Shown here piece by piece: positions 1 to 64,000 of a DNA stretch of 64,000 nucleotides. Position 1 is the first letter of the stretch; each line of letters starts with the position of its first letter. The notes under the pieces were generated by a model, which searched no databases, had not been told where the DNA came from, and was given only the letters and a program-made list of their open reading frames with translations. Made by a program: the position numbers and the translations under genes. Source of the stretch: Fischerella sp. CENA71 (lineage in GTDB: Bacteria; Cyanobacteriota; Cyanobacteriia; Cyanobacteriales; Nostocaceae); NCBI GenBank assembly GCA_024239075.1, contig JANBVI010000029.1, positions 1 to 64,000 of the forward strand, read 5' to 3'.

Positions 1-101
1 GGTGGAACCACTCTGAACCCTTCCCGAACTCAGTTGTGAAACGCTGCTGCGGCGACGATAGTTGTCGGGTTGCCGACCGTCAAAATAGCTCGATGCCAGG
101 A
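1..101 (+). rRNA. rrf: 5S ribosomal RNA, 3' part (5' end outside window)
   Basis: The first ~100 bases match the 3' three-quarters of cyanobacterial 5S rRNA, including the conserved stretch CCCGAACTCAGTTGTGAAAC and the terminal AATAGCTCGATGCCAGG. The gene starts before the window, so the rest of the rrn operon (16S-23S) should lie immediately upstream. A strong terminator follows about 17 bases downstream. Confidence 0.93.
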
Positions 102-117
102 CTTTTTTTCTTTCCAT

Positions 118-157
118 AAGCTTCCTCTTATTTAACAGAGGAAGCTTTTGTTTTTAG
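118..157 (+). terminator. Rho-independent terminator of the rRNA operon
   Basis: A perfect 10-bp stem, AAGCTTCCTC (118-127) with GAGGAAGCTT (138-147), encloses a 10-nt loop and is followed by a T-rich tract (TTGTTTTTA). It sits just after the 5S rRNA end, which is where an rrn operon terminator is expected. Confidence 0.85.
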
Positions 158-768
158 TATTAGTAAAAATAATATAATTTTGAAATTAACTACTATTGCT
201 AGCAAGTTTAATAAGTTAAAGATAAGTAAAAAACAATTTTCTCAGTAATTCTACTTAATAATATTTCAAGCAAACAATCTAAAAATAAGCTCTACCTAAG
301 ATTTGGGTTTTGAGAAGAGTAATTCAAGAAAAGAAAAAGTCAAGGAGCTATACCCCTTGACCAAATTCAATCAAGTTTTACAACACACAACCACACATAA
401 CTAGTGAGGTCTACAACTATGTTAAATAAATCATAAGCTTTAGTCCATTATATATACCTTAAATTACTACTTTTTTAGTAGAGGCGATCGCTGCGGCACT
501 GTAAACATGCTTATTTTAGAGGTTTGTAGTTAAAAAACGTAAAAAACTACACAATAACTTGATAGAGGAACTATTATATAAACCCATTGGGTATGAGATT
601 TCGATACCTCAACATAAAAGTACCCAACGAGGGTACTGTGACTGAGCAATAAACCTGCTGACAATAACAAAGTAGGAACACAAAACCAAAAACTCTCATC
701 GCTTTCATACTAGAGTTAAGACCAGTATTTTCCATTACTCTATTGAATACACAAGGAGAATATGTTAA
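158..768. other. Intergenic region between rrn terminator and M4 protease gene
   Basis: About 610 bases of AT-rich DNA with no convincing gene. It holds one HIP1-like site near 485 and a 7-bp hairpin AGTACCC/GGGTACT (619-637) in the leader of the downstream protease gene. A good ribosome binding site (AAGGAGA, 753-759) lies at its end. Confidence 0.5.
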
Positions 769-1848
769 ATGCCTCGAAAGAATAAAAGGCCATTAGGGTT
801 TGAGTGTGAGCATCAACAATACTCAAGATGTCCTATTTGTTGTGTTGTACCACCTCACATGTTAGAGAAAATTGTAGTAAATGGTAATGAGCAACAACGT
901 AATTGGGCGTTTCATACCTTAAATATTTCGTCACAATTTCGAGGACGGCGAAATGTAGTAGGTGCAGTTAATTTTGCAGTTTCTCCTGGTGAAAAACGCC
1001 GCACTATCTACGATGCTAAAGGCACTGAACAACTCCCTGGTACATTGGTACGTGGTGAAGGCGATCCTCCTTGCAACGATATCGCAGTTAACGAAGCTTA
1101 CGATAGTGCTGGAGCTACCTACGATTTATATTATGAAGTGTTTGAGCGTAATTCTATTGATGATAAAGGGCTGCGTTTAGACTCTACCGTGCATTACGGT
1201 GTTAAATATGATAACGCCTTCTGGAATGGCGACCAAATGGTTTATGGTGATGGAGATGGTGAAATATTTCAACGTTTCACTAAATGCATTGATGTTATTG
1301 GTCATGAACTAACTCATGGTGTTACCCAATACGAAGCAAGTCTGCAATATTATGGTGAATCTGGAGCGCTCAATGAGTCATTCTCTGATGTATTTGGCTC
1401 ATTGGTGAAACAATGGGTAAAAAAACAAACTGCTCAAGAGGCTGACTGGATTATTGGAGAGGGTATCTTTACAGATAAGGTGAATGGTGTAGGTATTCGT
1501 TCCATGAAAGCGCCGGGAACAGCATACAATGATCCAGTCTTAGGTAAAGATCCCCAGCCAGGACATATGAATAATAAATATACTGGTTTTGAAGATAATG
1601 GAGGAGTACATATCAACTCAGGTATTCCCAACCGTGCTTTTTATTTAGCAGCAATAGAGATTGGTGGTTATGCTTGGGAAAAAGCAGGAAAAATTTGGTA
1701 CATAGCTTTATGCGATCGCCTACGTGCTAGGACTAACTTTAAACGCGCTGCTAATATCACCATTCAAGTTGCTGGTGAATTATATGGTAACGGAAGTAAA
1801 GAGCAGAATGCAGTGCAAAAGGCTTGGAAAGAAGTAGGAGTAATTTAA
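769..1848 (+). CDS. M4 family (thermolysin/protealysin-like) zinc metalloprotease
   Basis: A 359-residue neutral metalloendopeptidase. The zinc-binding HELTH motif is at 179-183, the third ligand Glu lies in NESFSD (E203), and the catalytic His lies in GGVHINSG (H281), so all key residues are present. There is no secretion signal. Residues ~20-60 (with VPPHML near 27-32) resemble the short propeptide of protealysin-like M4 enzymes rather than the long FTP propeptide of thermolysin. Members of that branch are made without a classical signal and mature autocatalytically. The start is supported by AAGGAGA 9 bases upstream. The gene 150 bases downstream encodes an emfourin-like protein, the known inhibitor partner of this protease type. 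The family call is firm; the intracellular role is inferred. Confidence 0.93.
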   Translation: MPRKNKRPLGFECEHQQYSRCPICCVVPPHMLEKIVVNGNEQQRNWAFHTLNISSQFRGRRNVVGAVNFAVSPGEKRRTIYDAKGTEQLPGTLVRGEGDPPCNDIAVNEAYDSAGATYDLYYEVFERNSIDDKGLRLDSTVHYGVKYDNAFWNGDQMVYGDGDGEIFQRFTKCIDVIGHELTHGVTQYEASLQYYGESGALNESFSDVFGSLVKQWVKKQTAQEADWIIGEGIFTDKVNGVGIRSMKAPGTAYNDPVLGKDPQPGHMNNKYTGFEDNGGVHINSGIPNRAFYLAAIEIGGYAWEKAGKIWYIALCDRLRARTNFKRAANITIQVAGELYGNGSKEQNAVQKAWKEVGVI

Positions 1849-1998
1849 AATTATGAATTATGAATTATGAAAAATTAAATTTCTAATTTAGAATTCATAA
1901 TTTATATTTTGTCGTTATATTTTATTGTTAAACTGGGAGATGAAGCTTTATCTTCCCAGTATTTTTTTATAGCAAAAGCTAGTACTACGGAGAGAAAA

Positions 1999-2292
1999 AT
2001 GCGGATATCACTTCAGCGTACAGGTGGTTTTGCCGGAATAAGTAAGAAAGCTATTGTTGACACTGCTAATTTGTCTTCTGAAGAAACTCAGCAACTATCT
2101 CATCTCTTAGAAGCTGTAAATTTTTTTAATTTACCTACAATAATCAATACTCCTAGTAACCAGGCTGACCGTTTTCAATACACTTTAACTGTGGAAGAAA
2201 ATAATCAACAACATACAGTAAAAGTAAGTGAAGCAGCACTACCGGGAAATTTAAAACAAATAATTGAATGGATAAACGCTAGAGGAAATTAA
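1999..2292 (+). CDS. Emfourin-like protein inhibitor of M4 metalloprotease
   Basis: A 97-residue protein starting MRISLQRTGGFAGI, with an acidic helix (LSSEETQQLSHLLEA) and a C-terminal beta-strand/helix (QYTLTVEEN ... LKQIIEWI). This matches the small emfourin fold family (M4 peptidase inhibitors), whose members lie directly downstream of protealysin-like protease genes, as here. The frame can be opened to a TTG at 1909, but ATG 1999 is preferred because GGAGAG lies 6 bases upstream and the homologous region begins there. It is probably co-transcribed with the protease as a protease-inhibitor pair that keeps the unsecreted enzyme in check. Recognition rests on the N-terminal pattern plus gene context. 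Confidence 0.8.
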   Translation: MRISLQRTGGFAGISKKAIVDTANLSSEETQQLSHLLEAVNFFNLPTIINTPSNQADRFQYTLTVEENNQQHTVKVSEAALPGNLKQIIEWINARGN

Positions 2293-2525
2293 AAATCATA
2301 ACTATTAGTTAAAAATTATATAATCAACCCTGGCGATGTTCGTAATCGCGGCTACACAAACTAAACCCGTCTGCGCGGATTGTTTTATTCAGTTCATTCA
2401 GATAGACTTTGTTTGGTCAAAGACCGATCCTACTGTGCGTAAAACTGACGTAACGAAGCATCACTGTAGGAGTATAAAATTATGATCAAAACTTGAAATT
2501 AGAGAAGATTTTATCATTCATAATT

Positions 2526-3455
2526 TCAAAGAGTATCCCAACTTTTACCTTTATAACCATATTGAAAGATTTCTGGATGTAAGATTTCCGCCATTATTTC
2601 TAATGAATCTACTAATCTTGGACCTGGACGATTGAAGTAAGAATTGCCATCAGTTATATAAACTCTACCAGTTTGATTAGCATGTAAATTCTGCCATTCA
2701 GGACGTTTAGTCAACAACTCGGTATCCTGACGAGTGCGATTTAAATCAAAGCCACAAGGCATGAAAATAATTATATCTGGATTGCTGGCAATCAAATTTT
2801 CCCATTTTAACTGTGTTGCAGCGTGGCCCGTAAAGCTAAATAAAGGCTCTCCACCTGCAAAAGTTACTAATTCAGGTATCCAATTACCAGCAACCATTAA
2901 AGGATCAGTCCACTCAATACAGGCCACTTTGGGCAATTTTTCTGTTTGGGAAAGTCCTTGTGTTTTTTGAGCGACTATTTTTACACGAGCTTCTAAATTT
3001 TCTAGCACCTTGAGCGCATCTACTTGGAAAGTGTTAGCTACTCGCTCAATATCAGCCCAAACATCCCGAAGAAAATTAGGTTGCAAGGAAATAATTTGCG
3101 GTTTTGCTTGAGTCAGTTCAGCTACAGCTTTTTCCACTTCTGATAAACTAACAGCACAGACATCACATTGGTCTTGGGTGACAATGTGAGTGGGTTGTAG
3201 CCGCTCTAAAAGATCCGTTTTGATTTCGTAGATACTGAGGGCAGATTGTATTAATTGATTAACTTCGTTGTGGATTTCACTGCTAGGGACATTGGTTTTG
3301 AGTCTAGGTTGAGTACATATAGGACGATCTTGGATTTCGGGAGGGTAGTCACACTCATGCGATCGCCCAACAACAGCATCAGTTAAACCCAATATGGCTA
3401 GAATCTCAGTTCCACTGGGAATGAGAGAGACGATTCTCAGGTTGCTATTGCTCAT
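2526..3455 (-). CDS. Cobalamin-binding-type periplasmic-binding-fold protein without signal peptide
   Basis: A 309-residue protein of the BtuF/FepB-like (Peripla_BP_2) helical-backbone family. The N-terminal strand RIVSLIPSGTEILAILGL, the SHECDYPPE segment and the DQCDVCAVSLSEVE segment are typical of the cobalamin-binding subgroup. The protein starts directly with the first beta-strand. There is no signal peptide or lipobox, so it is predicted to be cytoplasmic, unlike transport BtuF. No ABC permease or ATPase gene is adjacent. It could be a salvage or cofactor-delivery protein, but that is not shown by the sequence. Start ATG at 3455 is the only sensible choice given the fold. Confidence 0.8.
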   Translation of the reverse strand: MSNSNLRIVSLIPSGTEILAILGLTDAVVGRSHECDYPPEIQDRPICTQPRLKTNVPSSEIHNEVNQLIQSALSIYEIKTDLLERLQPTHIVTQDQCDVCAVSLSEVEKAVAELTQAKPQIISLQPNFLRDVWADIERVANTFQVDALKVLENLEARVKIVAQKTQGLSQTEKLPKVACIEWTDPLMVAGNWIPELVTFAGGEPLFSFTGHAATQLKWENLIASNPDIIIFMPCGFDLNRTRQDTELLTKRPEWQNLHANQTGRVYITDGNSYFNRPGPRLVDSLEIMAEILHPEIFQYGYKGKSWDTL

Positions 3456-3582
3456 CGCTTTATCCCGACAATAGTTGCACGTAGCTTAATTGTCTCAAAA
3501 TCACAAAAGCTTTGTATCTGCCTGTGGGTGGTACAGACAAATAGATGGAAAATCATAATTTGGCAATTGACATTTTTTTAAA

Positions 3583-3654
3583 AGCGGGTGATGGGACTCG
3601 AACCCACGACGTTCACCTTGGGAAGGTGACATTCTACCACTGAATTACACCCGC
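3583..3654 (-). tRNA. tRNA-Gly (anticodon CCC)
   Basis: On the minus strand, GCGGGTG pairs with CACCCGC as the acceptor stem. The anticodon arm is TCACC-TTCCCAA-GGTGA, giving anticodon CCC (reads GGG), and the T arm GTGGG-TTCGAGT-CCCAT is canonical. Discriminator U; CCA is not encoded. Length 72 nt, as usual for tRNA-Gly. Confidence 0.93.
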
Positions 3655-3730
3655 GAATAGCAATTAACATAAATCAAGCTAAATGTCATTATACTACTAG
3701 TTTTTAAAATTAGAATTGATAGATCACCAA

Positions 3731-3786
3731 GTTCGTAGTCAGGACTTTAGTCCTTAATTTTAAGCACTAAAGTGATTACTACAAAC
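3731..3786. repeat. Dispersed palindromic repeat, copy 1 (GTTCGTAGT...ACTACAAAC)
   Basis: Outer arms GTTCGTAGT and ACTACAAAC are inverted (one mismatch). Inside lies AGGACTTTAGTCCT, itself palindromic, and a second ACTAAAGT element. A closely related copy lies at 24211-24265, so this is a dispersed, hairpin-forming intergenic repeat. Confidence 0.75.
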
Positions 3787-3809
3787 CTTGAGTTAGCAGT
3801 GTAGTTCTA

Positions 3810-4457
3810 CTAAATTGCAACTTCAACAACTCTTTGTCCCACCATTTCCGGTGCTTTTACATTCAAAGTCATGCGCTCGCAGCGAAAGGTCACAAAAGGT
3901 TGACCCAAACCTATCTCCGCAAAAGGACTTTCAGCAGGAACTTCTAATTTAGAACCAACTAAACTCAAACGCGATTCTAATTCAGCAGAAAATAAAAGCA
4001 AATCTGAATTCATCGTACTAAAACTAGACCCGCTAAATTTCTGCGGCCATGCAAACCAGGGTTGATTAGATTTAAAAGAACATAGTGTCCTGTCGCCTTG
4101 ATGCACAGTGACAGAGTTGTTATTTTCCCAGGTAAAATTAGCTAACTCTTTTGGTAGTCCCCAAATTTCCCGACCACCAGCTACAGAATCAGGATTATCT
4201 ACATAAATATGGGAAACCCAACTACCAGCTTTGCCTTGATAACTTACAGTTGCGGATACAACAATTAGCTCACTATACTCTAATACCGACTCTGAACTGT
4301 AATCAGAAAGATACACACCACCCAGCGTTTTACCAGGCCAAATAGTCTTAATTTCTAACTCTTTGGGAATTAAATGGCGAACACGGTTAACATCCAGTAA
4401 ATGCGAAGTTAGTAGAGCATAGCCTTTTAGCGTCCAAGGTGCTGCTGGATATGACAT
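3810..4457 (-). CDS. Acetoacetate decarboxylase family protein
   Basis: A 215-residue protein with the acetoacetate-decarboxylase-fold signature GGREIWGLPKELANF, in which the Lys corresponds to the conserved lysine region of the family, and the conserved N-terminal PWTLKGYALL. Cyanobacterial members are uncharacterised and may act on other substrates or as beta-barrel binding proteins. It is monocistronic: the tRNA gene lies downstream and a structured repeat upstream. No substrate can be assigned from sequence. Confidence 0.8.
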   Translation of the reverse strand: MSYPAAPWTLKGYALLTSHLLDVNRVRHLIPKELEIKTIWPGKTLGGVYLSDYSSESVLEYSELIVVSATVSYQGKAGSWVSHIYVDNPDSVAGGREIWGLPKELANFTWENNNSVTVHQGDRTLCSFKSNQPWFAWPQKFSGSSFSTMNSDLLLFSAELESRLSLVGSKLEVPAESPFAEIGLGQPFVTFRCERMTLNVKAPEMVGQRVVEVAI

Positions 4458-4601
4458 TTAAACCTCCTGATCTATGGAAGGGAAGGGGGAAAAGGGAGAC
4501 AAGGGACAATATTTTTGATAATTTCTCCGTGTCACCGTGTCTGCTTTCCTTGTTCCTTTCCTCCACGAATGAATTTAATGTTGCTTAGGGATCTCGGTGA
4601 A

Positions 4602-4697
4602 AATAAAATGTGCCGCCCTATCAAATATATTTTGGGTTCACCCAAGGACTGGTGAGCGTTCCCACCACGTGGGAACGCGAGGGCGGCACATTTTATT
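4602..4697. repeat. 96-bp element with perfect 18-bp terminal inverted repeats and two internal hairpins
   Basis: AATAAAATGTGCCGCCCT (4602-4619) is exactly complementary to 4680-4697. Between the arms lie two more perfect stems: TTGGGT/ACCCAA (4632-4645) and GCGTTCCCA/TGGGAACGC (4656-4678). The whole can fold as a three-way (cloverleaf-like) junction on either strand. It has the form of a small MITE or a structured RNA. No ORF. Confidence 0.8.
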
Positions 4698-4743
4698 AAT
4701 TGGAAAGGCCTTAACTACTTACTACCTATGATCCAAATATCCA

Positions 4744-4785
4744 ACAAAAAAATGACCACCCAAAGGAATACCTTGAGTGGTCATT
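4744..4785 (-). terminator. Rho-independent terminator of dnaK
   Basis: Read on the minus strand, a 9-bp stem (AATGACCAC at 4751-4759 with GTGGTCATT at 4777-4785), extended internally by AAGG/CCTT, is followed by a run of seven Ts. It lies ~75 bases past the dnaK stop codon. Confidence 0.85.
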
Positions 4786-4861
4786 GTTAATAAATATTTG
4801 TTGTTTGTTAATTGTTGCTTGTTGATGGTTGTTCCCAACAACAAACAACCAACAATCAACA

Positions 4862-6766
4862 TTACTTAGACTCTGTGAAATCAGCGTCAATCACATCATC
4901 ACCGCCACCAGTGGAGGAAGCACCACCATCTGTAGTACCAGCAGCATCAGTAGGCGCACCACCACCAGCTTGCTGATAGATGTTGCTACCAACAGCAAAC
5001 AACGCTTGTTGCAATTCTGGCATTAGTTTCTTGATTTGCTCATCGTCATCTTTGGTGATTGCATCGCGCAGGTCTTTCACCAAACCTTCAACTTTGGTCT
5101 TGTCAGCTTCCGGGACTTTATCGCCCAACTCTTGCAATTGTTTTTCTGCTTGGTATGCTAAGGAGTCAGCTTGGTTCTTGCGATCGATTTTCTCCCGACG
5201 TTCTTTGTCAGTAGAAGCGTTTTGTTCAGCTTCACGTACCATCCGTTCAACGTCGGATTTATCTAGAGTCGAAGCACCAGTAATACTAATGGACTGTTCC
5301 TTACCTGTACCCTTGTCCTTAGCGGTGACGTTCAAAATACCGTTGGCGTCAATATCGAACACCACTTCGATTTGAGGTACACCACGAGGTGCAGGGGGAA
5401 TACCATCAAGACGGAAGGTTCCCAGGCTCTTATTATCGCCTGCCATTTCCCGTTCGCCTTGGAGGACATGAATTTCAACGTTGGTTTGACCATCCACGGC
5501 GGTGGAGAACACTTCTGACTTCTTGGTAGGAATAGTGGTGTTGCGAGGAATAATCTTGGTCATAACACCGCCCAAGGTTTCTACACCCAGAGATAATGGT
5601 GTTACGTCTAACAGCAAGATACCTGTAACATCACCAGCAAGCACACCAGCTTGAATTGCAGCACCAACTGCTACTACTTCATCAGGGTTTACACTTTGGT
5701 TTGGGTCTTTACCCAGAATCCGCTTCACCACATCTTGGACGGCGGGGATACGAGTAGAACCACCCACTAACACTACTTCATCAATATCGTTCTTGCTGAT
5801 CTTCGCATCACGTAGGGCGTTTTCTACAGGGATACGACAACGGTCAATTAAGTCAGAACAAAGTTCTTCAAATTTGGCCCGTGTCAGAGTCATATCCAAG
5901 TGTTTGGGGCCGTCTTGAGTTGCAGTGATAAATGGTAGGTTAATTTCCGCTTGGGTAACGCTAGAAAGTTCAATCTTGGCTTTTTCAGCCGCTTCTGTCA
6001 GACGTTGTAAAGCTTGTCTGTCTTTACGTAAATCAATACCTTCGTCTTTTCTAAATGCTTCTGCTAAGTAGTCAACAATTTTCTTATCGAAGTCGTCACC
6101 ACCAAGGTGGGTATCACCGGAAGTCGCGAGTACTTCAAATACACCGTCGCCTACTTCTAGGATGGATACGTCGAATGTACCACCACCAAGGTCAAATACA
6201 AGGATAGTTTCGTTGCTCTTTTTATCAAAACCGTATGCTAGAGAAGCGGCGGTAGGTTCGTTGATAATCCGTAATACTTCAATACCTGCAATTTTACCAG
6301 CGTCTTTGGTAGCTTGGCGTTGGGAGTCGTTGAAGTAAGCAGGAACAGTAATAACAGCTTGAGTTACAGTTTCACCGATATATTTGCTGGCGTCTTCTAC
6401 CAGCTTACGCAGAACTTTAGCAGAAATTTCTTCTGGTGCAAACGCTTTTCCGGCTTGAGGACAATCCAGTTTAACGTTTCCACCGCTTTGGACAACTTTA
6501 TAGGAAACTTCTGTTGCTTCGTTTGTAACTTCTTCGTAGCGGCGACCGATAAATCGTTTTACAGAATAAAAGGTATTTTCGGGGTTCATCACCGCTTGGC
6601 GCTTGGCGATTTGCCCAACCAAGGTATCGCCATTTTTGGCAAACGCCACAACTGACGGTGTTGTCCGAAAACCTTCAGCGTTCGCAATCACTGTAGGTTT
6701 ACCACCTTCCATTACTGCTACGCAGGAGTTTGTCGTACCTAAGTCAATTCCAACTACTTTTGCCAT
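4862..6766 (-). CDS. dnaK: Molecular chaperone DnaK (Hsp70)
   Basis: A 634-residue, full-length Hsp70. The N-terminal ATPase begins [18 protein letters not shown] and carries the phosphate-2 loop [15 protein letters not shown] and the adenosine motif [13 protein letters not shown]. The interdomain linker [10 protein letters not shown] is followed by the substrate-binding domain and helical lid, then a Gly-rich tail ending [12 protein letters not shown]. The acidic C-terminal end resembles cyanobacterial DnaK2-type proteins. It is transcribed alone with its own terminator; no grpE or dnaJ is next to it, and no CIRCE element is visible upstream. Cyanobacteria usually carry several dnaK paralogues; which paralogue this is cannot be settled here. 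Confidence 0.97.
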
Positions 6767-7249
6767 TTTAGGTGCTGGCTCCGTATAACTACAAATGAAT
6801 GAATGGGATATAAAGGACTAATTTTTGAACTAGCTGGTTTGTTGAAAGCAGCCAGTTCAGCATCAATACCTTTGCTTTGTACTTGGGCAAAACCCAATAT
6901 TATGCTGATATATATACTGAGCCTGTGTAGCCAGTCCATGAAGGGTGGTTTTCCGAACCTTAACAAGGGCGGTTATGCTTCATGTTTCCAGTTGGCTCAT
7001 ATATTTATTGCTTTCACTTTGTCTAATGTATGAGAATTAATACTTCCTGAGATTCGGGTGAACCGTAATCTGATGGTCGTGTTTGCCGTCTTTTAGTTAA
7101 GTTATGATTCTCAGGATGTGGAAAATACAAAAGTTTTTTCTGAATGTGCGATCGCAAATACAACTGTTGACTAACACTACTGCCGCTCTTTTGCTTGAGC
7201 GATCGCGCGGTAAAATCAAAAGGGTGTAAAACTCTGTAATTTATAGAAT
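6767..7249. other. Divergent intergenic region dnaK / DUF2887 gene
   Basis: About 480 bases containing the promoters of the two divergent flanking genes. Two GCGATCGC-type sites lie near 7150 and 7200. I see no convincing CIRCE or other operator and no gene. Confidence 0.4.
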
Positions 7250-8083
7250 GTGAAAACAGACAGCATCTTTTATCGTATTTTCCAAGAATTTCCCCACATC
7301 TTCTTTGAATTAATTGGTAAATCACCTGAAACCGCAGATACTTATCAATTCTCCTCAATCGAAATTAAGCAAACCGCATTCCGAATAGATGGTGTTTTTC
7401 TTCCGATACCAGAAGAACAAAACCCAATTTACTTTGTCGAAGTCCAGTTTCAAACAGATACAGAAATCTATTCACGCTTATTTTCAGAAATCTTTTTATA
7501 CCTGCGTCAAAACCAACCCAAAAATTCTTGGCGGGGAGTGGTTATCTACCCAAGTCGCAGTTTAGATACATCAGATATCAACAATTACACCGAATTTTTT
7601 ACTAGTCAGCGTGTCAGTCGTATTTATCTGGATGAATTGGGTGAAGCAACATCTTTACCAGTTGGTCTTGCTACCATCAAATTAGTAGTAGACAATGAAA
7701 ATAAGGCAATTGCAAATGCCAAGGAATTAATCAGTCGAACCCAGCAAGAAATAGATAACGAACACAAACAGCGGCAGTTATTAGAATTAGTAGAAACTAT
7801 ATTGGTCTATAAGTTTCCAACAATGACCAGAGAGGAGATTGAACTTATGTTTGGGTTAAGCGATTTGAAACAGACACGATTTTATCAACAAGCCAAGCAA
7901 GAAGGTAGACAAGAGGGTAGACAAGAAGGTAGACAAGAAGGTGCGCGTCAAGAAAAATTGAGAATGATACCTTTGTTGTTGAGATTGGGATTGAGTATAG
8001 AACAAGCAGCAAAAGAGTTGGGTTTGAGTATAGAAGAAGTTCAACTAGAATCGCAAAAACTATCTCAAAGTCAAGATGATTAA
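7250..8083 (+). CDS. Rpn/DUF2887 family PD-(D/E)XK-type protein with QEGR repeats
   Basis: A 277-residue protein of the DUF2887 / recombination-promoting nuclease-like family. The core FRIDGVFLP ... YFVEVQFQTD carries the D and ExQ residues of this nuclease-fold branch. Residues ~215-235 are a hydrophilic QEGR-type repeat encoded by four 12-bp units (7898-7945), followed by a short helical tail (LGLSIEQAAKELGLSIEEVQ). Start is GTG at 7250, since the overlapping ATG at 7248 is immediately stopped. These genes are numerous and mobile-like in cyanobacteria; activity of this copy is not known. dus begins 36 bases downstream on the same strand. Confidence 0.82.
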   Translation: MKTDSIFYRIFQEFPHIFFELIGKSPETADTYQFSSIEIKQTAFRIDGVFLPIPEEQNPIYFVEVQFQTDTEIYSRLFSEIFLYLRQNQPKNSWRGVVIYPSRSLDTSDINNYTEFFTSQRVSRIYLDELGEATSLPVGLATIKLVVDNENKAIANAKELISRTQQEIDNEHKQRQLLELVETILVYKFPTMTREEIELMFGLSDLKQTRFYQQAKQEGRQEGRQEGRQEGARQEKLRMIPLLLRLGLSIEQAAKELGLSIEEVQLESQKLSQSQDD

Positions 8084-8119
8084 ATAAAAAATCACAAAAT
8101 TTGCACTGAAACATTATTT

Positions 8120-9121
8120 ATGCTTTCTCCCAATCTCAAAGCTAGACTCTCATCACCGCTAAAAGTTGGTAATTTTGAGGTGAACAGTCGGGTTTTGCAG
8201 TCGCCTCTTTCTGGGGTAACTGATTTGGTGTTTCGTCGCTTGGTACGTCGCTATGCACCAGATTCCATGATGTATACAGAAATGGTGAGTGCAACGGAGT
8301 TACACCATGTCAAAAAATTGCCCAAAATCATGGAGGTAGACACCAACGAGCGACCAATTAGTATCCAATTATTTGACTGTCGCCCTGATTTTTTAGCAGA
8401 AGCAGCGCAGAAAGCAGTAGCAGAAGGCGCGGATACAATTGATATTAATATGGGTTGCCCTGTAAATAAAATTACTAAAAAGGGCGGTGGTTCTTCTCTG
8501 TTGCGACAACCACAAGTAGCTGAAGCAATAGTACGGGAAGTCGTTAACGCTGTGGATGTTCCTGTAACAGTTAAAACTCGTATTGGCTGGAGTGATGAGG
8601 AAATTACTATCCTGGATTTTGCCAAACGAATGCAGGATGCAGGCGCACAAATGATTACAGTTCATGCCCGGACTCGCGCCCAAGGTTACAATGGTAACGC
8701 CCGTTGGGAATGGATTGGTCGTGTCAAACAGGTGCTTTCGATTCCCGTGATTGCCAATGGTGATATTTTTTCGGTAGAGTCGGCGGTGCAATGTCTACAG
8801 GAAACGGGTGCTGATGGGGTGATGTGTTCCCGTGGAACTTTGGGTTATCCGTTTTTGGTGGGAGAGATAGATTATTTTCTGAAAACTGGAGAGAAATTAC
8901 CACCACCAACAGCGATACAACGTTTGGAATGTGCTAGAGAACACTTACAGGCACTTTGGGAATATAAAGGCGATCGCGGAATTTTGCAAGCGCGTAAGCA
9001 CATGACTTGGTATGCAAAAGGTTTTGTTGGTGCGGCGGAGTTACGCGCAGAGTTAAGTTTGATAGAAACTGTACAGCAGGGTGTAAATTTAATTGATAGA
9101 ACGCTTGAGCAGTTAAATTAA
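8120..9121 (+). CDS. dus: tRNA-dihydrouridine synthase
   Basis: A 333-residue FMN-dependent TIM-barrel enzyme that reduces uridine to dihydrouridine in tRNA D loops. It shows the N-terminal APLxGVTD-like motif (QSPLSGVTDLVFR), MMYTEMVSA, the catalytic cysteine in INMGCPVNKITKKGGGSSLL, VKTRIGW, and the FMN phosphate-binding VIANGDI and MCSRG motifs. The overall pattern is DusB-like. Full length, normal start (ATG 8120). Confidence 0.93.
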   Translation: MLSPNLKARLSSPLKVGNFEVNSRVLQSPLSGVTDLVFRRLVRRYAPDSMMYTEMVSATELHHVKKLPKIMEVDTNERPISIQLFDCRPDFLAEAAQKAVAEGADTIDINMGCPVNKITKKGGGSSLLRQPQVAEAIVREVVNAVDVPVTVKTRIGWSDEEITILDFAKRMQDAGAQMITVHARTRAQGYNGNARWEWIGRVKQVLSIPVIANGDIFSVESAVQCLQETGADGVMCSRGTLGYPFLVGEIDYFLKTGEKLPPPTAIQRLECAREHLQALWEYKGDRGILQARKHMTWYAKGFVGAAELRAELSLIETVQQGVNLIDRTLEQLN

Positions 9122-9133
9122 CATTGCAACCTC

Positions 9134-9164
9134 AAAAAAAGGACACAAAAATCTTTGTATCCTT
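9134..9164 (-). terminator. Terminator between convergent dus and DUF3598-like gene
   Basis: AAGGACACAAA (9139-9149) and TTTGTATCCTT (9154-9164) form an 11-bp stem with one mismatch. On the minus strand it is followed by seven Ts, so it terminates the minus-strand gene. Confidence 0.7.
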
Positions 9165-9194
9165 CCAATAAAAAATTAATCTTTCAAATCTTAC

Positions 9195-9650
9195 TCAGGG
9201 ACTCTCTCTTCTACAATCAACAGAAAACCTTTTGCTTTGGCTTGTTCGACAGCGATTATTGTGATTAACAAGATTGATTGTTTCTGTCGCAAATAATTTT
9301 CCAGTAGCTTTGTTCCAAACATTAAAAATAATAATGCTATCTCCGTGTTCCTTAGCAATTGTTTTAAAATTTTGCCATTCAGGAACATGTAGACTTTCTA
9401 TTTCTATTTCATCTTCACTGATTATTTTGCCGACAAAAGAGTTTGTTACATTTCTACCAACAGGATATTTGTAAGTATTGGTTTGTATCCACTGGTTATC
9501 AATAATTTTTTGTGTAATCTCGGCTTCAAAACGTTGGGTTTCCTGAACATTAGCATCTACACGTATCCAGTTACCATACCAAACTCCAACATGCTTAGGA
9601 AATACTTTGAAGTCTTGTAATTGTTTTTGAACCATAGAATATTTCACCAA
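9195..9650 (-). CDS. DUF3598-like (lipocalin-like) protein, probable C-terminal frameshift
   Basis: A 151-residue protein with VFPKHVGVWYGNWIRVDAN near the N terminus and the segment KTIAKEHGDSIIIFNVWNKATGKLFATETINLV, a pattern seen in cyanobacterial DUF3598-type proteins (predicted lipid/pigment-binding beta barrel). After NHNNRCRTSQSK the reading becomes basic and unlike the family (RFSVDCRRESP). The -1/+1 neighbouring frame continues with GFLLIVEERVPE, which fits the expected beta-strand ending and stops at 9191. A one-base indel in the AAAAGG run around 9230 would explain this. Function unknown. Confidence 0.6.
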   Translation of the reverse strand: MVKYSMVQKQLQDFKVFPKHVGVWYGNWIRVDANVQETQRFEAEITQKIIDNQWIQTNTYKYPVGRNVTNSFVGKIISEDEIEIESLHVPEWQNFKTIAKEHGDSIIIFNVWNKATGKLFATETINLVNHNNRCRTSQSKRFSVDCRRESP

Positions 9651-9822
9651 GATAGTTCTGGGAAAATATCATACGAGAAATCATCCCAATGAAGATAGTC
9701 TAGTATCCTTAGCTACACTCTCATTGTTCGCATTTCAAAAATCTGATGTGGTAGGAGTGCGATCGCATGATGTCGGATAGCTTGCGTATTATAAGAGAAG
9801 AATCTTGTAATTTCGCTCTCAC

Positions 9823-12800
9823 ATGATCGCCTCTAGCGAATTCCAACATTATCTGCAATCAATTTTCACCCCTTTACGGGAGGATGCCCAGTGTTGGGTG
9901 CGCGATCGCTATGTTCCAACATTGGCAGAGTTGCCTTTGCGCGTACAAACTTTTACATCGTCTACGGTAAACACACAGGAACAACAGAAGGAAAAGCGAG
10001 AGCAGTTCATGGTTGTGGAGGGACTACGAAAGTACGCACCAGAACATGTGCTGCTGGTGGGTAAACCTGGTTCGGGGAAATCAACTGCGCTGCGACGGTT
10101 GCTTTGGGAAGAGTCACGATGCTGTTTAGAAGCAATTGAGCAGGGTCAAAGTGAGATTCCCAAAATCCCTATCTTGATTGAACTGCGTGGTCTTAGTGGT
10201 TCGGTGTTGACAGAAATTCGAGAAAAGCTTGAGGTGTGCCTCAACCTGGATGAGGCAAAACTAAAAGCTCTCTTGCGCGAAAGACGATTGCTGATGCTCT
10301 TAGATGGGTTGAATGAATTACCCAACGACACAGCATGGAAAGCAGTGGATAAGTTTATACGCTTATGTGCTGATTTCAAAGTTCCTTTAATTCTTACAAC
10401 GCGGGAACTGGGTTCAGGTTTGGGTCACTTAATTGCTAATAGGCTGGAGATGCTACCGTTGAGCGAACCTCAGATGCGAGAGTTTCTTCAAAAGCGATTA
10501 CCAGAGACAGGTGAGGAACTGTTGCGTCAGATTCAAGGACGGTTGCGAGAACTGGCAGAAACACCACTTTTGCTGCAAATGCTCTGCGATGTGTTTACTG
10601 AAAAGGGAGAAATTCCCAAAAACCGAGGTGAACTGTTCCGCAAAGAATTTGCTAGACGGTATAAGGAATTTAAACCTGAACGACTCCGGAACATTTCTGA
10701 GGACTCGCGTCGTTTTGCGTCCGACCTACTTAGCTATCTCGCCTTTACGATGGTTCAGGGCGAACTGCATACTGATCCCTCCAAACCAAGTGGCTCTTGG
10801 ATTACCATTTCTAAAGCTCAGGCAGAGAAAATACTAGCTACTTTTCTGGCAGGTGATCAAGCAAAGGCTAAAGAGTGGTTAGAAGATTTGCTGGAATGGC
10901 ACTTGCTCCAAGTGGCTAGTGAGCCTGACCATATTGAATTTCATCACCAACTGTTTCAGGAATACTATGCTGCTGAGAAGCTTCTTGAAATGCTTCAGCA
11001 AAAGCATCCTGACCTTACTAACGATAAGAGATTTCAACATCATTATCTGAATTACCTAAAATGGACAGAACCAATCGCCATCATGCTTGGACTACCAGAG
11101 ATAACTGAAACCCAGGCAAAAAAATTAATAGAGCTGGCGCTGGATGTGGATTTGATGTTAGGGGCGCGACTCGCAGGAGAGGTGAGGCCCCAGTTTCAGG
11201 AAAAAACTGTTGCTTCTGTGATTGAAAAAATTAGGAAGCAACAAGTTTCTCCAACCTACGAGATGCAGCTTTTGGCAAGCACTCACTCTGACTATGCGGT
11301 TTCAAATTTGCTTGCGAAATTCGCTGATGAAAACCAAAACTTGATTTTTGAGTCCGCCTTTGCATTAAAAGAGCTTGGTAGTAGATCAGCAGTACGAGTG
11401 CTATTACCTATCTTAGAATGTGAGAATCAAATTGCTGTTATAGCTGCACTTTTGGTTTTAGAAAAACTAGGAAATGAGGAAATAATACCAAACTTACAAA
11501 AGGCTTTAAGACATCCAAATGATAATATTCGAGAACAAGCTGTTGGTGCATTATCTGAATTGGGCAGTCAAGCAGTAGTTGCAGATTTGATCGATTTTCT
11601 GAAAGATCAAAGCTATAAAGTTCGTAATAAGGCTGTTGAGGGTTTGGGCAATTTGGGTAGTGAAGCAGCAATGCTAGAATTGCTCAAAATAGCTATAGAA
11701 GACCAATCTAATTATCTGCGTTGTATTTCTGCGATAGCACTAAGAAAAATCAATCTTGAGAAAGCAACTGAGGAACTATTAAATGCGCTCAAAAACAAAA
11801 ACAATAAGATTAAGATCCGCCAAAATGCAGCAGAGGCACTGGGTAATGTAGGTAATGAAACAGCCATTGAAGGCTTAATTGCAGCGTTGGAAGATGGCTA
11901 CATTGCGTGGCAAGTTGCTGAAGCGTTGGTAGAGATAGGTAGCAAAAAAGCGCTTCCAGGATTACTTAAGTCACTAGAATGTCCGTTTGCTTGTGAACAG
12001 GCTGCATTTGTCCTTGGTAAATTAGGTGATATAGCAGCAGTTCCAAACTTAATCAATGTTCTCAACCACTGGGATCTTCAAGTTCGTGAGATAGCAGTTG
12101 ATGCATTAGGAAACTTAGGTGATAGAACAGTAATTCCTAAGTTATATGAACTTTTGCAAGATAATCTAAGGAATGACCTTCGTAGAGAAGTTGTCATTGC
12201 ATTGGGAAAATTGAGTGATGAGCGGGTATGTCCAGAATTACTCGAAATTTTAGAAGACCAAGCTTTTGGTTCCGTTCCTTATTGGTCTGGTTGGTGGCAG
12301 GTTTTTGATGCACTAGAGAAAATTGGTGGTAAGCAAGTTGTTTTGGCATTAATTCGAGCTTTGAGGGCGTCAAACAGTCAAATTCGTTGGAGTGCAGCCA
12401 AGGCGTTGGGTAGTTTAGGTGATCACATTGCAATTGATAGTTTGCTTACAGCATTGGCTGATGAAGATTCTATTGTTCGTGGGCAGTCAGCAGAAGCTTT
12501 GGGTAAGTTTGATAGCCAACAGATAATGCCAAAATTGCTTCCTTTATTGAAAGATCCAAATCCAAATGTTCGGGAAACTGTTGTTCAGGTGTTAGGTCAT
12601 TTAAAAGATGAATCCGCTGTTACAGAACTACTGAATGTGCTAGATGATCCAGAATTTGGCGTTCGTTACGATGTAGCTCAGTCATTAGTCAAATTAAGTA
12701 ACTCAAAAGTAAAAGTAGATATTTCAAAAGCTCTAGCTTATCCTTGGAAAAATAAATTGCTAAGTGATGGTTTTATTAATTCAGTTCAAGTTATACAAAT

Positions 12801-13419
12801 TAATTGTCAATTTTACAACTCTGAAATTTATCAGCAAGCCGATGAGGCAGAGAATTTAGGATTTAAAAATAATTTCATCAAAAATTTTTATAAAGACATA
12901 GATAAAGTAATCTATCAAATTCAAGAAAACCCAGAACTACGCCAGAAGGACACAGAAGATAGATTGACTATAGACATCGTGAATCTATTGTGTAGTTTAG
13001 GGTATGATTCATCACATGAACTGAAAATTGGTGGTCATGTTGACCTTGCTGTTAGAACAAGTGATTTTGTGTGGCTTGGAGAAGCCAAAAAATATAGGGA
13101 CAACAATTATTTATGGGAAGGGTTCCAACAACTCACTACAAGATACTCAAGCGGTGATTCTAATCAAGCAAATGGTGGTTTATTAATTTATATCTTTGAT
13201 GAAGATGCAAGCTCAATTATGGAAAAGTGGCAAAATTATTTACTTAAAAAAGACTTGCCAAATTATAGTTTCAGACCTTGCAAAATGAGAAGCCTAGCTT
13301 TTATCTCAACTCATAGACATGAAAGGTCAGGTCAACCCTTTCATGTCAGACATATCCCAGTCATACTTCATTTTGATCCCAAAGACAAAAGTGGACGACG
13401 TAGAAAAGAATTACCTTAA
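9823..13419 (+). CDS. NACHT-HEAT repeat NTPase with C-terminal PD-(D/E)XK nuclease-like domain
   Basis: A 1198-residue STAND NTPase. The NACHT domain has Walker A GKPGSGKST (80-88), Walker B LLMLLDGLNEL (156-166) and a sensor-like TTRE (192-195), followed by a helical region to ~430. Residues ~480-975 are a run of HEAT-like repeats recognised by recurring ALGNLGDxxAVPxLxxxL-type units. The C-terminal ~170 residues look like a restriction-endonuclease fold: E1045 in a leading helix, then D1074 (GGHVDLAV), E1087-A-K1089 (LGEAKKY) and a downstream GFQQLTTRY helix. NACHT plus repeat sensor plus nuclease is typical of bacterial NLR-like antiphage proteins. Here the putative effector is at the C terminus rather than the more common N terminus. 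It stands alone, with no obvious partner gene. The defence role is inference. Confidence 0.85.
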   Translation: MIASSEFQHYLQSIFTPLREDAQCWVRDRYVPTLAELPLRVQTFTSSTVNTQEQQKEKREQFMVVEGLRKYAPEHVLLVGKPGSGKSTALRRLLWEESRCCLEAIEQGQSEIPKIPILIELRGLSGSVLTEIREKLEVCLNLDEAKLKALLRERRLLMLLDGLNELPNDTAWKAVDKFIRLCADFKVPLILTTRELGSGLGHLIANRLEMLPLSEPQMREFLQKRLPETGEELLRQIQGRLRELAETPLLLQMLCDVFTEKGEIPKNRGELFRKEFARRYKEFKPERLRNISEDSRRFASDLLSYLAFTMVQGELHTDPSKPSGSWITISKAQAEKILATFLAGDQAKAKEWLEDLLEWHLLQVASEPDHIEFHHQLFQEYYAAEKLLEMLQQKHPDLTNDKRFQHHYLNYLKWTEPIAIMLGLPEITETQAKKLIELALDVDLMLGARLAGEVRPQFQEKTVASVIEKIRKQQVSPTYEMQLLASTHSDYAVSNLLAKFADENQNLIFESAFALKELGSRSAVRVLLPILECENQIAVIAALLVLEKLGNEEIIPNLQKALRHPNDNIREQAVGALSELGSQAVVADLIDFLKDQSYKVRNKAVEGLGNLGSEAAMLELLKIAIEDQSNYLRCISAIALRKINLEKATEELLNALKNKNNKIKIRQNAAEALGNVGNETAIEGLIAALEDGYIAWQVAEALVEIGSKKALPGLLKSLECPFACEQAAFVLGKLGDIAAVPNLINVLNHWDLQVREIAVDALGNLGDRTVIPKLYELLQDNLRNDLRREVVIALGKLSDERVCPELLEILEDQAFGSVPYWSGWWQVFDALEKIGGKQVVLALIRALRASNSQIRWSAAKALGSLGDHIAIDSLLTALADEDSIVRGQSAEALGKFDSQQIMPKLLPLLKDPNPNVRETVVQVLGHLKDESAVTELLNVLDDPEFGVRYDVAQSLVKLSNSKVKVDISKALAYPWKNKLLSDGFINSVQVIQINCQFYNSEIYQQADEAENLGFKNNFIKNFYKDIDKVIYQIQENPELRQKDTEDRLTIDIVNLLCSLGYDSSHELKIGGHVDLAVRTSDFVWLGEAKKYRDNNYLWEGFQQLTTRYSSGDSNQANGGLLIYIFDEDASSIMEKWQNYLLKKDLPNYSFRPCKMRSLAFISTHRHERSGQPFHVRHIPVILHFDPKDKSGRRRKELP

Positions 13420-13456
13420 GGGTAGAAAAGAAGGGCTAAAGAGTTTTATCTTCGAC

Positions 13457-13708
13457 CTGCATTGTTAATGCATCGGCTTACATTGTTAATGTATCGCGTT
13501 ACATTGCGATTGTATTGGCTTACATTGTTAATGTATCGCGTTACATTACGATTGTATTGGCTTACATTGTTAATGTATCGCGTTACATTACGATTTTATT
13601 GGCTTACATTGTTAATGTATCGCGTTACATTGCGATTGTATTGGCTTACATTGTTAATGCATCGCGTTACATTGCGATTGTATCGGCTTACATTGCGATT
13701 GCATCGCC
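13457..13708. repeat. Tandem array, 21-bp period (alternating half-units, 42-bp higher order)
   Basis: Twelve 21-bp half-units fill 252 bases. Two types alternate, one carrying TTACATTGTTAATGTATCG and the other TTACATTGCGATTGTATTGG, giving a 42-bp higher-order period with a few substitutions. Both frames are open through it only because the period is divisible by three; the resulting Leu/Tyr/Arg heptapeptides are not a credible protein. It begins 38 bases after the NACHT gene stop and ends ~60 bases before the end of the convergent decarboxylase gene. Confidence 0.9.
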
Positions 13709-13767
13709 CTGAAAAATTAACTCATGCTCTCTTTTGCTTGCTTTTCTAGTTCACTTGAAACAGTTGC

Positions 13768-15261
13768 TCAAAAATTACCCTTGACAACCGTAATAGTATC
13801 TAAACCAGCATCAGCACAACCGCTAATAAATCCGCCCATTTTCTGAATTTGTCGCAAATATTCCAACGCAGGTTGAGTAATAACTTCTCCCGGCATCAAC
13901 ACAGGAATACCAGGAGGATAAGGACAAACGATTTCCGCACAAATACGTCCGGTAGTTTCCTGGATTGATAATGCTTCTGTCGCAGCAAAAAAAGCTTCAC
14001 GGGGCGATATACGTACAAAACCCCCTATACTAAAAACATCATCCCATAAAACTGTATGCTTATACTCCCTCTTTTTTGTCACAGAAGAGGTCATTTGAGT
14101 AAGTTTAGTAAAAGCTTGTATCAACTGCTCGATATCTTCTTGGGTGTTACCCAAACTGATAATAAAAGTGAGATGTTGCAAAGAAGCAAATTCTGCCGTC
14201 ACACCTAGCTGTTGGTCGAGAATTTCTTCGGCGGTAAAGCCTGTTATACCTAAACCAGAAACAGTCACAGTCAAGCGTGTTTGATCTAATGTGATGAAAC
14301 CAGGAGATTCCCCCCACCCTTGTAAAGCGGGGCTTTGTAAAATCGACAATTCGGAAATTTGTGTAATTCTACTTCTCGCCTGCTGTGCAAGTTGCAATGT
14401 GCGAGACATTAACTCTTTACCATGCAGCGCCATTTGCTGACGAGCTGCATCTAAGGAAGCTAAAAGTAAATAACTAGGACTAGTAGATTGTACTAACTGC
14501 AAAGCTTTGTTGAGGCGATCGCGATCTATTCTTTCACCTTGGATATGCAGCATTGACGCTTGGGTCATCGCACCCAATGTTTTATGAATCGATTGTACCG
14601 ATAAATCTGCACCTGCTTTTAAAGCCGGGGTGGGTAATTGGGGATGAAAAGCAAAGTGGGCGCCGTGGGCTTCGTCTACTAGTAAAGGGATATTGTATTG
14701 GTGGGTAATTTGGGCGATCGCTTTAATATCTCCACAAACACCGTAATATGTAGGGTAAACTATCATCACAGCTTTAGCGTCGGGATGCTGTGCGAGTGCT
14801 GCTGCTACTGCGCTGGGAGTGATACTGTGGGCAATATCCAAAATTGGGTCATATTCTGGATTGACAAAAATTGGTGTAGCGCCAGAGAGAATTAATCCTG
14901 CGATCGCTGAGGAATGAACATTACGTGGCAGAATAATTTTATCGCCAATGCCGCAGGTAGCCAGAATAGCTGCTTCAATTCCACAAGTTGAACCATTGAC
15001 AAGAAACCATGTTTGTGTAGCACCAAAGGCTTCTGCTGCTAATTCTTGCGCTTGTTGGATTACCCCTGTTGGTGCAAATAAATTATCCAACTCTGTTAAT
15101 TCTGGTAAATCGTTGCGAAATACAGTTTGACCAAAAATATTAGCTATTTTCTCCGAAATTCCCACACCTAGTTTATGTCCTGGGGTGTAAAAAGGTGCGT
15201 GGGGACGTTCACCACAGATTTTTAAAGTGTCTAATAAAGGTGTTTGATTTTGATCGAGCAT
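13768..15261 (-). CDS. speA: Orn/Lys/Arg decarboxylase family PLP enzyme (SpeA type)
   Basis: A 497-residue fold-I PLP decarboxylase. It shows FYTPGHKLG near the start, NGSTCGIEAAILA, the Asp/His PLP-contact motif LLVDEAHGAHF and the Schiff-base lysine in SVQSIHKTLGAMTQ. The C-terminal domain ends with PGIPVLMPGE, characteristic of the family. In cyanobacteria this class is usually annotated as arginine (or lysine) decarboxylase and would make agmatine for polyamine synthesis. Substrate cannot be fixed from sequence, so the symbol is tentative. Convergent with the NACHT gene; the array at 13457-13708 lies between them. Confidence 0.87.
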   Translation of the reverse strand: MLDQNQTPLLDTLKICGERPHAPFYTPGHKLGVGISEKIANIFGQTVFRNDLPELTELDNLFAPTGVIQQAQELAAEAFGATQTWFLVNGSTCGIEAAILATCGIGDKIILPRNVHSSAIAGLILSGATPIFVNPEYDPILDIAHSITPSAVAAALAQHPDAKAVMIVYPTYYGVCGDIKAIAQITHQYNIPLLVDEAHGAHFAFHPQLPTPALKAGADLSVQSIHKTLGAMTQASMLHIQGERIDRDRLNKALQLVQSTSPSYLLLASLDAARQQMALHGKELMSRTLQLAQQARSRITQISELSILQSPALQGWGESPGFITLDQTRLTVTVSGLGITGFTAEEILDQQLGVTAEFASLQHLTFIISLGNTQEDIEQLIQAFTKLTQMTSSVTKKREYKHTVLWDDVFSIGGFVRISPREAFFAATEALSIQETTGRICAEIVCPYPPGIPVLMPGEVITQPALEYLRQIQKMGGFISGCADAGLDTITVVKGNF

Positions 15262-15389
15262 TTTTAAGGGAATCGCGTAAAGTTTGTTTTTTGTGGTTGG
15301 GTTCTGTTAGATGTAGCCTGATAGGAAGATGTCAGTGGTGATGGTTGTCATCTAGGTTGGAAAAGTTGAATCTGTGGAAAAGAATTATT

Positions 15390-15596
15390 ATGATTTATCT
15401 GATTTCTGAACCTCAACCTAACGAACCACCAATTCCTAACCCAGAACCAAATACTCTTCCTGAACCTACACCAGCACCAACAGTACCAAATCCTGTTCCT
15501 GAAACCGTACCAGCACCCGTACCACAAACCGTACCTGCTCCAATTCCTCAAACAGTTCCAGGAACAATACCACAAACAATCCCCGAACCTGTTTAA
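15390..15596 (+). CDS. Small proline-rich repeat protein
   Basis: A predicted 68-residue product beginning MIYLISEPQPNEPP and continuing with repeated PxPxTVP/PVPQTVP units to the end (about one third proline). ATG 15390 with a GGAAAAG upstream is preferred to the TTG at 15345. No signal peptide. It lies between the divergent decarboxylase gene and ychF and ends 42 bases before ychF. The regular PxP periodicity suggests real coding sequence, but no family is recognised and translation is unproven. Confidence 0.45.
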   Translation: MIYLISEPQPNEPPIPNPEPNTLPEPTPAPTVPNPVPETVPAPVPQTVPAPIPQTVPGTIPQTIPEPV

Positions 15597-15638
15597 AATT
15601 GATTTCGTCTAGTTCTAATTTCAAATCCAAAATCTAAC

Positions 15639-16730
15639 ATGCTGAGAGCCGGGATTGTCGGACTTCCCAACGTTGGAAAATCTACGTTATTTAATGCTTT
15701 AGTGGCGAATGCGAAAGCAGAAGCTGCTAACTTCCCTTTTTGTACAATAGAACCGAATGTCGGTGTTGTCGCAGTACCAGACGAACGGTTAAATGTTCTA
15801 AGCAAGATTTCCAATTCGGTACAAATTATCCCGGCGCGCGTTGAGTTCGTGGATATTGCCGGTTTGGTGAAAGGTGCAAGTCAGGGTGAGGGACTGGGTA
15901 ATCAATTTTTGTCTCATATTCGCGAAGTTGATGCGATCGTTCATGTGGTGCGTTGTTTTGAAAATGATGACATTATTCACGTTGCTGGTTCAGTTGATCC
16001 GGCACGGGATATTGAGACAATTAATTTGGAGCTAGGTTTAGCCGATTTAGCCCAAATCGAACGTCGCATTGAACGCACGAAAAAACAAGCCCGTACTAGC
16101 AAAGAAGCACAATTTGAATTGACAGTATTGGAAAAATTAGCTACGGCATTAAATGAAGGCAAATCAGTACGGCAAATTAGTTTAACAGAAGAAGAAGCAG
16201 CAGTAATTAAAATATTAGGATTACTGACATCAAAACCAATTATTTATGCTGCTAATGTATCTGAAGATGAATTAGCAACAGGTAATGAATTTGTCGAAAA
16301 AGTTAGAGAAATTGCCGCAAACGAAAATGCCCAAGTGGTAATAGTGTCTGCTCAAGTAGAAGCAGAATTAATCGAATTATCTGACGAAGAAAGAGCAGAT
16401 TTCCTGGCATCTTTGGGTGTGGAAGAAGGTGGTTTAAAATCACTAATTCGTGCCACTTACACGCTGTTAGGATTGCGTACTTATTTTACATCTGGTGAAA
16501 AAGAAACCCGCGCTTGGACAATTACCGCCGGAATGTCAGCACCCCAAGCAGCAGGTGTAATTCACAGTGACTTTGAACGCGGATTTATTCGCGCTGAAAC
16601 TGTTGCTTACGATGATTTAGTCGCGTCTGGTTCGATGAGCGCTGCCAAAGAAAAAGGCTTAGTTCGCAGTGAAGGAAAAGATTATGTCGTCAAAGAAGGT
16701 GACGTGATGTTATTCCGGTTTAATGTGTAA
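15639..16730 (+). CDS. ychF: Redox-regulated ATPase YchF (Obg family)
   Basis: A 363-residue full-length YchF/OLA1 P-loop protein. G1 is GLPNVGKSTLFNAL, followed by the G3 region VDIAGLVKGASQGEGLGNQFL. The atypical G4 is YAANVSEDE instead of NKxD, which explains ATP preference in this family. The C-terminal TGS domain carries TAGMSAPQAAGVIHSDFERGFIRAE. It interacts with ribosomes and stress responses in other bacteria. A 10-bp inverted repeat (16738-16764) lies just past the stop. Confidence 0.96.
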   Translation: MLRAGIVGLPNVGKSTLFNALVANAKAEAANFPFCTIEPNVGVVAVPDERLNVLSKISNSVQIIPARVEFVDIAGLVKGASQGEGLGNQFLSHIREVDAIVHVVRCFENDDIIHVAGSVDPARDIETINLELGLADLAQIERRIERTKKQARTSKEAQFELTVLEKLATALNEGKSVRQISLTEEEAAVIKILGLLTSKPIIYAANVSEDELATGNEFVEKVREIAANENAQVVIVSAQVEAELIELSDEERADFLASLGVEEGGLKSLIRATYTLLGLRTYFTSGEKETRAWTITAGMSAPQAAGVIHSDFERGFIRAETVAYDDLVASGSMSAAKEKGLVRSEGKDYVVKEGDVMLFRFNV

Positions 16731-16882
16731 TTTAGTTAGTAGTTAGTGCTTAAAACTAACTACTACTTATTAACAATTTCATCAATATCTACTAAACTAT
16801 ATCTACGATCTGGCTCACTTTATAATCAGCACACTATAAGTTAGCTTAGGGACTTGTTGATTAGACTCAAAGGAGAGTGGCG

Positions 16883-17416
16883 GTGAAAAAAGTAGCTGTG
16901 TTTGGCAATGCTGGAGGCGGTAAATCAACTCTAAGCAAAAGATTATCGGAGATCACTGGTTTGCCACTTCACATCTTAGACAAAATTCAATATCAATCAG
17001 GGGGTATTGAGGTTCCACAGGAAGACTATAAGCACATCCATGAACAAATTTTGCTTACTGATCGTTGGATTATTGACGGGTTTGGTTGCATGGAAACCCT
17101 CTGGTTGCGACTGAAAGAGGCGGATACTCTGATTTTTGTCGATCTACCGCTATATGTGCATTTCTGGTGGGTGACTAAACGACTAATCACAGGGCGCTTT
17201 AAACCGCCACAAGGCTGGCCGGAAAACAGTCCAATATTGAAGAGTTCGCTTACTAGCTACCGGGTGCTTTGGTTATGTCATAAATATTTGACCCCAAAAT
17301 ATCGTGAGTATATCAAGCAGGCTCAAAGCACCAAAAGTGTTTATCATATTCGATCAACTGAACAGATTTCGCAATTTTTTGAATTAATTGAATATGAAGA
17401 TGGTGTATCAGCCTAA
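16883..17416 (+). CDS. P-loop adenylate-kinase-like (topology modulation-type) protein
   Basis: A 177-residue small P-loop kinase-like protein starting MKKVAVFGNAGGGKSTLSKRL (Walker A). HILDKIQY and WIIDGFG follow, as in the AAA/adenylate-kinase-like 'topology modulation protein' family (FlaR-like). GTG 16883 is chosen over GTG 16877 because AAGGAG (16870-16875) then has a normal 7-base spacer. No metabolic role is established for the family; NMP-kinase-like activity is possible. Confidence 0.75.
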   Translation: MKKVAVFGNAGGGKSTLSKRLSEITGLPLHILDKIQYQSGGIEVPQEDYKHIHEQILLTDRWIIDGFGCMETLWLRLKEADTLIFVDLPLYVHFWWVTKRLITGRFKPPQGWPENSPILKSSLTSYRVLWLCHKYLTPKYREYIKQAQSTKSVYHIRSTEQISQFFELIEYEDGVSA

Positions 17417-17467
17417 TTATAAATGAGTGCCTTTTTACTTTTTATTTTTGCTTTGTTTGGTAAACCA

Positions 17468-18775
17468 CTAGTTCAAAATCTCTGCTAGCACATCCGCGAA
17501 AATTTCCACAGCAGTCTCAATCTGCTCACTATCAATTACCAATGGTGGACAAAAACGAATAGCTGCTTTCCCGCAACCAAGTAATAATAAACCATGTAAA
17601 AAAGCTGTTTGTAAAATGCGATCGCGTAACTGTCGATCCAAATTTCCTTGATCATCAAACAAATCCACCGCCACCATCAAACCTTTACCACGCGGTAGGG
17701 AAACTCTGGGAAACTGTTGATGTAACTTCACTAAACCAGCTTGCAGTAATTCTCCCATTTTGGTGGCATTTGTCATTAAACCACTTTCTAATAGTTCCAA
17801 AGTGGCAAGGCCAGCAACACAAGCAACAGGGTTGCCACCAAAGGTGGTAGCATGGGAACCAGGCGGCCAAGTCATGATTTCGGATCGGGCAAGAATTGCA
17901 CCTAAAGGTAAACCACTAGCAATCCCCTTAGCAGTAGTAATAATATCTGGTATGACTTCCCAATGTTCGATCGCAAACAATCGACCTGTACGCCCCATAC
18001 CTGATTGCACTTCATCTACTACCATCAGGATGCCATAGCGATCGCAGATTTCGCGAATCCGTTGTAAAAATCCCTCTTCTGGTACAACATAACCACCTTC
18101 GCCTTGAATTGGTTCAACCACAATTGCTGCCACTTCATGAGGTGGTAGCATAGCAGGAAATAGTTGTTTTTCCAGGTAATCTAAACTGGCGTGAGTCCCA
18201 TAAGGAATATGTGTCACCCCCGGAACTAGAGGGCCAAAACCCTCTCTTTGCACAGCTTTGGAACCAGTCAGAGACATGGCTCCATAAGTACGTCCGTGAA
18301 ATGCTCCTAAAAAGGCAATAATCAAGGAACGTTTGGTGTAGTATCTCGCCAGTTTGATGGCGCCCTCGTTAGATTCCGCACCGGAGTTAGTAAAAAATAC
18401 TTTGGCTCCATGAGAAAAATCTACGTGTTTGGCTAATTTTTCCGCCAACTCCACCATCGGTTCATAGTAAAAATCAGTACCCGACATGTGCAATAACTTA
18501 CCAGCTTGTGCTTGAATAGCCTGCACAACTTTTGGATGCGCGTGTCCTGTGGCGGTGACAGCAATTCCCGCCGTCATGTCTAAAAAAACATTACCATCCA
18601 CATCTTCTACCATACAGCCTTCACCACGAGCTACAACTAAGGGATAGTCGCGGGTATAGGAAGGAGAAGTGACAGCGCGATCGCGTGCGATAATTTCTCT
18701 AGCACGAGGCCCTGGTAAAGAAGTTACTAAATAAGGCGATCGTGGTAATTGATCATTAATAGAGATACTTAACAT
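17468..18775 (-). CDS. Class III PLP aminotransferase (acetylornithine/GABA aminotransferase family)
   Basis: A 435-residue class III aminotransferase. FFTNSGAESNEGAIKLAR, the FHGRTYGAMSLTG strand, the PLP ring-stacking region VVDEVQSGMGRTG and the Schiff-base lysine in ITTAKGIASGLPLGA are all present, with a conserved C-terminal IRFCPPL. The N-terminal extension (PGPRAREIIARD) and length are closer to 4-aminobutyrate/acetyl-ornithine-type 'GabT-like' enzymes than to the short ArgD of arginine synthesis. Exact amino donor unknown. Stands alone on the minus strand. Confidence 0.85.
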   Translation of the reverse strand: MLSISINDQLPRSPYLVTSLPGPRAREIIARDRAVTSPSYTRDYPLVVARGEGCMVEDVDGNVFLDMTAGIAVTATGHAHPKVVQAIQAQAGKLLHMSGTDFYYEPMVELAEKLAKHVDFSHGAKVFFTNSGAESNEGAIKLARYYTKRSLIIAFLGAFHGRTYGAMSLTGSKAVQREGFGPLVPGVTHIPYGTHASLDYLEKQLFPAMLPPHEVAAIVVEPIQGEGGYVVPEEGFLQRIREICDRYGILMVVDEVQSGMGRTGRLFAIEHWEVIPDIITTAKGIASGLPLGAILARSEIMTWPPGSHATTFGGNPVACVAGLATLELLESGLMTNATKMGELLQAGLVKLHQQFPRVSLPRGKGLMVAVDLFDDQGNLDRQLRDRILQTAFLHGLLLLGCGKAAIRFCPPLVIDSEQIETAVEIFADVLAEILN

Positions 18776-18869
18776 GATTTTTTTTTAATGTTTAAAGAAT
18801 ATCTATGATTAAATGCTGAGGTGATATTGGTTGCAGTAACTTATGATTCTATTTACAGTATATTCACGA

Positions 18870-18917
18870 AAATACAGGGAGTAAAAAGTATGTAAACTCA
18901 CATATCTCCCTGTATTT
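18870..18917 (-). terminator. Inverted repeat downstream of the acidic lipoprotein gene
   Basis: AAATACAGGGA (18870-18880) pairs perfectly with TCCCTGTATTT (18907-18917), with a further TATGT/ACATA pairing inside the loop. No strong T run on either strand, so terminator function is only likely. Confidence 0.5.
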
Positions 18918-18958
18918 GATAGTTTATTGGCTACTTTTAGATTTATTAGATTTAAGCT

Positions 18959-19189
18959 CTAATCATCATCGTCATCGTCATTACTATTATTGCGCCGTTG
19001 GTTATTTTCTCTGTCGTCATCATCGTCATCTGAGTCTGAGCGATTTGTGTTATTCTCTCGTTGTTCTTGGCGTTCATCTTCTGTGCCAAAGTTGCAACCA
19101 ACTAATCCCCCTGGTAATATCATTAAGCTAGCAGCAGCAAGGACACCCCAAATATCTTTTGTTCTCCAACGCTCGTTTTTTTGCAACAT
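18959..19189 (-). CDS. Small Asp-rich putative lipoprotein
   Basis: A predicted 76-residue product with basic n-region (KNERWRTKD), hydrophobic core (IWGVLAAASLMILPGG) and a lipobox LVGC, Cys at residue 32. The mature part is only 45 residues, consisting of E/R/N-rich sequence with two runs of Asp (SDSDDDDDD and a C-terminal NDDDDDD). The organisation argues for a real lipoprotein anchored in a membrane with an acidic, possibly cation-binding tail. No family recognised, and the GAT/GAC repeats could be unstable. Confidence 0.55.
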   Translation of the reverse strand: MLQKNERWRTKDIWGVLAAASLMILPGGLVGCNFGTEDERQEQRENNTNRSDSDDDDDDRENNQRRNNSNDDDDDD

Positions 19190-19473
19190 AAATTCTATGT
19201 TTTGAAACTCTGCTTATTTTTTAGGGTACTGCGAGTTGAAATCTTTAAGTTAGACAAGCCAGAGAATGGGATGCAAAAGGATAAATATTTTTGCGTAGCT
19301 ACTAAATTTAATTTTAACTTGCGTTCGCTTTCACCTTTGTGCTGAATGTCGTTTCATTCGTAAACAACTTCACGACGTTGGTCACAAACGTTACCATGTT
19401 CTTTATGGATAAAACAATTTTTGTGATTAACGTTAATTTAGTTAAGTGCAAGCTTATTTTTTAATTTATAAAT

Positions 19474-19914
19474 ATGTCTCCTAAACCTAAAGCGCCAGTT
19501 CGTCTTTTACAATCCTGTGACTGGCCGATTGAACAGTTACCAGGATTATCCCAGCAAGAAGTCTCCCAATTAAAAAACTGTGGTATTGACACCACAAAAG
19601 CACTAATTGAACAAAGCCAAACTCTCCAGGCGAAAGTGACACTCGCCAATAAACTGCAAATTCATCTTCAGTATGTCAATAAATGGGTAGCACTAGCAGA
19701 TTTAGCCCGGATTCCTAGTGTTGGTACTCAATATTGTGGCTTGTTACTTCATGCTGGTGTTGGTTCTGTAGCTTTGTTGGCGACTCTTCCCACTCACAGA
19801 TTACACAGACAAATTTTGCGTTTGCAGGTAGCGACAATGCAACGACGGGATCTATGTCCTTCTGTGGAACAAGTACAGCAGTGGATTCAGCAAGCCCAGG
19901 CTATGAGGGGATAG
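19474..19914 (+). CDS. DUF4332 (helix-hairpin-helix) domain protein
   Basis: A 146-residue protein with two helix-hairpin-helix-like units: IEQLPGLSQQEVSQLKNCGIDTTKALI (~19-45) and DLARIPSVGTQYCGLLLHAGVGSVALLA (~76-103). This is the DUF4332 pattern common in cyanobacteria. HhH units usually contact nucleic acid or protein; role unknown. Its last codons run into a GGGGATC-type repeat. Confidence 0.75.
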   Translation: MSPKPKAPVRLLQSCDWPIEQLPGLSQQEVSQLKNCGIDTTKALIEQSQTLQAKVTLANKLQIHLQYVNKWVALADLARIPSVGTQYCGLLLHAGVGSVALLATLPTHRLHRQILRLQVATMQRRDLCPSVEQVQQWIQQAQAMRG

Positions 19915-20091
19915 GGGATAGGGGATCGGGGATTGGGGAAAGGGGATCGGGGATTGTTTGAAAATGATATTTATGCATCTTAGAAAAACTATGACTTCAA
20001 AATCCCTATCCACATAAAGGTAATGGCATTATTAATTTTTTTCATATCTCATTCCCATTCCCCGATCCCCGATCCTCGATCCCCGATCCCT
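19907..20091. repeat. GGGGATC short tandem repeats in inverted arrangement
   Basis: GGGGAT/GGGGATCGGGGATT units at 19907-19957 and their reverse complement (CCCCGATCCCCGATC) at 20051-20090 flank a ~95-base spacer, so the two can form a long hairpin. They lie between two convergent genes and may end transcription from both. A further short copy is near 41600. Confidence 0.7.
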
Positions 20092-20093
20092 AA

Positions 20094-20708
20094 CTAATCC
20101 TTGGCTAATACACCATTGAGGAAAATATCAGCGAGTCCTTCCGCCATTTGCTGCATTTGTTGAGGGGAAGCATCAGGTTCCATCAGGGTATTGTGAGAAA
20201 AGCCTGCGATCGCAAACATTCCCAAGAATACTTTGGCTACCAATTTGGCATCCATTTGGCGATAAATGCCTTTATCCATGGCTGTTTGGAAAAAAGCTTC
20301 GGCAACATCGGTCATTTTATCAATTACTTCTGACTGGATGCGATCGCGCAAATCTGGATGAAATTGTGCCTCCATAAAACACACCCGCATCAAGTCGGCA
20401 CTTTTTTGCATGTTCCACATCCGGCGGCGCATTACCTGCGCCACAGCTTTATAACTGCCCATTTCACTTAATTCTGTAAGCAAATCCGTAAGAATCTCCA
20501 CCCAACCAGCAGTTGCTACCTCTACCAAAATCGCTTTTTTATTCGGAAAATGTCGAAATAGCGTTCCTTCCGCGACTCCTGCTGCTTGTGCTAGATCGCG
20601 GGTGGTGGTGCCATCAAATCCTTGAGAGGCAAACAAGCGCCGTGCAGCCTGTAAAATGCGGCCGCGGGTTTGTGCCTCTGATGGTGGAGGAGAGTTAAAA
20701 ACACGCAT
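20094..20708 (-). CDS. TetR/AcrR family transcriptional regulator
   Basis: A 204-residue regulator with a typical N-terminal HTH (TRGRILQAARRLFASQGFDGTTTRDLAQAAGVAEGTLFRHFPNKKAILVE split across residues ~13-62) and an all-helical ligand-binding C-terminal domain. It is transcribed divergently from the M16 peptidase pair, so those genes are its most likely targets. No clear palindromic operator was picked out in the ~200-base shared upstream region. Confidence 0.9.
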   Translation of the reverse strand: MRVFNSPPPSEAQTRGRILQAARRLFASQGFDGTTTRDLAQAAGVAEGTLFRHFPNKKAILVEVATAGWVEILTDLLTELSEMGSYKAVAQVMRRRMWNMQKSADLMRVCFMEAQFHPDLRDRIQSEVIDKMTDVAEAFFQTAMDKGIYRQMDAKLVAKVFLGMFAIAGFSHNTLMEPDASPQQMQQMAEGLADIFLNGVLAKD

Positions 20709-20906
20709 AACAGTTATAGTGAAATATCCGGAACAGGACTCGTAGCATTATTGTCTTACGACAAGTACAAAAAACACAGAAAGCTTAATACAAGATTAAC
20801 GCTCTACTCACAAGTAGCCGCGATTTCCGGTAACAAAACTTTACTTTTAGCTTTGCTTATGAATGATACTAATTTTAAGTTTGGGATTTTATGTTATCGA
20901 TTACGA

Positions 20907-22454
20907 ATGTTTAAACACAGACTAAATCGCCTGATTGCGATTCTGCTTTTAGCACTAACTTTATGGTGGGGATTATCACCGGAAGTTGCTTTAGCCAAAA
21001 CTCAAACTCCACCAGCCCAAAGCTCGATTCAGCCCTATCTGGATCGAGTCATGAAGCAGTTGACGGAGTTTCGCCTCGAAAATGGCATGAAGTTTATTGT
21101 CTTGGAACGTCACCAAGCGCCAGTTGTTTCTTTTCTTACTTACGCAGATGTTGGTGGTGTCGATGAACCAGATAAAAAAACTGGTGTCGCGCACTTTTTA
21201 GAACATTTAGCTTTTAAAGGTACGACTCAGATTGGTACAAAAAACTACAAAGCAGAAAAACCGCTGCTTGATAAATTGGATCAACTAGCTGTGCAAATTG
21301 AAACAGCTCAAGCTGCTGGTAAAAAAGATGAAGTGGCTAAGTTAACACGACAATTTGAGCAAGTAGAAGCACAAGCAGCAAAACTTGTTAATCCAAATGA
21401 ATTGGGACGAGTTGTGGAACAAGCAGGAGGTGTAGATTTAAATGCGAATACCTCCACAGAAGCCACTCGTTATTTTTACAGCTTTCCTGCTAACAAGTTG
21501 GAATTGTGGATGTCGCTGGAATCGGAACGTTTCCTTGAACCTGTATTCCGGGAGTTTTATAAAGAAAAAAATGTGATTTTGGAAGAACGACGGCTGCGGG
21601 TAGATAATTCTCCAATTGGATTGATGTTAGAGAAGTTTATCGATACAGCTTTCAAAGTCCATCCCTACAGGCGTCCAATTATTGGTTATGACGAAGATAT
21701 TCGCAATTTGACGCGGGAAGATGTGCAGAAGTTTTTTGACGCCTACTATGCGCCGAGTAATTTAACTATGGCTGTTGTCGGAGATGTCAACCCCAGTGAA
21801 GTCAAACGACTAGCGCAAATTTACTTTGGACGTTACAAAGCTAAACCGAAAGCTGTAGCAAAACTACCAGCAGAACCGCCACAGAAACAAACGCGGGAAG
21901 TGACAGTTAAGTTAAATTCTCAACCTTGGTATTTAGAAGGTTATCATCGCCCTGCACTTACCCATCCAGATGATGCTGTGTATGAAATTATTGGGAGTTT
22001 GCTGAGTGATGGACGGACATCACGTTTGTATAAATCTTTGGTGGAAAAACAGCAAGTAGCACTTTCAGCCCAAGGTTTTAGCGGTTTTCCCGGAGATAAG
22101 TATCCGAATTTGATCTTATTTTATGCTCTGACGGCTCCTGGTCATACTGTTGATGAAGTGGCGATCGCTTTACGCCAAGAAATTGACAAACTCAAGACTG
22201 AACCTGTGTCAGCAATAGATTTAGAACGAGTCAAAACTCAAGCGAGAGCAGAATTGTTGCGATCGCTCGATTCTAATATGGGAATGGCGCAGCAGTTGTT
22301 GGAGTATGAGGTCAAAACTGGTTCTTGGCGAAATTTATTTAAGCAGTTGGATAAATTGGAAGCTGTGAGCGCTGCGGATATTCAACGGGTAGCAAAGGCA
22401 ACTTTTATACCGGAAAATCGCACGATTGGTAAGCTGTTGTCACAACAAGGATGA
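20907..22454 (+). CDS. M16 family zinc peptidase, catalytic-type subunit, exported
   Basis: A 515-residue product. ATG 20907 is preferred over the upstream TTG 20751 and ATG 20859 because it gives a standard signal peptide (MFKHRLNRLIAILLLALTL ... ALA). The inverted zinc motif HFLEH (in GVAHFLEHLAFKGT) and the distal ligand region (NVILEERRLR) mark it as the zinc-binding M16 half. An unusual ~50-residue Lys/Gln/Ala-rich coiled insert follows the zinc motif (DKLDQLAVQIETAQAAGKKDEVAKL region). Its partner gene lies immediately downstream. Probably periplasmic peptide degradation or processing. Confidence 0.88.
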   Translation: MFKHRLNRLIAILLLALTLWWGLSPEVALAKTQTPPAQSSIQPYLDRVMKQLTEFRLENGMKFIVLERHQAPVVSFLTYADVGGVDEPDKKTGVAHFLEHLAFKGTTQIGTKNYKAEKPLLDKLDQLAVQIETAQAAGKKDEVAKLTRQFEQVEAQAAKLVNPNELGRVVEQAGGVDLNANTSTEATRYFYSFPANKLELWMSLESERFLEPVFREFYKEKNVILEERRLRVDNSPIGLMLEKFIDTAFKVHPYRRPIIGYDEDIRNLTREDVQKFFDAYYAPSNLTMAVVGDVNPSEVKRLAQIYFGRYKAKPKAVAKLPAEPPQKQTREVTVKLNSQPWYLEGYHRPALTHPDDAVYEIIGSLLSDGRTSRLYKSLVEKQQVALSAQGFSGFPGDKYPNLILFYALTAPGHTVDEVAIALRQEIDKLKTEPVSAIDLERVKTQARAELLRSLDSNMGMAQQLLEYEVKTGSWRNLFKQLDKLEAVSAADIQRVAKATFIPENRTIGKLLSQQG

Positions 22455-22474
22455 GGAAAGAAGGATGAACGAAC

Positions 22475-22510
22475 CACAAAGGACACAAAGGACACAAAGG
22501 ACACAAAGGA
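22475..22510 (+). repeat. Four perfect 9-bp repeats abutting a start codon
   Basis: CACAAAGGA is repeated exactly four times and runs straight into ATG 22511. Each unit carries an AAAGGA Shine-Dalgarno-like core, so the array places several ribosome-binding-like sites upstream of the second M16 gene. Confidence 0.85.
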
Positions 22511-24019
22511 ATGAAGAGGTATAAAAGAACAGGCAAAAAGCAGATGAAAATCCAAGGTTTTAAATTTAAGGGGTTGGTTTATGCAGTGGTTGCTGCTTTT
22601 GTCTTGGTACTTTTAACTTTTAATTTTTCTTGGGCGGCGACAGCAGCGAAACATTACACTGAGTTACAGTTTGCGCCATTACCGGAAATCAAGTTGCCGA
22701 AGTATGAGCGATATAAGTTAGATAATGGCATGGTGGTTTATTTGATGGAGAACCATGAATTGCCATTGGTGACTGGTGCGGCGATGATTGGTACTGGCGA
22801 TCGCTTTGAACCATCAGATAAAGTAGGTTTAGCTCAGATGGTAGGAACGGTAATGCGAACTGGGGGAACAAGTTCACATACGCCGGATGAGTTAAATCAG
22901 ATGTTGGAACAACGAGCCGCTTCAGTAGAAACTGATATTAGTGAAAGTAGTGGTACTGCTAATTTTGAAGCACTCAGTGAAGATGTTGAAACTGTATTGG
23001 GGTTGTTTGCTGAGATTCTGCGGGAACCAGTTTTTGCTGAAGATAAACTAGCTTTGGCAAAAACACAAGAGCGAGGTAAGATTTCCCGGCGTAATGATAG
23101 CCCAAATGATATTGCCCAACGGGAATTTAAGAAATTAGTCTATGGTAAGGACAATCCCTACGCGCGCACAACAGAGTATGCGACGCTGGATAAAATTTAT
23201 CGCCCTGATTTGGTGAAGTTTTATCAACAGTATTTTTATCCCAATAATATGATTTTGGGAATTGTGGGCGATTTTAATCCTCAAAAGATGAAATCTCTGA
23301 TTCAAGCTAAGTTTGGTGACTGGAAACCCAACCCGAATTTTACAAAACCCCAGTTACCAGAAATAGCAGCTAAAGATAGCGGTGTCTTTTTTGTGAATCA
23401 ACCACAACTGACTCAGAGTAGTATTCTGATTGGTCATTTGGGAGGACAATTTAAAAGTCCTGATTATCCAGCATTGGATGTGTTGAATGGAGTGTTAAAT
23501 GGTTTTGGTGGACGTTTGTTTAATGAAGTGCGATCGCGTCAAGGTTTAGCTTACTCTGTATATGGTTACTGGAGTCCCCGTTATGATTATCCTGGTATGT
23601 TTGTTGCTGGGGGACAAACGCGCTCTGATGCGACTGTACAATTTGTGAAGTCTTTGCAAACAGAAATTAAACGCATCCAAACTCAACCAGTCACACCTAA
23701 AGAATTGGCTTTTGCGAAGGAATCTACTCTCAATTCGTTTGTGTTCAATTTTGAAGATCCCGCCCAAACTTTATCGCGCTTGATGCGATACGAATATTAT
23801 GGTTATCCCTCTGATTTTCTCTTCCGCTACCAAAAAGCAGTAGAAGCAACTACAGCAGCTGATGTGCAAAGAGTTGCACAGAAATACTTGAAACCAGATT
23901 CTTTAGTAACTTTAGTTGTGGGTAATCAAACGGCGATTAACCCACCTTTGACACAGCTAGCTAAACAAGTCACACCAATAGATGTGACTATTCCTAAATC
24001 ACCGCAAGCACAGAGTTAG
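22511..24019 (+). CDS. M16 family peptidase-like protein, non-zinc (R/Y) subunit, exported
   Basis: A 502-residue exported M16 homologue. The region equivalent to HxxEH reads GLAQMVGTVMRTGGT, so the zinc motif is lost. The C-terminal half keeps the substrate-binding Arg/Tyr motif (NEVRSRQGLAYSVYGYW), which in two-subunit M16 enzymes is supplied by the non-catalytic chain. Signal peptide: MKIQGFKFKGLVYAVVAAFV ... SWA. The start may be ATG 22511 or ATG 22544; the latter gives a more normal signal peptide. It follows the zinc-type gene by 56 bases, forming a heterodimer-encoding operon. Confidence 0.88.
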   Translation: MKRYKRTGKKQMKIQGFKFKGLVYAVVAAFVLVLLTFNFSWAATAAKHYTELQFAPLPEIKLPKYERYKLDNGMVVYLMENHELPLVTGAAMIGTGDRFEPSDKVGLAQMVGTVMRTGGTSSHTPDELNQMLEQRAASVETDISESSGTANFEALSEDVETVLGLFAEILREPVFAEDKLALAKTQERGKISRRNDSPNDIAQREFKKLVYGKDNPYARTTEYATLDKIYRPDLVKFYQQYFYPNNMILGIVGDFNPQKMKSLIQAKFGDWKPNPNFTKPQLPEIAAKDSGVFFVNQPQLTQSSILIGHLGGQFKSPDYPALDVLNGVLNGFGGRLFNEVRSRQGLAYSVYGYWSPRYDYPGMFVAGGQTRSDATVQFVKSLQTEIKRIQTQPVTPKELAFAKESTLNSFVFNFEDPAQTLSRLMRYEYYGYPSDFLFRYQKAVEATTAADVQRVAQKYLKPDSLVTLVVGNQTAINPPLTQLAKQVTPIDVTIPKSPQAQS

Positions 24020-24073
24020 GTTGATGGTTAATACTGCTCGGATAAGACAAATAGATTGACATTTAAACCCACC

Positions 24074-24097
24074 AGAGACGCGCCATGGCGCGTCTCT
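24074..24097. repeat. Perfect 24-bp palindrome
   Basis: AGAGACGCGCCA followed directly by its reverse complement TGGCGCGTCTCT, centred on an NcoI-like CCATGG. This GCGCCATGGCGC-type palindrome is of a kind often seen dispersed between cyanobacterial genes. Confidence 0.8.
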
Positions 24098-24170
24098 ACA
24101 TGGCCCAAATTATGACGAAAAATCCTTAACCGAGAAATATTGGGTTGATGGTTAATTAAGTATGATGAGA

Positions 24171-24200
24171 ACTCGGTTGATTGATCAGCCGGGTTTTTTT
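24171..24200 (+). terminator. Rho-independent terminator after the M16 operon
   Basis: A 10-bp stem, ACTCGGTTGA (24171-24180) with TCAGCCGGGT (24185-24194, G-U pairs allowed), has a 4-nt loop and is followed by a seven-T tract. Confidence 0.8.
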
Positions 24201-24210
24201 ATTTATATAA

Positions 24211-24265
24211 GTTCGTAGTGAGGACTAAAGTCCTCAGAATAAGGACTAAAGTCTTTACTACAAAC
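24211..24265. repeat. Dispersed palindromic repeat, copy 2 (GTTCGTAGT...ACTACAAAC)
   Basis: Shares GTTCGTAGTgAGGACTaaAGTCCT and the closing ACTACAAAC with the copy at 3731-3786, with a second AGGACTAAAGTC element in the middle. It is hairpin-forming and lies just past a terminator. Confidence 0.75.
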
Positions 24266-24392
24266 GAAAAATGAGAATTATGTGTGAGCAGTATAAATTT
24301 TTTTGTCTTAATAGCTAAGTAAAAGACATGATTTAACAATATTTAACATATATAATAAGTAAATATATTAACAAATATATTGCATCTACTAT

Positions 24393-24647
24393 ATGGATTA
24401 TTTGACTATTTTAGGCTTAGTTGCTGCCACGCTAACCACGAGTGCATTCTTTCCACAAATGCTGAAAACTTGGCAATCAAAATCAGCAAAAGATGTTTCT
24501 TACACGATGGTAATTACTTTTATTATTGGTGTTTTTTTATGGTTAATATATGGAATTTATCGTCAGGATTTAGCAATTATTTTAGCTAACTTGATCACTT
24601 TAATTTTTAACCTGATAATTTTATGGCTTAAAATTAAATATAGATAA
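24393..24647 (+). CDS. SemiSWEET family sugar transporter (PQ-loop)
   Basis: An 84-residue protein of three membrane helices: ~4-24 (LTILGLVAATLTTSAFFPQ), ~37-57 (YTMVITFIIGVFLWLIYGIY) and ~61-80. The PQ motif (FFPQMLKTW) and KSAKDVS are diagnostic for bacterial SemiSWEETs, which dimerise to form a sugar facilitator. Full length for the family. Confidence 0.92.
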   Translation: MDYLTILGLVAATLTTSAFFPQMLKTWQSKSAKDVSYTMVITFIIGVFLWLIYGIYRQDLAIILANLITLIFNLIILWLKIKYR

Positions 24648-24673
24648 ACATTATCTTTCTGAAATTATTACCT

Positions 24674-26317
24674 GTGACATCATCTGTTTTTTCTGCCGAA
24701 CGCCTTTTATTTACACCTGTTACTCCTGAAACTAACGCGATTTCGACAATCTTTGCCTTTCCCAATGAGTACACGGTAGGTATCACTAGCCTTGGCTATC
24801 AAATAGTATGGGCGACTTTGGCTATGCGTGCAGATGTGCAGGTAAGCCGCCTGTTTACTGATATGCATGAATCACTTCCCAGAGAACCAGAATTACTCGG
24901 CTTTTCTGTGTCTTGGGAGTTGGATTATGTGAATATTTTGAATTTACTAGAATTTTTAGAAATTCCGATCCGCACAGCTAATCGTGATAATCATCATCCC
25001 ATAGTTTTTGGTGGTGGGCCTGTCCTCACAGCTAACCCAGAACCTTTTGCAGATTTTTTTGATGTCATTCTTTTGGGGGATGGCGAAAATCTGCTTGGTA
25101 ATTTTATTGATGCTTACCAAACTGTGAGAAATGCTAATCGGCAAACTCAACTAAAAGCACTAGCACAAGTACCAGGAATTTATGTTCCGAGTTTGTATAC
25201 AGTAGAATATCATGATGTTGATGCTGGAATTAAATCAATTCATCCTATTGCATCAGAAATTCCAGATGTAGTCCAAAAGCAAACTTATCGTGGCAATATT
25301 TTATCAGCTTCTACTGTAGTCACTCAAAAGGCTGCTTGGGAAAATATTTATATGGTAGAAGTGGTGAGAAGTTGTCCAGAAATGTGTCGTTTCTGTTTGG
25401 CAAGTTATCTCACTTTACCTTTTAGAACTGCGAGTATTGAAGAGTCATTAATTCCAGCAATTGAGAAAGGTTTAGCTGTGACAAATCGGCTGGGATTATT
25501 GGGTGCTTCAGTGACTCAACATCCTGAGTTTGAGAATTTATTAGATTATATTAGTCATCCAAAATACGATGATGTGCGGTTGAGTATTGCTTCGGTGCGA
25601 ACTAATACTGTCACGGTACAATTAGCACAAACTTTGGCGAAACGAGATACTAAATCTTTGACTATTGCTGTAGAAAGTGGTTCGGAAAAATTACGGCAAA
25701 TTATTAATAAAAAGCTAGAGAATGATGAGATTATCCAAGCAGCAATCAATGCTAAAGCTGGAGGATTAACAGGTTTAAAACTTTACGGGATGGTGGGAAT
25801 TCCTGGTGAGGAACCAGAGGATTTAGACGCTACTGTCACAATGATGCGTGAAATCAAAAAAGCTGCTCCTGGTTTACGCTTAACCTTGGGATGCAGTACC
25901 TTTGTACCCAAGTCGCATACACCATTTCAATGGTTTGGGGTAAATCGTCAAGCAGAAAAACGCTTACAGTTGTTACAAAAACAGCTCAAACCCCAAGGGA
26001 TAGATTTTCGCCCGGAAAGTTACAATTGGTCTATAATTCAAGCTTTGATATCGAGAGGCGATCGCAGATTATCACACTTGCTAGAACTGACTCGCAACTT
26101 TGGGGATTCTCTGGGTAGCTACAAACGTGCTTTTAAGGAACTGAGAGGAAAACTACCTGAGTTAGATTTTTATGTTTATGCTAACTGGTCAAGTGAGCAA
26201 GTCTTACCTTGGGATCATTTGCATGGTCCATTACCACAGTCTACCCTACAAAAGCATCTAGCAGCAGCCACAAGTCAGTTTAAACCATCCGAGCAATTGC
26301 TAATTGCTAATGGTTAA
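24674..26317 (+). CDS. Radical SAM protein with N-terminal B12-binding-like domain
   Basis: A 547-residue protein. The N-terminal ~200 residues have the cobalamin-binding-domain-like pattern (LGFSVSWELDYVNILNLLE ... PIVFGGGPVLTANPEPF ... ILLGDGE). The radical-SAM core carries the [4Fe-4S] motif CPEMCRFC (CX3CX2C) in VRSCPEMCRFCLASY. It resembles the YgiQ/TIGR03960-like class widespread in cyanobacteria. Start is GTG 24674 without a strong ribosome site. Substrate unknown. Confidence 0.85.
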   Translation: MTSSVFSAERLLFTPVTPETNAISTIFAFPNEYTVGITSLGYQIVWATLAMRADVQVSRLFTDMHESLPREPELLGFSVSWELDYVNILNLLEFLEIPIRTANRDNHHPIVFGGGPVLTANPEPFADFFDVILLGDGENLLGNFIDAYQTVRNANRQTQLKALAQVPGIYVPSLYTVEYHDVDAGIKSIHPIASEIPDVVQKQTYRGNILSASTVVTQKAAWENIYMVEVVRSCPEMCRFCLASYLTLPFRTASIEESLIPAIEKGLAVTNRLGLLGASVTQHPEFENLLDYISHPKYDDVRLSIASVRTNTVTVQLAQTLAKRDTKSLTIAVESGSEKLRQIINKKLENDEIIQAAINAKAGGLTGLKLYGMVGIPGEEPEDLDATVTMMREIKKAAPGLRLTLGCSTFVPKSHTPFQWFGVNRQAEKRLQLLQKQLKPQGIDFRPESYNWSIIQALISRGDRRLSHLLELTRNFGDSLGSYKRAFKELRGKLPELDFYVYANWSSEQVLPWDHLHGPLPQSTLQKHLAAATSQFKPSEQLLIANG

Positions 26318-26370
26318 TGATAAGTAAATTATTCATTGGCAATTAGTAATCCAAAATCTAAAATTAATAG

Positions 26371-26559
26371 ATGCAAACTACAGCAGAGTTTTATTGTGCT
26401 TATTGTGGGGAAACAAATCTGACCTTTGTTGACTTGAGTGGAGGTGGACAACAATCTTATGTCGAAGATTGTCAGGTTTGCTGTCGTCCCAATATTTTAT
26501 ATATCCGTGTTGATGAAGAGACTCTGGATATTGAAATTGATACTGAATATGAAGGGTGA
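26371..26559 (+). CDS. CPXCG-motif cysteine-rich protein
   Basis: A 62-residue zinc-ribbon-like protein with YCAYCGE near the N terminus and DCQVCCRPN in the middle (two Cys pairs), followed by an acidic tail (DEETLDIEID). Matches the small CPXCG family; function unknown. Followed 17 bases later by an SRPBCC gene. Confidence 0.88.
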   Translation: MQTTAEFYCAYCGETNLTFVDLSGGGQQSYVEDCQVCCRPNILYIRVDEETLDIEIDTEYEG

Positions 26560-26576
26560 ATTTGAGGTTGTTCTCA

Positions 26577-27032
26577 ATGCTAGACTTTAAGTACTCCTCA
26601 GTAATTAATGCACCTGTAGAGGTTGTGTGGCGATTTCATGAAAGACCGGATGTTTTACAAATGCTAACTCCACCTTGGCAACCCATGCAAGTCATGCGTC
26701 GCGAAGGAGGGTTGGGTGTGGGTGCTGTCACGGAATTTCGCCTGTTTTTGGGGCCATTACCTTTACGTTGGTTGGCGCGTCATACCGAATACGAAGAATA
26801 TCATTTGTTTACCGATGAACAAATATCCGGCCCCTTTGAGTATTGGGTACACCGACATCTATTTGAACCCGAAAATGGTAAAACTAGGTTGACTGATGAA
26901 ATTTCTTTTTCTTTACCTGGTGGATCTCCAGTCGAATTTTTGGGTGGTTGGTTAGTCAATGTGCAACTAGAAGCAATGTTTCGTTATCGCCATCACATTA
27001 CTCAACGCGAATGTGAGTCATTAAGGATTTAA
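26577..27032 (+). CDS. SRPBCC (START-like) family protein
   Basis: A 151-residue ligand-binding-fold protein: FKYSSVINAPVEVVWRFHERPDVLQMLTPPW is the typical SRPBCC opening, and RLTDEISFSLPGG the central strand. ATG 26577 is preferred (GAGG with a 9-base spacer) over GTG 26556, which would overlap the upstream stop. Cyanobacterial members are related to cyclase/dehydrase-type proteins. The last 12 bases overlap, tail to tail, the end of the CHAT gene. Confidence 0.85.
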   Translation: MLDFKYSSVINAPVEVVWRFHERPDVLQMLTPPWQPMQVMRREGGLGVGAVTEFRLFLGPLPLRWLARHTEYEEYHLFTDEQISGPFEYWVHRHLFEPENGKTRLTDEISFSLPGGSPVEFLGGWLVNVQLEAMFRYRHHITQRECESLRI

Positions 27033-30000
27033 AGGAAAAAATTCATATTTATTAGTAGATGCACGGCTTGGTTGAATTTGGACTATGATAATATCATTTT
27101 TGTTTTGAATATAGCGATCGCCTGATTGTAAAAACTTGATTTTACCAGTTGCACCGTTAGCTGAAAAATTGAGATTACGCAAGACTTGTTGCAGTCCATC
27201 GCGAGTTTTCTTTTGCTGTAAACCTTTAATAATGGCTACAGTTGCATCGTAACTTGTAGCAGAGCGCCAAGTAACTAAGCTACTCCAAAGTTTCTGAGAG
27301 TTTTTACTAAATTCACTCCCCATATTACTTCTAATTTCCCAAGGGACAGCTAATACTAAATCATTAACATCAGCTTGTCCTTTTTGTATAGTTTGTAAAG
27401 TGTATAGTGAAGTACTGGAAAATAATTTGAGTTTGCCTTTATTGGCTTTGGCTAAATCTAAAGCTTTACTAATTCTATCTATATGGGGAGCTAAAAATAA
27501 ACCAGTAGCACCATGACTAATTGCATCTGAAATAATTTTTTTAGGATCAAAATCTGGTGCAGAGAAATCACATTTGATATTCACAATACTTCCACCGTCA
27601 GCGATGGCAGAAGAAGTAAATTCATCGCGAAAAGATTGATTATCTATCGCTTTTTCATCTACACAAATCGCCAAATTTTTGACACGAGCAAAATTAATAG
27701 CATAGTGAGCCACAGAATCAGCTAAAAAACGCAGATTTGGAGAAGTGCGAAATATATAAGAACCACATCCCGATAATTTGAGCGAAAAGCTAGTAGGAGA
27801 AATATTAACTAATTTCCCTTCTTCGTAAATTACACAGGCTGCGACAGAAGCATCAGATGCATTATGGCCAATCACTGCTAAAATTTGCTTGTTTTTGACA
27901 AAAAATTTCGCTATTTGTTTAGAAATATCAGGATCATTATCATCATTAGCTATTTCTACTTGTAACAAATATCCTTGAATACCACCTTTATTATTAACTT
28001 CATCTTGCGCTTGAGCCACACCTTGCAGTATTTCTTTAGCAACATTGATATTGCTACCAATCGGAACACTAACAGCTATTTTTAAAACTTTGCCATGACG
28101 AGCAGCAAGAGCATTTTGTAAGTATATGCGTGTTTCGGGGTCATTGGGGATTGTTTGCAGAGATTTTTGAAATGATGCGATCGCTTGCTCATAATTTTCT
28201 GTCGCAAAAGCTTCTACACCTGCTTTTTTCTCGCTACTGAGATGATCTTTAACTAATATTTTATCCCCGAAGCTGAGGCGATTAAAAATAGAGTCTTTGA
28301 GTACAAATTTGTAGTGACTCGCATTGTCGGGATCAGGTTTGACTTCCACCAACACCGCTGTACCGATGCGATCGCCCCAAGGTGAAAATTGAATAGTTCC
28401 CGTAGCGCCTTCTAAAGAAAAACTATTAGATAAAGCTTCTTGGATGCCATCTCTGGTGTTATGATTTTCATTCTGCATGAATGCTTCGGCAATCGTGTTG
28501 GCAGCATCATAAGCATTTGCTGTGCGCCAAGTAATAGATTCTGGATTATGCCATAATTTATAGGCATCTTTGACAAAGTTTTTATTAGCAGAAGCATCGG
28601 CGTGCCAAGGAACAGCCATCACTAAACCGTTGACAGCTTTACCAGCCATCAAAGTTTTTTTAGTTTGCATACTGGGATTGCCAAATAGCATAAATTGGCC
28701 TTTGTTGGCTTTAGCAACTTTTATAGCTTGATCAATTCTGTCAACATGGGGATTGAGAAATATGCTATCAGCTTTTTTTTCTTTAGCACGTTTAATGGCA
28801 AGTTTTGGCTGAAAATTTTTGGCTGCTAAATCGCAGTGAATATCAATTAATTGAGTGTTATTTTTGGCTAGTGCTGAAGCTATTGCAGGTTCATAAGACT
28901 GATCTTTTGCTTGAGAATCACGACAGATAGCAATGCGAGTTTTGCCTTCTTTTTTTGTATAATCAGCTAAAGTTTCAGCCATCACATCATTTCTAATTAC
29001 AGTTCTGTAAATATAGCTACCCTCACTACGATTTTGGGGATCAGTTACTAATGGAGAAGAACTAGTGGGTGAAATCATCACTAATTTTCCATCTTGGTAA
29101 ATTTTAGAAGCAGGCACGCTAGCATCACTACTATTGTGTCCAATTACTGCTAAGATATTTTGATCTTGTATAAATTTATAGGCAACTCTTTCAGCAACAG
29201 CAGGATTATTATCATCATTGACGATTTCTAACTTTAATAATTTGCCATTAATACCACCTTGACGGTTAATTTCATCTTGATATTGTGCTACCCCTCGTAA
29301 AATTTCTTGGGCAACATCAGGATTTGTACCAATCGGAACTGCAACCCCTATCGTTAATGCTGCTTGCTCGCCAATCTTGGCATTATTCAGATATATTAAC
29401 GATTCTGGATCATTAGGTTGAATTTGCAAAGATTTTTGAAATTTCTCAAATGCTTGATGATAATTTCTACCTGAAAATGCTTGTACACCTTGCTTTTTTA
29501 ATTCCGTTTCTACTGTTTTGACTAAAATTTTATTGCCATCACTAAAACGATTATGGAAGTTAATTTCATCAATACCACGCCATAAAGCTGCACCAATACA
29601 CCCCAGCGAAACTGTCGTAATAGCTGCGCGTAAAGCCTTTTGTTTCCAATTGAGAATTCGGGGATATTTGAGTTCTCTTGCAGCTGGATTCTGAAAAATT
29701 ACAGGTAGCCAAGAAGCACAAGGATAGTCTCTTTCCCACTCTTCATGTAAGCGTTCTCGCGCTTGGTTTACAGATGTATATAAAGATTCACCGTTAGTAA
29801 ATGCTGTGAGAAAATATTTTAAAAACTCTTGAGCAATAACATCAGGCACAGGTTCCCGCATGACAATTGTATAGGGAATGCGTAAATTAGCTAAATTACG
29901 GGCTAATCCTAGTCCGTCACAAGAGTTAAAAATAGCTAATTTTAATCCTTTTCTCACAGCATATCGGAGAGAGTAACGCAAGTTTTGTAATGATAAATAA

Positions 30001-30734
30001 CTCTCATTATCATTGATTTTAATTTTTCCTCCAGCATCACCTTCTTGACTTATACTATGTCCCGCAAAAAATAAAATATCCCAAGATTCCGTTCTGAGAT
30101 TTTTAATAAGTTTCTGGCGTGTGGGTTCTATTAAGTCTTCAACTTTTGCACCTGGTAAATTTTTGAGAGAATCTAAATCTTGTTGAAGATCAATTCCTTC
30201 ACTACTACCTAAAATTGCCAAAATCTTGACTGGTATTTTCAGGTGCTTTGTCGATGGTTCGTATTCTGAACTAATTACTATTTCAGCTTGGGGATGGCTA
30301 GTAGAGAAAAAACCCCATAAATGCCAAGGTAATCTTTGCAGCAATGAATCCTGAGTCTGTAAAATAAAGCGAACATCTTCATAATTACCAATTTGTTTTG
30401 ATAATTGTCGTTCTACTTCTAAAACAGATGCTTGATTTAACCAGTTGTTGAAAGTATCTTGAAATTTTTGAGCTGCTTGATTACAAGCATCTTTACTAGA
30501 GAAGTTTGTAATCTGGTTTTTCGGGATAATTATTAACCAATTTGCTGGTAATTTCTCATAAATAGATTGCCATGCAGTGTATGTTGTCGGAACATCTGGT
30601 GCAGGTGGTAATCTACCAGAAATCTCAGCAATATGAGGCTTCCCAGATTCACCAATTCTCACTTTGATAGGAAATCCCTTCTCAAAAGAACCCTCCCCGA
30701 TTTCAAAAATGATTAATTTAACCCGCTTCACCAC
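27021..30734 (-). CDS. CHAT caspase-like protease fused through one TM helix to two TPR + LivJ-like ligand-binding modules
   Basis: About 1237 residues. N-terminal CHAT domain (to ~355) with catalytic His in ILFFAGHSIS (H226) and Cys in AIFNSCDGLGLA (C272). One hydrophobic helix follows (ALRAAITTVSLGCIGAALW, ~366-386), preceded by RILNWKQK, so the protease side is predicted cytoplasmic. The exterior part is a tandem duplication: a TPR-like unit (FQKSLQIQPNDPESLIYLNNA, ~397-457) plus a type-1 periplasmic-binding domain (~460-804), then a second TPR-like unit (FQKSLQTIPNDPETRIYLQNA, ~818-880) plus a second such domain (~883-1237). Both binding domains keep SSDASV/ASDASV and ISPTS motifs of LivJ-type proteins. 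GTG 30734 is chosen because AAGGAG lies 8 bases upstream; a TTG exists at 30758. Last gene of a sigma-DUF1822-CHAT set. Receptor-protease role is inferred. Confidence 0.88.
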   Translation of the reverse strand: MVKRVKLIIFEIGEGSFEKGFPIKVRIGESGKPHIAEISGRLPPAPDVPTTYTAWQSIYEKLPANWLIIIPKNQITNFSSKDACNQAAQKFQDTFNNWLNQASVLEVERQLSKQIGNYEDVRFILQTQDSLLQRLPWHLWGFFSTSHPQAEIVISSEYEPSTKHLKIPVKILAILGSSEGIDLQQDLDSLKNLPGAKVEDLIEPTRQKLIKNLRTESWDILFFAGHSISQEGDAGGKIKINDNESYLSLQNLRYSLRYAVRKGLKLAIFNSCDGLGLARNLANLRIPYTIVMREPVPDVIAQEFLKYFLTAFTNGESLYTSVNQARERLHEEWERDYPCASWLPVIFQNPAARELKYPRILNWKQKALRAAITTVSLGCIGAALWRGIDEINFHNRFSDGNKILVKTVETELKKQGVQAFSGRNYHQAFEKFQKSLQIQPNDPESLIYLNNAKIGEQAALTIGVAVPIGTNPDVAQEILRGVAQYQDEINRQGGINGKLLKLEIVNDDNNPAVAERVAYKFIQDQNILAVIGHNSSDASVPASKIYQDGKLVMISPTSSSPLVTDPQNRSEGSYIYRTVIRNDVMAETLADYTKKEGKTRIAICRDSQAKDQSYEPAIASALAKNNTQLIDIHCDLAAKNFQPKLAIKRAKEKKADSIFLNPHVDRIDQAIKVAKANKGQFMLFGNPSMQTKKTLMAGKAVNGLVMAVPWHADASANKNFVKDAYKLWHNPESITWRTANAYDAANTIAEAFMQNENHNTRDGIQEALSNSFSLEGATGTIQFSPWGDRIGTAVLVEVKPDPDNASHYKFVLKDSIFNRLSFGDKILVKDHLSSEKKAGVEAFATENYEQAIASFQKSLQTIPNDPETRIYLQNALAARHGKVLKIAVSVPIGSNINVAKEILQGVAQAQDEVNNKGGIQGYLLQVEIANDDNDPDISKQIAKFFVKNKQILAVIGHNASDASVAACVIYEEGKLVNISPTSFSLKLSGCGSYIFRTSPNLRFLADSVAHYAINFARVKNLAICVDEKAIDNQSFRDEFTSSAIADGGSIVNIKCDFSAPDFDPKKIISDAISHGATGLFLAPHIDRISKALDLAKANKGKLKLFSSTSLYTLQTIQKGQADVNDLVLAVPWEIRSNMGSEFSKNSQKLWSSLVTWRSATSYDATVAIIKGLQQKKTRDGLQQVLRNLNFSANGATGKIKFLQSGDRYIQNKNDIIIVQIQPSRASTNKYEFFPLNP

Positions 30735-30817
30735 ATTTTCCACTCCTTGATAACTCAATGTTTAAGGTAATACCATAGCTCAAAATTACTGCTCAATAGC
30801 CAACGAATAATTCATAT

Positions 30818-31975
30818 CTAAATCACAAAATTTTCTGTTACTACTGCATCATTTAAACCAACTCTAACTTGGAATCTTTCCCCAAATTCCGCACAAAACT
30901 TTAATTGAATATAATCATCCTCTTCTCTAGCTTTAACTTCTAAAAATGGTTGTCCATTATCGTATAATCCTGCTAATTGTAAACCTGATGGTAAATAAGC
31001 ATGATTCATCGGATAAACCCGCAATAACACAGCGATTGTTTGATCTGGTTTAGATAAAACCGCTACCATTAAGGCTACAGGATTACCATCTAACTGCATT
31101 CCTAAATCCATGATGCGTCTAGCACTCACCGCAGGATGATTAGGTTTTAGAGTCCACAAAATTTCTGCAAGAGTCCAACGTGTTTCTTCATCTTCAGTAG
31201 TTTGAATTAAATGAACCAAAATATCTAGAAGTTCGGATGAAGTATGACTATTATTATTATTCTCAATATTTTCACGACGATTGTTGAACTTTTTTGACAA
31301 AAATTTAGTTGGTAAACATTTTTGCCAACTATGATTAGGGTATAATTGCTCGATAATTTGCCAGATAATATCGGGTGATTCTAATTTCAATCCTCTGACA
31401 CGTTTAATAGAACGGAAAGCAAACTGAGGTTTGATTTTACTCGTGAATTCTTCAACAGTTTGCCACTCAGTTGTGTAAATATTTTCCAGCCACGATCGCA
31501 AAGAAACTAAATGCGATCGCTCAATTAATTCATCTAATGGCTGTAGCTGATTAAGATCAATTTCTGTTGCTGTGACATGAGGTAAAAATCCCCAAATCTT
31601 ACCCTCTTTGCAGGTTTGATTAATTTCAACAACCACATAACCAATGCGATCATCCCAAACCTCAGGCGGAATTTCACAAATGCGATCGCCTGTGCGAATC
31701 GCTCGACATTCCAAATGTCCTACCCCAGTCAACACCAAATCAGCAACATTATCAATTAACCTTCTATAAGGATTCCAACTATAACTAGATGCTAAATCTG
31801 TAGGAATATCTAGCATGTGCAAATAAGTATTAACTACCTGCACAGCTAAAGTATTTAAATAGACTTGTTTGGCTTTTGATTGTGTTGGTTGTTCCCTGGC
31901 AAATCTGAGGGCATTTTCTCGGAATTCTTCCGAAATCGGAATAGATATGGTTTGATGTTCGATTATGTAATTCAT
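30818..31975 (-). CDS. DUF1822 family protein
   Basis: A 385-residue protein opening ISIPISEEFRENALRFAREQ, with the conserved region AKQVYLNTLAVQVVNTYLHML and a beta-rich C-terminal domain (PSGLQLAGLYDNGQPFLEVKAREEDDYIQLKF). This is the DUF1822 pattern, known mainly from cyanobacteria. ATG 31975 is preferred to TTG 31996. It lies 27 bases after the sigma-factor-like gene and 83 bases before the CHAT gene on the same strand, which suggests an operon. Biochemical role unknown. Confidence 0.85.
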   Translation of the reverse strand: MNYIIEHQTISIPISEEFRENALRFAREQPTQSKAKQVYLNTLAVQVVNTYLHMLDIPTDLASSYSWNPYRRLIDNVADLVLTGVGHLECRAIRTGDRICEIPPEVWDDRIGYVVVEINQTCKEGKIWGFLPHVTATEIDLNQLQPLDELIERSHLVSLRSWLENIYTTEWQTVEEFTSKIKPQFAFRSIKRVRGLKLESPDIIWQIIEQLYPNHSWQKCLPTKFLSKKFNNRRENIENNNNSHTSSELLDILVHLIQTTEDEETRWTLAEILWTLKPNHPAVSARRIMDLGMQLDGNPVALMVAVLSKPDQTIAVLLRVYPMNHAYLPSGLQLAGLYDNGQPFLEVKAREEDDYIQLKFCAEFGERFQVRVGLNDAVVTENFVI

Positions 31976-32002
31976 AGTTGTAGATTTCAACTTCAAATAC
32001 AG

Positions 32003-32650
32003 TTAATCAAGATAACCTTGGGATTTACAAAACTCTTCCAAAATTGGAAGACATTTTCTTTGGTAGAAACCACTGACAGTGGTAATAGATACATCAAAAT
32101 CTTGAGATATATCTTTCCAAGCAATTTCTAAAATAAAACGGCGTTCAATCAAAACTTGACAATTAATATCAGGGCGATCGCTAATATGAATCCGCTGTAA
32201 TTTCTTGGCTTCTGTTGTCAGCCATTCCTGAATATCTTTGATTAGGGGAGATGGTTCGGGTGGTGCGGGAATTAAACTTACCGGATCTATTTCTTCGCCA
32301 TTTTCTCCGATTACAGGAGAAATGGTTTTTATCCGAGTTTCTTGTCTGCTGCGGTAAATATCCTTCAGGCGATACTTCAAGTAAATATTTAACCAGCATG
32401 TCACACAACCTTTATTTGGATTGTAAGCTTCTTTAGCAGTTGTGGCTTCACAGAGATTTTGACAGAAATATATCCAAGTTTGCTGCAAAGCTTCCTCAGC
32501 ATCAGATACAGCAATAGTTGGCGATAATTTACCCGACTTTTGAATCAGATAAATAATTTTATTTAATTTCCTTTTGCGTTCTAAACTACCCCTCGGATGT
32601 TGACAAGCATCTTGAACAAGTTGGAGGATTTGCGCTTTGAATTCATCCAT
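32003..32650 (-). CDS. ECF-like sigma-70 family protein
   Basis: A 215-residue protein with a sigma region-2-like segment (EEALQQTWIYFCQNLCEA ... GCVTCWLNIYLKYRLKDIYR, ~48-100) and a C-terminal region-4-like helix-turn-helix (LEIAWKDISQDFDVSITTVSGFYQRKCLPILEEF, ~173-205). The intervening linker is Pro-rich. The pattern fits cyanobacterial 'sigma-70-like' proteins next to DUF1822/CHAT genes. Whether it works as a true sigma factor or as an adaptor is not decided by sequence. First gene of the three-gene set. Confidence 0.75.
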   Translation of the reverse strand: MDEFKAQILQLVQDACQHPRGSLERKRKLNKIIYLIQKSGKLSPTIAVSDAEEALQQTWIYFCQNLCEATTAKEAYNPNKGCVTCWLNIYLKYRLKDIYRSRQETRIKTISPVIGENGEEIDPVSLIPAPPEPSPLIKDIQEWLTTEAKKLQRIHISDRPDINCQVLIERRFILEIAWKDISQDFDVSITTVSGFYQRKCLPILEEFCKSQGYLD

Positions 32651-32822
32651 ACTGTAAAGAATTAATTAACTTTTAACAGTCTTAGCTCAACCTACTGCTA
32701 CAGTTTATAGGGGCGTTTATCCAGATTTGATTTCACTTCCGTAATCAGAATTTTTCCAAAACTCCCAAGGGGACTGTAATACCAGCAATTACCAAAATTA
32801 AATTCTTCATAAATCTTCCAAC

Positions 32823-34328
32823 TTAACCGCCACACCCGCCACACCCAGCACCACATCCAGCACCGCAACCAGCGCTACAACCACTACCGCCACCATCCCC
32901 ACTACAGCCAGCAGTAAAACCAATATCACCGCCACTACTAGTACTACTGATAGTGCTTGGCGCTGCGAAGGCTTGTTTTAAATCTGCGAAAGAATCTATT
33001 AAGACTGCACTACCAAATAAAGCAAAAGCAAATGCAATGTCAGATGATTTAGAGTAAGACGAGCGATAGTAATTAAGAGTGCGATCGCCAGATCGAGTCC
33101 GGTGTGGTTTAGCCAATAGCGAGAATCCAATAATAGCACTCACAATGCACATTACTATTAACAAACCTACAGGTTTATCGCGGGAAATTCCCACGATAAT
33201 CTTGCTGATTCCCAACAGCAATAATACTAAGACGGGTGTTGCAGTTGCAATTTGAATCATCTTTGCTTGGCGATCGCTAACTAATAAACCTTGATTTTGC
33301 AAGTTTCGCTTAATCGAATTTGTTGCTGATATTACCCTTGTGCGGATAGTTTCAATCGGAGCATAATTAGTACCACTAATGCTTTCCTCAATCAGTGCTT
33401 CTGCTATTGATTTTTCCAAACGGTGACTATTGGCAGATGGAGCTTTTTCTAGATGTAAAGTACGGCTTGTCGCTGATACTTTCAGAACTTTATCTTGAAC
33501 AAGTTTAGCGATCGCAGCATCTACGGCTCTATATGCGCCAACATTTAAATATGCTAATTCATAAGCATCTAGAGAACTAGATTCACCCAGAGAATTATTC
33601 ACAGATGTACTTAAAAACCAACGCAAAAATCTAGTGCAGAAAAAAGCAAAAATTGCTAGTACAAAATAAAACCAGAGAAACTCAGACCCATTTAAATTCA
33701 GTGGATTATTAATCGAAGCTGCTAATAAAGGCTCATTGTTTGCTACTATTAATCCCAAAGAAAATGGCATGACTAAAACTGGTGATATATTTCCTAAAGA
33801 ACGTAGTCTCAAACGAGCTAAATTTATCTTGGGAAACTTGATTAATAATTTAGGTAAAATCCAGTTTTCTTGAATATTCACCCGCACAAACTTGGTATCA
33901 CTACCAAAACGAATATGCGGTGTTGACCAAATATCTGCTGGTGGAATTTGCCCAAAAAAATGCTTGTAACTTGCCAAAGTCTGAACATAGAAATCTTGAA
34001 ATTTATGATGTTCAACACTACCACCACGAGTCGGATTGTGATGCAGTGGTCTTTGTAAAACATTTGCACAAAATTCGTTCCAATAAGAATGTGTATAAGT
34101 TAGGTGGAGATGCCAAACTTGATCTACTTGTTCTGATGGCGTTACCGTATGTCCTGCAACAACTGATAAAAAAGCAAACTTTTTATACTCCTCAATTGCC
34201 CGTTTTGTATATTCAACACTCCAACCATTTTCTTTCGCTAGTCTCTTGCTGAACGGATAAACAGCATCATTTTCATCTAAAGAAAACGCTTGAATACGTG
34301 TATATAATTCTGCTTGTTGAAGATTCAT
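32823..34328 (-). CDS. TIGR04222-type membrane protein with glycine-rich-domain-like N terminus and Cys/Gly tail
   Basis: A 501-residue protein. The N-terminal ~140 residues match the 'glycine-rich domain-containing-like' pattern: VDQVWHLHLTYTHSYWNEFC, LHHNPTRGG and PPADIW. Membrane helices follow (~177-196, ~210-232, ~365-385, ~392-410, and a last one). Between them is a cytosolic module (AYELAYLNVGAYRAVDAAIAKL ... LEKSIAEAL) typical of TIGR04222. The extreme C terminus is almost only Gly, Ala, Ser and Cys (repeated AGCG units, residues ~470-501). ATG 34328 with AGGA upstream is preferred to GTG 34346. It lies 172 bases upstream of the sigma-like gene, same strand; function unknown. Confidence 0.78.
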   Translation of the reverse strand: MNLQQAELYTRIQAFSLDENDAVYPFSKRLAKENGWSVEYTKRAIEEYKKFAFLSVVAGHTVTPSEQVDQVWHLHLTYTHSYWNEFCANVLQRPLHHNPTRGGSVEHHKFQDFYVQTLASYKHFFGQIPPADIWSTPHIRFGSDTKFVRVNIQENWILPKLLIKFPKINLARLRLRSLGNISPVLVMPFSLGLIVANNEPLLAASINNPLNLNGSEFLWFYFVLAIFAFFCTRFLRWFLSTSVNNSLGESSSLDAYELAYLNVGAYRAVDAAIAKLVQDKVLKVSATSRTLHLEKAPSANSHRLEKSIAEALIEESISGTNYAPIETIRTRVISATNSIKRNLQNQGLLVSDRQAKMIQIATATPVLVLLLLGISKIIVGISRDKPVGLLIVMCIVSAIIGFSLLAKPHRTRSGDRTLNYYRSSYSKSSDIAFAFALFGSAVLIDSFADLKQAFAAPSTISSTSSGGDIGFTAGCSGDGGGSGCSAGCGAGCGAGCGGCGG

Positions 34329-34848
34329 AATTTTCCTATCATCCACTATTCACAGAACTCTCCCAATTGGCGCCTTGGTTCTATAAGTTCTTCAGTTGGA
34401 ACAGGAAAAATTTATTCTTGTGTTTACAGATATTTACAATTAAGCAACAATCAAGCCCATTTTATATAGATTCTGAGCTTGAATTTAATTCCTAGCGAAT
34501 TTTCCATAGCAAAGACTCTGCGTACCTCCGCGCTGACTCTGCGCCACTCTGCGTTTAAAAACCCTAGCTTTTAACAACCAACAGCCTTGATTTCTGCATA
34601 AGTAACTTGATTTTTACCGATATATTAAATAGAAGAGCTTGTTTAAATATATGCCTTTTTCTAGATATTTATTTCACCTTTGACGCTGAAAGCTTTATTT
34701 CAGGGCTATTTACTTCGAGATATGTACTGAAGAAAATTATATTTTAGAGATCCCAACACGAAGCGAGACCTTCGGTAAGCTTCGCTAACGCGACAATGCT
34801 TTTGCTGAAGAATAGGATGAGTAATCTTTTGATCGCCTTTACACAAAT
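34329..34848. other. Intergenic region with decayed repeats
   Basis: About 520 bases. It holds a CTCTGCG-type repeat (34510-34560, related to one at 57670-57722) and a GAAGCGAGACCTTCGGTAAG-type dispersed element near 34758. No gene is evident apart from the PIN remnant that follows. Confidence 0.5.
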
Positions 34849-35061
34849 ATGAACATCAAGGATGTGATCGGGCTAAGATTGATCAATCTAAATATTTTTG
34901 AATCTGCATCAGATATCCGCAGTCGATATAATTTTTCTTTTTGGGATGGTTTAATTGTTGCTTGTGCGCTGGGAGCAGGTGCAAGTATTCTTTATTCTGA
35001 AGATATGCAGGATCGGTTAGTAGTAGCTGGTCAATTAGAAATTGTCAATCTGTTTAAATGA
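34849..35061 (+). pseudogene. PIN-domain (VapC-type) toxin remnant, C-terminal part only
   Basis: A 70-codon open stretch whose second half (YNFSFWDGLIVACALGAGAS, then ILYSEDMQDRLVV ... LEIVNLF) is the classical C-terminal half of a VapC PIN ribonuclease. It includes the conserved FWD and SED acidic residues. The N-terminal half with the first catalytic Asp (VDTN-like) is absent, and no antitoxin gene is adjacent. Interpreted as a decayed toxin gene. Confidence 0.7.
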
Positions 35062-35114
35062 AAGTAGAGACTTAGCCAAGACTTAAGCGCCACATCTTCT
35101 TAAACCTGTTACAC

Positions 35115-35813
35115 CTAAACATTCCCGTAAACAGGAATTGCTGCACCTCGGATATCTTTGGCTGCTTCTGAGGCTAAAAAACAGATAACCTCTGCCAAAG
35201 ATTCAGCTTTTACCCATTTATCAGCATTTTCTGTACCCATTGCTTCGCGGTTTGTGGGGGTATCAATGATGCTGGGAAGAACGACATTTGCAGTAATATT
35301 AGTACCTTTGGTTTCGTCTGCGATCGCTTTCGTTAATGCAACCACACCAGCTTTGGATGCACAATAAGCTGCGAGTTGTCCAGATGGTTCTACTGCACCT
35401 TTTGAACCAACAGTCACAATCCGTCCATAGCCATGTTCTAACATTCTCCTCAGACTGTGTTTGCAAACCAAAAAAGTTGTAGTCAGGTTTAAATCAAAAT
35501 CTCGTTTCCAATTTTCCAAGCTGTATTCATGGGTTTTCCCCATCGCAAAACCACCCACCAGATGAATTAATACATCTACTCTTTGCATCTGGTTGATAAT
35601 CTTCTCTACCGAAGCTTCTTCGACTAAATTTGCAGAGACAAAATTGATTCTGACAAAATCAGCAGGTGAGAGGATTCCTTTTAGGCGTTCCACTTCTTTC
35701 GGGTTGTGATAAGGAATTGTGATTGTTGCTGCACCTTGCGCTAAAACTGCTGGTGTCACGCCTAAACCCAATCCACCAGTACCACCTGTCAGTAAAATGT
35801 GTTTACCTTTCAT
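35115..35813 (-). CDS. SDR family NAD(P)-dependent oxidoreductase
   Basis: A 232-residue short-chain dehydrogenase. Cofactor motif TGGTGGLGLG (9-18), LVGG in place of NNAG, and catalytic YCASK with a preceding Ser in GSKGAVEPS. Full length with start ATG 35813. An unrecognised ORF ends only 8 bases upstream on the same strand, and a TetR fragment lies beyond it, as in many SDR/TetR loci. Substrate unknown. Confidence 0.9.
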   Translation of the reverse strand: MKGKHILLTGGTGGLGLGVTPAVLAQGAATITIPYHNPKEVERLKGILSPADFVRINFVSANLVEEASVEKIINQMQRVDVLIHLVGGFAMGKTHEYSLENWKRDFDLNLTTTFLVCKHSLRRMLEHGYGRIVTVGSKGAVEPSGQLAAYCASKAGVVALTKAIADETKGTNITANVVLPSIIDTPTNREAMGTENADKWVKAESLAEVICFLASEAAKDIRGAAIPVYGNV

Positions 35814-35821
35814 GAGTTTGT

Positions 35822-36220
35822 TTAGTCCTGCAATATATCAAATTTTCGGCGAATTTCTAATAAAGAACACTCAAATAACGCTTTGTAATCAAAATACGGC
35901 CAATATTGTTTCCTACTACGATTCTTGATCCAGATTAAAACTAGCTCTGGTAATAATCGTGGCAATACTGCCAATATAGAACTATACAACCATAGTAAAC
36001 CCTGACGCTCCACTAGGTCGTTATACATCACCTCTACTGCTGGATGTTGGCGATCGCGCAGATAGTCTCGAAACTTGTAATCACTAACAATAAAAGTTAG
36101 AGGTAGTAATTTTAACTCATCATCGCAACCAAATACAACATGAGTCAATGCTGTGCAAACAACCCTGACGCCTATTGGTCGGCAAATTTTAGCTATGATT
36201 ATCAGTGCTGCTTCCAGCAA
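35822..36220 (-). CDS. Unrecognised ORF upstream of the SDR gene
   Basis: An open frame of up to 132 codons ending 8 bases before the SDR start. The part after residue ~20 (FGCDDELKLLPLTFIVSDYKF and a hydrophobic-aromatic C-terminal half with WLYSSILAVLPRLLPELVL) looks protein-like, but no family is recognised. Its first ~68 bases overlap the TetR fragment on the opposite strand, so the true start is probably further in. It may be a gene fragment left by the rearrangement that truncated the TetR gene. Confidence 0.4.
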   Translation of the reverse strand: MLEAALIIIAKICRPIGVRVVCTALTHVVFGCDDELKLLPLTFIVSDYKFRDYLRDRQHPAVEVMYNDLVERQGLLWLYSSILAVLPRLLPELVLIWIKNRSRKQYWPYFDYKALFECSLLEIRRKFDILQD

Positions 36221-36449
36221 TCCAAAGTTTGCTCAAGTCTACTGGCAAAAATACTTACAACCACGACGAGCAGGTTTTCATGTTGTAATTGAGCGCGCTA
36301 AAGCCAGACAAGAAATTCAAACTGATGTAGATAGCGATTTAGTCTTTGATATTATTAGCGGCATCATGCTTTATGCAATGGTATTCACACCCACAAGTGA
36401 ACCAGTTTCAGCTTATATCCGTCGTGCTATCGGACTGATTCTGAAATAA
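36153..36449 (+). pseudogene. TetR-family regulator fragment (C-terminal domain only)
   Basis: 98 codons that match a TetR C-terminal ligand domain (SSNPKFAQVYWQKYLQPRRAG region, ending VDSDLVFDIISGIMLYAMVFTP and YIRRAIGLIL). The ~100-residue N-terminal part with the HTH is missing upstream, and the only possible start is an internal GTG. It cannot act as a DNA-binding repressor. Confidence 0.7.
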
Positions 36450-36621
36450 AAATAAAAAAAATCAAAGATTGCACTTCTCAGGAATTCCAGAGTGCCATAA
36501 AGTAGTAAGGTAGGAAAACAAGTTGAGTAATTAGGAATTATGAATTATAAATTATGAATTTATAACTATGAAAAATAACTTATGACTGTAGTCTTTAACT
36601 TGAATTTAACCTATTTATTCT

Positions 36622-37686
36622 ATGGCTAGACGTACCTCTTCACCATCTCCTGTTACTGGCACAACTACACTAGCTCTTTCATCGCTCCATATTCGTATAG
36701 AAGCGCTAGAGAAAGAACATCAATGGCTGCTCAAACAGATCAAGAGGAAACAAAAAGAACTGAATAATTTTGTTGAGCAAATGCGATCATTTGCCACAGA
36801 TATCTTTCATAGAGGGACTCCCAGCTTTCAAAAACTTGCAGCACTAGACGAAGAAATTCATAGATTATTTGATGAAATATTTGCCACAAGAAAGTTCGGT
36901 AAACAAACGAAGAAAAATGTTGAAGGAATTTACCGCAATCTTCAGATGATGGGAATCATCAGTCCCAAACGCGATCGCGATGATTCAGACACAGAACTAG
37001 ATGAACTGTTTGAGACAGATGAACAAACAGATGAGCAAGAGAATGAATTTTTTGGTTCTGCTCAAAATAGCCGCGAACAGCATCAACAAGACTCAGAATT
37101 TACCCCGACAAGTAAATCTGATGAGTCGAGAAAAATTAGAAACACATTTTTAAGATTAGCGGAAATATTTCACCCTGATAAGGTAACTGATGACGAGACG
37201 CAAATGCGTCATACAGAAATCATGAAGGAAATAAATAAGGCTTATCAAGAGGGTGATTTAGCGAGACTTTTAGAAATTGAACGACAACATCAAGCGGGAG
37301 AATCTGTAGATAGCAACAGTGAAGATGATTTAACCCGTAAATGTAACCGCTTAGAGCAGGAAACAGAATTCCTCAAAACGCAATATGAAACTATTAAAAG
37401 GGAATTACGTTTAGTTAAAAATACCCCAGAAGGAATGATCGTTGCTGATTGTCGGAAAGTTGCTAAAGAAGGAATTGATCCGATAGATCAGATGTTAGAA
37501 CAAGTTGAATCTGAAATTGAGGTGATTGCAAATATTCGCGATTTTGTCAAGGATTTTCGAGAACAGAAAATTACAATTAAAGAGTTTCTGTGTGGTCCAC
37601 CACTGATGAAACAGATGAGCCAGGAAGTGGTGGAAGATTTGCTTGAGCAGATGTTGGAAGATTTAGGTGTAAAAATAGTGTTTTAA
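36622..37686 (+). CDS. J-domain-like protein with coiled-coil regions
   Basis: A 354-residue protein. Residues ~22-60 and ~230-270 are predicted coiled coil (charged heptads). An acidic linker (~118-160, DDSDTELDELFETDEQTDEQ) precedes a J-domain core: RNTFLRLAEIFHPDKVTDDE with the HPD at 184-186 and NKAYQEGDLARLLEI. The intact HPD tripeptide means it could stimulate an Hsp70. Not a canonical DnaJ: no G/F region or zinc fingers. Client unknown. It stands alone. Confidence 0.78.
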   Translation: MARRTSSPSPVTGTTTLALSSLHIRIEALEKEHQWLLKQIKRKQKELNNFVEQMRSFATDIFHRGTPSFQKLAALDEEIHRLFDEIFATRKFGKQTKKNVEGIYRNLQMMGIISPKRDRDDSDTELDELFETDEQTDEQENEFFGSAQNSREQHQQDSEFTPTSKSDESRKIRNTFLRLAEIFHPDKVTDDETQMRHTEIMKEINKAYQEGDLARLLEIERQHQAGESVDSNSEDDLTRKCNRLEQETEFLKTQYETIKRELRLVKNTPEGMIVADCRKVAKEGIDPIDQMLEQVESEIEVIANIRDFVKDFREQKITIKEFLCGPPLMKQMSQEVVEDLLEQMLEDLGVKIVF

Positions 37687-37735
37687 ATCATAATAATTCC
37701 CCTTGCTTTTGACAATCCCTCTTTAATTCCACAAA

Positions 37736-38419
37736 TTACGCAGCTACAGGAGCATTTGCGAGCCTACCATCTTCCATATAAACAATGCGATCAGCTATGT
37801 CTAAAATCCGGTTGTCGTGAGTTACCAAAAGAATAGTACAACCTTGCTCTTTGGCTAACTTCTGCATCAAATTAACCACATCTCGACCTGATTTACTATC
37901 TAAGGCCGCCGTCGGTTCATCTGCAAGGACTATTTTCGGATGACTCACCAAAGCACGAGCGATCGCTACTCTTTGTTTTTGTCCTCCTGATAAATCATCA
38001 GGATAATAATTCAGACGTTCTCCTAACCCTACCATCTCTAACATTTCGGCGGCGCGGGTATACATTTCTTTTGGGGAAAGTTCATGGTGCAGTTCTAACC
38101 CCATTTTGACGTTCTGCACAGCTGTTAAACTACCATGTAGGTTGTGCGCTTGGAAAATATAACCATTACTGCGTCGTGCTAGTGTCAGTTGTTTGTCATT
38201 TGCACCGCACAGTTCCCTTCCCAAAACCTGCAAACTCCCTTCTTGAGCAGAACGCAACCCACCAACTAAGGTTAATAGAGTTGTTTTCCCTGAACCAGAA
38301 GGGCCTGTCATGATAATAATTTCACCAGCGTTAATTTCTAGATTGATATCAAATAACGCTTGTTTGCGAAGTTGTCCTTTACCGAAATAGTGATTGAGAT
38401 TTTTAACAGAAATAACCAT
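37736..38419 (-). CDS. devA: DevA-family ABC transporter ATP-binding protein
   Basis: A 227-residue ABC ATPase: Walker A GPSGSGKTTL, signature LSGGQKQRVAIARAL, Walker B IVLADEPTAALD and switch His in LLVTHDNRI. It follows devC and devB on the same strand, the order of the heterocyst glycolipid exporter DevBCA. Several devBCA paralogues exist in Nostocales, so the exact substrate is not fixed. ATG 38419 is preferred over GTG 38437. Confidence 0.88.
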   Translation of the reverse strand: MVISVKNLNHYFGKGQLRKQALFDINLEINAGEIIIMTGPSGSGKTTLLTLVGGLRSAQEGSLQVLGRELCGANDKQLTLARRSNGYIFQAHNLHGSLTAVQNVKMGLELHHELSPKEMYTRAAEMLEMVGLGERLNYYPDDLSGGQKQRVAIARALVSHPKIVLADEPTAALDSKSGRDVVNLMQKLAKEQGCTILLVTHDNRILDIADRIVYMEDGRLANAPVAA

Positions 38420-38436
38420 ATTTAAATAAGTCAGCA

Positions 38437-38470
38437 CAAATGATCAATGACAAATGACAAATGACAAATT
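38437..38470. repeat. ACAAATG heptanucleotide repeat between devC and devA
   Basis: Successive 7-bp units (ATGACAA type) directly abutting the devC stop codon; short tandem repeat class common in heterocystous cyanobacteria. Confidence 0.75.
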
Positions 38471-39650
38471 AAAACATATCTGCGGGATCAGCACTTAAGA
38501 CTTTGCGAGTGGCGATTGCACCCGAAATCATACACATAACTATTGTCATAATTAGTACTTGCAATGCTCGTGCTAATGTCATGTATAGTGGCAAATTTGT
38601 TGCAGTCCGTGTGAGTGCGTAGAGTCCCGTAGATATAGCAATTCCAGGTATAAAACCTAATATTGCCATAATGATTGCTTCTTCAAATACCACACTCAGC
38701 AAGTAGCGGTTTTGATAACCCATAGCTCGGAAGGTGGCGTATTCTTTCATATGGGCGTTAACGTCTGTGGAAAGAACTTGATAGACGATAATGACGCCGA
38801 CAATAAATCCCATTGACACACCCAAGCTGAAGATAAAACCAATCGCAGTGTTGGTTTGCCAATAATATTCCTCAAATTTTACAAATTCTTCTTTAGTTAA
38901 AACTTTGACATCTGGCTCATTTGCCAAATGTTTTTGTAAAGCTATTGCTACTTGTTGCGGATCATAACCTGATTGAACTTCAATTAATCCTAAGTTGACA
39001 CTGCCGGCTTCGCGTCTAGGAAACATCCGCAAAAAGTTCTGATCACTGGTAATTAAACTACCATCGGCAATAAAGGAAGCTCCGATTTGAAATAACCCAC
39101 TGACGGTAATTGTCCGGCGCTCGATTTCAGTAGTGACTGTTTTACCTTGGTCAATTTGGGCGATCGCTTCTTGGTAATCTCCCCTTGAACCCCGATCAAA
39201 TAACACGGTATCGGGTAGTTTAATTTTATCTAGTTGGCTATTGACTTCTGGTAAATTAAATGCTGGCACATCTGGATTAAAGCCAATCACCAAAACCATT
39301 GTCTCTTTGCGAGTTTGGGGATTTTTCCAAGAGATGGTGTTGGTGTACATCGGTTCTGCTGACTTCACCCCTGGTACATCCATTGTTTGGAATAGTCGCC
39401 GCCGGGTAAATGTGGATAAGTTGGCAATGTTGCGCGCCTGGGGATTAATTAAAACAATATCTGCCTCTAAGCTGCGATGCATTCTGGTATTACTGTTATA
39501 CAAGGCTGTTTGAAAGCCTGTTTGCATGAACATCAACAAATCAGCAAAAGCAATACCAGATAATGCAACTAAAAAACGGCTTTTATGGCGGTTGAGTTGT
39601 AGCCATCCTAAAGGTGTACGTCGCTGTAATTGTTGAATAAATCCAATCAC
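38469..39650 (-). CDS. devC: DevC-family ABC transporter permease
   Basis: A 393-residue FtsX/MacB-type permease. N-terminal RRTPLGWLQLNRHKSRFLVALSGIAFADLLMFMQ is the DevC hallmark (first TM helix). A large periplasmic domain (~55-270) and three C-terminal membrane helices follow, the first starting near FIFSLGVSMGFIVGVIIVY. GTG 39650 (GGAG upstream, family-like N terminus) is preferred to TTG 39671. Works with DevB and DevA. Confidence 0.88.
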   Translation of the reverse strand: MIGFIQQLQRRTPLGWLQLNRHKSRFLVALSGIAFADLLMFMQTGFQTALYNSNTRMHRSLEADIVLINPQARNIANLSTFTRRRLFQTMDVPGVKSAEPMYTNTISWKNPQTRKETMVLVIGFNPDVPAFNLPEVNSQLDKIKLPDTVLFDRGSRGDYQEAIAQIDQGKTVTTEIERRTITVSGLFQIGASFIADGSLITSDQNFLRMFPRREAGSVNLGLIEVQSGYDPQQVAIALQKHLANEPDVKVLTKEEFVKFEEYYWQTNTAIGFIFSLGVSMGFIVGVIIVYQVLSTDVNAHMKEYATFRAMGYQNRYLLSVVFEEAIIMAILGFIPGIAISTGLYALTRTATNLPLYMTLARALQVLIMTIVMCMISGAIATRKVLSADPADMF

Positions 39651-39668
39651 TGTCGCTTTGCTCCAAGT

Positions 39669-39775
39669 CAATGGTCATTAGTCATTAGTCATTTGTCATT
39701 TGTCATTGGTTATTAGTTGTTCTCCGCGTCCCCGTGTCTCCGCGTCCCCGCGTCCCCGCGTCTTTGCATCCTCCT
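39669..39775. repeat. STRR block between devB and devC, extending into the devB 3' end
   Basis: TCATTAG/TCATTTG heptamers (39669-39716) followed by CCGCGTCCC-type repeats (39721-39765). The devB stop codon lies inside the heptamer block. Confidence 0.8.
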
Positions 39776-41081
39776 TGTGATCTCCAATCACCGCTTTTAC
39801 TTGCAAGTTGGTGAATTTAGCTGCTTTTTGGCTGGAGGCTTTGTCTAACTGCACGTGAACTTCTACGACTCTGGCGTCGATGTTGCTGGAGGGATCACTG
39901 TTGATGACGTTTTGGCGTTGGACTTGCCAGCCAATTCTTTCTACAGTTGCGTATAATTCACCAGGAATAGAATCACTTTCTAAGCGGACTTTTTGCCCAG
40001 GATACACTTTACTAACATCACTTTGGTAAACTTCCACTACTGCATACATCTGACCAGTTTGCCCAATTTCGGCGATCCCATCATTAGATACTAATTCACC
40101 GGGACGGGTGTATATTTTGAAAACTTGACCATCTTGGGGCGATCGCACATAAGCTTGTTTTAAGTTGGCTTCTGCTCTTTTGACTGATGCTACGGCTTTA
40201 TTTACTTCAGCTTGAGCTGCTGCGATATCTGTGGGACGAACTTCGGCGATGCGATTGAGGGTTGCTTTACCTGATTCGATTTGTTTTTGTCCAGATGCTT
40301 GAATACGTGCTAGGTTTGCTTTTGCTTCTGCTATTTGTTCTTCTAAAGATTCTTCAATGCGCTTGAGATTTGCTTGTGCTTCTGCTAGTTGTTGTTGGGC
40401 TGTTCGCAAAGTTAAACGTTTGCTATCTTGAGATGATGCCGAAATTGCTCCTTCTTGATACAGGCTTTGATAACGTTGATCTTCGGCTTGAGCATTATCT
40501 AACTGTGCTTGCAACTGCGCGATAGTTGCTTTCTGTGCTTCTGTTTGTGTGTTTTTTTCTGCCTCTAAACGAGCGATTGTAGCTTTTTGCGCTGTGATTT
40601 GTGTTTCTCTTTCTACTTGCAGGCGATCGATCTCTGCTGACTGTGCTGCGATTTCACCTTGCTTTGCGCCTGCTTTGACTTGCAACAGATTAGCTTGGGC
40701 TACTTGCACTGCTTCTTTAGCTTCTTCTAAGGCCGCTGCTAGGCGATCGCGACTGTCTAAAATTGCGACTACTTGCCCTGTTTTGACTGTATCTCCCTCT
40801 TTTACCAACAATTGCTCTACTCGACTCCCTTCTGAGGAAGCAGGCGCAGATAATTTAATCACTTCTCCTTTTGGCTCTAGCCTACCCAAGGCTGTGACTG
40901 TTTTTATTTCTGGTACTTGCACTAGCTGTTGTTGGACTTTCTGTTGTTCAGCACTGCGGGATTGCTGCATCGCGTAAACACTGATACCACCTACAGCTAA
41001 TGCTGCAAATGCTGCGATCGCAATTGAGGGACGAAAAATTGATGGTGGGAGGAAAGAACCCTCTTTGAAGTTTTGTAGCAT
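39696..41081 (-). CDS. devB: DevB-family membrane fusion protein (HlyD-like)
   Basis: A 461-residue periplasmic adaptor. One N-terminal TM (IAIAAFAALAVGGISVYAM), split biotinyl-lipoyl motif (VTALGRLEPKGEVIKLSAP ... VEQLLVKEGDTVKTGQVVA), and a long alpha-helical hairpin with repeated EAEKNTQTEAQKATIAQLQAQ-like heptads. The C-terminal barrel contains VYQSDVSKVYPGQKVRLES. The last ~28 residues (KTRGRGDAETRGRG ...) are encoded by short tandem repeats and look like a non-native extension. First gene of devBCA. Confidence 0.9.
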   Translation of the reverse strand: MLQNFKEGSFLPPSIFRPSIAIAAFAALAVGGISVYAMQQSRSAEQQKVQQQLVQVPEIKTVTALGRLEPKGEVIKLSAPASSEGSRVEQLLVKEGDTVKTGQVVAILDSRDRLAAALEEAKEAVQVAQANLLQVKAGAKQGEIAAQSAEIDRLQVERETQITAQKATIARLEAEKNTQTEAQKATIAQLQAQLDNAQAEDQRYQSLYQEGAISASSQDSKRLTLRTAQQQLAEAQANLKRIEESLEEQIAEAKANLARIQASGQKQIESGKATLNRIAEVRPTDIAAAQAEVNKAVASVKRAEANLKQAYVRSPQDGQVFKIYTRPGELVSNDGIAEIGQTGQMYAVVEVYQSDVSKVYPGQKVRLESDSIPGELYATVERIGWQVQRQNVINSDPSSNIDARVVEVHVQLDKASSQKAAKFTNLQVKAVIGDHKEDAKTRGRGDAETRGRGEQLITNDK

Positions 41082-41700
41082 AGCATTGATTCCCGCAAAA
41101 CTAAACTGTTTAGTTTTATATTATTACTAAACTAAACTGTTCGGTTTAGTTTGGCAAGTACTATAATAGAAAAAACTAAACTGTATAGTTTAGACAAATT
41201 CCTTGCAGTTTCTTAACAAACACGGCACAGCATAGATTAGGAAAAAGCTTAAGGGTTAAAGGGGAAAGAAAATTTTCATTGCTGATTAATCCTGACTTCT
41301 CCAGAAATCTTATTGTTGTGTCCGTGTTTCTCTTTATTAAATGTCACTACATATAGATTTACAGACAATACTTATGAAAAAAATAAGTTATGAGCTGTTG
41401 AGGGTGTAAAGATAGAAGGGAGAAAGGTAAAGGTATAAGGGTTAATAACTTGATATTTAGTACTTTAACTATTGCAATTTTACAAAAACTAAGGGTGTAA
41501 GGGTATAAGAGTGTAGAAGAGGGGAAAATCCTATCCCTATAGCTTTTTGAAGCCAAATCCCCATGTGATAAATCACAAAACGAGGGTATGAAAATCTATT
41601 CCCCGATCCCCGATCTTTATTCTCAAGCCAAGAGCCATAACGGGGGAATTTCAAAGCCCACATTACCAAATTGGTACATAGCAGCAGGAATCAGTAAAAC
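41082..41700. promoter_or_regulatory. devBCA / tetR divergent control region
   Basis: About 620 bases between the start of devB and the divergent TetR gene. The devB-proximal 110 bases hold three operator-like palindromes (see next entry). The rest is AT-rich with a GGGTGTAAGGGTATAAG-type and CCCCGATCCCCGATC repeat stretch (~41400-41620) and no gene. Confidence 0.6.
41097..41193. promoter_or_regulatory. Three TetR-type operator palindromes upstream of devB
   Basis: Site 1: AAAACTAAAC-T-GTTTAGTTTT (41097-41117), perfect. Site 2: AAACTAAAC-6-GTTTAGTTT (41129-41152). Site 3: CTAAACT-GTAT-AGTTTAG (41176-41193). All share the half-site CTAAAC and lie 16-90 bases upstream of the devB start; the divergently encoded TetR protein is the natural binder. 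Confidence 0.75.
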
Positions 41701-42324
41701 ATGGTACGTGCAAAAGTAAATGAAATGGAGCGTGAGACTTCAGTTGAGAAAGTAGAACAAATTTTTCAAGGAGCAATGCAAGAGTTTTTAGCGCATGGCT
41801 TTGCTGGTACAAGCATGGATAGAGTAGCATCAGCAGCAGGCGTTTCTAAAGCTACTGTTTACAGCCATTTTGCAGATAAAGAAACATTGTTTAAAGCAAT
41901 GACCGAGCGACTAGCTCACAAAAAGTTTCAGTTGATTTTTGGTAGCGAACCTTTGGAAGGAGAGCCATTGCAAGTGTTGCGCCAAATAGCAACTAGAGCT
42001 TTAGAACAGATGAGTACTGACCAAGAACATTGTGCATTTATGCGCGTGTTAATTGGGGAATCTGGTCGTTTTCCAGAGTTAGCTCAAGTTTGTGTTAGTT
42101 CTATGATCAAACCATCTCTGGAAGCTCTCAATCAATTTTTGGTGTCTCATCCAGAACTTAAAATCAGTGATCCAGAGGCAATAGCTAGAATTTTAGTTGG
42201 CTCTTCAGTATATTTCCACATTACGCAAGAAGTGCTACATGGGGAAAGTATTATACCAATGAAAGGCGATCGCATCATTGATGCCATCATTGAGTTGATT
42301 GAGAAATCTGCTCACTCCACATGA
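41701..42324 (+). CDS. TetR/AcrR family regulator divergent from devBCA
   Basis: A 207-residue regulator: HTH region QEFLAHGFAGTSMDRVASAA followed by GVSKATVYSHFADKETLFKAM (~28-70), with a helical C-terminal ligand domain. Divergent from the devBCA-type operon, whose upstream region carries three matching palindromes. Inferred to repress that exporter and respond to a substrate or stress. Its last 38 bases overlap, tail to tail, the HD-domain gene. Confidence 0.9.
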   Translation: MVRAKVNEMERETSVEKVEQIFQGAMQEFLAHGFAGTSMDRVASAAGVSKATVYSHFADKETLFKAMTERLAHKKFQLIFGSEPLEGEPLQVLRQIATRALEQMSTDQEHCAFMRVLIGESGRFPELAQVCVSSMIKPSLEALNQFLVSHPELKISDPEAIARILVGSSVYFHITQEVLHGESIIPMKGDRIIDAIIELIEKSAHST

Positions 42325-42946
42325 GTTCTGCTTTGAGGTTTTTACGAGCAGTTGATTCAAGTTTATTAAACATTAAGTCTGTCAAGTAAATGCGATCTCT
42401 GTGTAAAAACTGCTGCAAAACTTGCTTTCTTCCGCTGATAAACTCTGTATCTACCAGCCACGCATATTCTTGACGAATCAAGAGTGCATATTGACGATAA
42501 TGTTGGGGATTACTACCTAAAATAGCTAAATCTGCATCTAACAACACCTGAGCATCAAAATCATTTGGTTCGGCTTGATGATGTTTTGTGTTTAAAATAA
42601 GACTTTTAGTTTTAGTAATAATACTATCAGAAAGTCCCAACAGCTTTAAAACTTCAACAGCATAGATCGCACTTTGTTGTTCATTATCTTGTGCCTGAGT
42701 GTCATAGATAACATCATGAAACCAGGCAGCAAGTTTAACCGCAGAAAAATCTTGAATCTGATATTGTAAAGTGTCTATTGTATTTAATACATGCTGAATA
42801 TGTTCTAAGGTGTGATAGTAGCGACCCGGACTTGAGTAAGCTGCAACTAGTTGATCAAAAACTTGTCTCGCAACTATTTCCTCTACTTGCAAAGATTCGA
42901 GCAATTGCCACCACTTAGCAAATAATTTATGAGTAATTTTGCTCAC
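42287..42946 (-). CDS. HD superfamily metal-dependent phosphohydrolase-like protein
   Basis: A 219-residue protein with HD residues in RYYHTLEHIQHVL (H45, H49) and AAWFHDVIYDTQ (H77-D78), and a later DADLAILG. This matches the predicted 'HD domain' N-methyl-D-aspartate-like/YfbR-like subgroup. Substrate unknown. Convergent overlap with tetR. Confidence 0.85.
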   Translation of the reverse strand: MSKITHKLFAKWWQLLESLQVEEIVARQVFDQLVAAYSSPGRYYHTLEHIQHVLNTIDTLQYQIQDFSAVKLAAWFHDVIYDTQAQDNEQQSAIYAVEVLKLLGLSDSIITKTKSLILNTKHHQAEPNDFDAQVLLDADLAILGSNPQHYRQYALLIRQEYAWLVDTEFISGRKQVLQQFLHRDRIYLTDLMFNKLESTARKNLKAELMWSEQISQSTQ

Positions 42947-43096
42947 TAATTAAAGATTAATTGAGAGTTAATTAATTTAACATCTATAGCAACTTTAACA
43001 TTACCTTAAACCCCATTTGGTTATAGATTGGTATGTTCGTTTTGCATGGTTGAATCACCTAGAAACGAGTTGATTAATACTACCAATGGGGGCAAT

Positions 43097-44668
43097 ATGG
43101 AACTGATGGATGGCGATCGCTTATTACCAATCCGGTGCAGACGACGGAATTTTCTGTTAGGTGCAGGATTCTTAACTGGATTGGCGATGGCTAGCCAATG
43201 GCGTCCAGTAATGGCACAACCAAAGTTTTCTAGCTATCCATTCAGTCTTGGTGTTGCCTCTGGTGATCCATTACCAAATAGTGTAGTGTTATGGACACGT
43301 CTGGCGATCGATCCACTAAATGGTGGTGGAATGCCACCGGAAAACATTCTAGTGCGGTGGTCGGTTGCCCTTGATGAAAATATGACCAAGATTGTGCGAA
43401 GTGGTCAAACCCTGGCAACTCCTGAACTAGCACACTCAGTACACGTTGACGTACGTGGATTAGAACCTGAGCGTTGGTATTGGTATCAATTTCGAGTGGG
43501 TAATGAAGTTAGCCCGATTGGGCGGACGCGGACAGCACCAGCATTGAATACTTCTATCTCACAACTAAAGTTTGCTTTTGCCTCTTGCCAAGATTGGCAA
43601 AACGGCTATTACACAGCTTACAAGCACATGGCAGATGAAGAACTTGATCTGGTGGTGCATTTGGGTGATTACATTTACGAGTATGCAGCACAACCTGACA
43701 AACCACGTCAGCATATTGGTTCGGAAATTTTGACTCTAGAAGACTATCGCAACCGTCACGCTCAATACAAAACCGACCGAAATCTGCAAGCAGTTCATGC
43801 GAAGTTTCCTTGGATTGTTACTTGGGACGATCATGAAGTGGAAAATAACTATGCTGGTTTGATACCAGAAGAAAATCAAAGTCAGGAAGCGTTTGTAACT
43901 CGGCGGGCTTATGCCTACCAAGCTTACTACGAACATATGCCGCTACGCCGCTTTTCTTTGCCTAATGGGCCGGACATGCAGCTTTATCGGCGGTTTACCT
44001 TTGGTGATCTAGCTGAATTCAATGTCTTAGATACCCGTCAGTATCGTACTGATCAGCCTTGTAATGACGGACTTAAGCCCCGTTGCGCTCAAGCTTTTGA
44101 TCCAGAAGCTACAATGACGGGCAAAGAACAAGAGCAATGGTTGCTAAAAGGTTTAGATAAATCCTCAGCACGCTGGAATGTGATTGCTCAACAAGTTATC
44201 TTTGCTGAATACGATTTTGATCCCCGCCCAGACTCAGGAGTATTCAACATGGATCAATGGGATGGTTACGTAGCTGCACGGAATCGCATTTTGAATTTTT
44301 TGGCTCAACGTCAACCTTCTAACCCAGTGGTGATTAGCGGAGATATCCATTCTAGTTGGGTTTATGACCTCAAACTGGACTTCAAAAAACCGGATTCAGC
44401 TACAGTCGGGACTGAGTTTGTGGGAACCTCAATCACATCAGATTTTCCAACCGAATTCATTGCTCCTGTAAAAGCAGCTTTAAGTGACAATCTCCACACT
44501 AAATTTTTTGATGGTGCTTATCGAGGCTATGTCCGTTGTAACATCACACGCGATCGCTGGCAAAGTGATTACCGCATTGTATCAACAATTACTGAGAAAA
44601 ATGCCTCTGTAAGTACCTTAGCTTCGTTTGTAGTTGAAAACGGTAAACCAGGCGCGCAAAAGATTTAA
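43097..44668 (+). CDS. phoD: PhoD-type alkaline phosphatase / phosphodiesterase
   Basis: A 523-residue PhoD family protein. A twin-arginine signal RRRNFLLGAGFL near residue 16 directs folded export. The N-terminal PhoD_N domain begins SLGVASGDPLPNSVVLWTRL. Metal-binding motifs are present: FASCQDWQNGYYTAY, LGDYIYEYA, TWDDHEVENNY, DTRQYRTDQPC, and VVISGDIHSSW. ATG 43097 (GGGGGC upstream) is preferred; ATG 43046 and TTG 43028 are also in frame. Likely a periplasmic phosphate-scavenging enzyme; no clear Pho box was picked out upstream. Confidence 0.93.
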   Translation: MELMDGDRLLPIRCRRRNFLLGAGFLTGLAMASQWRPVMAQPKFSSYPFSLGVASGDPLPNSVVLWTRLAIDPLNGGGMPPENILVRWSVALDENMTKIVRSGQTLATPELAHSVHVDVRGLEPERWYWYQFRVGNEVSPIGRTRTAPALNTSISQLKFAFASCQDWQNGYYTAYKHMADEELDLVVHLGDYIYEYAAQPDKPRQHIGSEILTLEDYRNRHAQYKTDRNLQAVHAKFPWIVTWDDHEVENNYAGLIPEENQSQEAFVTRRAYAYQAYYEHMPLRRFSLPNGPDMQLYRRFTFGDLAEFNVLDTRQYRTDQPCNDGLKPRCAQAFDPEATMTGKEQEQWLLKGLDKSSARWNVIAQQVIFAEYDFDPRPDSGVFNMDQWDGYVAARNRILNFLAQRQPSNPVVISGDIHSSWVYDLKLDFKKPDSATVGTEFVGTSITSDFPTEFIAPVKAALSDNLHTKFFDGAYRGYVRCNITRDRWQSDYRIVSTITEKNASVSTLASFVVENGKPGAQKI

Positions 44669-44721
44669 ATAATTACTCTATTACCTTGTCCCAGATGTAT
44701 AGGGGCAGGGTGAATAGTTTA

Positions 44722-47442
44722 TCAGTCAAGTACAGGCACAGAGGCAACCTCATCACTAGAATTTTTTTCTGTTTTAGGGCTAGGTGTATATATAGAATCA
44801 AGTTCTTTAATCAAATCAATGGGTTGATTTAGAGTATTATTACAGCTTTTACTTACAAATTTACGCACCTCACGTTCTTCTTTTTCCCTGCCGATAAAAG
44901 CAGCTATTAAAGAACATACTCTATTTAAAAATTCCCGACAACTCCAATGAAAATTATATTCATAGGCAGCATATAAAGAAAGTGTGCCTACAACCTCTGT
45001 CTGATAAATAAGTGGAAAACAACCAAAAGATTTAAATTTGTTCTCCACAACCCACTGTTTGTTTTTAAATTTATCTATATCCTTGCTTATCTTTTCAATT
45101 ATTACAGGTTTCCCAGACTCTAATACTTTTCCTACTATCCCTTCTCCTAACTTAATCCCTTCATTTTTTCTGTGTTCCCAATTAAAAATGCGTGAAACAG
45201 ATTTTTTAGCTTTTATTTCTAAAATATCTGCTTGATTTTTAATTCGTAATATACATACCTCAAAAGCGGTATGCTCAGATATCAGCCTACTGACGACCTC
45301 ATCATAAGCTTTTTCTTCGTTTTGTTGATAGTTAACTAAAAAGCTACTAATATCTGACTCTAGTTGGTTTTGTCTATTCCTGCGTATATTAGAAAGAGCA
45401 GTTGCTACTGCTGAAGCGATCGCTGAGAGCCAATAAATTTCATTTTGAGTAAAACCACAATAATTTAGAGGTTTTCCTGTACTATGATGAATTTTGTTGA
45501 TGATTTCTAGAACTCCATAAGTTTTATTTTGACCATTTAAAGGAACTGCCAGACCACAGTTAATTTTTCCTAATTTTTTTGAGTATTCAACCTGACTTTT
45601 ACTATCTAAATCCTCTTCATTTAATTTATTACTACACTGAGGTTTACCAAAGCCTTCTTTCTCTTGTGATAAAGCAGTTTTTCCTGTAAAGCTTTCGCCT
45701 ATAGCATAGCTTTCTGTTGCAAACCATTGATTATCTATAGGTTTTCTCTTGACGTCTATACCTTGTATTCCTTTACGATGTAACCGTCCATCCTTACCAA
45801 ACATAAAAATAGCAGCTGTTTGGGAATGTAATGTCTTTCGTACAAAGTTAAGAGCTTTGTCTATAACTTCATTTTCGTCAGTTAAACTGAGCAGTTCATT
45901 TCTGACTTTTTGTAAATCTTCGAGTAGCTGTTCCGGTGTAATATGTATTTTACTCGCAAGTACTTGCTGAGAAAGACGTTGTTCTACTTCTTTAAAAGTG
46001 TTTGTAATTTTTTCAGTATTTTCTATATGTAAAGGGATGACATCTTGAGAACATTTAATGATGTCAAAGGCTTCTTTATACAAAGCAACTTGCTCTGGAA
46101 TTGCAGAAAAGTTGACGAACCTTTTGTTTCTTGTATCCTTGAGATTATCCTCGTTATACCAAACCAAGAGTTGACTATTATCCGGCGCTTCAAGAATTGC
46201 GTATTGCTTAGTAGGCAAACTATAATCTTCGTCTTGCCATTTTGTTAGTTTGAAATCATTATAAAATTCTTGAGCTAAAGGTTCGTAAGCATCTATCATC
46301 ATCATATAAACTTTATATAAAGAAGCATGTTCTAGCAGAAAATTTTTGCTTTTTTTGTATTCTTCTATATCTTGAAAAATAAATATTCTTTCACTTTCTT
46401 TATTAGCTGTCTTGCCAACTTCATCTCCTCGATCATTAGCCCAAAAATGTTCAACATAACCAACTATAGATACAGCTTGGACACGAGGCTGAATATCTTG
46501 ATCTTTCTGTAAAGATACAAGATAGCGTGGATAAAGCTCTAAGGGAATTGAGTAAACGCTGCCATTTAAGCCAACATCTTCAATCTGATTACATACATCA
46601 GTCAGAACATCAAGGATGATTTTTTGAAAAAGTTTGTTAGTTTGAAAATATTTGTTGTCTTTTAGTATCTGTTGTCCTGCTTTGACAATCAACTGATAGT
46701 CTAAAGACTCATGTTTGATTGGTTGTTCTTGTTTTTTTTGAATTATCTCTTGCCACCAATTAGCATTGGCAAGTTTGAAATTTATCCAAGCTTTGGCTTC
46801 TTGGATGTCTGTAGCAGTTATCTCATGAAAAAGTTGAGCTAAACTATCCTCACTTGTGCCATCTATGATGGGAAAATGCAGTAATGGTTCAGTTAGGTTT
46901 TCTCTGCTAAAACGTATCAGCTTAAAGTTATTAACCTTACCAGAGAGGAAACCGATGGCAAAATTCACCCATGAATTCTGTGAGAATCCTGATGTTAAAC
47001 AGATGATACCGTAATTTATGCCCTCTAGAGATTGTGTAATCTCAGCTAGCCTTAGTGAACTAGAGTTAATATCTACCTCTGATATTGATGCTTCTATCTG
47101 GGGATGCTTAAAAATATCAATTAGTTCTTCAGCAATAGTTCTCCCTGTCTTGCTAAACCAAAAGATCAGGACTTTCTTTTTACCCAGCTTGAGTTGATAT
47201 CTGTCGGTGAGGATTTTTTGTAGCTTGGCTAGTTTACCTGGTCCTGCACCGGCCAGCCTAAATTTGGCGTAAATCTTACCTAGCCTTTTCTGAACTGCAT
47301 TTTGCGACTCTATCCCCAAAAGCCTTTGTATTTCGGTTGGAGACTTTCCATCCAATGCTAAAGACAATACCTCCTGTTCGGCTGGAGATAGATTTTCCTC
47401 AGCCACTAGTTCATTTAAAACATCTGGAGGAATCATAGTCAT
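44722..47442 (-). CDS. HTH - TIR-like - double GAF domain protein
   Basis: A 906-residue protein. Residues ~17-78 are a LuxR-like helical segment (LSPAEQEVLSLALDGKSPTE ... NAVQKRLGKIYAKF) of a type fused to NB-ARC or TIR proteins in cyanobacteria. Residues ~88-210 resemble the bacterial TIR-like family (KKVLIFWFSKTGRTIAEEL ... YGIICLTSGFSQNSWVNF). The position usually occupied by Glu (FEAG) reads FAIG (A162), so NADase activity is doubtful. A ~300-residue unassigned region follows (with VGYVEHFW, LEHASLYKVYMMMIDAYEPL). Two GAF domains come next (~520-690 and ~715-860; LGEGIVGKVLESGKPVII). No kinase or cyclase follows. Regulator or immune-type sensor; role inferred. Confidence 0.7.
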   Translation of the reverse strand: MTMIPPDVLNELVAEENLSPAEQEVLSLALDGKSPTEIQRLLGIESQNAVQKRLGKIYAKFRLAGAGPGKLAKLQKILTDRYQLKLGKKKVLIFWFSKTGRTIAEELIDIFKHPQIEASISEVDINSSSLRLAEITQSLEGINYGIICLTSGFSQNSWVNFAIGFLSGKVNNFKLIRFSRENLTEPLLHFPIIDGTSEDSLAQLFHEITATDIQEAKAWINFKLANANWWQEIIQKKQEQPIKHESLDYQLIVKAGQQILKDNKYFQTNKLFQKIILDVLTDVCNQIEDVGLNGSVYSIPLELYPRYLVSLQKDQDIQPRVQAVSIVGYVEHFWANDRGDEVGKTANKESERIFIFQDIEEYKKSKNFLLEHASLYKVYMMMIDAYEPLAQEFYNDFKLTKWQDEDYSLPTKQYAILEAPDNSQLLVWYNEDNLKDTRNKRFVNFSAIPEQVALYKEAFDIIKCSQDVIPLHIENTEKITNTFKEVEQRLSQQVLASKIHITPEQLLEDLQKVRNELLSLTDENEVIDKALNFVRKTLHSQTAAIFMFGKDGRLHRKGIQGIDVKRKPIDNQWFATESYAIGESFTGKTALSQEKEGFGKPQCSNKLNEEDLDSKSQVEYSKKLGKINCGLAVPLNGQNKTYGVLEIINKIHHSTGKPLNYCGFTQNEIYWLSAIASAVATALSNIRRNRQNQLESDISSFLVNYQQNEEKAYDEVVSRLISEHTAFEVCILRIKNQADILEIKAKKSVSRIFNWEHRKNEGIKLGEGIVGKVLESGKPVIIEKISKDIDKFKNKQWVVENKFKSFGCFPLIYQTEVVGTLSLYAAYEYNFHWSCREFLNRVCSLIAAFIGREKEEREVRKFVSKSCNNTLNQPIDLIKELDSIYTPSPKTEKNSSDEVASVPVLD

Positions 47443-47587
47443 ACTTCTACATCATATAAAAGCCTCATTAATTTTAACAGAAGTGCTTAAACAATTCTAT
47501 CGATCCAATATTGACAGAAAAAAGCCTCATTTAGTAGATTAAGTAGAACATTCTCACTTATATGAGGGATTTAGGGGAATCTACATT

Positions 47588-48256
47588 ATGTATTTTTCAA
47601 AAAATCGTCAATCTATTGACAAAACTCATAGAATAACAATTCGAGCTTTAAACCTTGTGGGTGCTATCACGATCGCTTTTTATGCTGGATTCTGTGCTTG
47701 TGACTCGACTACTTGGAACAAAATACACCACAATCCAGTTCAAATCCAAGCACAACCTATTGCCAAAGTTCCAAGTCCAAATCTTAAAATCACTGAGTTT
47801 GAATATCAAGCGATCGCATCTTTGCTGGTTACCCTCCTCATCGAAATCATGAATGCTACTAAAGCTCATCGTCTTCAAATACCTTTTGAAGTTGATGATG
47901 ATGATGTTTATAGGCGGCTAATATCTTTACGTATTCCCAGCACAAATACTACTCTGATCATGAATTTGCAAGGTGAAGGTTCGACGTTTTTAAGTGACTT
48001 ATATATGTCAATAGAACCTTCAAAACGTATCATTCACTTTGAACAACTTTTGCAACATCGTAACCAAAGCTTTGCTTGTGGATTTCGGATGTTACTGAAT
48101 GAGTTACAACACCCGAATTTAGATTGGATTAAGGTAAACCATGACGGAAGTTGGTATGTGCCTAAACAGGCTTATTTCCCATTTATAAATTGGATCAAGG
48201 AAGAAATAATTCGTCAATGGGAATTAGAAGCAGATATCTTTGATAAATGGTGCTGA
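47588..48256 (+). CDS. Hypothetical protein with N-terminal hydrophobic segment
   Basis: A 222-residue protein. One hydrophobic segment (ALNLVGAITIAFYAGFCA, ~21-38) suggests an anchor or signal. The remainder is mixed alpha/beta with conserved-looking aromatic residues (NHDGSWYVPKQAYFPFINWI). No family recognised. It is divergent from the HTH-TIR-GAF gene, 145 bases away. Confidence 0.65.
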   Translation: MYFSKNRQSIDKTHRITIRALNLVGAITIAFYAGFCACDSTTWNKIHHNPVQIQAQPIAKVPSPNLKITEFEYQAIASLLVTLLIEIMNATKAHRLQIPFEVDDDDVYRRLISLRIPSTNTTLIMNLQGEGSTFLSDLYMSIEPSKRIIHFEQLLQHRNQSFACGFRMLLNELQHPNLDWIKVNHDGSWYVPKQAYFPFINWIKEEIIRQWELEADIFDKWC

Positions 48257-48384
48257 TTAACGTTAGTTAATCTGTAAGGGTAGCGATCGCATATTGTACT
48301 GTAGGTATTCGCCCCTTTGGTACTTCCCTCAAAATTAGCGATAATGTGAAGATGTGTTTAAAAAGCTGCTTTGATTAGGCTTTT

Positions 48385-48645
48385 ATGTCTGAACCTGCAA
48401 TTAAAATTACAGTCAAGTTATTCGCTGCTTACCAAGAAGCTTATGGAGTACCAGAACTAGTACTGGAATTTCCTAAAAATACACCAGTTGTTGCAGTATG
48501 CGATCGCCTAGTTACTGAACATCCAGAACTGAGTCAATGGCGAGATGTAACCCGGTTTGGAGTTAATTTGGTATTTGTCGAACCGGATACCATCTTGCAA
48601 GAGGGTGACGAGGTGGTATTAATTCCTCCTGTGAGTGGTGGTTAA
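48385..48645 (+). CDS. moaD: MoaD/ThiS family sulfur-carrier protein
   Basis: An 86-residue ubiquitin-like protein. It begins KITVKLFAAYQEAYG and ends GDEVVLIPPVSGG; the C-terminal Gly-Gly is the site of adenylation and thiocarboxylation. The length and PPVSGG ending are MoaD-like (molybdopterin synthase small subunit). No other moa gene is in the window, so the pathway is inferred from family only. Confidence 0.87.
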   Translation: MSEPAIKITVKLFAAYQEAYGVPELVLEFPKNTPVVAVCDRLVTEHPELSQWRDVTRFGVNLVFVEPDTILQEGDEVVLIPPVSGG

Positions 48646-49008
48646 CTACACTGCCACCAAACCAACTTGACGCAAAATAAAGAATAGAATGGAGTTGATA
48701 ATGCTCAGAGCGATCGCTCCAATAATCGCGCTAGCAATTCCCCATCGTAGTCGAAATCCTTCTACTAGCCAAGCTGCTAAACCAAATACAATAATGCTGC
48801 CGATCAAAGGAATTAAGCCTAAACTGATAACGGCACTGGTTGTTCTAAACCATCCAGGGAAAAGACTCCAGAAGCCATTAAAAGCACCAATAATTGCTCC
48901 TGCAATCAGAGCAATCCAGGGACTGTCTATTTCCACACCCGTAGGTAGCTTTGAGATAATTAACAAGCTAATTGCAATCACTACAACAGAAATGATAAAA
49001 CCAGCCAT
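48646..49008 (-). CDS. Phage holin family (4-TM, superfamily IV) membrane protein
   Basis: A 120-residue, almost entirely hydrophobic protein with four predicted helices. LIAGAIIGAFNGFWSLFPGW and the Val/Ile-rich third and fourth helices match the bacterial 'phage holin family / mycobacterial 4 TMS' (PF04020) group. Found as a stand-alone chromosomal gene in many cyanobacteria, with no phage genes near. Ends one base after the moaD stop, tail to tail. Confidence 0.85.
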   Translation of the reverse strand: MAGFIISVVVIAISLLIISKLPTGVEIDSPWIALIAGAIIGAFNGFWSLFPGWFRTTSAVISLGLIPLIGSIIVFGLAAWLVEGFRLRWGIASAIIGAIALSIINSILFFILRQVGLVAV

Positions 49009-49251
49009 TGATACACCTCAGTATAAAATTGGGATTATCAACTGTAGACTTCGTAGCGTTAGTTAGGGAAAAGATTAGAAGTAAAGGGTTATACTCCTTC
49101 TTAAATTGCCAACCGTCACTATGAGCGATCGCCCATCACATAGAAATTATTTTTTCACCTTTTATAGTATTGTTTCAAGAGCAAATAAGCTAGTTAAGAT
49201 AAATTAGTTTATTTTTTGTATTCAGAGTTTTTTCTCAAAAGCATTCTTAAA

Positions 49252-49878
49252 TCAATTCGTGAACCAGAATATTCCCGACTTCGCAGAATTTATCAGCGAT
49301 TTTACCTCTAAATTTGCAATTCCGTAGCGATCGCTGCGTGGCTCTGATTGTTTAGAACCTGTAATATAACTCAATTCATCTAACAATTCTAAAAAATCTT
49401 TGACACTAATTTGAATATCTGTGGGAAAGTGACGTATAAAAGTTAAGCCAGTTAATCCTTCTGGATCTGCTGCTGCTACTAATAAGGCTGAACGGATGGC
49501 ATAAAAACCATTTTGACCTGTTCGTGTCTTGATAATAGCACCATATTGGCGTATGTATTCTTCGCCGATTGGAGAGTAGGTGAGTTTGGAAATTGCAACA
49601 GGATTAGTATTAAATTTATACTGTAATAAATTGCGAAGAGTTTGTAATTTTTCTGGTTTAAGTTGTTGAGCAAAAAACTCAAATTCTTTGGTAATTCGAC
49701 CTTCCTTTGCAAAAACTTCTAAAGATTTAACTGATAGACGTAACTTCGTAGAGCCAACAGGTAAATAAATATTCTCTGCACTAATAGCAGGTTGGATTGG
49801 AAATCCTGTGATGAAAGTGCTACAAGTAACAAACATCAATGTGGAAATTAAGTAAGAAGTTAATTTCAAAGGGAGCAT
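49252..49878 (-). CDS. DUF1400-domain exported protein (lacks alpha/beta hydrolase part)
   Basis: A 208-residue exported protein. ATG 49878 gives a good signal (MLPLKLTSYLISTLMFVTCS ... AISA) and avoids overlap with the upstream gene; a start at 49965 is also in frame. The mature part (YLPVGSTKLRLSVKSLEVFAKEG ... EFEFFAQQLKP) is the DUF1400 domain that in cyanobacteria normally precedes an alpha/beta-hydrolase domain. Here the hydrolase part is absent, so this is a stand-alone DUF1400 protein. Probably co-transcribed with the AI-2E gene 36 bases upstream. Confidence 0.75.
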   Translation of the reverse strand: MLPLKLTSYLISTLMFVTCSTFITGFPIQPAISAENIYLPVGSTKLRLSVKSLEVFAKEGRITKEFEFFAQQLKPEKLQTLRNLLQYKFNTNPVAISKLTYSPIGEEYIRQYGAIIKTRTGQNGFYAIRSALLVAAADPEGLTGLTFIRHFPTDIQISVKDFLELLDELSYITGSKQSEPRSDRYGIANLEVKSLINSAKSGIFWFTN

Positions 49879-49913
49879 TTTAGATTTTAAAGATATTTGT
49901 GTATTGATTATGG

Positions 49914-50939
49914 TTATTGCTCTGGTAAAGATTGCTGTGCTTTTAAGTCTTCTGATCTTAACCAAGCAGCAATCATCCCAGCAATAGGAATAGATAAAAA
50001 TATACCCAGTAAACCAGCTACTCGCTCACCAATAAATAGAGCTAAAAATAGTAATACTGGACTAATTTCCAAGGCATTGCCCATAACTTTGGGACTAATA
50101 AAGTTATCTTGAATTTGCTGAAGAATTATGCAAGCAATCACAACTTGAACTGCAACTATCCAGCCTTGAGATGCCAGAACTAATACAGTAATCGTCAGTA
50201 CTCCTAGTGTTGCGCCAATACCAGGAATAGCATCTAAAATGCCAATTATAAGTGCTAAAAATAACGCATAGTTGATTCCCAATACTAAAAAGATAAGAAA
50301 ACTCGTACTTGATAGGAATAATATTAACAACAACTGTCCTCGCAGAAACCCTAAGAAACTGCGTTGAAAAGTTGTAGCAAAGCGATCGCGTGACTCGGCA
50401 GGAATCAGCTGTAAACTAGAAAACCAGAGTTTTTCGCCATCTATGAGCATATAAAGACTGATAACGGCGAGAAAAATTAATGTAAAGACGCTAGAGAAAA
50501 TATTTTGAGCAATTCCTAATCCAGATATTAAACCAGTTTGTAGGCTTTGTAAAAGCCTTGCCAGATTAAGATTGCCGATAAATTCTTTTAGTGGTAGTAA
50601 ATCTTGTGTATTTACTGCTTGAGTGATGCGATCAATTAAACTCTGTCCTTGATTTAACACTTCTAGCCCCAAAGCAGTTACCAAAGCAATAAAAATAACA
50701 ACAGCGCCCAAGAAAGTGATAATAATTGCTAATCCGCGAGGAATATAACGAGACAACCACTGAACAGGATAATTTAGTAATACAGCAAAAATAGCAGCTG
50801 TGGTAAAAATGGCGATCACGTTATAAAAGTAACTAATTAGTATCACGAGCGCCCAACCACAGGCAAAGACTAACAATAAGCGCAGTAGAGTGGAATTATT
50901 TAAGTTTTGCCAAAAGCTTGGTTTTGAAGATTGACTCAT
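49914..50939 (-). CDS. AI-2E family transporter (PerM/YdiK-like)
   Basis: A 341-residue membrane protein with about seven to eight TM helices. It carries the family motifs LRGQLLLILFLSSTSFLIFLVLG, the DAIPGIGATLG motif after the fifth helix, and QQIQDNFISPKVMG near the C terminus. Members are auto-inducer/permease-like or Na+/H+-type transporters; substrate here is unknown. Confidence 0.92.
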   Translation of the reverse strand: MSQSSKPSFWQNLNNSTLLRLLLVFACGWALVILISYFYNVIAIFTTAAIFAVLLNYPVQWLSRYIPRGLAIIITFLGAVVIFIALVTALGLEVLNQGQSLIDRITQAVNTQDLLPLKEFIGNLNLARLLQSLQTGLISGLGIAQNIFSSVFTLIFLAVISLYMLIDGEKLWFSSLQLIPAESRDRFATTFQRSFLGFLRGQLLLILFLSSTSFLIFLVLGINYALFLALIIGILDAIPGIGATLGVLTITVLVLASQGWIVAVQVVIACIILQQIQDNFISPKVMGNALEISPVLLFLALFIGERVAGLLGIFLSIPIAGMIAAWLRSEDLKAQQSLPEQ

Positions 50940-50947
50940 AATATCAG

Positions 50948-51309
50948 GTCATTTGTCATTGGTCATTTGTCATTTGTCATTGGTTGTTTACAAAAGATAA
51001 GTGATTAATGACAAAGGACTAATTTATTTTGTTCTTGACGAACAGAATGATCTGCTTTTCTGGCGATATCTTAATAAAGAATTACATCTCCCAGCTGATA
51101 ATTATTGATGTCATATGCTTGGCTAAATTTCTATGCCAAGCTATTACTTCGTTTACATATAAATATAAATAATTAATAAAGAAAATATAAAAACTAGGTT
51201 AATTAAATTTAGGATAGCTCTAGTGTTGTATGCGATCGCACATGTTAACCTCAAAACATCATGCTTTTAAAATAGGTATGCGATCGCTGATTCTTAACTC
51301 TTAAAGATA
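50948..51309. repeat. STRR (TCATTTG type) and AT-rich spacer
   Basis: Four to five TCATTTG/TCATTGG heptamers at 50948-50985 at the start of the AI-2E gene's upstream region. The rest (~320 bases) is AT-rich with three GCGATCGC-type sites and no gene. Confidence 0.65.
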
Positions 51310-51705
51310 CTACGCGGTTTGGTTATTATCAGTTAATGTCTCCTCTATACCGCGTTTTAAGCGGCTGGCTGTACTTCTGCGGACACGTTCGCTTTTACGT
51401 ACGCCACCTGCCATTTCATATTCAACACTATTTTTGCCATACTTAAAAGCAACCCCGATTAACATCTTGTCTATAAGTTCACCCAAGTTTTTTTCCAACT
51501 CTTGAATCTCTGTTCTCGAAGAGTCAATTACCACTAGAGCAGTATTATAAGCATCAATCTTGGTACGTAACTGTTCCATTAGTTGCGTCATATTTTGGAG
51601 ATTGCGAGTATCCCCAAAATCCATGTTTGCATCAATTGCTTTTAGTCCAGAGGATCTTAACTGAGCTTTTTCCAGAATCCGGGATGTACGTCTTTGACGA
51701 GTCAT
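51310..51705 (-). CDS. Conserved cyanobacterial hypothetical (coiled-coil) protein
   Basis: A 131-residue, basic, mainly helical protein opening MTRQRRTSRILEKAQLRSSG and with a central coiled coil (NMTQLMEQLRTKIDAYNTAL ... SSRTEIQELEKNLGELIDKML). The tail is rich in Arg/Lys (KSERVRRSTASRLKRG). I recognise the pattern as conserved in cyanobacteria but know no function. Monocistronic; a 21-bp tandem array lies upstream at 51911. Confidence 0.7.
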   Translation of the reverse strand: MTRQRRTSRILEKAQLRSSGLKAIDANMDFGDTRNLQNMTQLMEQLRTKIDAYNTALVVIDSSRTEIQELEKNLGELIDKMLIGVAFKYGKNSVEYEMAGGVRKSERVRRSTASRLKRGIEETLTDNNQTA

Positions 51706-51910
51706 AGATAAACTCTTTACAGAAGGTTCTAGAGCTAGCTTGTCCTACAATATCCGGATTTTGAATCAGCAAAATTAGCAAATAATTATATTTTTTCTAA
51801 CAATTTTTTGTGCTTATCTTAGTGATTTCTCTTAAGCGTTTATAGAAACCTAGACAAAGCTACCCAAAGTGTAGTCATTTTTTAAGCAGATGCATCAAAT
51901 TATCGTGTCG

Positions 51911-52009
51911 TAACGACAGCTTGTTGTGATCTAACGACAGCTTGTTGTGATCCAACGACAGCTTGTTGTGATCTAACGACAGCTTGTCGTGATCTAACGA
52001 CAGCTTGTT
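51911..52009. repeat. Tandem array, 21-bp units
   Basis: Four complete 21-bp units and a fifth of 15 bp, differing at only one or two positions. Core: AACGACAGCTTGTTGTGATC. No reading frame of interest. The same 21-bp period occurs at 13457-13708, with an unrelated sequence. Confidence 0.9.
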
Positions 52010-52117
52010 AGGGAATAGTGATCGCTTATTTTTATTTTGATATTATGTTGTGCGATCGTACTACTGTAACAGCCATCAGTAAAGATCAGGTTTTTTGTTC
52101 AAGAAATTATAAAAGCT

Positions 52118-53689
52118 TCAAATTTCAAACGCTTCCAATTCTTTATTCAACCACTCTCCTTGAAACCGTTCAGCAACCAGTGGTTTGACAACAAACTTGG
52201 GTGGAGTACCCCCTCTAATATCAATTCGCACACATGAGTATGGCAAGCGCTTGAAATTATCGTATCCATTGCGACCAATAAATAAAAGCGAATCCGCAAT
52301 TTTACGAGTGGGTTTTTCTTCTATATATTCAAACGTCTCCATTAATTCAGTCCCTTCATCTCGTTGACGACGGGGACGACGACCGCTACCACCGCAGACT
52401 ATACAATTGAGGTGAGAGTCAGCATATCCAGTGTCGGTAGTGCGGAGATATTCCAAACAGTGAGCATGACCGTTTAAAATCAAATCAACAATCGGGCGTC
52501 CTTGAGTTAAAGCACCAAGAGTTTGGGCGACATTGTCAAATACCCAACGCAAACGCCGACGCACTGCTAAAGTTTGGGCTTGATGCCATTTACTCGCTTC
52601 GGTAACATAAGGGGGATGATGGAAATAAACTACTCTTCCCCGTACTTCTTGGGTATGCCAAGATGCAATCAATCTTTGCTTGAACCATTCTAATTGTTCA
52701 AAGTCGATCGCTGGTTCGTCGTGGGATGCAAGTTGTTTTTCGATGTCAATTTTAACTTCGTCAATTTGGTATAACTTGGCTTTGAGAGCGTCGAGTTTTT
52801 CTGCATCTTCGGGATTATCTGGGTTGAGGCGATCGCACACTTCCAAAATTTCCATCTCTTCGTCTTCGATCTCGTGGCGACGCTTTTCTAGTTGACGGCG
52901 ACTGCTTTCTCCTTCTTTGGTTGCGGGTAGGGGAGATGGTTCATTAAAAGTATTCGAGTCGAGGGCAAAAAAGTCAATCCCGCCGTAACGAAAAGTATAA
53001 TAACGATTGGGTAGGCGGGTAAAATTTCCAGGTTCATAGCGCAAACAGCGTCCTGTGTCTGTTTTGGCGGTGTAGTGTTCGTCGAGATGAAATTCTAACT
53101 GTTCTTTAGAATGGAATGCTTTCAGATAATCAATAAACGCTCGTGCGTACGCATCACCTTGATCAGAACCATGCCAACCAACTTCAATATCTTTATAGCG
53201 GAACAGGCGACGCAGTGGTAGTGTGGTTCCTGCCAAAAGTCGATACATCAACGGTACATCATAGTAATCGTGATTACCAAGCACTGGCAAAATTGGAGTT
53301 TTAAACACCATGCGATCATAGGGAATACGTTTATAGTTTTCTCCGTCTTCGATAAACTCGCGATAAGGTTCGATAAAATTTCGCGGATAATACTCGCGGG
53401 AACCAACAATATAAATTACATCCCCTGTATGCAAAATAAAACTAGATTCCTCTTGGTGCGGAAGCATCAGTTCAGCAACTTGGCGTTGGGGATGGTGTTT
53501 ATAGTATGATTTCGTCCCACTATCACCGATTACCATAAACGAAAATTCTGGATTATCCGAGTTGCGATCGTCGATCACCATGCTAGTTTGATCAATCCCA
53601 CGCTGGATAATACTTGCGTTACCCCAGCGCACCCGTTCTTTCATCTTTTGAATTTTTACAGGTATCGACGGTTCAGAAATGAATTTCAT
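52118..53689 (-). CDS. Calcineurin-like metallophosphoesterase
   Basis: A 523-residue phosphoesterase: FMVIGDSGTK (GDSG at 55-58), LHTGDVIY (87-91), PVLGNHDYYD (GNHD 138-141), and distal VVYFHHPPYV and LILNGHAHCLEY motifs give the full metal-binding set. A ~75-residue charged helical insert (RRQLEKRRHEIEDEEMEILE region) interrupts the domain. No signal peptide; the substrate could be a nucleotide or phosphodiester. Stands alone. Confidence 0.87.
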   Translation of the reverse strand: MKFISEPSIPVKIQKMKERVRWGNASIIQRGIDQTSMVIDDRNSDNPEFSFMVIGDSGTKSYYKHHPQRQVAELMLPHQEESSFILHTGDVIYIVGSREYYPRNFIEPYREFIEDGENYKRIPYDRMVFKTPILPVLGNHDYYDVPLMYRLLAGTTLPLRRLFRYKDIEVGWHGSDQGDAYARAFIDYLKAFHSKEQLEFHLDEHYTAKTDTGRCLRYEPGNFTRLPNRYYTFRYGGIDFFALDSNTFNEPSPLPATKEGESSRRQLEKRRHEIEDEEMEILEVCDRLNPDNPEDAEKLDALKAKLYQIDEVKIDIEKQLASHDEPAIDFEQLEWFKQRLIASWHTQEVRGRVVYFHHPPYVTEASKWHQAQTLAVRRRLRWVFDNVAQTLGALTQGRPIVDLILNGHAHCLEYLRTTDTGYADSHLNCIVCGGSGRRPRRQRDEGTELMETFEYIEEKPTRKIADSLLFIGRNGYDNFKRLPYSCVRIDIRGGTPPKFVVKPLVAERFQGEWLNKELEAFEI

Positions 53690-53837
53690 TGGCGATCGCT
53701 CCCAGAATGCAGAACTCTCTCTATTTCTGCTTGCATTCCGATTGTATCCGCAATGGTTAGGAATCAGTTATCAGTTATCACTTATCAAATTCTATTGCTT
53801 ACTGTTAACTGTTAACTGTTTACTGATAACTGACAAT

Positions 53838-54806
53838 TTATGCTTCGTAGCCGCTTAATAGTCTGAATTGGTCAGCAGGTTCTATACTCGAACCATATAG
53901 TTCAACAAATCTTCTAAACAGCCACATTGTTTTGTGAGTTGAAATCCTATTTAAGTTGATTAAACGCTCTATATTTCTTTTCGCAAGTGCGCGTAAATAA
54001 GGTAAATCTTCATACAGTGTTAAACAAGAGGCAAAATGTAAGATAATTTGCATTATGGGCTTGGGCCATTCTAGATCACTGTAAATATCTACAAAAAACT
54101 TATGCGCGTTATTGTTTAAAGGCAGAGCATTAAAGATGACAATGATTTTTTTGTTGTTATAAACTGGAATACTCAGTTCAACAGTAAAAGGAGTATGCAA
54201 TATTAATTCTACTTCGACTATTGGTCGTCTCCAAATTCTTAAAATATTAATATTTGAGACAGCTAACATTGTTTGAAATTTTAGCATTCCGCCATTAGTT
54301 GTAGCTTGAACGTCATTAACATCAACAATTTTTAAATTACTCAGGCTAAAGCTGTGAACTGTTTCCAAATGTTTTAAATTTAATAAATGATAGATTTGGC
54401 AGATATAGGGAAAAGGTAGCGTATATGATTGACTGATCATATGTTGATCTTGCAGATCAAATATTCTATCTTTGACTGTGGATATAGCCTGCTGGCGATA
54501 ATGAGCTAAATCATTTTGATCAGTTGTCAGGATTTCTTCATCATCATGATTTAAGTTTTCTTCTGGCTTCAAAAATAACCAACTTAAGAATAAGAAAGAG
54601 ATCGCACATATCTGTAAAATCTCTGATGCAGATAAAAAATCATCAGCAAAAGCAGCTATCCCTCTATCGGTGATTGCGAACATCCAAGAAAAAATACCCC
54701 AAAACCAAATACTATTTTTCAGGTTCATCAACAAAAGAGGAATTTCTACAGTTTGATGATTTTCGCCAGATTCACAAACACGGTTATGCACAATATTATT
54801 AGTCAT
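53838..54806 (-). CDS. Hypothetical membrane-anchored protein
   Basis: A 322-residue protein with two N-terminal hydrophobic segments (IWFWGIFSWMFAITDRGIAAF and ILQICAISFLFLSWLFL). A soluble alpha/beta remainder follows, with beta-rich stretches (VEVELILHTPFTVELSIPVYN). No family recognised. Start ATG 54806. The nearest upstream gene is more than 600 bases away. Confidence 0.6.
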   Translation of the reverse strand: MTNNIVHNRVCESGENHQTVEIPLLLMNLKNSIWFWGIFSWMFAITDRGIAAFADDFLSASEILQICAISFLFLSWLFLKPEENLNHDDEEILTTDQNDLAHYRQQAISTVKDRIFDLQDQHMISQSYTLPFPYICQIYHLLNLKHLETVHSFSLSNLKIVDVNDVQATTNGGMLKFQTMLAVSNINILRIWRRPIVEVELILHTPFTVELSIPVYNNKKIIVIFNALPLNNNAHKFFVDIYSDLEWPKPIMQIILHFASCLTLYEDLPYLRALAKRNIERLINLNRISTHKTMWLFRRFVELYGSSIEPADQFRLLSGYEA

Positions 54807-55372
54807 AGCAGTTCAAATAAGTAAACTTTTACTTTGTTAGACAGTAGTAAAATTCCTGTGGTTAGTTTCATTTACTGTTATGACTTAAGCTTGCTCATTT
54901 TATCCTCTTAAAAACCTCTTCCACAAGTAACAAACATACATTTGTTGAACTGTTTCATTAGATATAACTTTTTTTAGTTGATATCAAAAACTTAGCAAAC
55001 CAAAATATGATCCTTATACTTCTGAAGTAGTAATTAATTGTCATATTGTCAAATTTTATTAACATGTAGTAGTAACCTCCGTTACACTTATATTAGTCGC
55101 GCTCAATAATAGCAAACTAATCAACTCATAAAAGAAGCTTGTGTAGTATGTTATTAGGGTTTTGACAAGCTAAAACTTATTTGAATCATGCTTTAGTAGT
55201 AGGAAGTTTGAATTGCGATCGCAATTCCTAGCTACACAGATGACTATTTGTTCAAGATGGACTTTTTTCAAAACTTGGCAATTACTAAACAAAATTGACA
55301 GCGTTGACAACAACCAGAACTATACTACTTGGAAAATATTTTGGTTAGGCGATTAATTATTCGTGAGAAACA
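54807..55372. other. AT-rich intergenic region
   Basis: About 560 bases with one GCGATCGC site (~55217) and no gene or clear structured element other than the terminator that follows. Confidence 0.4.
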
Positions 55373-55406
55373 AGATCCCCGACTTCTCGACAGAAGTTGG
55401 GGATCT
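55373..55406 (-). terminator. Terminator-like hairpin after the ABC exporter gene
   Basis: A 15-bp stem (AGATCCCCGACTTCT at 55373-55387 with AGAAGTTGGGGATCT at 55392-55406, one G-U pair) and a 4-nt loop, followed on the minus strand by TGTTTCT. It lies ~57 bases past the ABC gene stop. This GATCCCCGACTTCT hairpin type is also a common dispersed repeat in Nostocales. Confidence 0.65.
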
Positions 55407-55462
55407 GAGTTTTATTAGGATTGCTTAGAGTACGGCCGTTCACACCTACTCGTCCCCCTTCC

Positions 55463-57298
55463 CTACTGATACCCGGCCGCTTGCAAATAAAACAGCCTCG
55501 CGTACCTCCCCCCATTCTGCAATAACTCCTCGTGGTTTCCCTCTTCTACCACTTCCCCAGCTTCTATTACCAAAATTTTGTCAGCCATCCGCACTGTTGA
55601 AAAACGGTGAGAGATTAAAAACACCATCTGATTTTTAGTTAAAGCGCGAAAATGATTGAAAATCTCGTACTCAGCTTGAGCATCCATTGCTGATGTTGGC
55701 TCATCCAAGACTACTATATCTGCGTTAGTTCGCATAAAAGCACGAGCGAGGGCGATTTTCTGCCATTGTCCTCCAGAAAGTTCCTGTCCGCCTTTGAACC
55801 ACTTACCCAACTGTGTAGTAAAACCTGTAGGTAACTTTTCAATAAAAGGTAGCGCCATACCTTTTTCAGCAGCAATTTCCCACAATTCCCTATCTTCCAT
55901 GCGTTCCACATCACCTACACCGATGTTCTCTCCTACCGTAAATTGGTAGCGGACAAAGTTTTGGAAAATCACACCGATGCGTTGTCGCAACACCTCCACA
56001 TCCCACTCTTGCAAATCCAAACCATCTAGTAAAATCCTGCCAGAACTAGGGTTGTAGAGTCGAGTCAGTAGTTTAATTAAAGTAGTCTTCCCAGAACCGT
56101 TTTCACCAACGATCGCTAATTTTTCTCCTGGTTTGAGGTGAAAAGAAATATTTGTCAATGCAGGTTGGGTACTTTCTGGATAGGTAAACGTGACATTTTC
56201 AAACCGGATACCATCTCCAGGTTTCACACCTCTGGTTGCTTTCCCTCTTGATTGTGGTACTTCTTCCTCTAAAAATTCATAAAGATTAGAAAGATATAAA
56301 TTGTCTTCGTACATTCCGCCGATGGAAGTCAAAGCACCAGAAAAAGTTGTTTGTCCTTGGCGAAACACGGTGAGATACATCGTCATATCGCCGAGAGAAA
56401 TTCTCCCCGCGACGGTTTCCAATACAATCCAAGCGTAGGCGACATAAAAAGCAACCGTACTTAGCAAACTCAGTAAGTATCCCCACATTCCCCGCCGGAT
56501 TGTTAAGTTGCGGTCTTCATCGTAGAGTTGATAGAAGATATTGCGGTAACGTTCCAGCAACATCTCTCCTAATTGGTAGAGTTTGACTTCCTTGGCGAAA
56601 TCTTCTCTCGCAGCCAAGGTTTCCAGATAATGCTGCTGGCGAGTTTCCGGCGCACGCCAACGAAACAAGCGAAACGCTTCCCCCGCAAATCTAGTTTCGG
56701 CAACGAATGCAGGCATGGCTGCTAAGATCAGTACAACCACTGCCCAAATAGAGAATTTGATTAACAAAGCGCCATAGGTTAACAGTGAAAGGGCGCTTTG
56801 TACCAACCCAAAAGTACGGTTGACTAGCGAAAGGGGACGAATGGAAGCTTCTCGCCGAGCGTTTGTAAGTTTATCGTAAAACTCCGAGTCTTCAAACTGT
56901 GTCAGTTCTAGAGTTAGAGCTTTTTCCAAGATTAATTCATTCACCCGTTGACCGAGTAACACCCGCAACAACGATTGACAAATTGTTAATCCCCTCTGGC
57001 TAAAAGCAAGTAAAGCTACAGCGATCGCTTCTATTCCTACATAAATCAGAGGATGAGAGTGATTGACAATATCGTTAGTTTGTGTATGATTTTGAGATGC
57101 AAAAACTACTGCATCGACAATTAACTTACCGATGTAAGCTACAGCTGCTGGTAACAAACCAGCCACCAGAGTTAAAGTTGCCAGAATAATCGTCAGAGAG
57201 TGACTAGTATTCCATACTAAAGCGATCGCTCGTCCACTATAGCGAAATACCGCCAAGGATTGGCGCAGGGCGTTACGTCTTTTACGAAGAGTTCTCAT
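55463..57298 (-). CDS. ABC exporter, fused permease-ATPase
   Basis: A 611-residue half-transporter of the MsbA/McjD-type. Six TM helices in residues ~25-320. The ATPase has Walker A GENGSGKTTLIKLL, Q-loop IGVIFQNFVRYQ, signature LSGGQWQKIALARA, Walker B ADIVVLDEPTSAMDAQ and H-loop LISHRF. ATG 57298 (MRTLRKRRNALRQS) matches the usual exporter N terminus; upstream in-frame codons to 57415 look non-coding. Substrate unknown. Confidence 0.88.
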   Translation of the reverse strand: MRTLRKRRNALRQSLAVFRYSGRAIALVWNTSHSLTIILATLTLVAGLLPAAVAYIGKLIVDAVVFASQNHTQTNDIVNHSHPLIYVGIEAIAVALLAFSQRGLTICQSLLRVLLGQRVNELILEKALTLELTQFEDSEFYDKLTNARREASIRPLSLVNRTFGLVQSALSLLTYGALLIKFSIWAVVVLILAAMPAFVAETRFAGEAFRLFRWRAPETRQQHYLETLAAREDFAKEVKLYQLGEMLLERYRNIFYQLYDEDRNLTIRRGMWGYLLSLLSTVAFYVAYAWIVLETVAGRISLGDMTMYLTVFRQGQTTFSGALTSIGGMYEDNLYLSNLYEFLEEEVPQSRGKATRGVKPGDGIRFENVTFTYPESTQPALTNISFHLKPGEKLAIVGENGSGKTTLIKLLTRLYNPSSGRILLDGLDLQEWDVEVLRQRIGVIFQNFVRYQFTVGENIGVGDVERMEDRELWEIAAEKGMALPFIEKLPTGFTTQLGKWFKGGQELSGGQWQKIALARAFMRTNADIVVLDEPTSAMDAQAEYEIFNHFRALTKNQMVFLISHRFSTVRMADKILVIEAGEVVEEGNHEELLQNGGRYARLFYLQAAGYQ

Positions 57299-57905
57299 TA
57301 TTATTTGTATAACGCAAATCACCCGCAGTTGCCTATTTTCACTCACTGTGCAACTGTCCCTGATGCGGCTCTTCTGCTTTAAGTATTGTAATTTTAAGTT
57401 GTAGACTACCTTCACCCCTCACGGGGACAAAAACTCTTCATCTACGCGGCTTTTTAATAGTCCACTCAACAGAAAACCACGATAAATTTAATTGTTCTTT
57501 GCGATTGACTTCCAAGGGAGCAGTAATAGTGACTTTTCGCCTGAGCGATCGCTCATCAATAAAACAATTCTGTAACTCCAAATACATCAGATTCCCGACT
57601 TCTTGAAGGACACAGCTAATGTGCTGAACTACTAAATACAAAATTGCATAAATTCATAGCGAAAATTTAGCACCAAGACTCTGCGTCACTCTGCGTTTAC
57701 CTTTGCGTCCCTCTGCGTTTTTAATCGCTACGAATTAATGCAAAGCTGTACTAAGTTAAGAAATATCAAAATCTTTGAAAATCTCGTCAATGACAAAGGA
57801 TAAAGAATTAAATTTTGACGCCCACTGGGCAAACTAAAAGCAACACTGATCGTGACCGTATTAAAAATCTCATCAGTGATTAAAAATAACTTTGAGAGTC
57901 TACAA
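57299..57905. other. Intergenic region between ABC exporter and vWA genes
   Basis: About 600 bases containing the divergent promoters and a CTCTGCG-type repeat (57670-57722, related to 34510-34560). A 67-codon minus-strand open frame (57438-57641) has no recognisable features. GAGAG (57891-57896) is the ribosome site for the vWA gene. Confidence 0.45.
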
Positions 57906-59753
57906 ATGATCAAAACAAGTTACGCATTTGACCAAGCCATATTACCTGCTGGCTCTTCATTAAAGACTAATGTGTTGCTCCGTTTTCGTGCCGACATACC
58001 TGAGTCTGGGCGACGTGATCTTAACTTGTCTCTTGTAATTGACCGTTCTGGCTCTATGGCAGGCGCTCCCTTGTTTCATGCGCTCAAGGCTGCTGAATCT
58101 GTAGTCGATCAACTTGAGGCAAATGACATTCTTTCAGTGGTTGTTTACGATGATGCAGTAGATACCGTTGTGCCACCCCAGCCTGTAACCAACAAATCTG
58201 CATTGAAAGATTCTATCAGCAAAGTCTACGCCGGAGGTATTACCAATTTATCTGGGGGATGGCTCAAAGGTTGTGAATATGTGAAACAGCAACTTGATCC
58301 GCAAAAAATCAACCGTGTGCTGCTGCTGACCGATGGTCACGCCAATATGGGTATTCAAGACCCTAAAATACTCACAGCAACAGCAGGGCAAAAAGCTGAG
58401 GAAGGTATGATCACAACTACATTAGGTTTTGCTCAGGGTTTCAATGAGGATCTGCTGATTGGTATGGCGAGAGCCGCTAGTGGCAACTTCTACTTTATTC
58501 AAAGCATTGATGAAGCAGCCGAAGTCTTCAGTATTGAGCTAGATAGCCTCAGAGCAGTTGTCGGTCAAAACCTGAAAGTAACCCTTGAGTTGGCTGATGG
58601 CGTCAATCTCGTTGATATCTTAAGTCTGGCTAAATTTGAGCAAAATAACCTTGGTCAACCTGTAATTACTTTAGGCGAACTTTACGAGGGTGAAGACAAG
58701 CTTTTGGGATTAAGTCTAGAGATTCCTGCTGCTCAAATCGGTCAATTACCTGTGATGAAACTGCATTACAGTGCTGATGTCGTGCAGAATGACATTATTC
58801 AAAGCGTGTCTGGTACAACAGATGTCGTCGCTCAAGTTGGCACAGTTGAAGAATCTGCTTTTGCTTCTTCCAGCCATATTATCCTTGATTTGAGCCGTCT
58901 GACTATTGCTAAGGCCAAGGAAACTGCCCTTGAGCTAGCAGAGCATGGTAAACACCAAGAAGCCGAACAAATCCTACGCACATTGGTACAAGACCTGCGA
59001 AATAGAGGCTTGAATGAGAATTTTGAAATTGCTGAGGAAATAGATCAGCTGGAATATTTTGCCGGACGGATTGCCCAAAAAGCTTTAGGCAATGCTGGAC
59101 GTAAAGAACTGCGCGATCAAACTTATCAGGCAATGACGCGCACTCGCAGTGATCTGGTGGGTCGTGGTGTGACTGCGGGCGATGAAATATACGCAATGCC
59201 AACAGTAAATGAAGTTGGTTCCGGTGTGGAATTATACTGTGTTCGCGAAGGTGGTAAGTTGCGGGTCAAAGTCATGTCCGATGGTTACGATGCAACTAAA
59301 AACGTTCAGTTTCCGAGAGCAATTCGTGCTGAGGGAGCGCGCTATGTTGTTGAAGGAGTGGAACTTTCAACTGATGCCTCTTTCTATCGGGTGCGTGGCG
59401 AAATTAACCGTTTTGCTAAACCCGGTGAAGCAGATATCTTCGTTGCTCCCCGACAATCAAGGTCTACTACCACCAGCAAAGCTGCCAAAGGCCCCGCCAG
59501 CGCTGCCGATCTACTTACCACTGACAGTGTAAATAATGGCGTTCTAGTGCAGTGTGTTAAAGATGGCAGTAAGCTGCGCGCTAGGGTAGTTTCTGACGGA
59601 TATGAACCTGATTGGAATATGCGTTTTCCCCGCTCAATTCGTGAAGAAGGAATGCTTTACGTCGTTGATGAAATCAAAATAGGCCCTGATGGCAAGTCTT
59701 ATATTGCTTGTGGTGACATTAAGCGTTTTGTGCAACCCAACACCAGCAATTGA
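57906..59753 (+). CDS. vWA domain protein with duplicated C-terminal 64-residue domain
   Basis: A 615-residue cytoplasmic protein. The vWA domain has an intact MIDAS, DRSGS at 46-50 (VIDRSGSMAG), with GGITNL and LLLTDGHANMG. A beta-rich middle region follows, then a helical hairpin (~335-425, EHGKHQEAEQILRTLVQDLRN). The C terminus has two copies of one domain (440-503 and 545-608). Shared residues are GVxxxCVxxGxKLRxxVxSDGY, FPRxIRxEGxxYVV and GxIxRF, joined by a Ser/Thr/Ala-rich linker. Domain unnamed here. ATG 57906 (GAGAG upstream) is preferred over GTG 57852. Convergent with the DUF6745-type pair. A metal-dependent protein-binding scaffold is likely; partner unknown. Confidence 0.82.
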   Translation: MIKTSYAFDQAILPAGSSLKTNVLLRFRADIPESGRRDLNLSLVIDRSGSMAGAPLFHALKAAESVVDQLEANDILSVVVYDDAVDTVVPPQPVTNKSALKDSISKVYAGGITNLSGGWLKGCEYVKQQLDPQKINRVLLLTDGHANMGIQDPKILTATAGQKAEEGMITTTLGFAQGFNEDLLIGMARAASGNFYFIQSIDEAAEVFSIELDSLRAVVGQNLKVTLELADGVNLVDILSLAKFEQNNLGQPVITLGELYEGEDKLLGLSLEIPAAQIGQLPVMKLHYSADVVQNDIIQSVSGTTDVVAQVGTVEESAFASSSHIILDLSRLTIAKAKETALELAEHGKHQEAEQILRTLVQDLRNRGLNENFEIAEEIDQLEYFAGRIAQKALGNAGRKELRDQTYQAMTRTRSDLVGRGVTAGDEIYAMPTVNEVGSGVELYCVREGGKLRVKVMSDGYDATKNVQFPRAIRAEGARYVVEGVELSTDASFYRVRGEINRFAKPGEADIFVAPRQSRSTTTSKAAKGPASAADLLTTDSVNNGVLVQCVKDGSKLRARVVSDGYEPDWNMRFPRSIREEGMLYVVDEIKIGPDGKSYIACGDIKRFVQPNTSN

Positions 59754-59790
59754 GTAAGTCCGCAGAAATAAAGCTAATTAGTTGGGGTTG

Positions 59791-59881
59791 TCATTTGTCA
59801 TTTGTCATTTGTCATTGGTAAGAGTTTCAGCTGCACAACCAGTTAGTTTCCCAATCCAAAATCTAAAATCTAAAATCCAAA
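59791..59881. repeat. STRR block: TCATTTG and CTAAAAT/CCAAAAT heptamers
   Basis: Four TCATTTG units at 59791-59818, then AATCTAAAATCTAAAATCC-type heptamers at 59850-59881, filling the space between convergent genes. Confidence 0.7.
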
Positions 59882-59887
59882 ATCGTA

Positions 59888-60280
59888 TTAGGCTTCAATC
59901 ACAGGGTGATAGTCATCTGGGTTATCAAACCCAGCAATCCAGGCTGCTGCTTGATGACAATTCTGCATATAGGGGGGGACACGTAGTATGTGAGTGTGCT
60001 TTGTGGAGGGACAAATCACCTTCAACACCATCAGGGCTTCATCATCCTCGAAAGGAATGTAGATGAGTTGACGTTCCCCTCCTGCGTCTTGGTCGCGATC
60101 GCGTATTAACCCTCCGACTTGCTGTAAAAATTTTTCGTATCCCAGACGTTCAAGCAGCACGCGGCGCAACTCAACGTTTTGTGTATTGAGGATATCTTGT
60201 CCTGTTATGGACTCGGTTTCAAATGGGCGTTGCTTGACTGGTTTCTTCGGCACACGCCCCTTTGACATCAAACTCAGCAT
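59888..60280 (-). CDS. DUF6745-like C-terminal domain protein
   Basis: A 130-residue protein resembling the C-terminal end of DUF6745 proteins: RVLLERLGYEKFLQQVGG, MVLKVICPSTKH, HILRVPPYMQNCHQAAAWIAGF and a final YHPVIEA. Typical DUF6745 proteins are far larger with leucine-rich-like N-terminal repeats, so this copy is the short form or a relic. Its ATG shares one base with the stop of the upstream gene (TAATG), indicating translational coupling. Function unknown. Confidence 0.68.
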   Translation of the reverse strand: MLSLMSKGRVPKKPVKQRPFETESITGQDILNTQNVELRRVLLERLGYEKFLQQVGGLIRDRDQDAGGERQLIYIPFEDDEALMVLKVICPSTKHTHILRVPPYMQNCHQAAAWIAGFDNPDDYHPVIEA

Positions 60281-60621
60281 TAATCTTCTACCTCCACGTA
60301 AGCATCAGGGCGGTATTCACGTTGTCTCCAAACACGGTAAAAACCTTGAGGTATTTCAATTACCCGATGCTCTTCATGAACTAAAGTAGCACCTGTTTGT
60401 TTCACTTCCAGAAAAAGTTCACTACCATGTACCCATAACTGCACAGCATTAGATGGCTGGATGCGATGGCTGTGTCCTGTGACTTCACCATGAGCAAGAA
60501 TAGAACCTACATGCTTTTGGGCAAGATCAGGTATACTCGCAACACGTCTGAGCAAAACGTCGCCATGTCTGTAAAGTACATTAGCTGAATTAACTGGAGA
60601 GTTTTTGCTGTTATTCAGCAT
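60280..60621 (-). CDS. Conserved small beta-rich protein, partner of DUF6745-type gene
   Basis: A 113-residue protein: VLYRHGDVLLRRVASIPD, ILAHGEVTGHSHRI, ATLVHEEHRVIEIPQGFYRVWRQREYRP. I recognise this HGDVLL ... GEVTGHxHRI ... HEEHxxIxxPxGxYxVxxQREY pattern as a short protein found beside DUF6745 genes in several phyla, function unknown. It overlaps the next gene by one base. Confidence 0.68.
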   Translation of the reverse strand: MLNNSKNSPVNSANVLYRHGDVLLRRVASIPDLAQKHVGSILAHGEVTGHSHRIQPSNAVQLWVHGSELFLEVKQTGATLVHEEHRVIEIPQGFYRVWRQREYRPDAYVEVED

Positions 60622-60719
60622 ATTTGTAGTAGTATTAGGAACTTAAATTTTCAACTTTTGAACACTCATTATAGTACAAAAATACCAAGAAAGAAATAAT
60701 AAACCACACTTGTTAATAG

Positions 60720-60887
60720 CTTGCAGCTTGGACGCAAGTCGAAAATCAACTTCAAAGACGTGCTGATCTGATTCCCAACCTTATGAACGTAACAAAAGCC
60801 TATGCTAAACAGGAAAAAGAGTTAGTCGCTTTGTTGGTGCGATCGCGTCAGCACTCTTATACCTTTACACCCCTACACCCTTTTTAG
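60720..60887 (+). pseudogene. LemA family protein remnant
   Basis: An open in-frame stretch reads AWTQVENQLQRRADLIPNL, then MNVTKAYAKQEKELVALLV, and stops at 60885-60887. This is the conserved core of LemA (Q-LQRRxDLIPNL-xxTVKxYAxxE). Everything before it (membrane anchor) and after it is missing, and no start codon or ribosome site precedes it. A decayed gene fragment, too short to have been called as a gene. Confidence 0.72.
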
Positions 60888-60915
60888 TCTCTTGACCAAT
60901 TATTCCTTGATGGTA

Positions 60916-60992
60916 CAAGCCCCCGGATTAATCCGTGGAATAAATCGAAAATCGAAAATCCAAAATTCTCAAGCCCCCGGATTAATCCGTGG
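60916..60992. repeat. Two 23-bp direct repeats, each with a 12-bp palindrome
   Basis: CAAGCCCCCGGATTAATCCG followed by TGG occurs at 60916-60938 and again at 60970-60992 (54 bases apart). Each holds the palindrome CGGATTAATCCG. Confidence 0.8.
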
Positions 60993-61040
60993 GGACGGCA
61001 CTCAATGTGGCGACGCAGGTTCGCCACCCGTGCCTCGTCA

Positions 61041-61071
61041 ATCCAAAATCCAAAATCCAAAATCCAAAATC
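61041..61071. repeat. CCAAAAT heptamer repeat
   Basis: Four units of ATCCAAA/CCAAAAT in tandem; related blocks at 60944-60966 and 59850-59881. This and the region to 61257 hold no convincing gene; the atpB promoter lies here. Confidence 0.7.
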
Positions 61072-61236
61072 GGATGACCGAACCTAAACGCCCCTACTGT
61101 GATCCTAACCTGGCTAACTCACCGATTTGCCCAAGCTTAATAATAAATTTATGCCAAATTCTAGCGTCGTTCAGTGCTACTCTTGAAAATGACATAGCTT
61201 AATTTTAAGTCTCTTACGACCCGATCTGAAATATAG

Positions 61237-62704
<1,468 letters not shown>

Positions 62705-62706
<2 letters not shown>

Positions 62707-62793
62707 TCATTAGTCCTTAGTCATTAGTCCTTAGTCCTTTGTAATGACTGAGTACTAATGACAAATGACTTTTGACAAATGACAATTGACAAA
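62705..62793. repeat. STRR block between atpB and atpE
   Basis: TAGTCAT/TAGTCCT and then ACAAATG/TTGACAA heptamers fill the whole 90-base spacer. The last unit forms part of the AAAGGA ribosome site of the epsilon gene. Confidence 0.8.
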
Positions 62794-62799
62794 GGAAAT

Positions 62800-63213
62800 A
62801 TGCCATTAACCGTTCGTGTAATTTCCCCAGACAAAACAATCTGGGATGCTCCTGCTGAAGAGGTAATTTTGCCCAGTACCACTGGTCAGCTAGGTATCCT
62901 ATCTGGACACGCACCATTATTAACAGCCTTGGATACTGGTGTGATGCGAGTACGTCCTAGTAAAAGTCAAGGCTGGACACCAATTGCTCTTCTAGGTGGA
63001 TTTGCTGAAGTTGAAGAAGATGAAGTGACCATTTTGGTCAATGGTGCAGAACGTGGCGACAGCATTGATATTGAGGAAGCTCGTGCTGCTTTTAACGATG
63101 CACAAGCCCGTTTAGGTCAAGTTAAAGAAGGCGATCGCCAAGGTCAAATCCAAGCTAACCAAGCATTTAAACGCGCCCGCGCTCGTTTTCAAGCTGCTGG
63201 TGGCATGGTATAA
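62800..63213 (+). CDS. atpE: F-type ATP synthase subunit epsilon
   Basis: A 137-residue epsilon subunit (atpE in cyanobacterial naming, atpC elsewhere): N-terminal beta-sandwich [14 protein letters not shown] and [27 protein letters not shown]-terminal helical hairpin ([14 protein letters not shown] ... [13 protein letters not shown]). ATG 62800 is preferred because AAAGGA lies 6 bases upstream; a TTG at 62779 is also in frame. Rho-independent terminator follows. Confidence 0.96.
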
Positions 63214-63215
63214 TT

Positions 63216-63248
63216 AAAAACCCGGTTTCTATAAAGAACCGGGTTTTT
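63216..63248 (+). terminator. Rho-independent terminator of atpB-atpE
   Basis: A 12-bp stem AAAAACCCGGTT (63216-63227) with AACCGGGTTTTT (63237-63248), and a 9-nt loop, ending in the T tract. It starts 3 bases after the stop. Confidence 0.9.
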
Positions 63249-63256
63249 AGTTAAGT

Positions 63257-64000
63257 ATGAAATTTTATAAAATGAAAGCAGAGATTTTGGCAAGTTTAGT
63301 GGTGGCGATCGCAACTGGATGTACAAGCTTTGCGACTCCAAATGTACAGCAAGGTAACAACGGCGTCAACACTAATACACCAAGTCAAACGGTTCGAGAC
63401 GACCAACAGGAAAATACCTCAACCCTCGCTTCTCAGGGTGAGAACATTCAATCCAGGACGAAAAATTCTTCCAATTCTGCCGAACAGCTCGATCTCCAAG
63501 AAGGTATGCCATATCAGAAAGCGCGAGAGCTGCTGATTAAACAAGGTTGGCAACCCCATACCCAGGGCGAACCGCCCAATCTGAATAATACTCCTGTGAA
63601 AGAATTATTTGATTTTGGGTATGAGGAGGTTAAAGACTGCTCAGGGACAGGAGTAGGAGCTTGTCTGTTCGAGTTTACAAATCAAGCCGGAGAACTACTG
63701 TCTGTATCGGCGAGGTTGGCTGACTCCAACAATCTCAAACGGGTGGTTTGGCGTTGGTGGATTGAGAAGGGGACAAATACTAATAAACCAGCCTCACTTT
63801 CTGCTGATTATCAAGCAAAACCACCGTTTATCGGCACTAGATTTTTTAATTTTCTCGGTGGAAATGGAACTGGTCAATCGATTGCGATCGCAACTGATGG
63901 CACCACTATAGTTAAACTTAACGGCACAGTTAGCAGTTCAGTTCAATATCGCGGGAAATTTTCCAATCCGATCATCTTGCAAGACGGAAGTGGCTTGGGA
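63257..64000 (+). CDS. Putative lipoprotein with PASTA-like segment, 3' end outside window
   Basis: An open frame from ATG 63257 to the window end (248 codons, no stop). It begins MKFYKMKAEILASLVVAIAT and has a Cys at residue 22 (ATGC), a lipobox-like export signal. After a Ser/Thr/Gln/Asn linker comes EGMPYQKARELLIKQGWQPH, resembling a PASTA-type or cyanobacterial 'EGMxYxxAR' repeat, then DCSGTGVGACLFEF and VWRWWIEKG. Such EGM ... CSGTG proteins recur in cyanobacteria as secreted hypotheticals. Function unknown. Confidence 0.75.
   Translation, partial: MKFYKMKAEILASLVVAIATGCTSFATPNVQQGNNGVNTNTPSQTVRDDQQENTSTLASQGENIQSRTKNSSNSAEQLDLQEGMPYQKARELLIKQGWQPHTQGEPPNLNNTPVKELFDFGYEEVKDCSGTGVGACLFEFTNQAGELLSVSARLADSNNLKRVVWRWWIEKGTNTNKPASLSADYQAKPPFIGTRFFNFLGGNGTGQSIAIATDGTTIVKLNGTVSSSVQYRGKFSNPIILQDGSGLG

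Follow-up and report, generated by a model that had tools for sequence, protein, structure and literature searches.

The usual response of a bacterial membrane receptor runs through a kinase or cyclase or through a stepwise cascade of intramembrane proteolysis. The locus studied here encodes, together with a sigma factor, a receptor that appears to be itself a protease of caspase fold, which raises the question of what such a protein would sense and cut. The locus lies in a 64,000-nucleotide stretch of Fischerella sp. CENA71 (contig JANBVI010000029.1, positions 1 to 64,000), hereafter the window. Our tentative answer, to which we give a probability of about 0.45, is a one-protein, membrane-spanning receptor-protease that regulates the sigma factor.

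Domain organization of the receptor-protease gene

The open frame at 27021..30734 on the minus strand runs from a GTG at 30734 to a stop at 27021 and encodes 1237 amino acids, organized as follows.

27021..30734, minus strand: EACC2-CHAT-TM-(TPR-PBP)x2 receptor-protease, 1237 aa (open frame and Pfam)
30255..30734, minus strand: residues 1-160, N-terminal alpha+beta half (predicted model and fold match)
29679..30254, minus strand: CHAT protease domain, residues 161-352 (PF12770 at 196-342; fold match)
30057..30059, minus strand: predicted catalytic His226 (invariant, 58/58 and 59/59)
29919..29921, minus strand: predicted catalytic Cys272 (invariant, 58/58 and 59/59)
29580..29636, minus strand: predicted membrane helix, residues 367-385, positive side facing the protease (hydropathy, AF2, relatives)
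29370..29528, minus strand: TPR-like segment 1, residues 403-455 (weak Pfam match, SHNi-TPR, 424-439)
28299..29369, minus strand: type-I periplasmic-binding module 1 (PBP1), residues 456-812 (PF13458; 2liv)
28104..28268, minus strand: TPR-like segment 2, residues 823-877 (TPR_2, 7.9e-6, 839-865)
27024..28103, minus strand: type-I periplasmic-binding module 2 (PBP2), residues 878-1237 (PF13458; 4mlc)

Pfam matched CHAT at residues 196-342 (44 bits, E 2.5e-11; curated cut-off 24 bits) and Peripla_BP_6 in two stretches (E 3e-62, the best at 461-799). The nearest PDB relatives were LIVBP 2liv for PBP1 (E 2.4e-19) and 4mlc for PBP2 (E 4.6e-13). TPR matches in Pfam were weak, the best (7.9e-6) falling in the second copy; the first TPR-like segment was recovered in orthologues with a profile built from the 1237-aa protein. 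On the basis of the predicted model, residues 1-160 are taken to be the EACC2 domain, a name that comes from PMC8195603, and in fold they would form the first half of a separase/Csx29-type CHAT. This alpha+beta domain immediately precedes the caspase domain in the model and is common to the 59 aligned EACC2-CHAT rows. The RefSeq label of a 45%-identical relative is "ABC transporter substrate-binding protein", showing how databases can hide such cases.

Catalytic dyad, fold and membrane helix

H226 (within FFAGH) and C272 (within NSCDG) were invariant in the six EACC2-CHAT paralogues of the same genome, in all 59 aligned EACC2-CHAT rows and in each of the 58 distinct CHAT-PBP genes, and their motif neighbours were nearly so, which bears out the CHAT dyad that the original prediction had placed at these residues. 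The count of 58 excludes stop-split genes (L118, L206, L208, L216) and repeated identical entries of a single record, and 79 loci, reduced to 43 annotated and then to 41 counted, went toward it; L212, scored as two PBP stretches, represents one split module and stands outside the ten double-PBP genes. The predicted EACC2-CHAT fold matched separase and Csx29, consistent with the caspase clan. Such a fold could serve as a signalling scaffold without being used as a protease, a very improbable reading given the invariance of both residues and the near invariance of their surroundings.

Residues 367-385 had a mean Kyte-Doolittle value of 1.46 over 19 residues, and one PBP2 stretch scored higher (1.54); taken alone, this hydropathy is marginal evidence for a membrane helix. 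Across the 58 CHAT-PBP genes the linker peak averaged 2.11 and reached at least 1.4 in 54; in 50 the net charge was more positive on the helix flank facing the protease, and the AF2 model drew residues 363-398 as one helix. The single helix near 366-386, predicted with its positive side toward the protease, therefore held up in these checks.

Pairwise dN/dS against four close orthologues was 0.13-0.35 for residues 1-160, CHAT, PBP1 and PBP2, which indicates purifying selection on the protease as well as on the two binding modules. The linker, the least conserved part, gave 0.39-0.73. Together, the dyad, the helix, the extracytoplasmic-type binding modules and their conservation support, at the level of sequence, the receptor-protease architecture originally proposed.

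Binding modules

Modules 1 and 2 were 46% identical over 398 aligned residues. As the nearest relative of copy 1 in a quick PBP tree was not copy 2, the duplication or fusion looks old. The tandem duplication suggested earlier is thus upheld as to the presence of two similar TPR plus Peripla_BP_6 modules, but not as to the copies being nearest relatives.

An amino acid-like external ligand had also been suggested. The ligand contacts of LIVBP, which we take to be S79, T102, Y150, Y202 and E226, correspond in window copies 1/2 to S/S, S/F, D/D, H/H and P/T, respectively. Among 67 CHAT-PBP modules, S79 was S in 64 and was the sole contact of the five to be mostly kept; T102 was T in 17, Y150 was Y in 13 and D in 48, Y202 was Y in 10 and H in 32, and E226 was mostly P, S or T. 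Because four of these five contacts are mostly replaced, an amino-acid ligand now appears less likely.

Distribution and sensor variety

The protease profile was present in 257 of the 388 cyanobacterial genomes searched (two thirds). The six EACC2-CHAT paralogues of the window's own genome carry at least four kinds of C-terminus: TPR-PBPx2 in the window protein, CHASE2 in two others (assigned by Pfam, C64) and WD40 repeats in a fourth (by Pfam, C55), while the last two have C-termini without a family assignment that look multi-TM and helical by eye. Within the class, the TPR-PBP sensor belongs mainly to one clade (17 of 21 genes). CHASE2 was the commonest partner in the sample (38 of 41 genes); this and the other sensor labels come from home-made profiles of one or two own-genome sequences, and Pfam matched CHASE2 in at least 22 of the 38 labelled genes, including both own-genome ones.

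The protease had been thought to replace a Ser/Thr kinase, to which TPR and binding modules would be fused elsewhere. Among five extra loci, a small sample beyond which kinase fusions may exist, none showed such a fusion and two (L269, L270) had the TPR-PBP gene adjoining a Ser/Thr kinase gene; with CHASE2 as the commonest partner, these data do not support a swap.

DUF1822 and sigma factor genes in the operon

The best clue to the role of the protease, overlooked by the original prediction, is the operon in which it lies, with a DUF1822 gene and a gene for an ECF-type sigma factor directly upstream.

30818..31996, minus strand: DUF1822 protein, 392 aa (PF08852, E 6.5e-92)
32003..32650, minus strand: ECF-type sigma factor, 215 aa (profile matches of relatives, and hhalign)
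32651..32757, minus strand: conserved stretch ahead of the sigma gene (kept in four relatives, L188, L192, L199 and L235)

The window sigma protein alone gave no convincing family match in profile libraries. Among its 35 aligned relatives, NCBIfam sigma70-ECF (TIGR02937) matched nine (best 4.6e-7) and Pfam Sigma70_r2 four. In hhalign comparisons of the sigma family with five own-genome ECF-type sigmas, E reached 2.8e-6 over 174 columns, covering regions 2 and 4, and the remaining five pairings gave E 0.025 or worse.

The stretch at 32651..32757 consists of a leader of ~47 bases preceded by ~60 bases resembling the 3' terminus of an SPFH/flotillin gene that occupies this place in L188; these ~60 bases are therefore probably a remnant of such a gene. 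A scan of the stretch before the sigma gene for sigma-70-type promoters did no better than shuffles, and neither PspA nor an intact SPFH gene adjoins the window operon. PspA or SPFH/flotillin genes do neighbour it in some relatives. This comparison covered 62 loci (704,247 bases) against 40 general loci (355,532 bases), the latter being one listed high-scoring match per genome for 40 genomes (in G313 a match other than the best), and included many near relatives.

The DUF1822 protein was modeled by AF2 with a pLDDT of 86.8 and a predicted Ig-like C-terminal beta-sandwich at about 293-392. Comparisons with families and PDB sequences found no match to a known anti-sigma factor or to Csx30, and a fold search gave no clear match. 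Pfam detected no TPR among 42 DUF1822 members; PMC8195603 terms DUF1822 a TPR protein.

The upstream arrangement of DUF1822 and sigma genes recurs in many relatives. DUF1822 adjoined CHAT in 38 of 41 genes, and a recognised sigma-like gene stood in second place in 29 of 41. DUF1822 was absent as the next upstream gene in 20 of the 58 CHAT-PBP genes, some of these being contig ends, second genes of tandem pairs or divergent arrangements, and neither partner lay beside L115 (a double-PBP relative), L116, L130, L131, L212 or L217. Being the steadier neighbour, DUF1822 may be tied more closely to CHAT than to the sigma factor. This fits an alternative in which the protein cut by CHAT is the sigma factor or something else again, and DUF1822, for which the searches run showed no resemblance to a known anti-sigma factor, acts as an adaptor or chaperone. 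We regard this as somewhat unlikely; nothing speaks against it directly, but the sigma-like profiles, each derived from one to four sequences, miss divergent forms such as the 382-aa gene of L128 (Sigma70_r4 at 2.8e-7).

Flanking genes between 22.5 and 41.1 kb encode an M16 peptidase, radical SAM, polyketide cyclase, TIGR04222, SDR, weak DnaJ, ABC, FtsX and HlyD proteins and one unassigned protein, and no Cas7-11 or other Cas gene was found among them. PADLOC, covering systems described by 2023, had no match for the three operon proteins. The PADLOC result bears on the proposal that the receptor-protease serves an immunity or apoptosis-like system as its effector switch, turned on by autoproteolysis, with the sigma factor as transcriptional arm (Kaur et al. 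2021). CHAT and caspases do occur in defence systems, and autopeptidase activation was proposed for the class in that paper on counter-invader systems (PMC8195603). However, the linker beside the membrane, a likely site of self-cutting, is the least conserved part, and purifying selection on a solute-binding ectodomain, together with the PspA/SPFH neighbours of some relatives, fits environmental sensing better, which makes a conflict role unlikely.

Proposed mechanism

In the receptor-protease reading that we favor, the two TPR-PBP modules, lying outside the cytoplasm as the sequence suggests, would bind a small ligand, and their closure or rearrangement would be transmitted through the single helix to switch on the cytoplasmic CHAT. 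By analogy with Csx29-Csx30-CASP-sigma, and from the operon, CHAT would then cut DUF1822, which would otherwise keep the ECF-type sigma factor inactive; once free, the latter would turn on its regulon. As DUF1822 matched neither anti-sigma factors nor Csx30 in the searches run, the cleavage step draws on the order of the genes and on this analogy. A distance correlation, uncorrected for the descent of the species, indicates co-inheritance at best and not contact. The output may be protection of the envelope or membrane, as suggested circumstantially by the PspA or SPFH/flotillin neighbours in some relatives and the SPFH remnant in the window. A more specific and more doubtful version holds that the ligand-gated transmembrane CHAT directly cleaves DUF1822 as a new class of anti-sigma factor, in a circuit that leads from signal through protease to transcription with a single receptor, with exchangeable sensors and across cyanobacteria, following the logic of CRISPR-guided Csx29-Csx30-sigma and possibly being its non-CRISPR counterpart. 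If CHAT does free the sigma factor by cutting DUF1822, a large family of unknown function would acquire one, and the role of a caspase-like protease in a multicellular bacterium would gain a clean assay.

Comparison with known systems

The class has already been published, in 2021 (PMC8195603), and the window gene is a TPR-PBP variant of it; a caspase-ANF_receptor fusion dates from 2012 (PMC3501461). The EACC2-caspase systems of Kaur et al. share the constant N-terminal alpha+beta module and caspase domain, a variable C-terminal region, which may or may not include membrane helices and small-molecule-binding domains, and the ECF sigma/DUF1822 neighbours, which by that paper's account most TRADD-N-independent neighbourhoods carry. 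Section 9 of that paper lists CHASE2 among others, without a TPR plus Peripla_BP ectodomain, although its Fig. 3H may draw one; autoproteolysis is proposed there, DUF1822 cleavage here.

The 2012 study noted a caspase-ANF_receptor fusion in cyanobacteria and argued for topology in the metacaspase-CHASE2 case (PMC3501461). Those proteins likewise join a cytoplasmic caspase-fold protease to an extracytoplasmic receptor domain, but are single Peptidase_C14 sequences, whereas here CHAT comes with a recurrent sigma/DUF1822 operon. Such a combination with Peptidase_C14 instead of CHAT also occurs in a Peptidase_C14-TPR-PBP protein of G191 (L267). LIVBP/LivJ-type proteins resemble the window modules in their type-I periplasmic-binding family, Peripla_BP_6 match and standing as best PDB sequence relatives, and differ in most of the five ligand contacts. 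HetF is a cyanobacterial CHAT protein, from which the window protein is set apart by 14.8 bits with profile NF045509 against a cut-off of 1200. Separase and SAVED-CHAT proteases are not known to have a membrane helix or a solute-binding module.

DdvA (PDB 8rot; PMC4374960) is a transmembrane anti-sigma factor with a caspase-fold domain, but is itself the anti-sigma factor. Craspase (Csx29, Csx30, CASP-sigma; PMC10028731) differs in its RNA-guided activation with Cas7-11 and in an inhibitor, Csx30, to which DUF1822 showed no match in the searches run, and is alike in its CHAT protease, the fold match to Csx29, a neighbouring ECF-type sigma factor and a neighbouring inhibitor, the role proposed here for DUF1822. 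If DUF1822 is indeed cut to free the sigma factor, the Csx29/Csx30 logic would be in use outside CRISPR.

Architecture of the receptor-protease

The gene under study and its operon partners occupy the following positions:

27021-30734, minus strand: receptor-protease gene, EACC2-CHAT-membrane helix-(TPR-PBP)x2; 1237 aa, a real open frame
30818-31996, minus strand: DUF1822 gene (PF08852, E 6.5e-92), directly upstream of the receptor-protease gene
32003-32650, minus strand: ECF-type sigma gene, 215 aa, assigned through family matches in relatives and profile comparison

In the window protein, Pfam places CHAT at residues 196-342 (44 bits, cut-off 24) and detects two Peripla_BP_6 stretches (PBP modules) preceded by weak TPR matches. 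The original prediction had taken His226 and Cys272 as the CHAT dyad, and this was borne out by the invariance of both residues in all six EACC2-CHAT paralogues that this genome encodes, in 59/59 aligned family members and in all 58 distinct genes of the same design (CHAT-PBP) found in the 62 loci fetched for this variant. It had also proposed a single membrane helix with positive residues on the protease side. Hydropathy of residues 367-385 is marginal in the window protein (1.46, with one stretch inside the second PBP module reaching 1.54); among the 58 CHAT-PBP genes the peak is clear (mean 2.11; at least 1.4 in 54), with net positive charge greater on the protease side in 50. Together with the AF2 model of the window protein, in which residues 363-398 form one helix, these values uphold the proposed topology. 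In the same genome, one of 27 CHAT matches (contig C63, 123955-124743) carries two in-frame stops inside the match.

The closest named relatives are from Fischerella muscicola (90% and 82%), Pelatocladus (89%) and Westiellopsis (88%), which probably places the window among these branching cyanobacteria. Against these four close orthologues, pairwise dN/dS was 0.13-0.35 for residues 1-160, CHAT and both PBP modules, and 0.39-0.73 for the linker.

Two PBP modules with altered ligand contacts

The two PBP copies of the window protein are 46% identical and look like an old pair: copy 1 falls with first copies from loci L115 and L118 and with the single L116 and L117 modules (SH-aLRT 99), and copy 2 joins the L118 second copy (99). 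The relatives of both copies are LIVBP-type proteins, whose ligand contacts we take to be S79, T102, Y150, Y202 and E226. Among 67 CHAT-PBP modules, S79 is the sole one of these five that is mostly kept (64/67). T occurs at position 102 in 17; position 150 holds Y in 13 and D in 48, position 202 Y in 10 and H in 32, and position 226 P in 34, S in 14 and T in 8. Two cysteines, present in 55/67 and 59/67 modules, would fit a disulfide outside the cytoplasm.

Ten of the 58 CHAT-PBP genes carry two PBP modules (the window, L115, L188, L189, L190, L192, L193, L194, L199 and L235), and a further one, in Calothrix sp. NIES-3974, is split by stops into two open frames (L118:5066-8817, L206:5001-8752). 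In the CHAT tree, a branch (99/98) sets apart 17 of 21 PBP-type genes, the window's included; since four lie outside that set (L129, two in L132, L133), there has been more than one gain or loss of the PBP sensor.

Several related arrangements were also seen. A CHAT-PBP protein labelled 'ABC transporter substrate-binding protein' in RefSeq (L272:4992-7418; Pfam CHAT 1.5e-15) has its protease half masked by annotation. In another genome, a classical caspase, Peptidase_C14, is fused to the same TPR-PBP module (L267:1539-4046), and an AAA_35 domain takes its position in L268:1556-4309. In the same genome as the window (contig C4; L269:3407-8205), a stand-alone TPR-PBP gene lies directly 3' of a Ser/Thr kinase gene and is followed by a PBP_like_2 gene.

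Operon partners

The 215-aa protein alone gave no family match. Of its 35 aligned relatives, sigma70-ECF (NCBIfam) matches nine (best 4.6e-7) and Sigma70_r2 (Pfam) four, and its counterpart on a Planktothrix plasmid is labelled 'sigma-70 family' in RefSeq. Its profile matched that of five ECF-type sigmas of the same genome at E 2.8e-6 over 174 columns, the remaining five pairings giving E 0.025 or worse. A sigma-like gene 40% identical to it (L053:5280-5933, contig C74 of the same genome) lies on a contig with no DUF1822 or CHAT match.

DUF1822 is immediately upstream in 38/58 CHAT-PBP genes, and in 31/58 a sigma gene matched by profile lies among the first three genes upstream. Tandem CHAT-PBP pairs follow a single DUF1822 gene in L132, L196, L207 and L211, as though two receptors shared a sigma unit. 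At class level, EACC2-CHAT profile matches occur in 257/388 genomes (E 1e-10), with copy numbers undercounted because at most five candidates were scored per genome, and DUF1822 matches in 226/388 (E 1e-20). In a general sample of 40 regions, one high-scoring match from each of 40 genomes (41 genes), DUF1822 was the next upstream gene on the same strand in 38/41 (exceptions L148, L151 and L162), and three custom profiles found a sigma-like gene in second place in 29/41. Custom profiles assigned the C-terminus to CHASE2 in 38 (at least 22 confirmed by Pfam) and to STAND-WD40 in two, leaving one without label. One EACC2-CHAT-family protein has a long N-terminal pentapeptide-repeat region (L258:3144-6359). 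Seven DUF1822 genes occur in the window's own genome, counted from eight rows in which one gene is represented by two pieces; six lie close to a CHAT gene.

Tree distances among CHAT, DUF1822 and sigma correlate across 37 operons (rho 0.77, 0.69 and 0.69; reached by 0/1000 permutations), a comparison that ignores species kinship, and shared species descent would also raise rho. The three genes look co-inherited.

SPFH and PspA neighbours

SPFH/Band_7 (flotillin-like) gene pairs precede the sigma gene in the double-PBP operons of five relatives, and the window holds a probable remnant:

L188:89-3088, L189:255-3010, L192:152-2937, L193:2-2850, L235:3-2845: SPFH gene pairs
32698-32757 (window): probable SPFH gene remnant, about 60 bases before the sigma leader matching the 3' end of the L188 SPFH gene

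Such pairs immediately precede the sigma gene in 5/62 CHAT-PBP loci versus 0/40 general loci, and PspA/IM30-like genes occur in 13/62 versus 0/40 general (mostly CHASE2-type) loci; the counts are non-independent because many loci are close relatives, and the loci also differ in length. PspA/IM30-like and stand-alone TPR-PBP genes lie near CHAT-PBP in L123, L124, L125, L127, L128, L133, L218-L221, L224, L233, L265 and L272:639-7418, most of which also have DUF1822; on the Planktothrix plasmid the row reads PspA, TPR-PBP, small gene, sigma, DUF1822, CHAT-PBP. Beside the window operon there is no intact PspA or SPFH gene, and a TIGR04222 gene occupies that place, as it does by sequence in L199. 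L199 retains a longer SPFH piece, in both cases seemingly the 3' end of the pair's second gene alone. Given these pieces, the ancestor of the window operon probably had an SPFH gene.

Proposed circuit and known systems

For this receptor-protease architecture, which the sequence shows, we infer activation, substrate and output. Ligand binding outside the cell would activate CHAT, which would then cut DUF1822, and this cleavage would free the sigma factor. The proposal is made by analogy with the CHAT protease Csx29, whose cleavage target Csx30 inhibits an ECF-type sigma (PMC10028731). DUF1822 cleavage is the weak link, because the searches run found no recognisable relative of DUF1822 among anti-sigma factors. 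Counting against the circuit, CHAT-PBP has neither DUF1822 nor sigma beside it in L115, L116, L130, L131, L212 and L217. We suggest envelope protection as a possible output; a link between phage-shock protein and the membrane through an SPFH protein is reported from Bacillus subtilis (PMC8581546).

Kaur et al. 2021 (PMC8195603) describe an EACC2-caspase module that stays constant while the C-termini vary, with ECF sigma and DUF1822 genes as neighbours, and a 2012 report (PMC3501461) contains single metacaspase-ANF_receptor and metacaspase-CHASE2 proteins and argues for a receptor outside and a protease inside. As that class and those fusions are already published, CHAT-PBP adds a further variant to a known class, and the finding is of interest chiefly for making a specific circuit testable.
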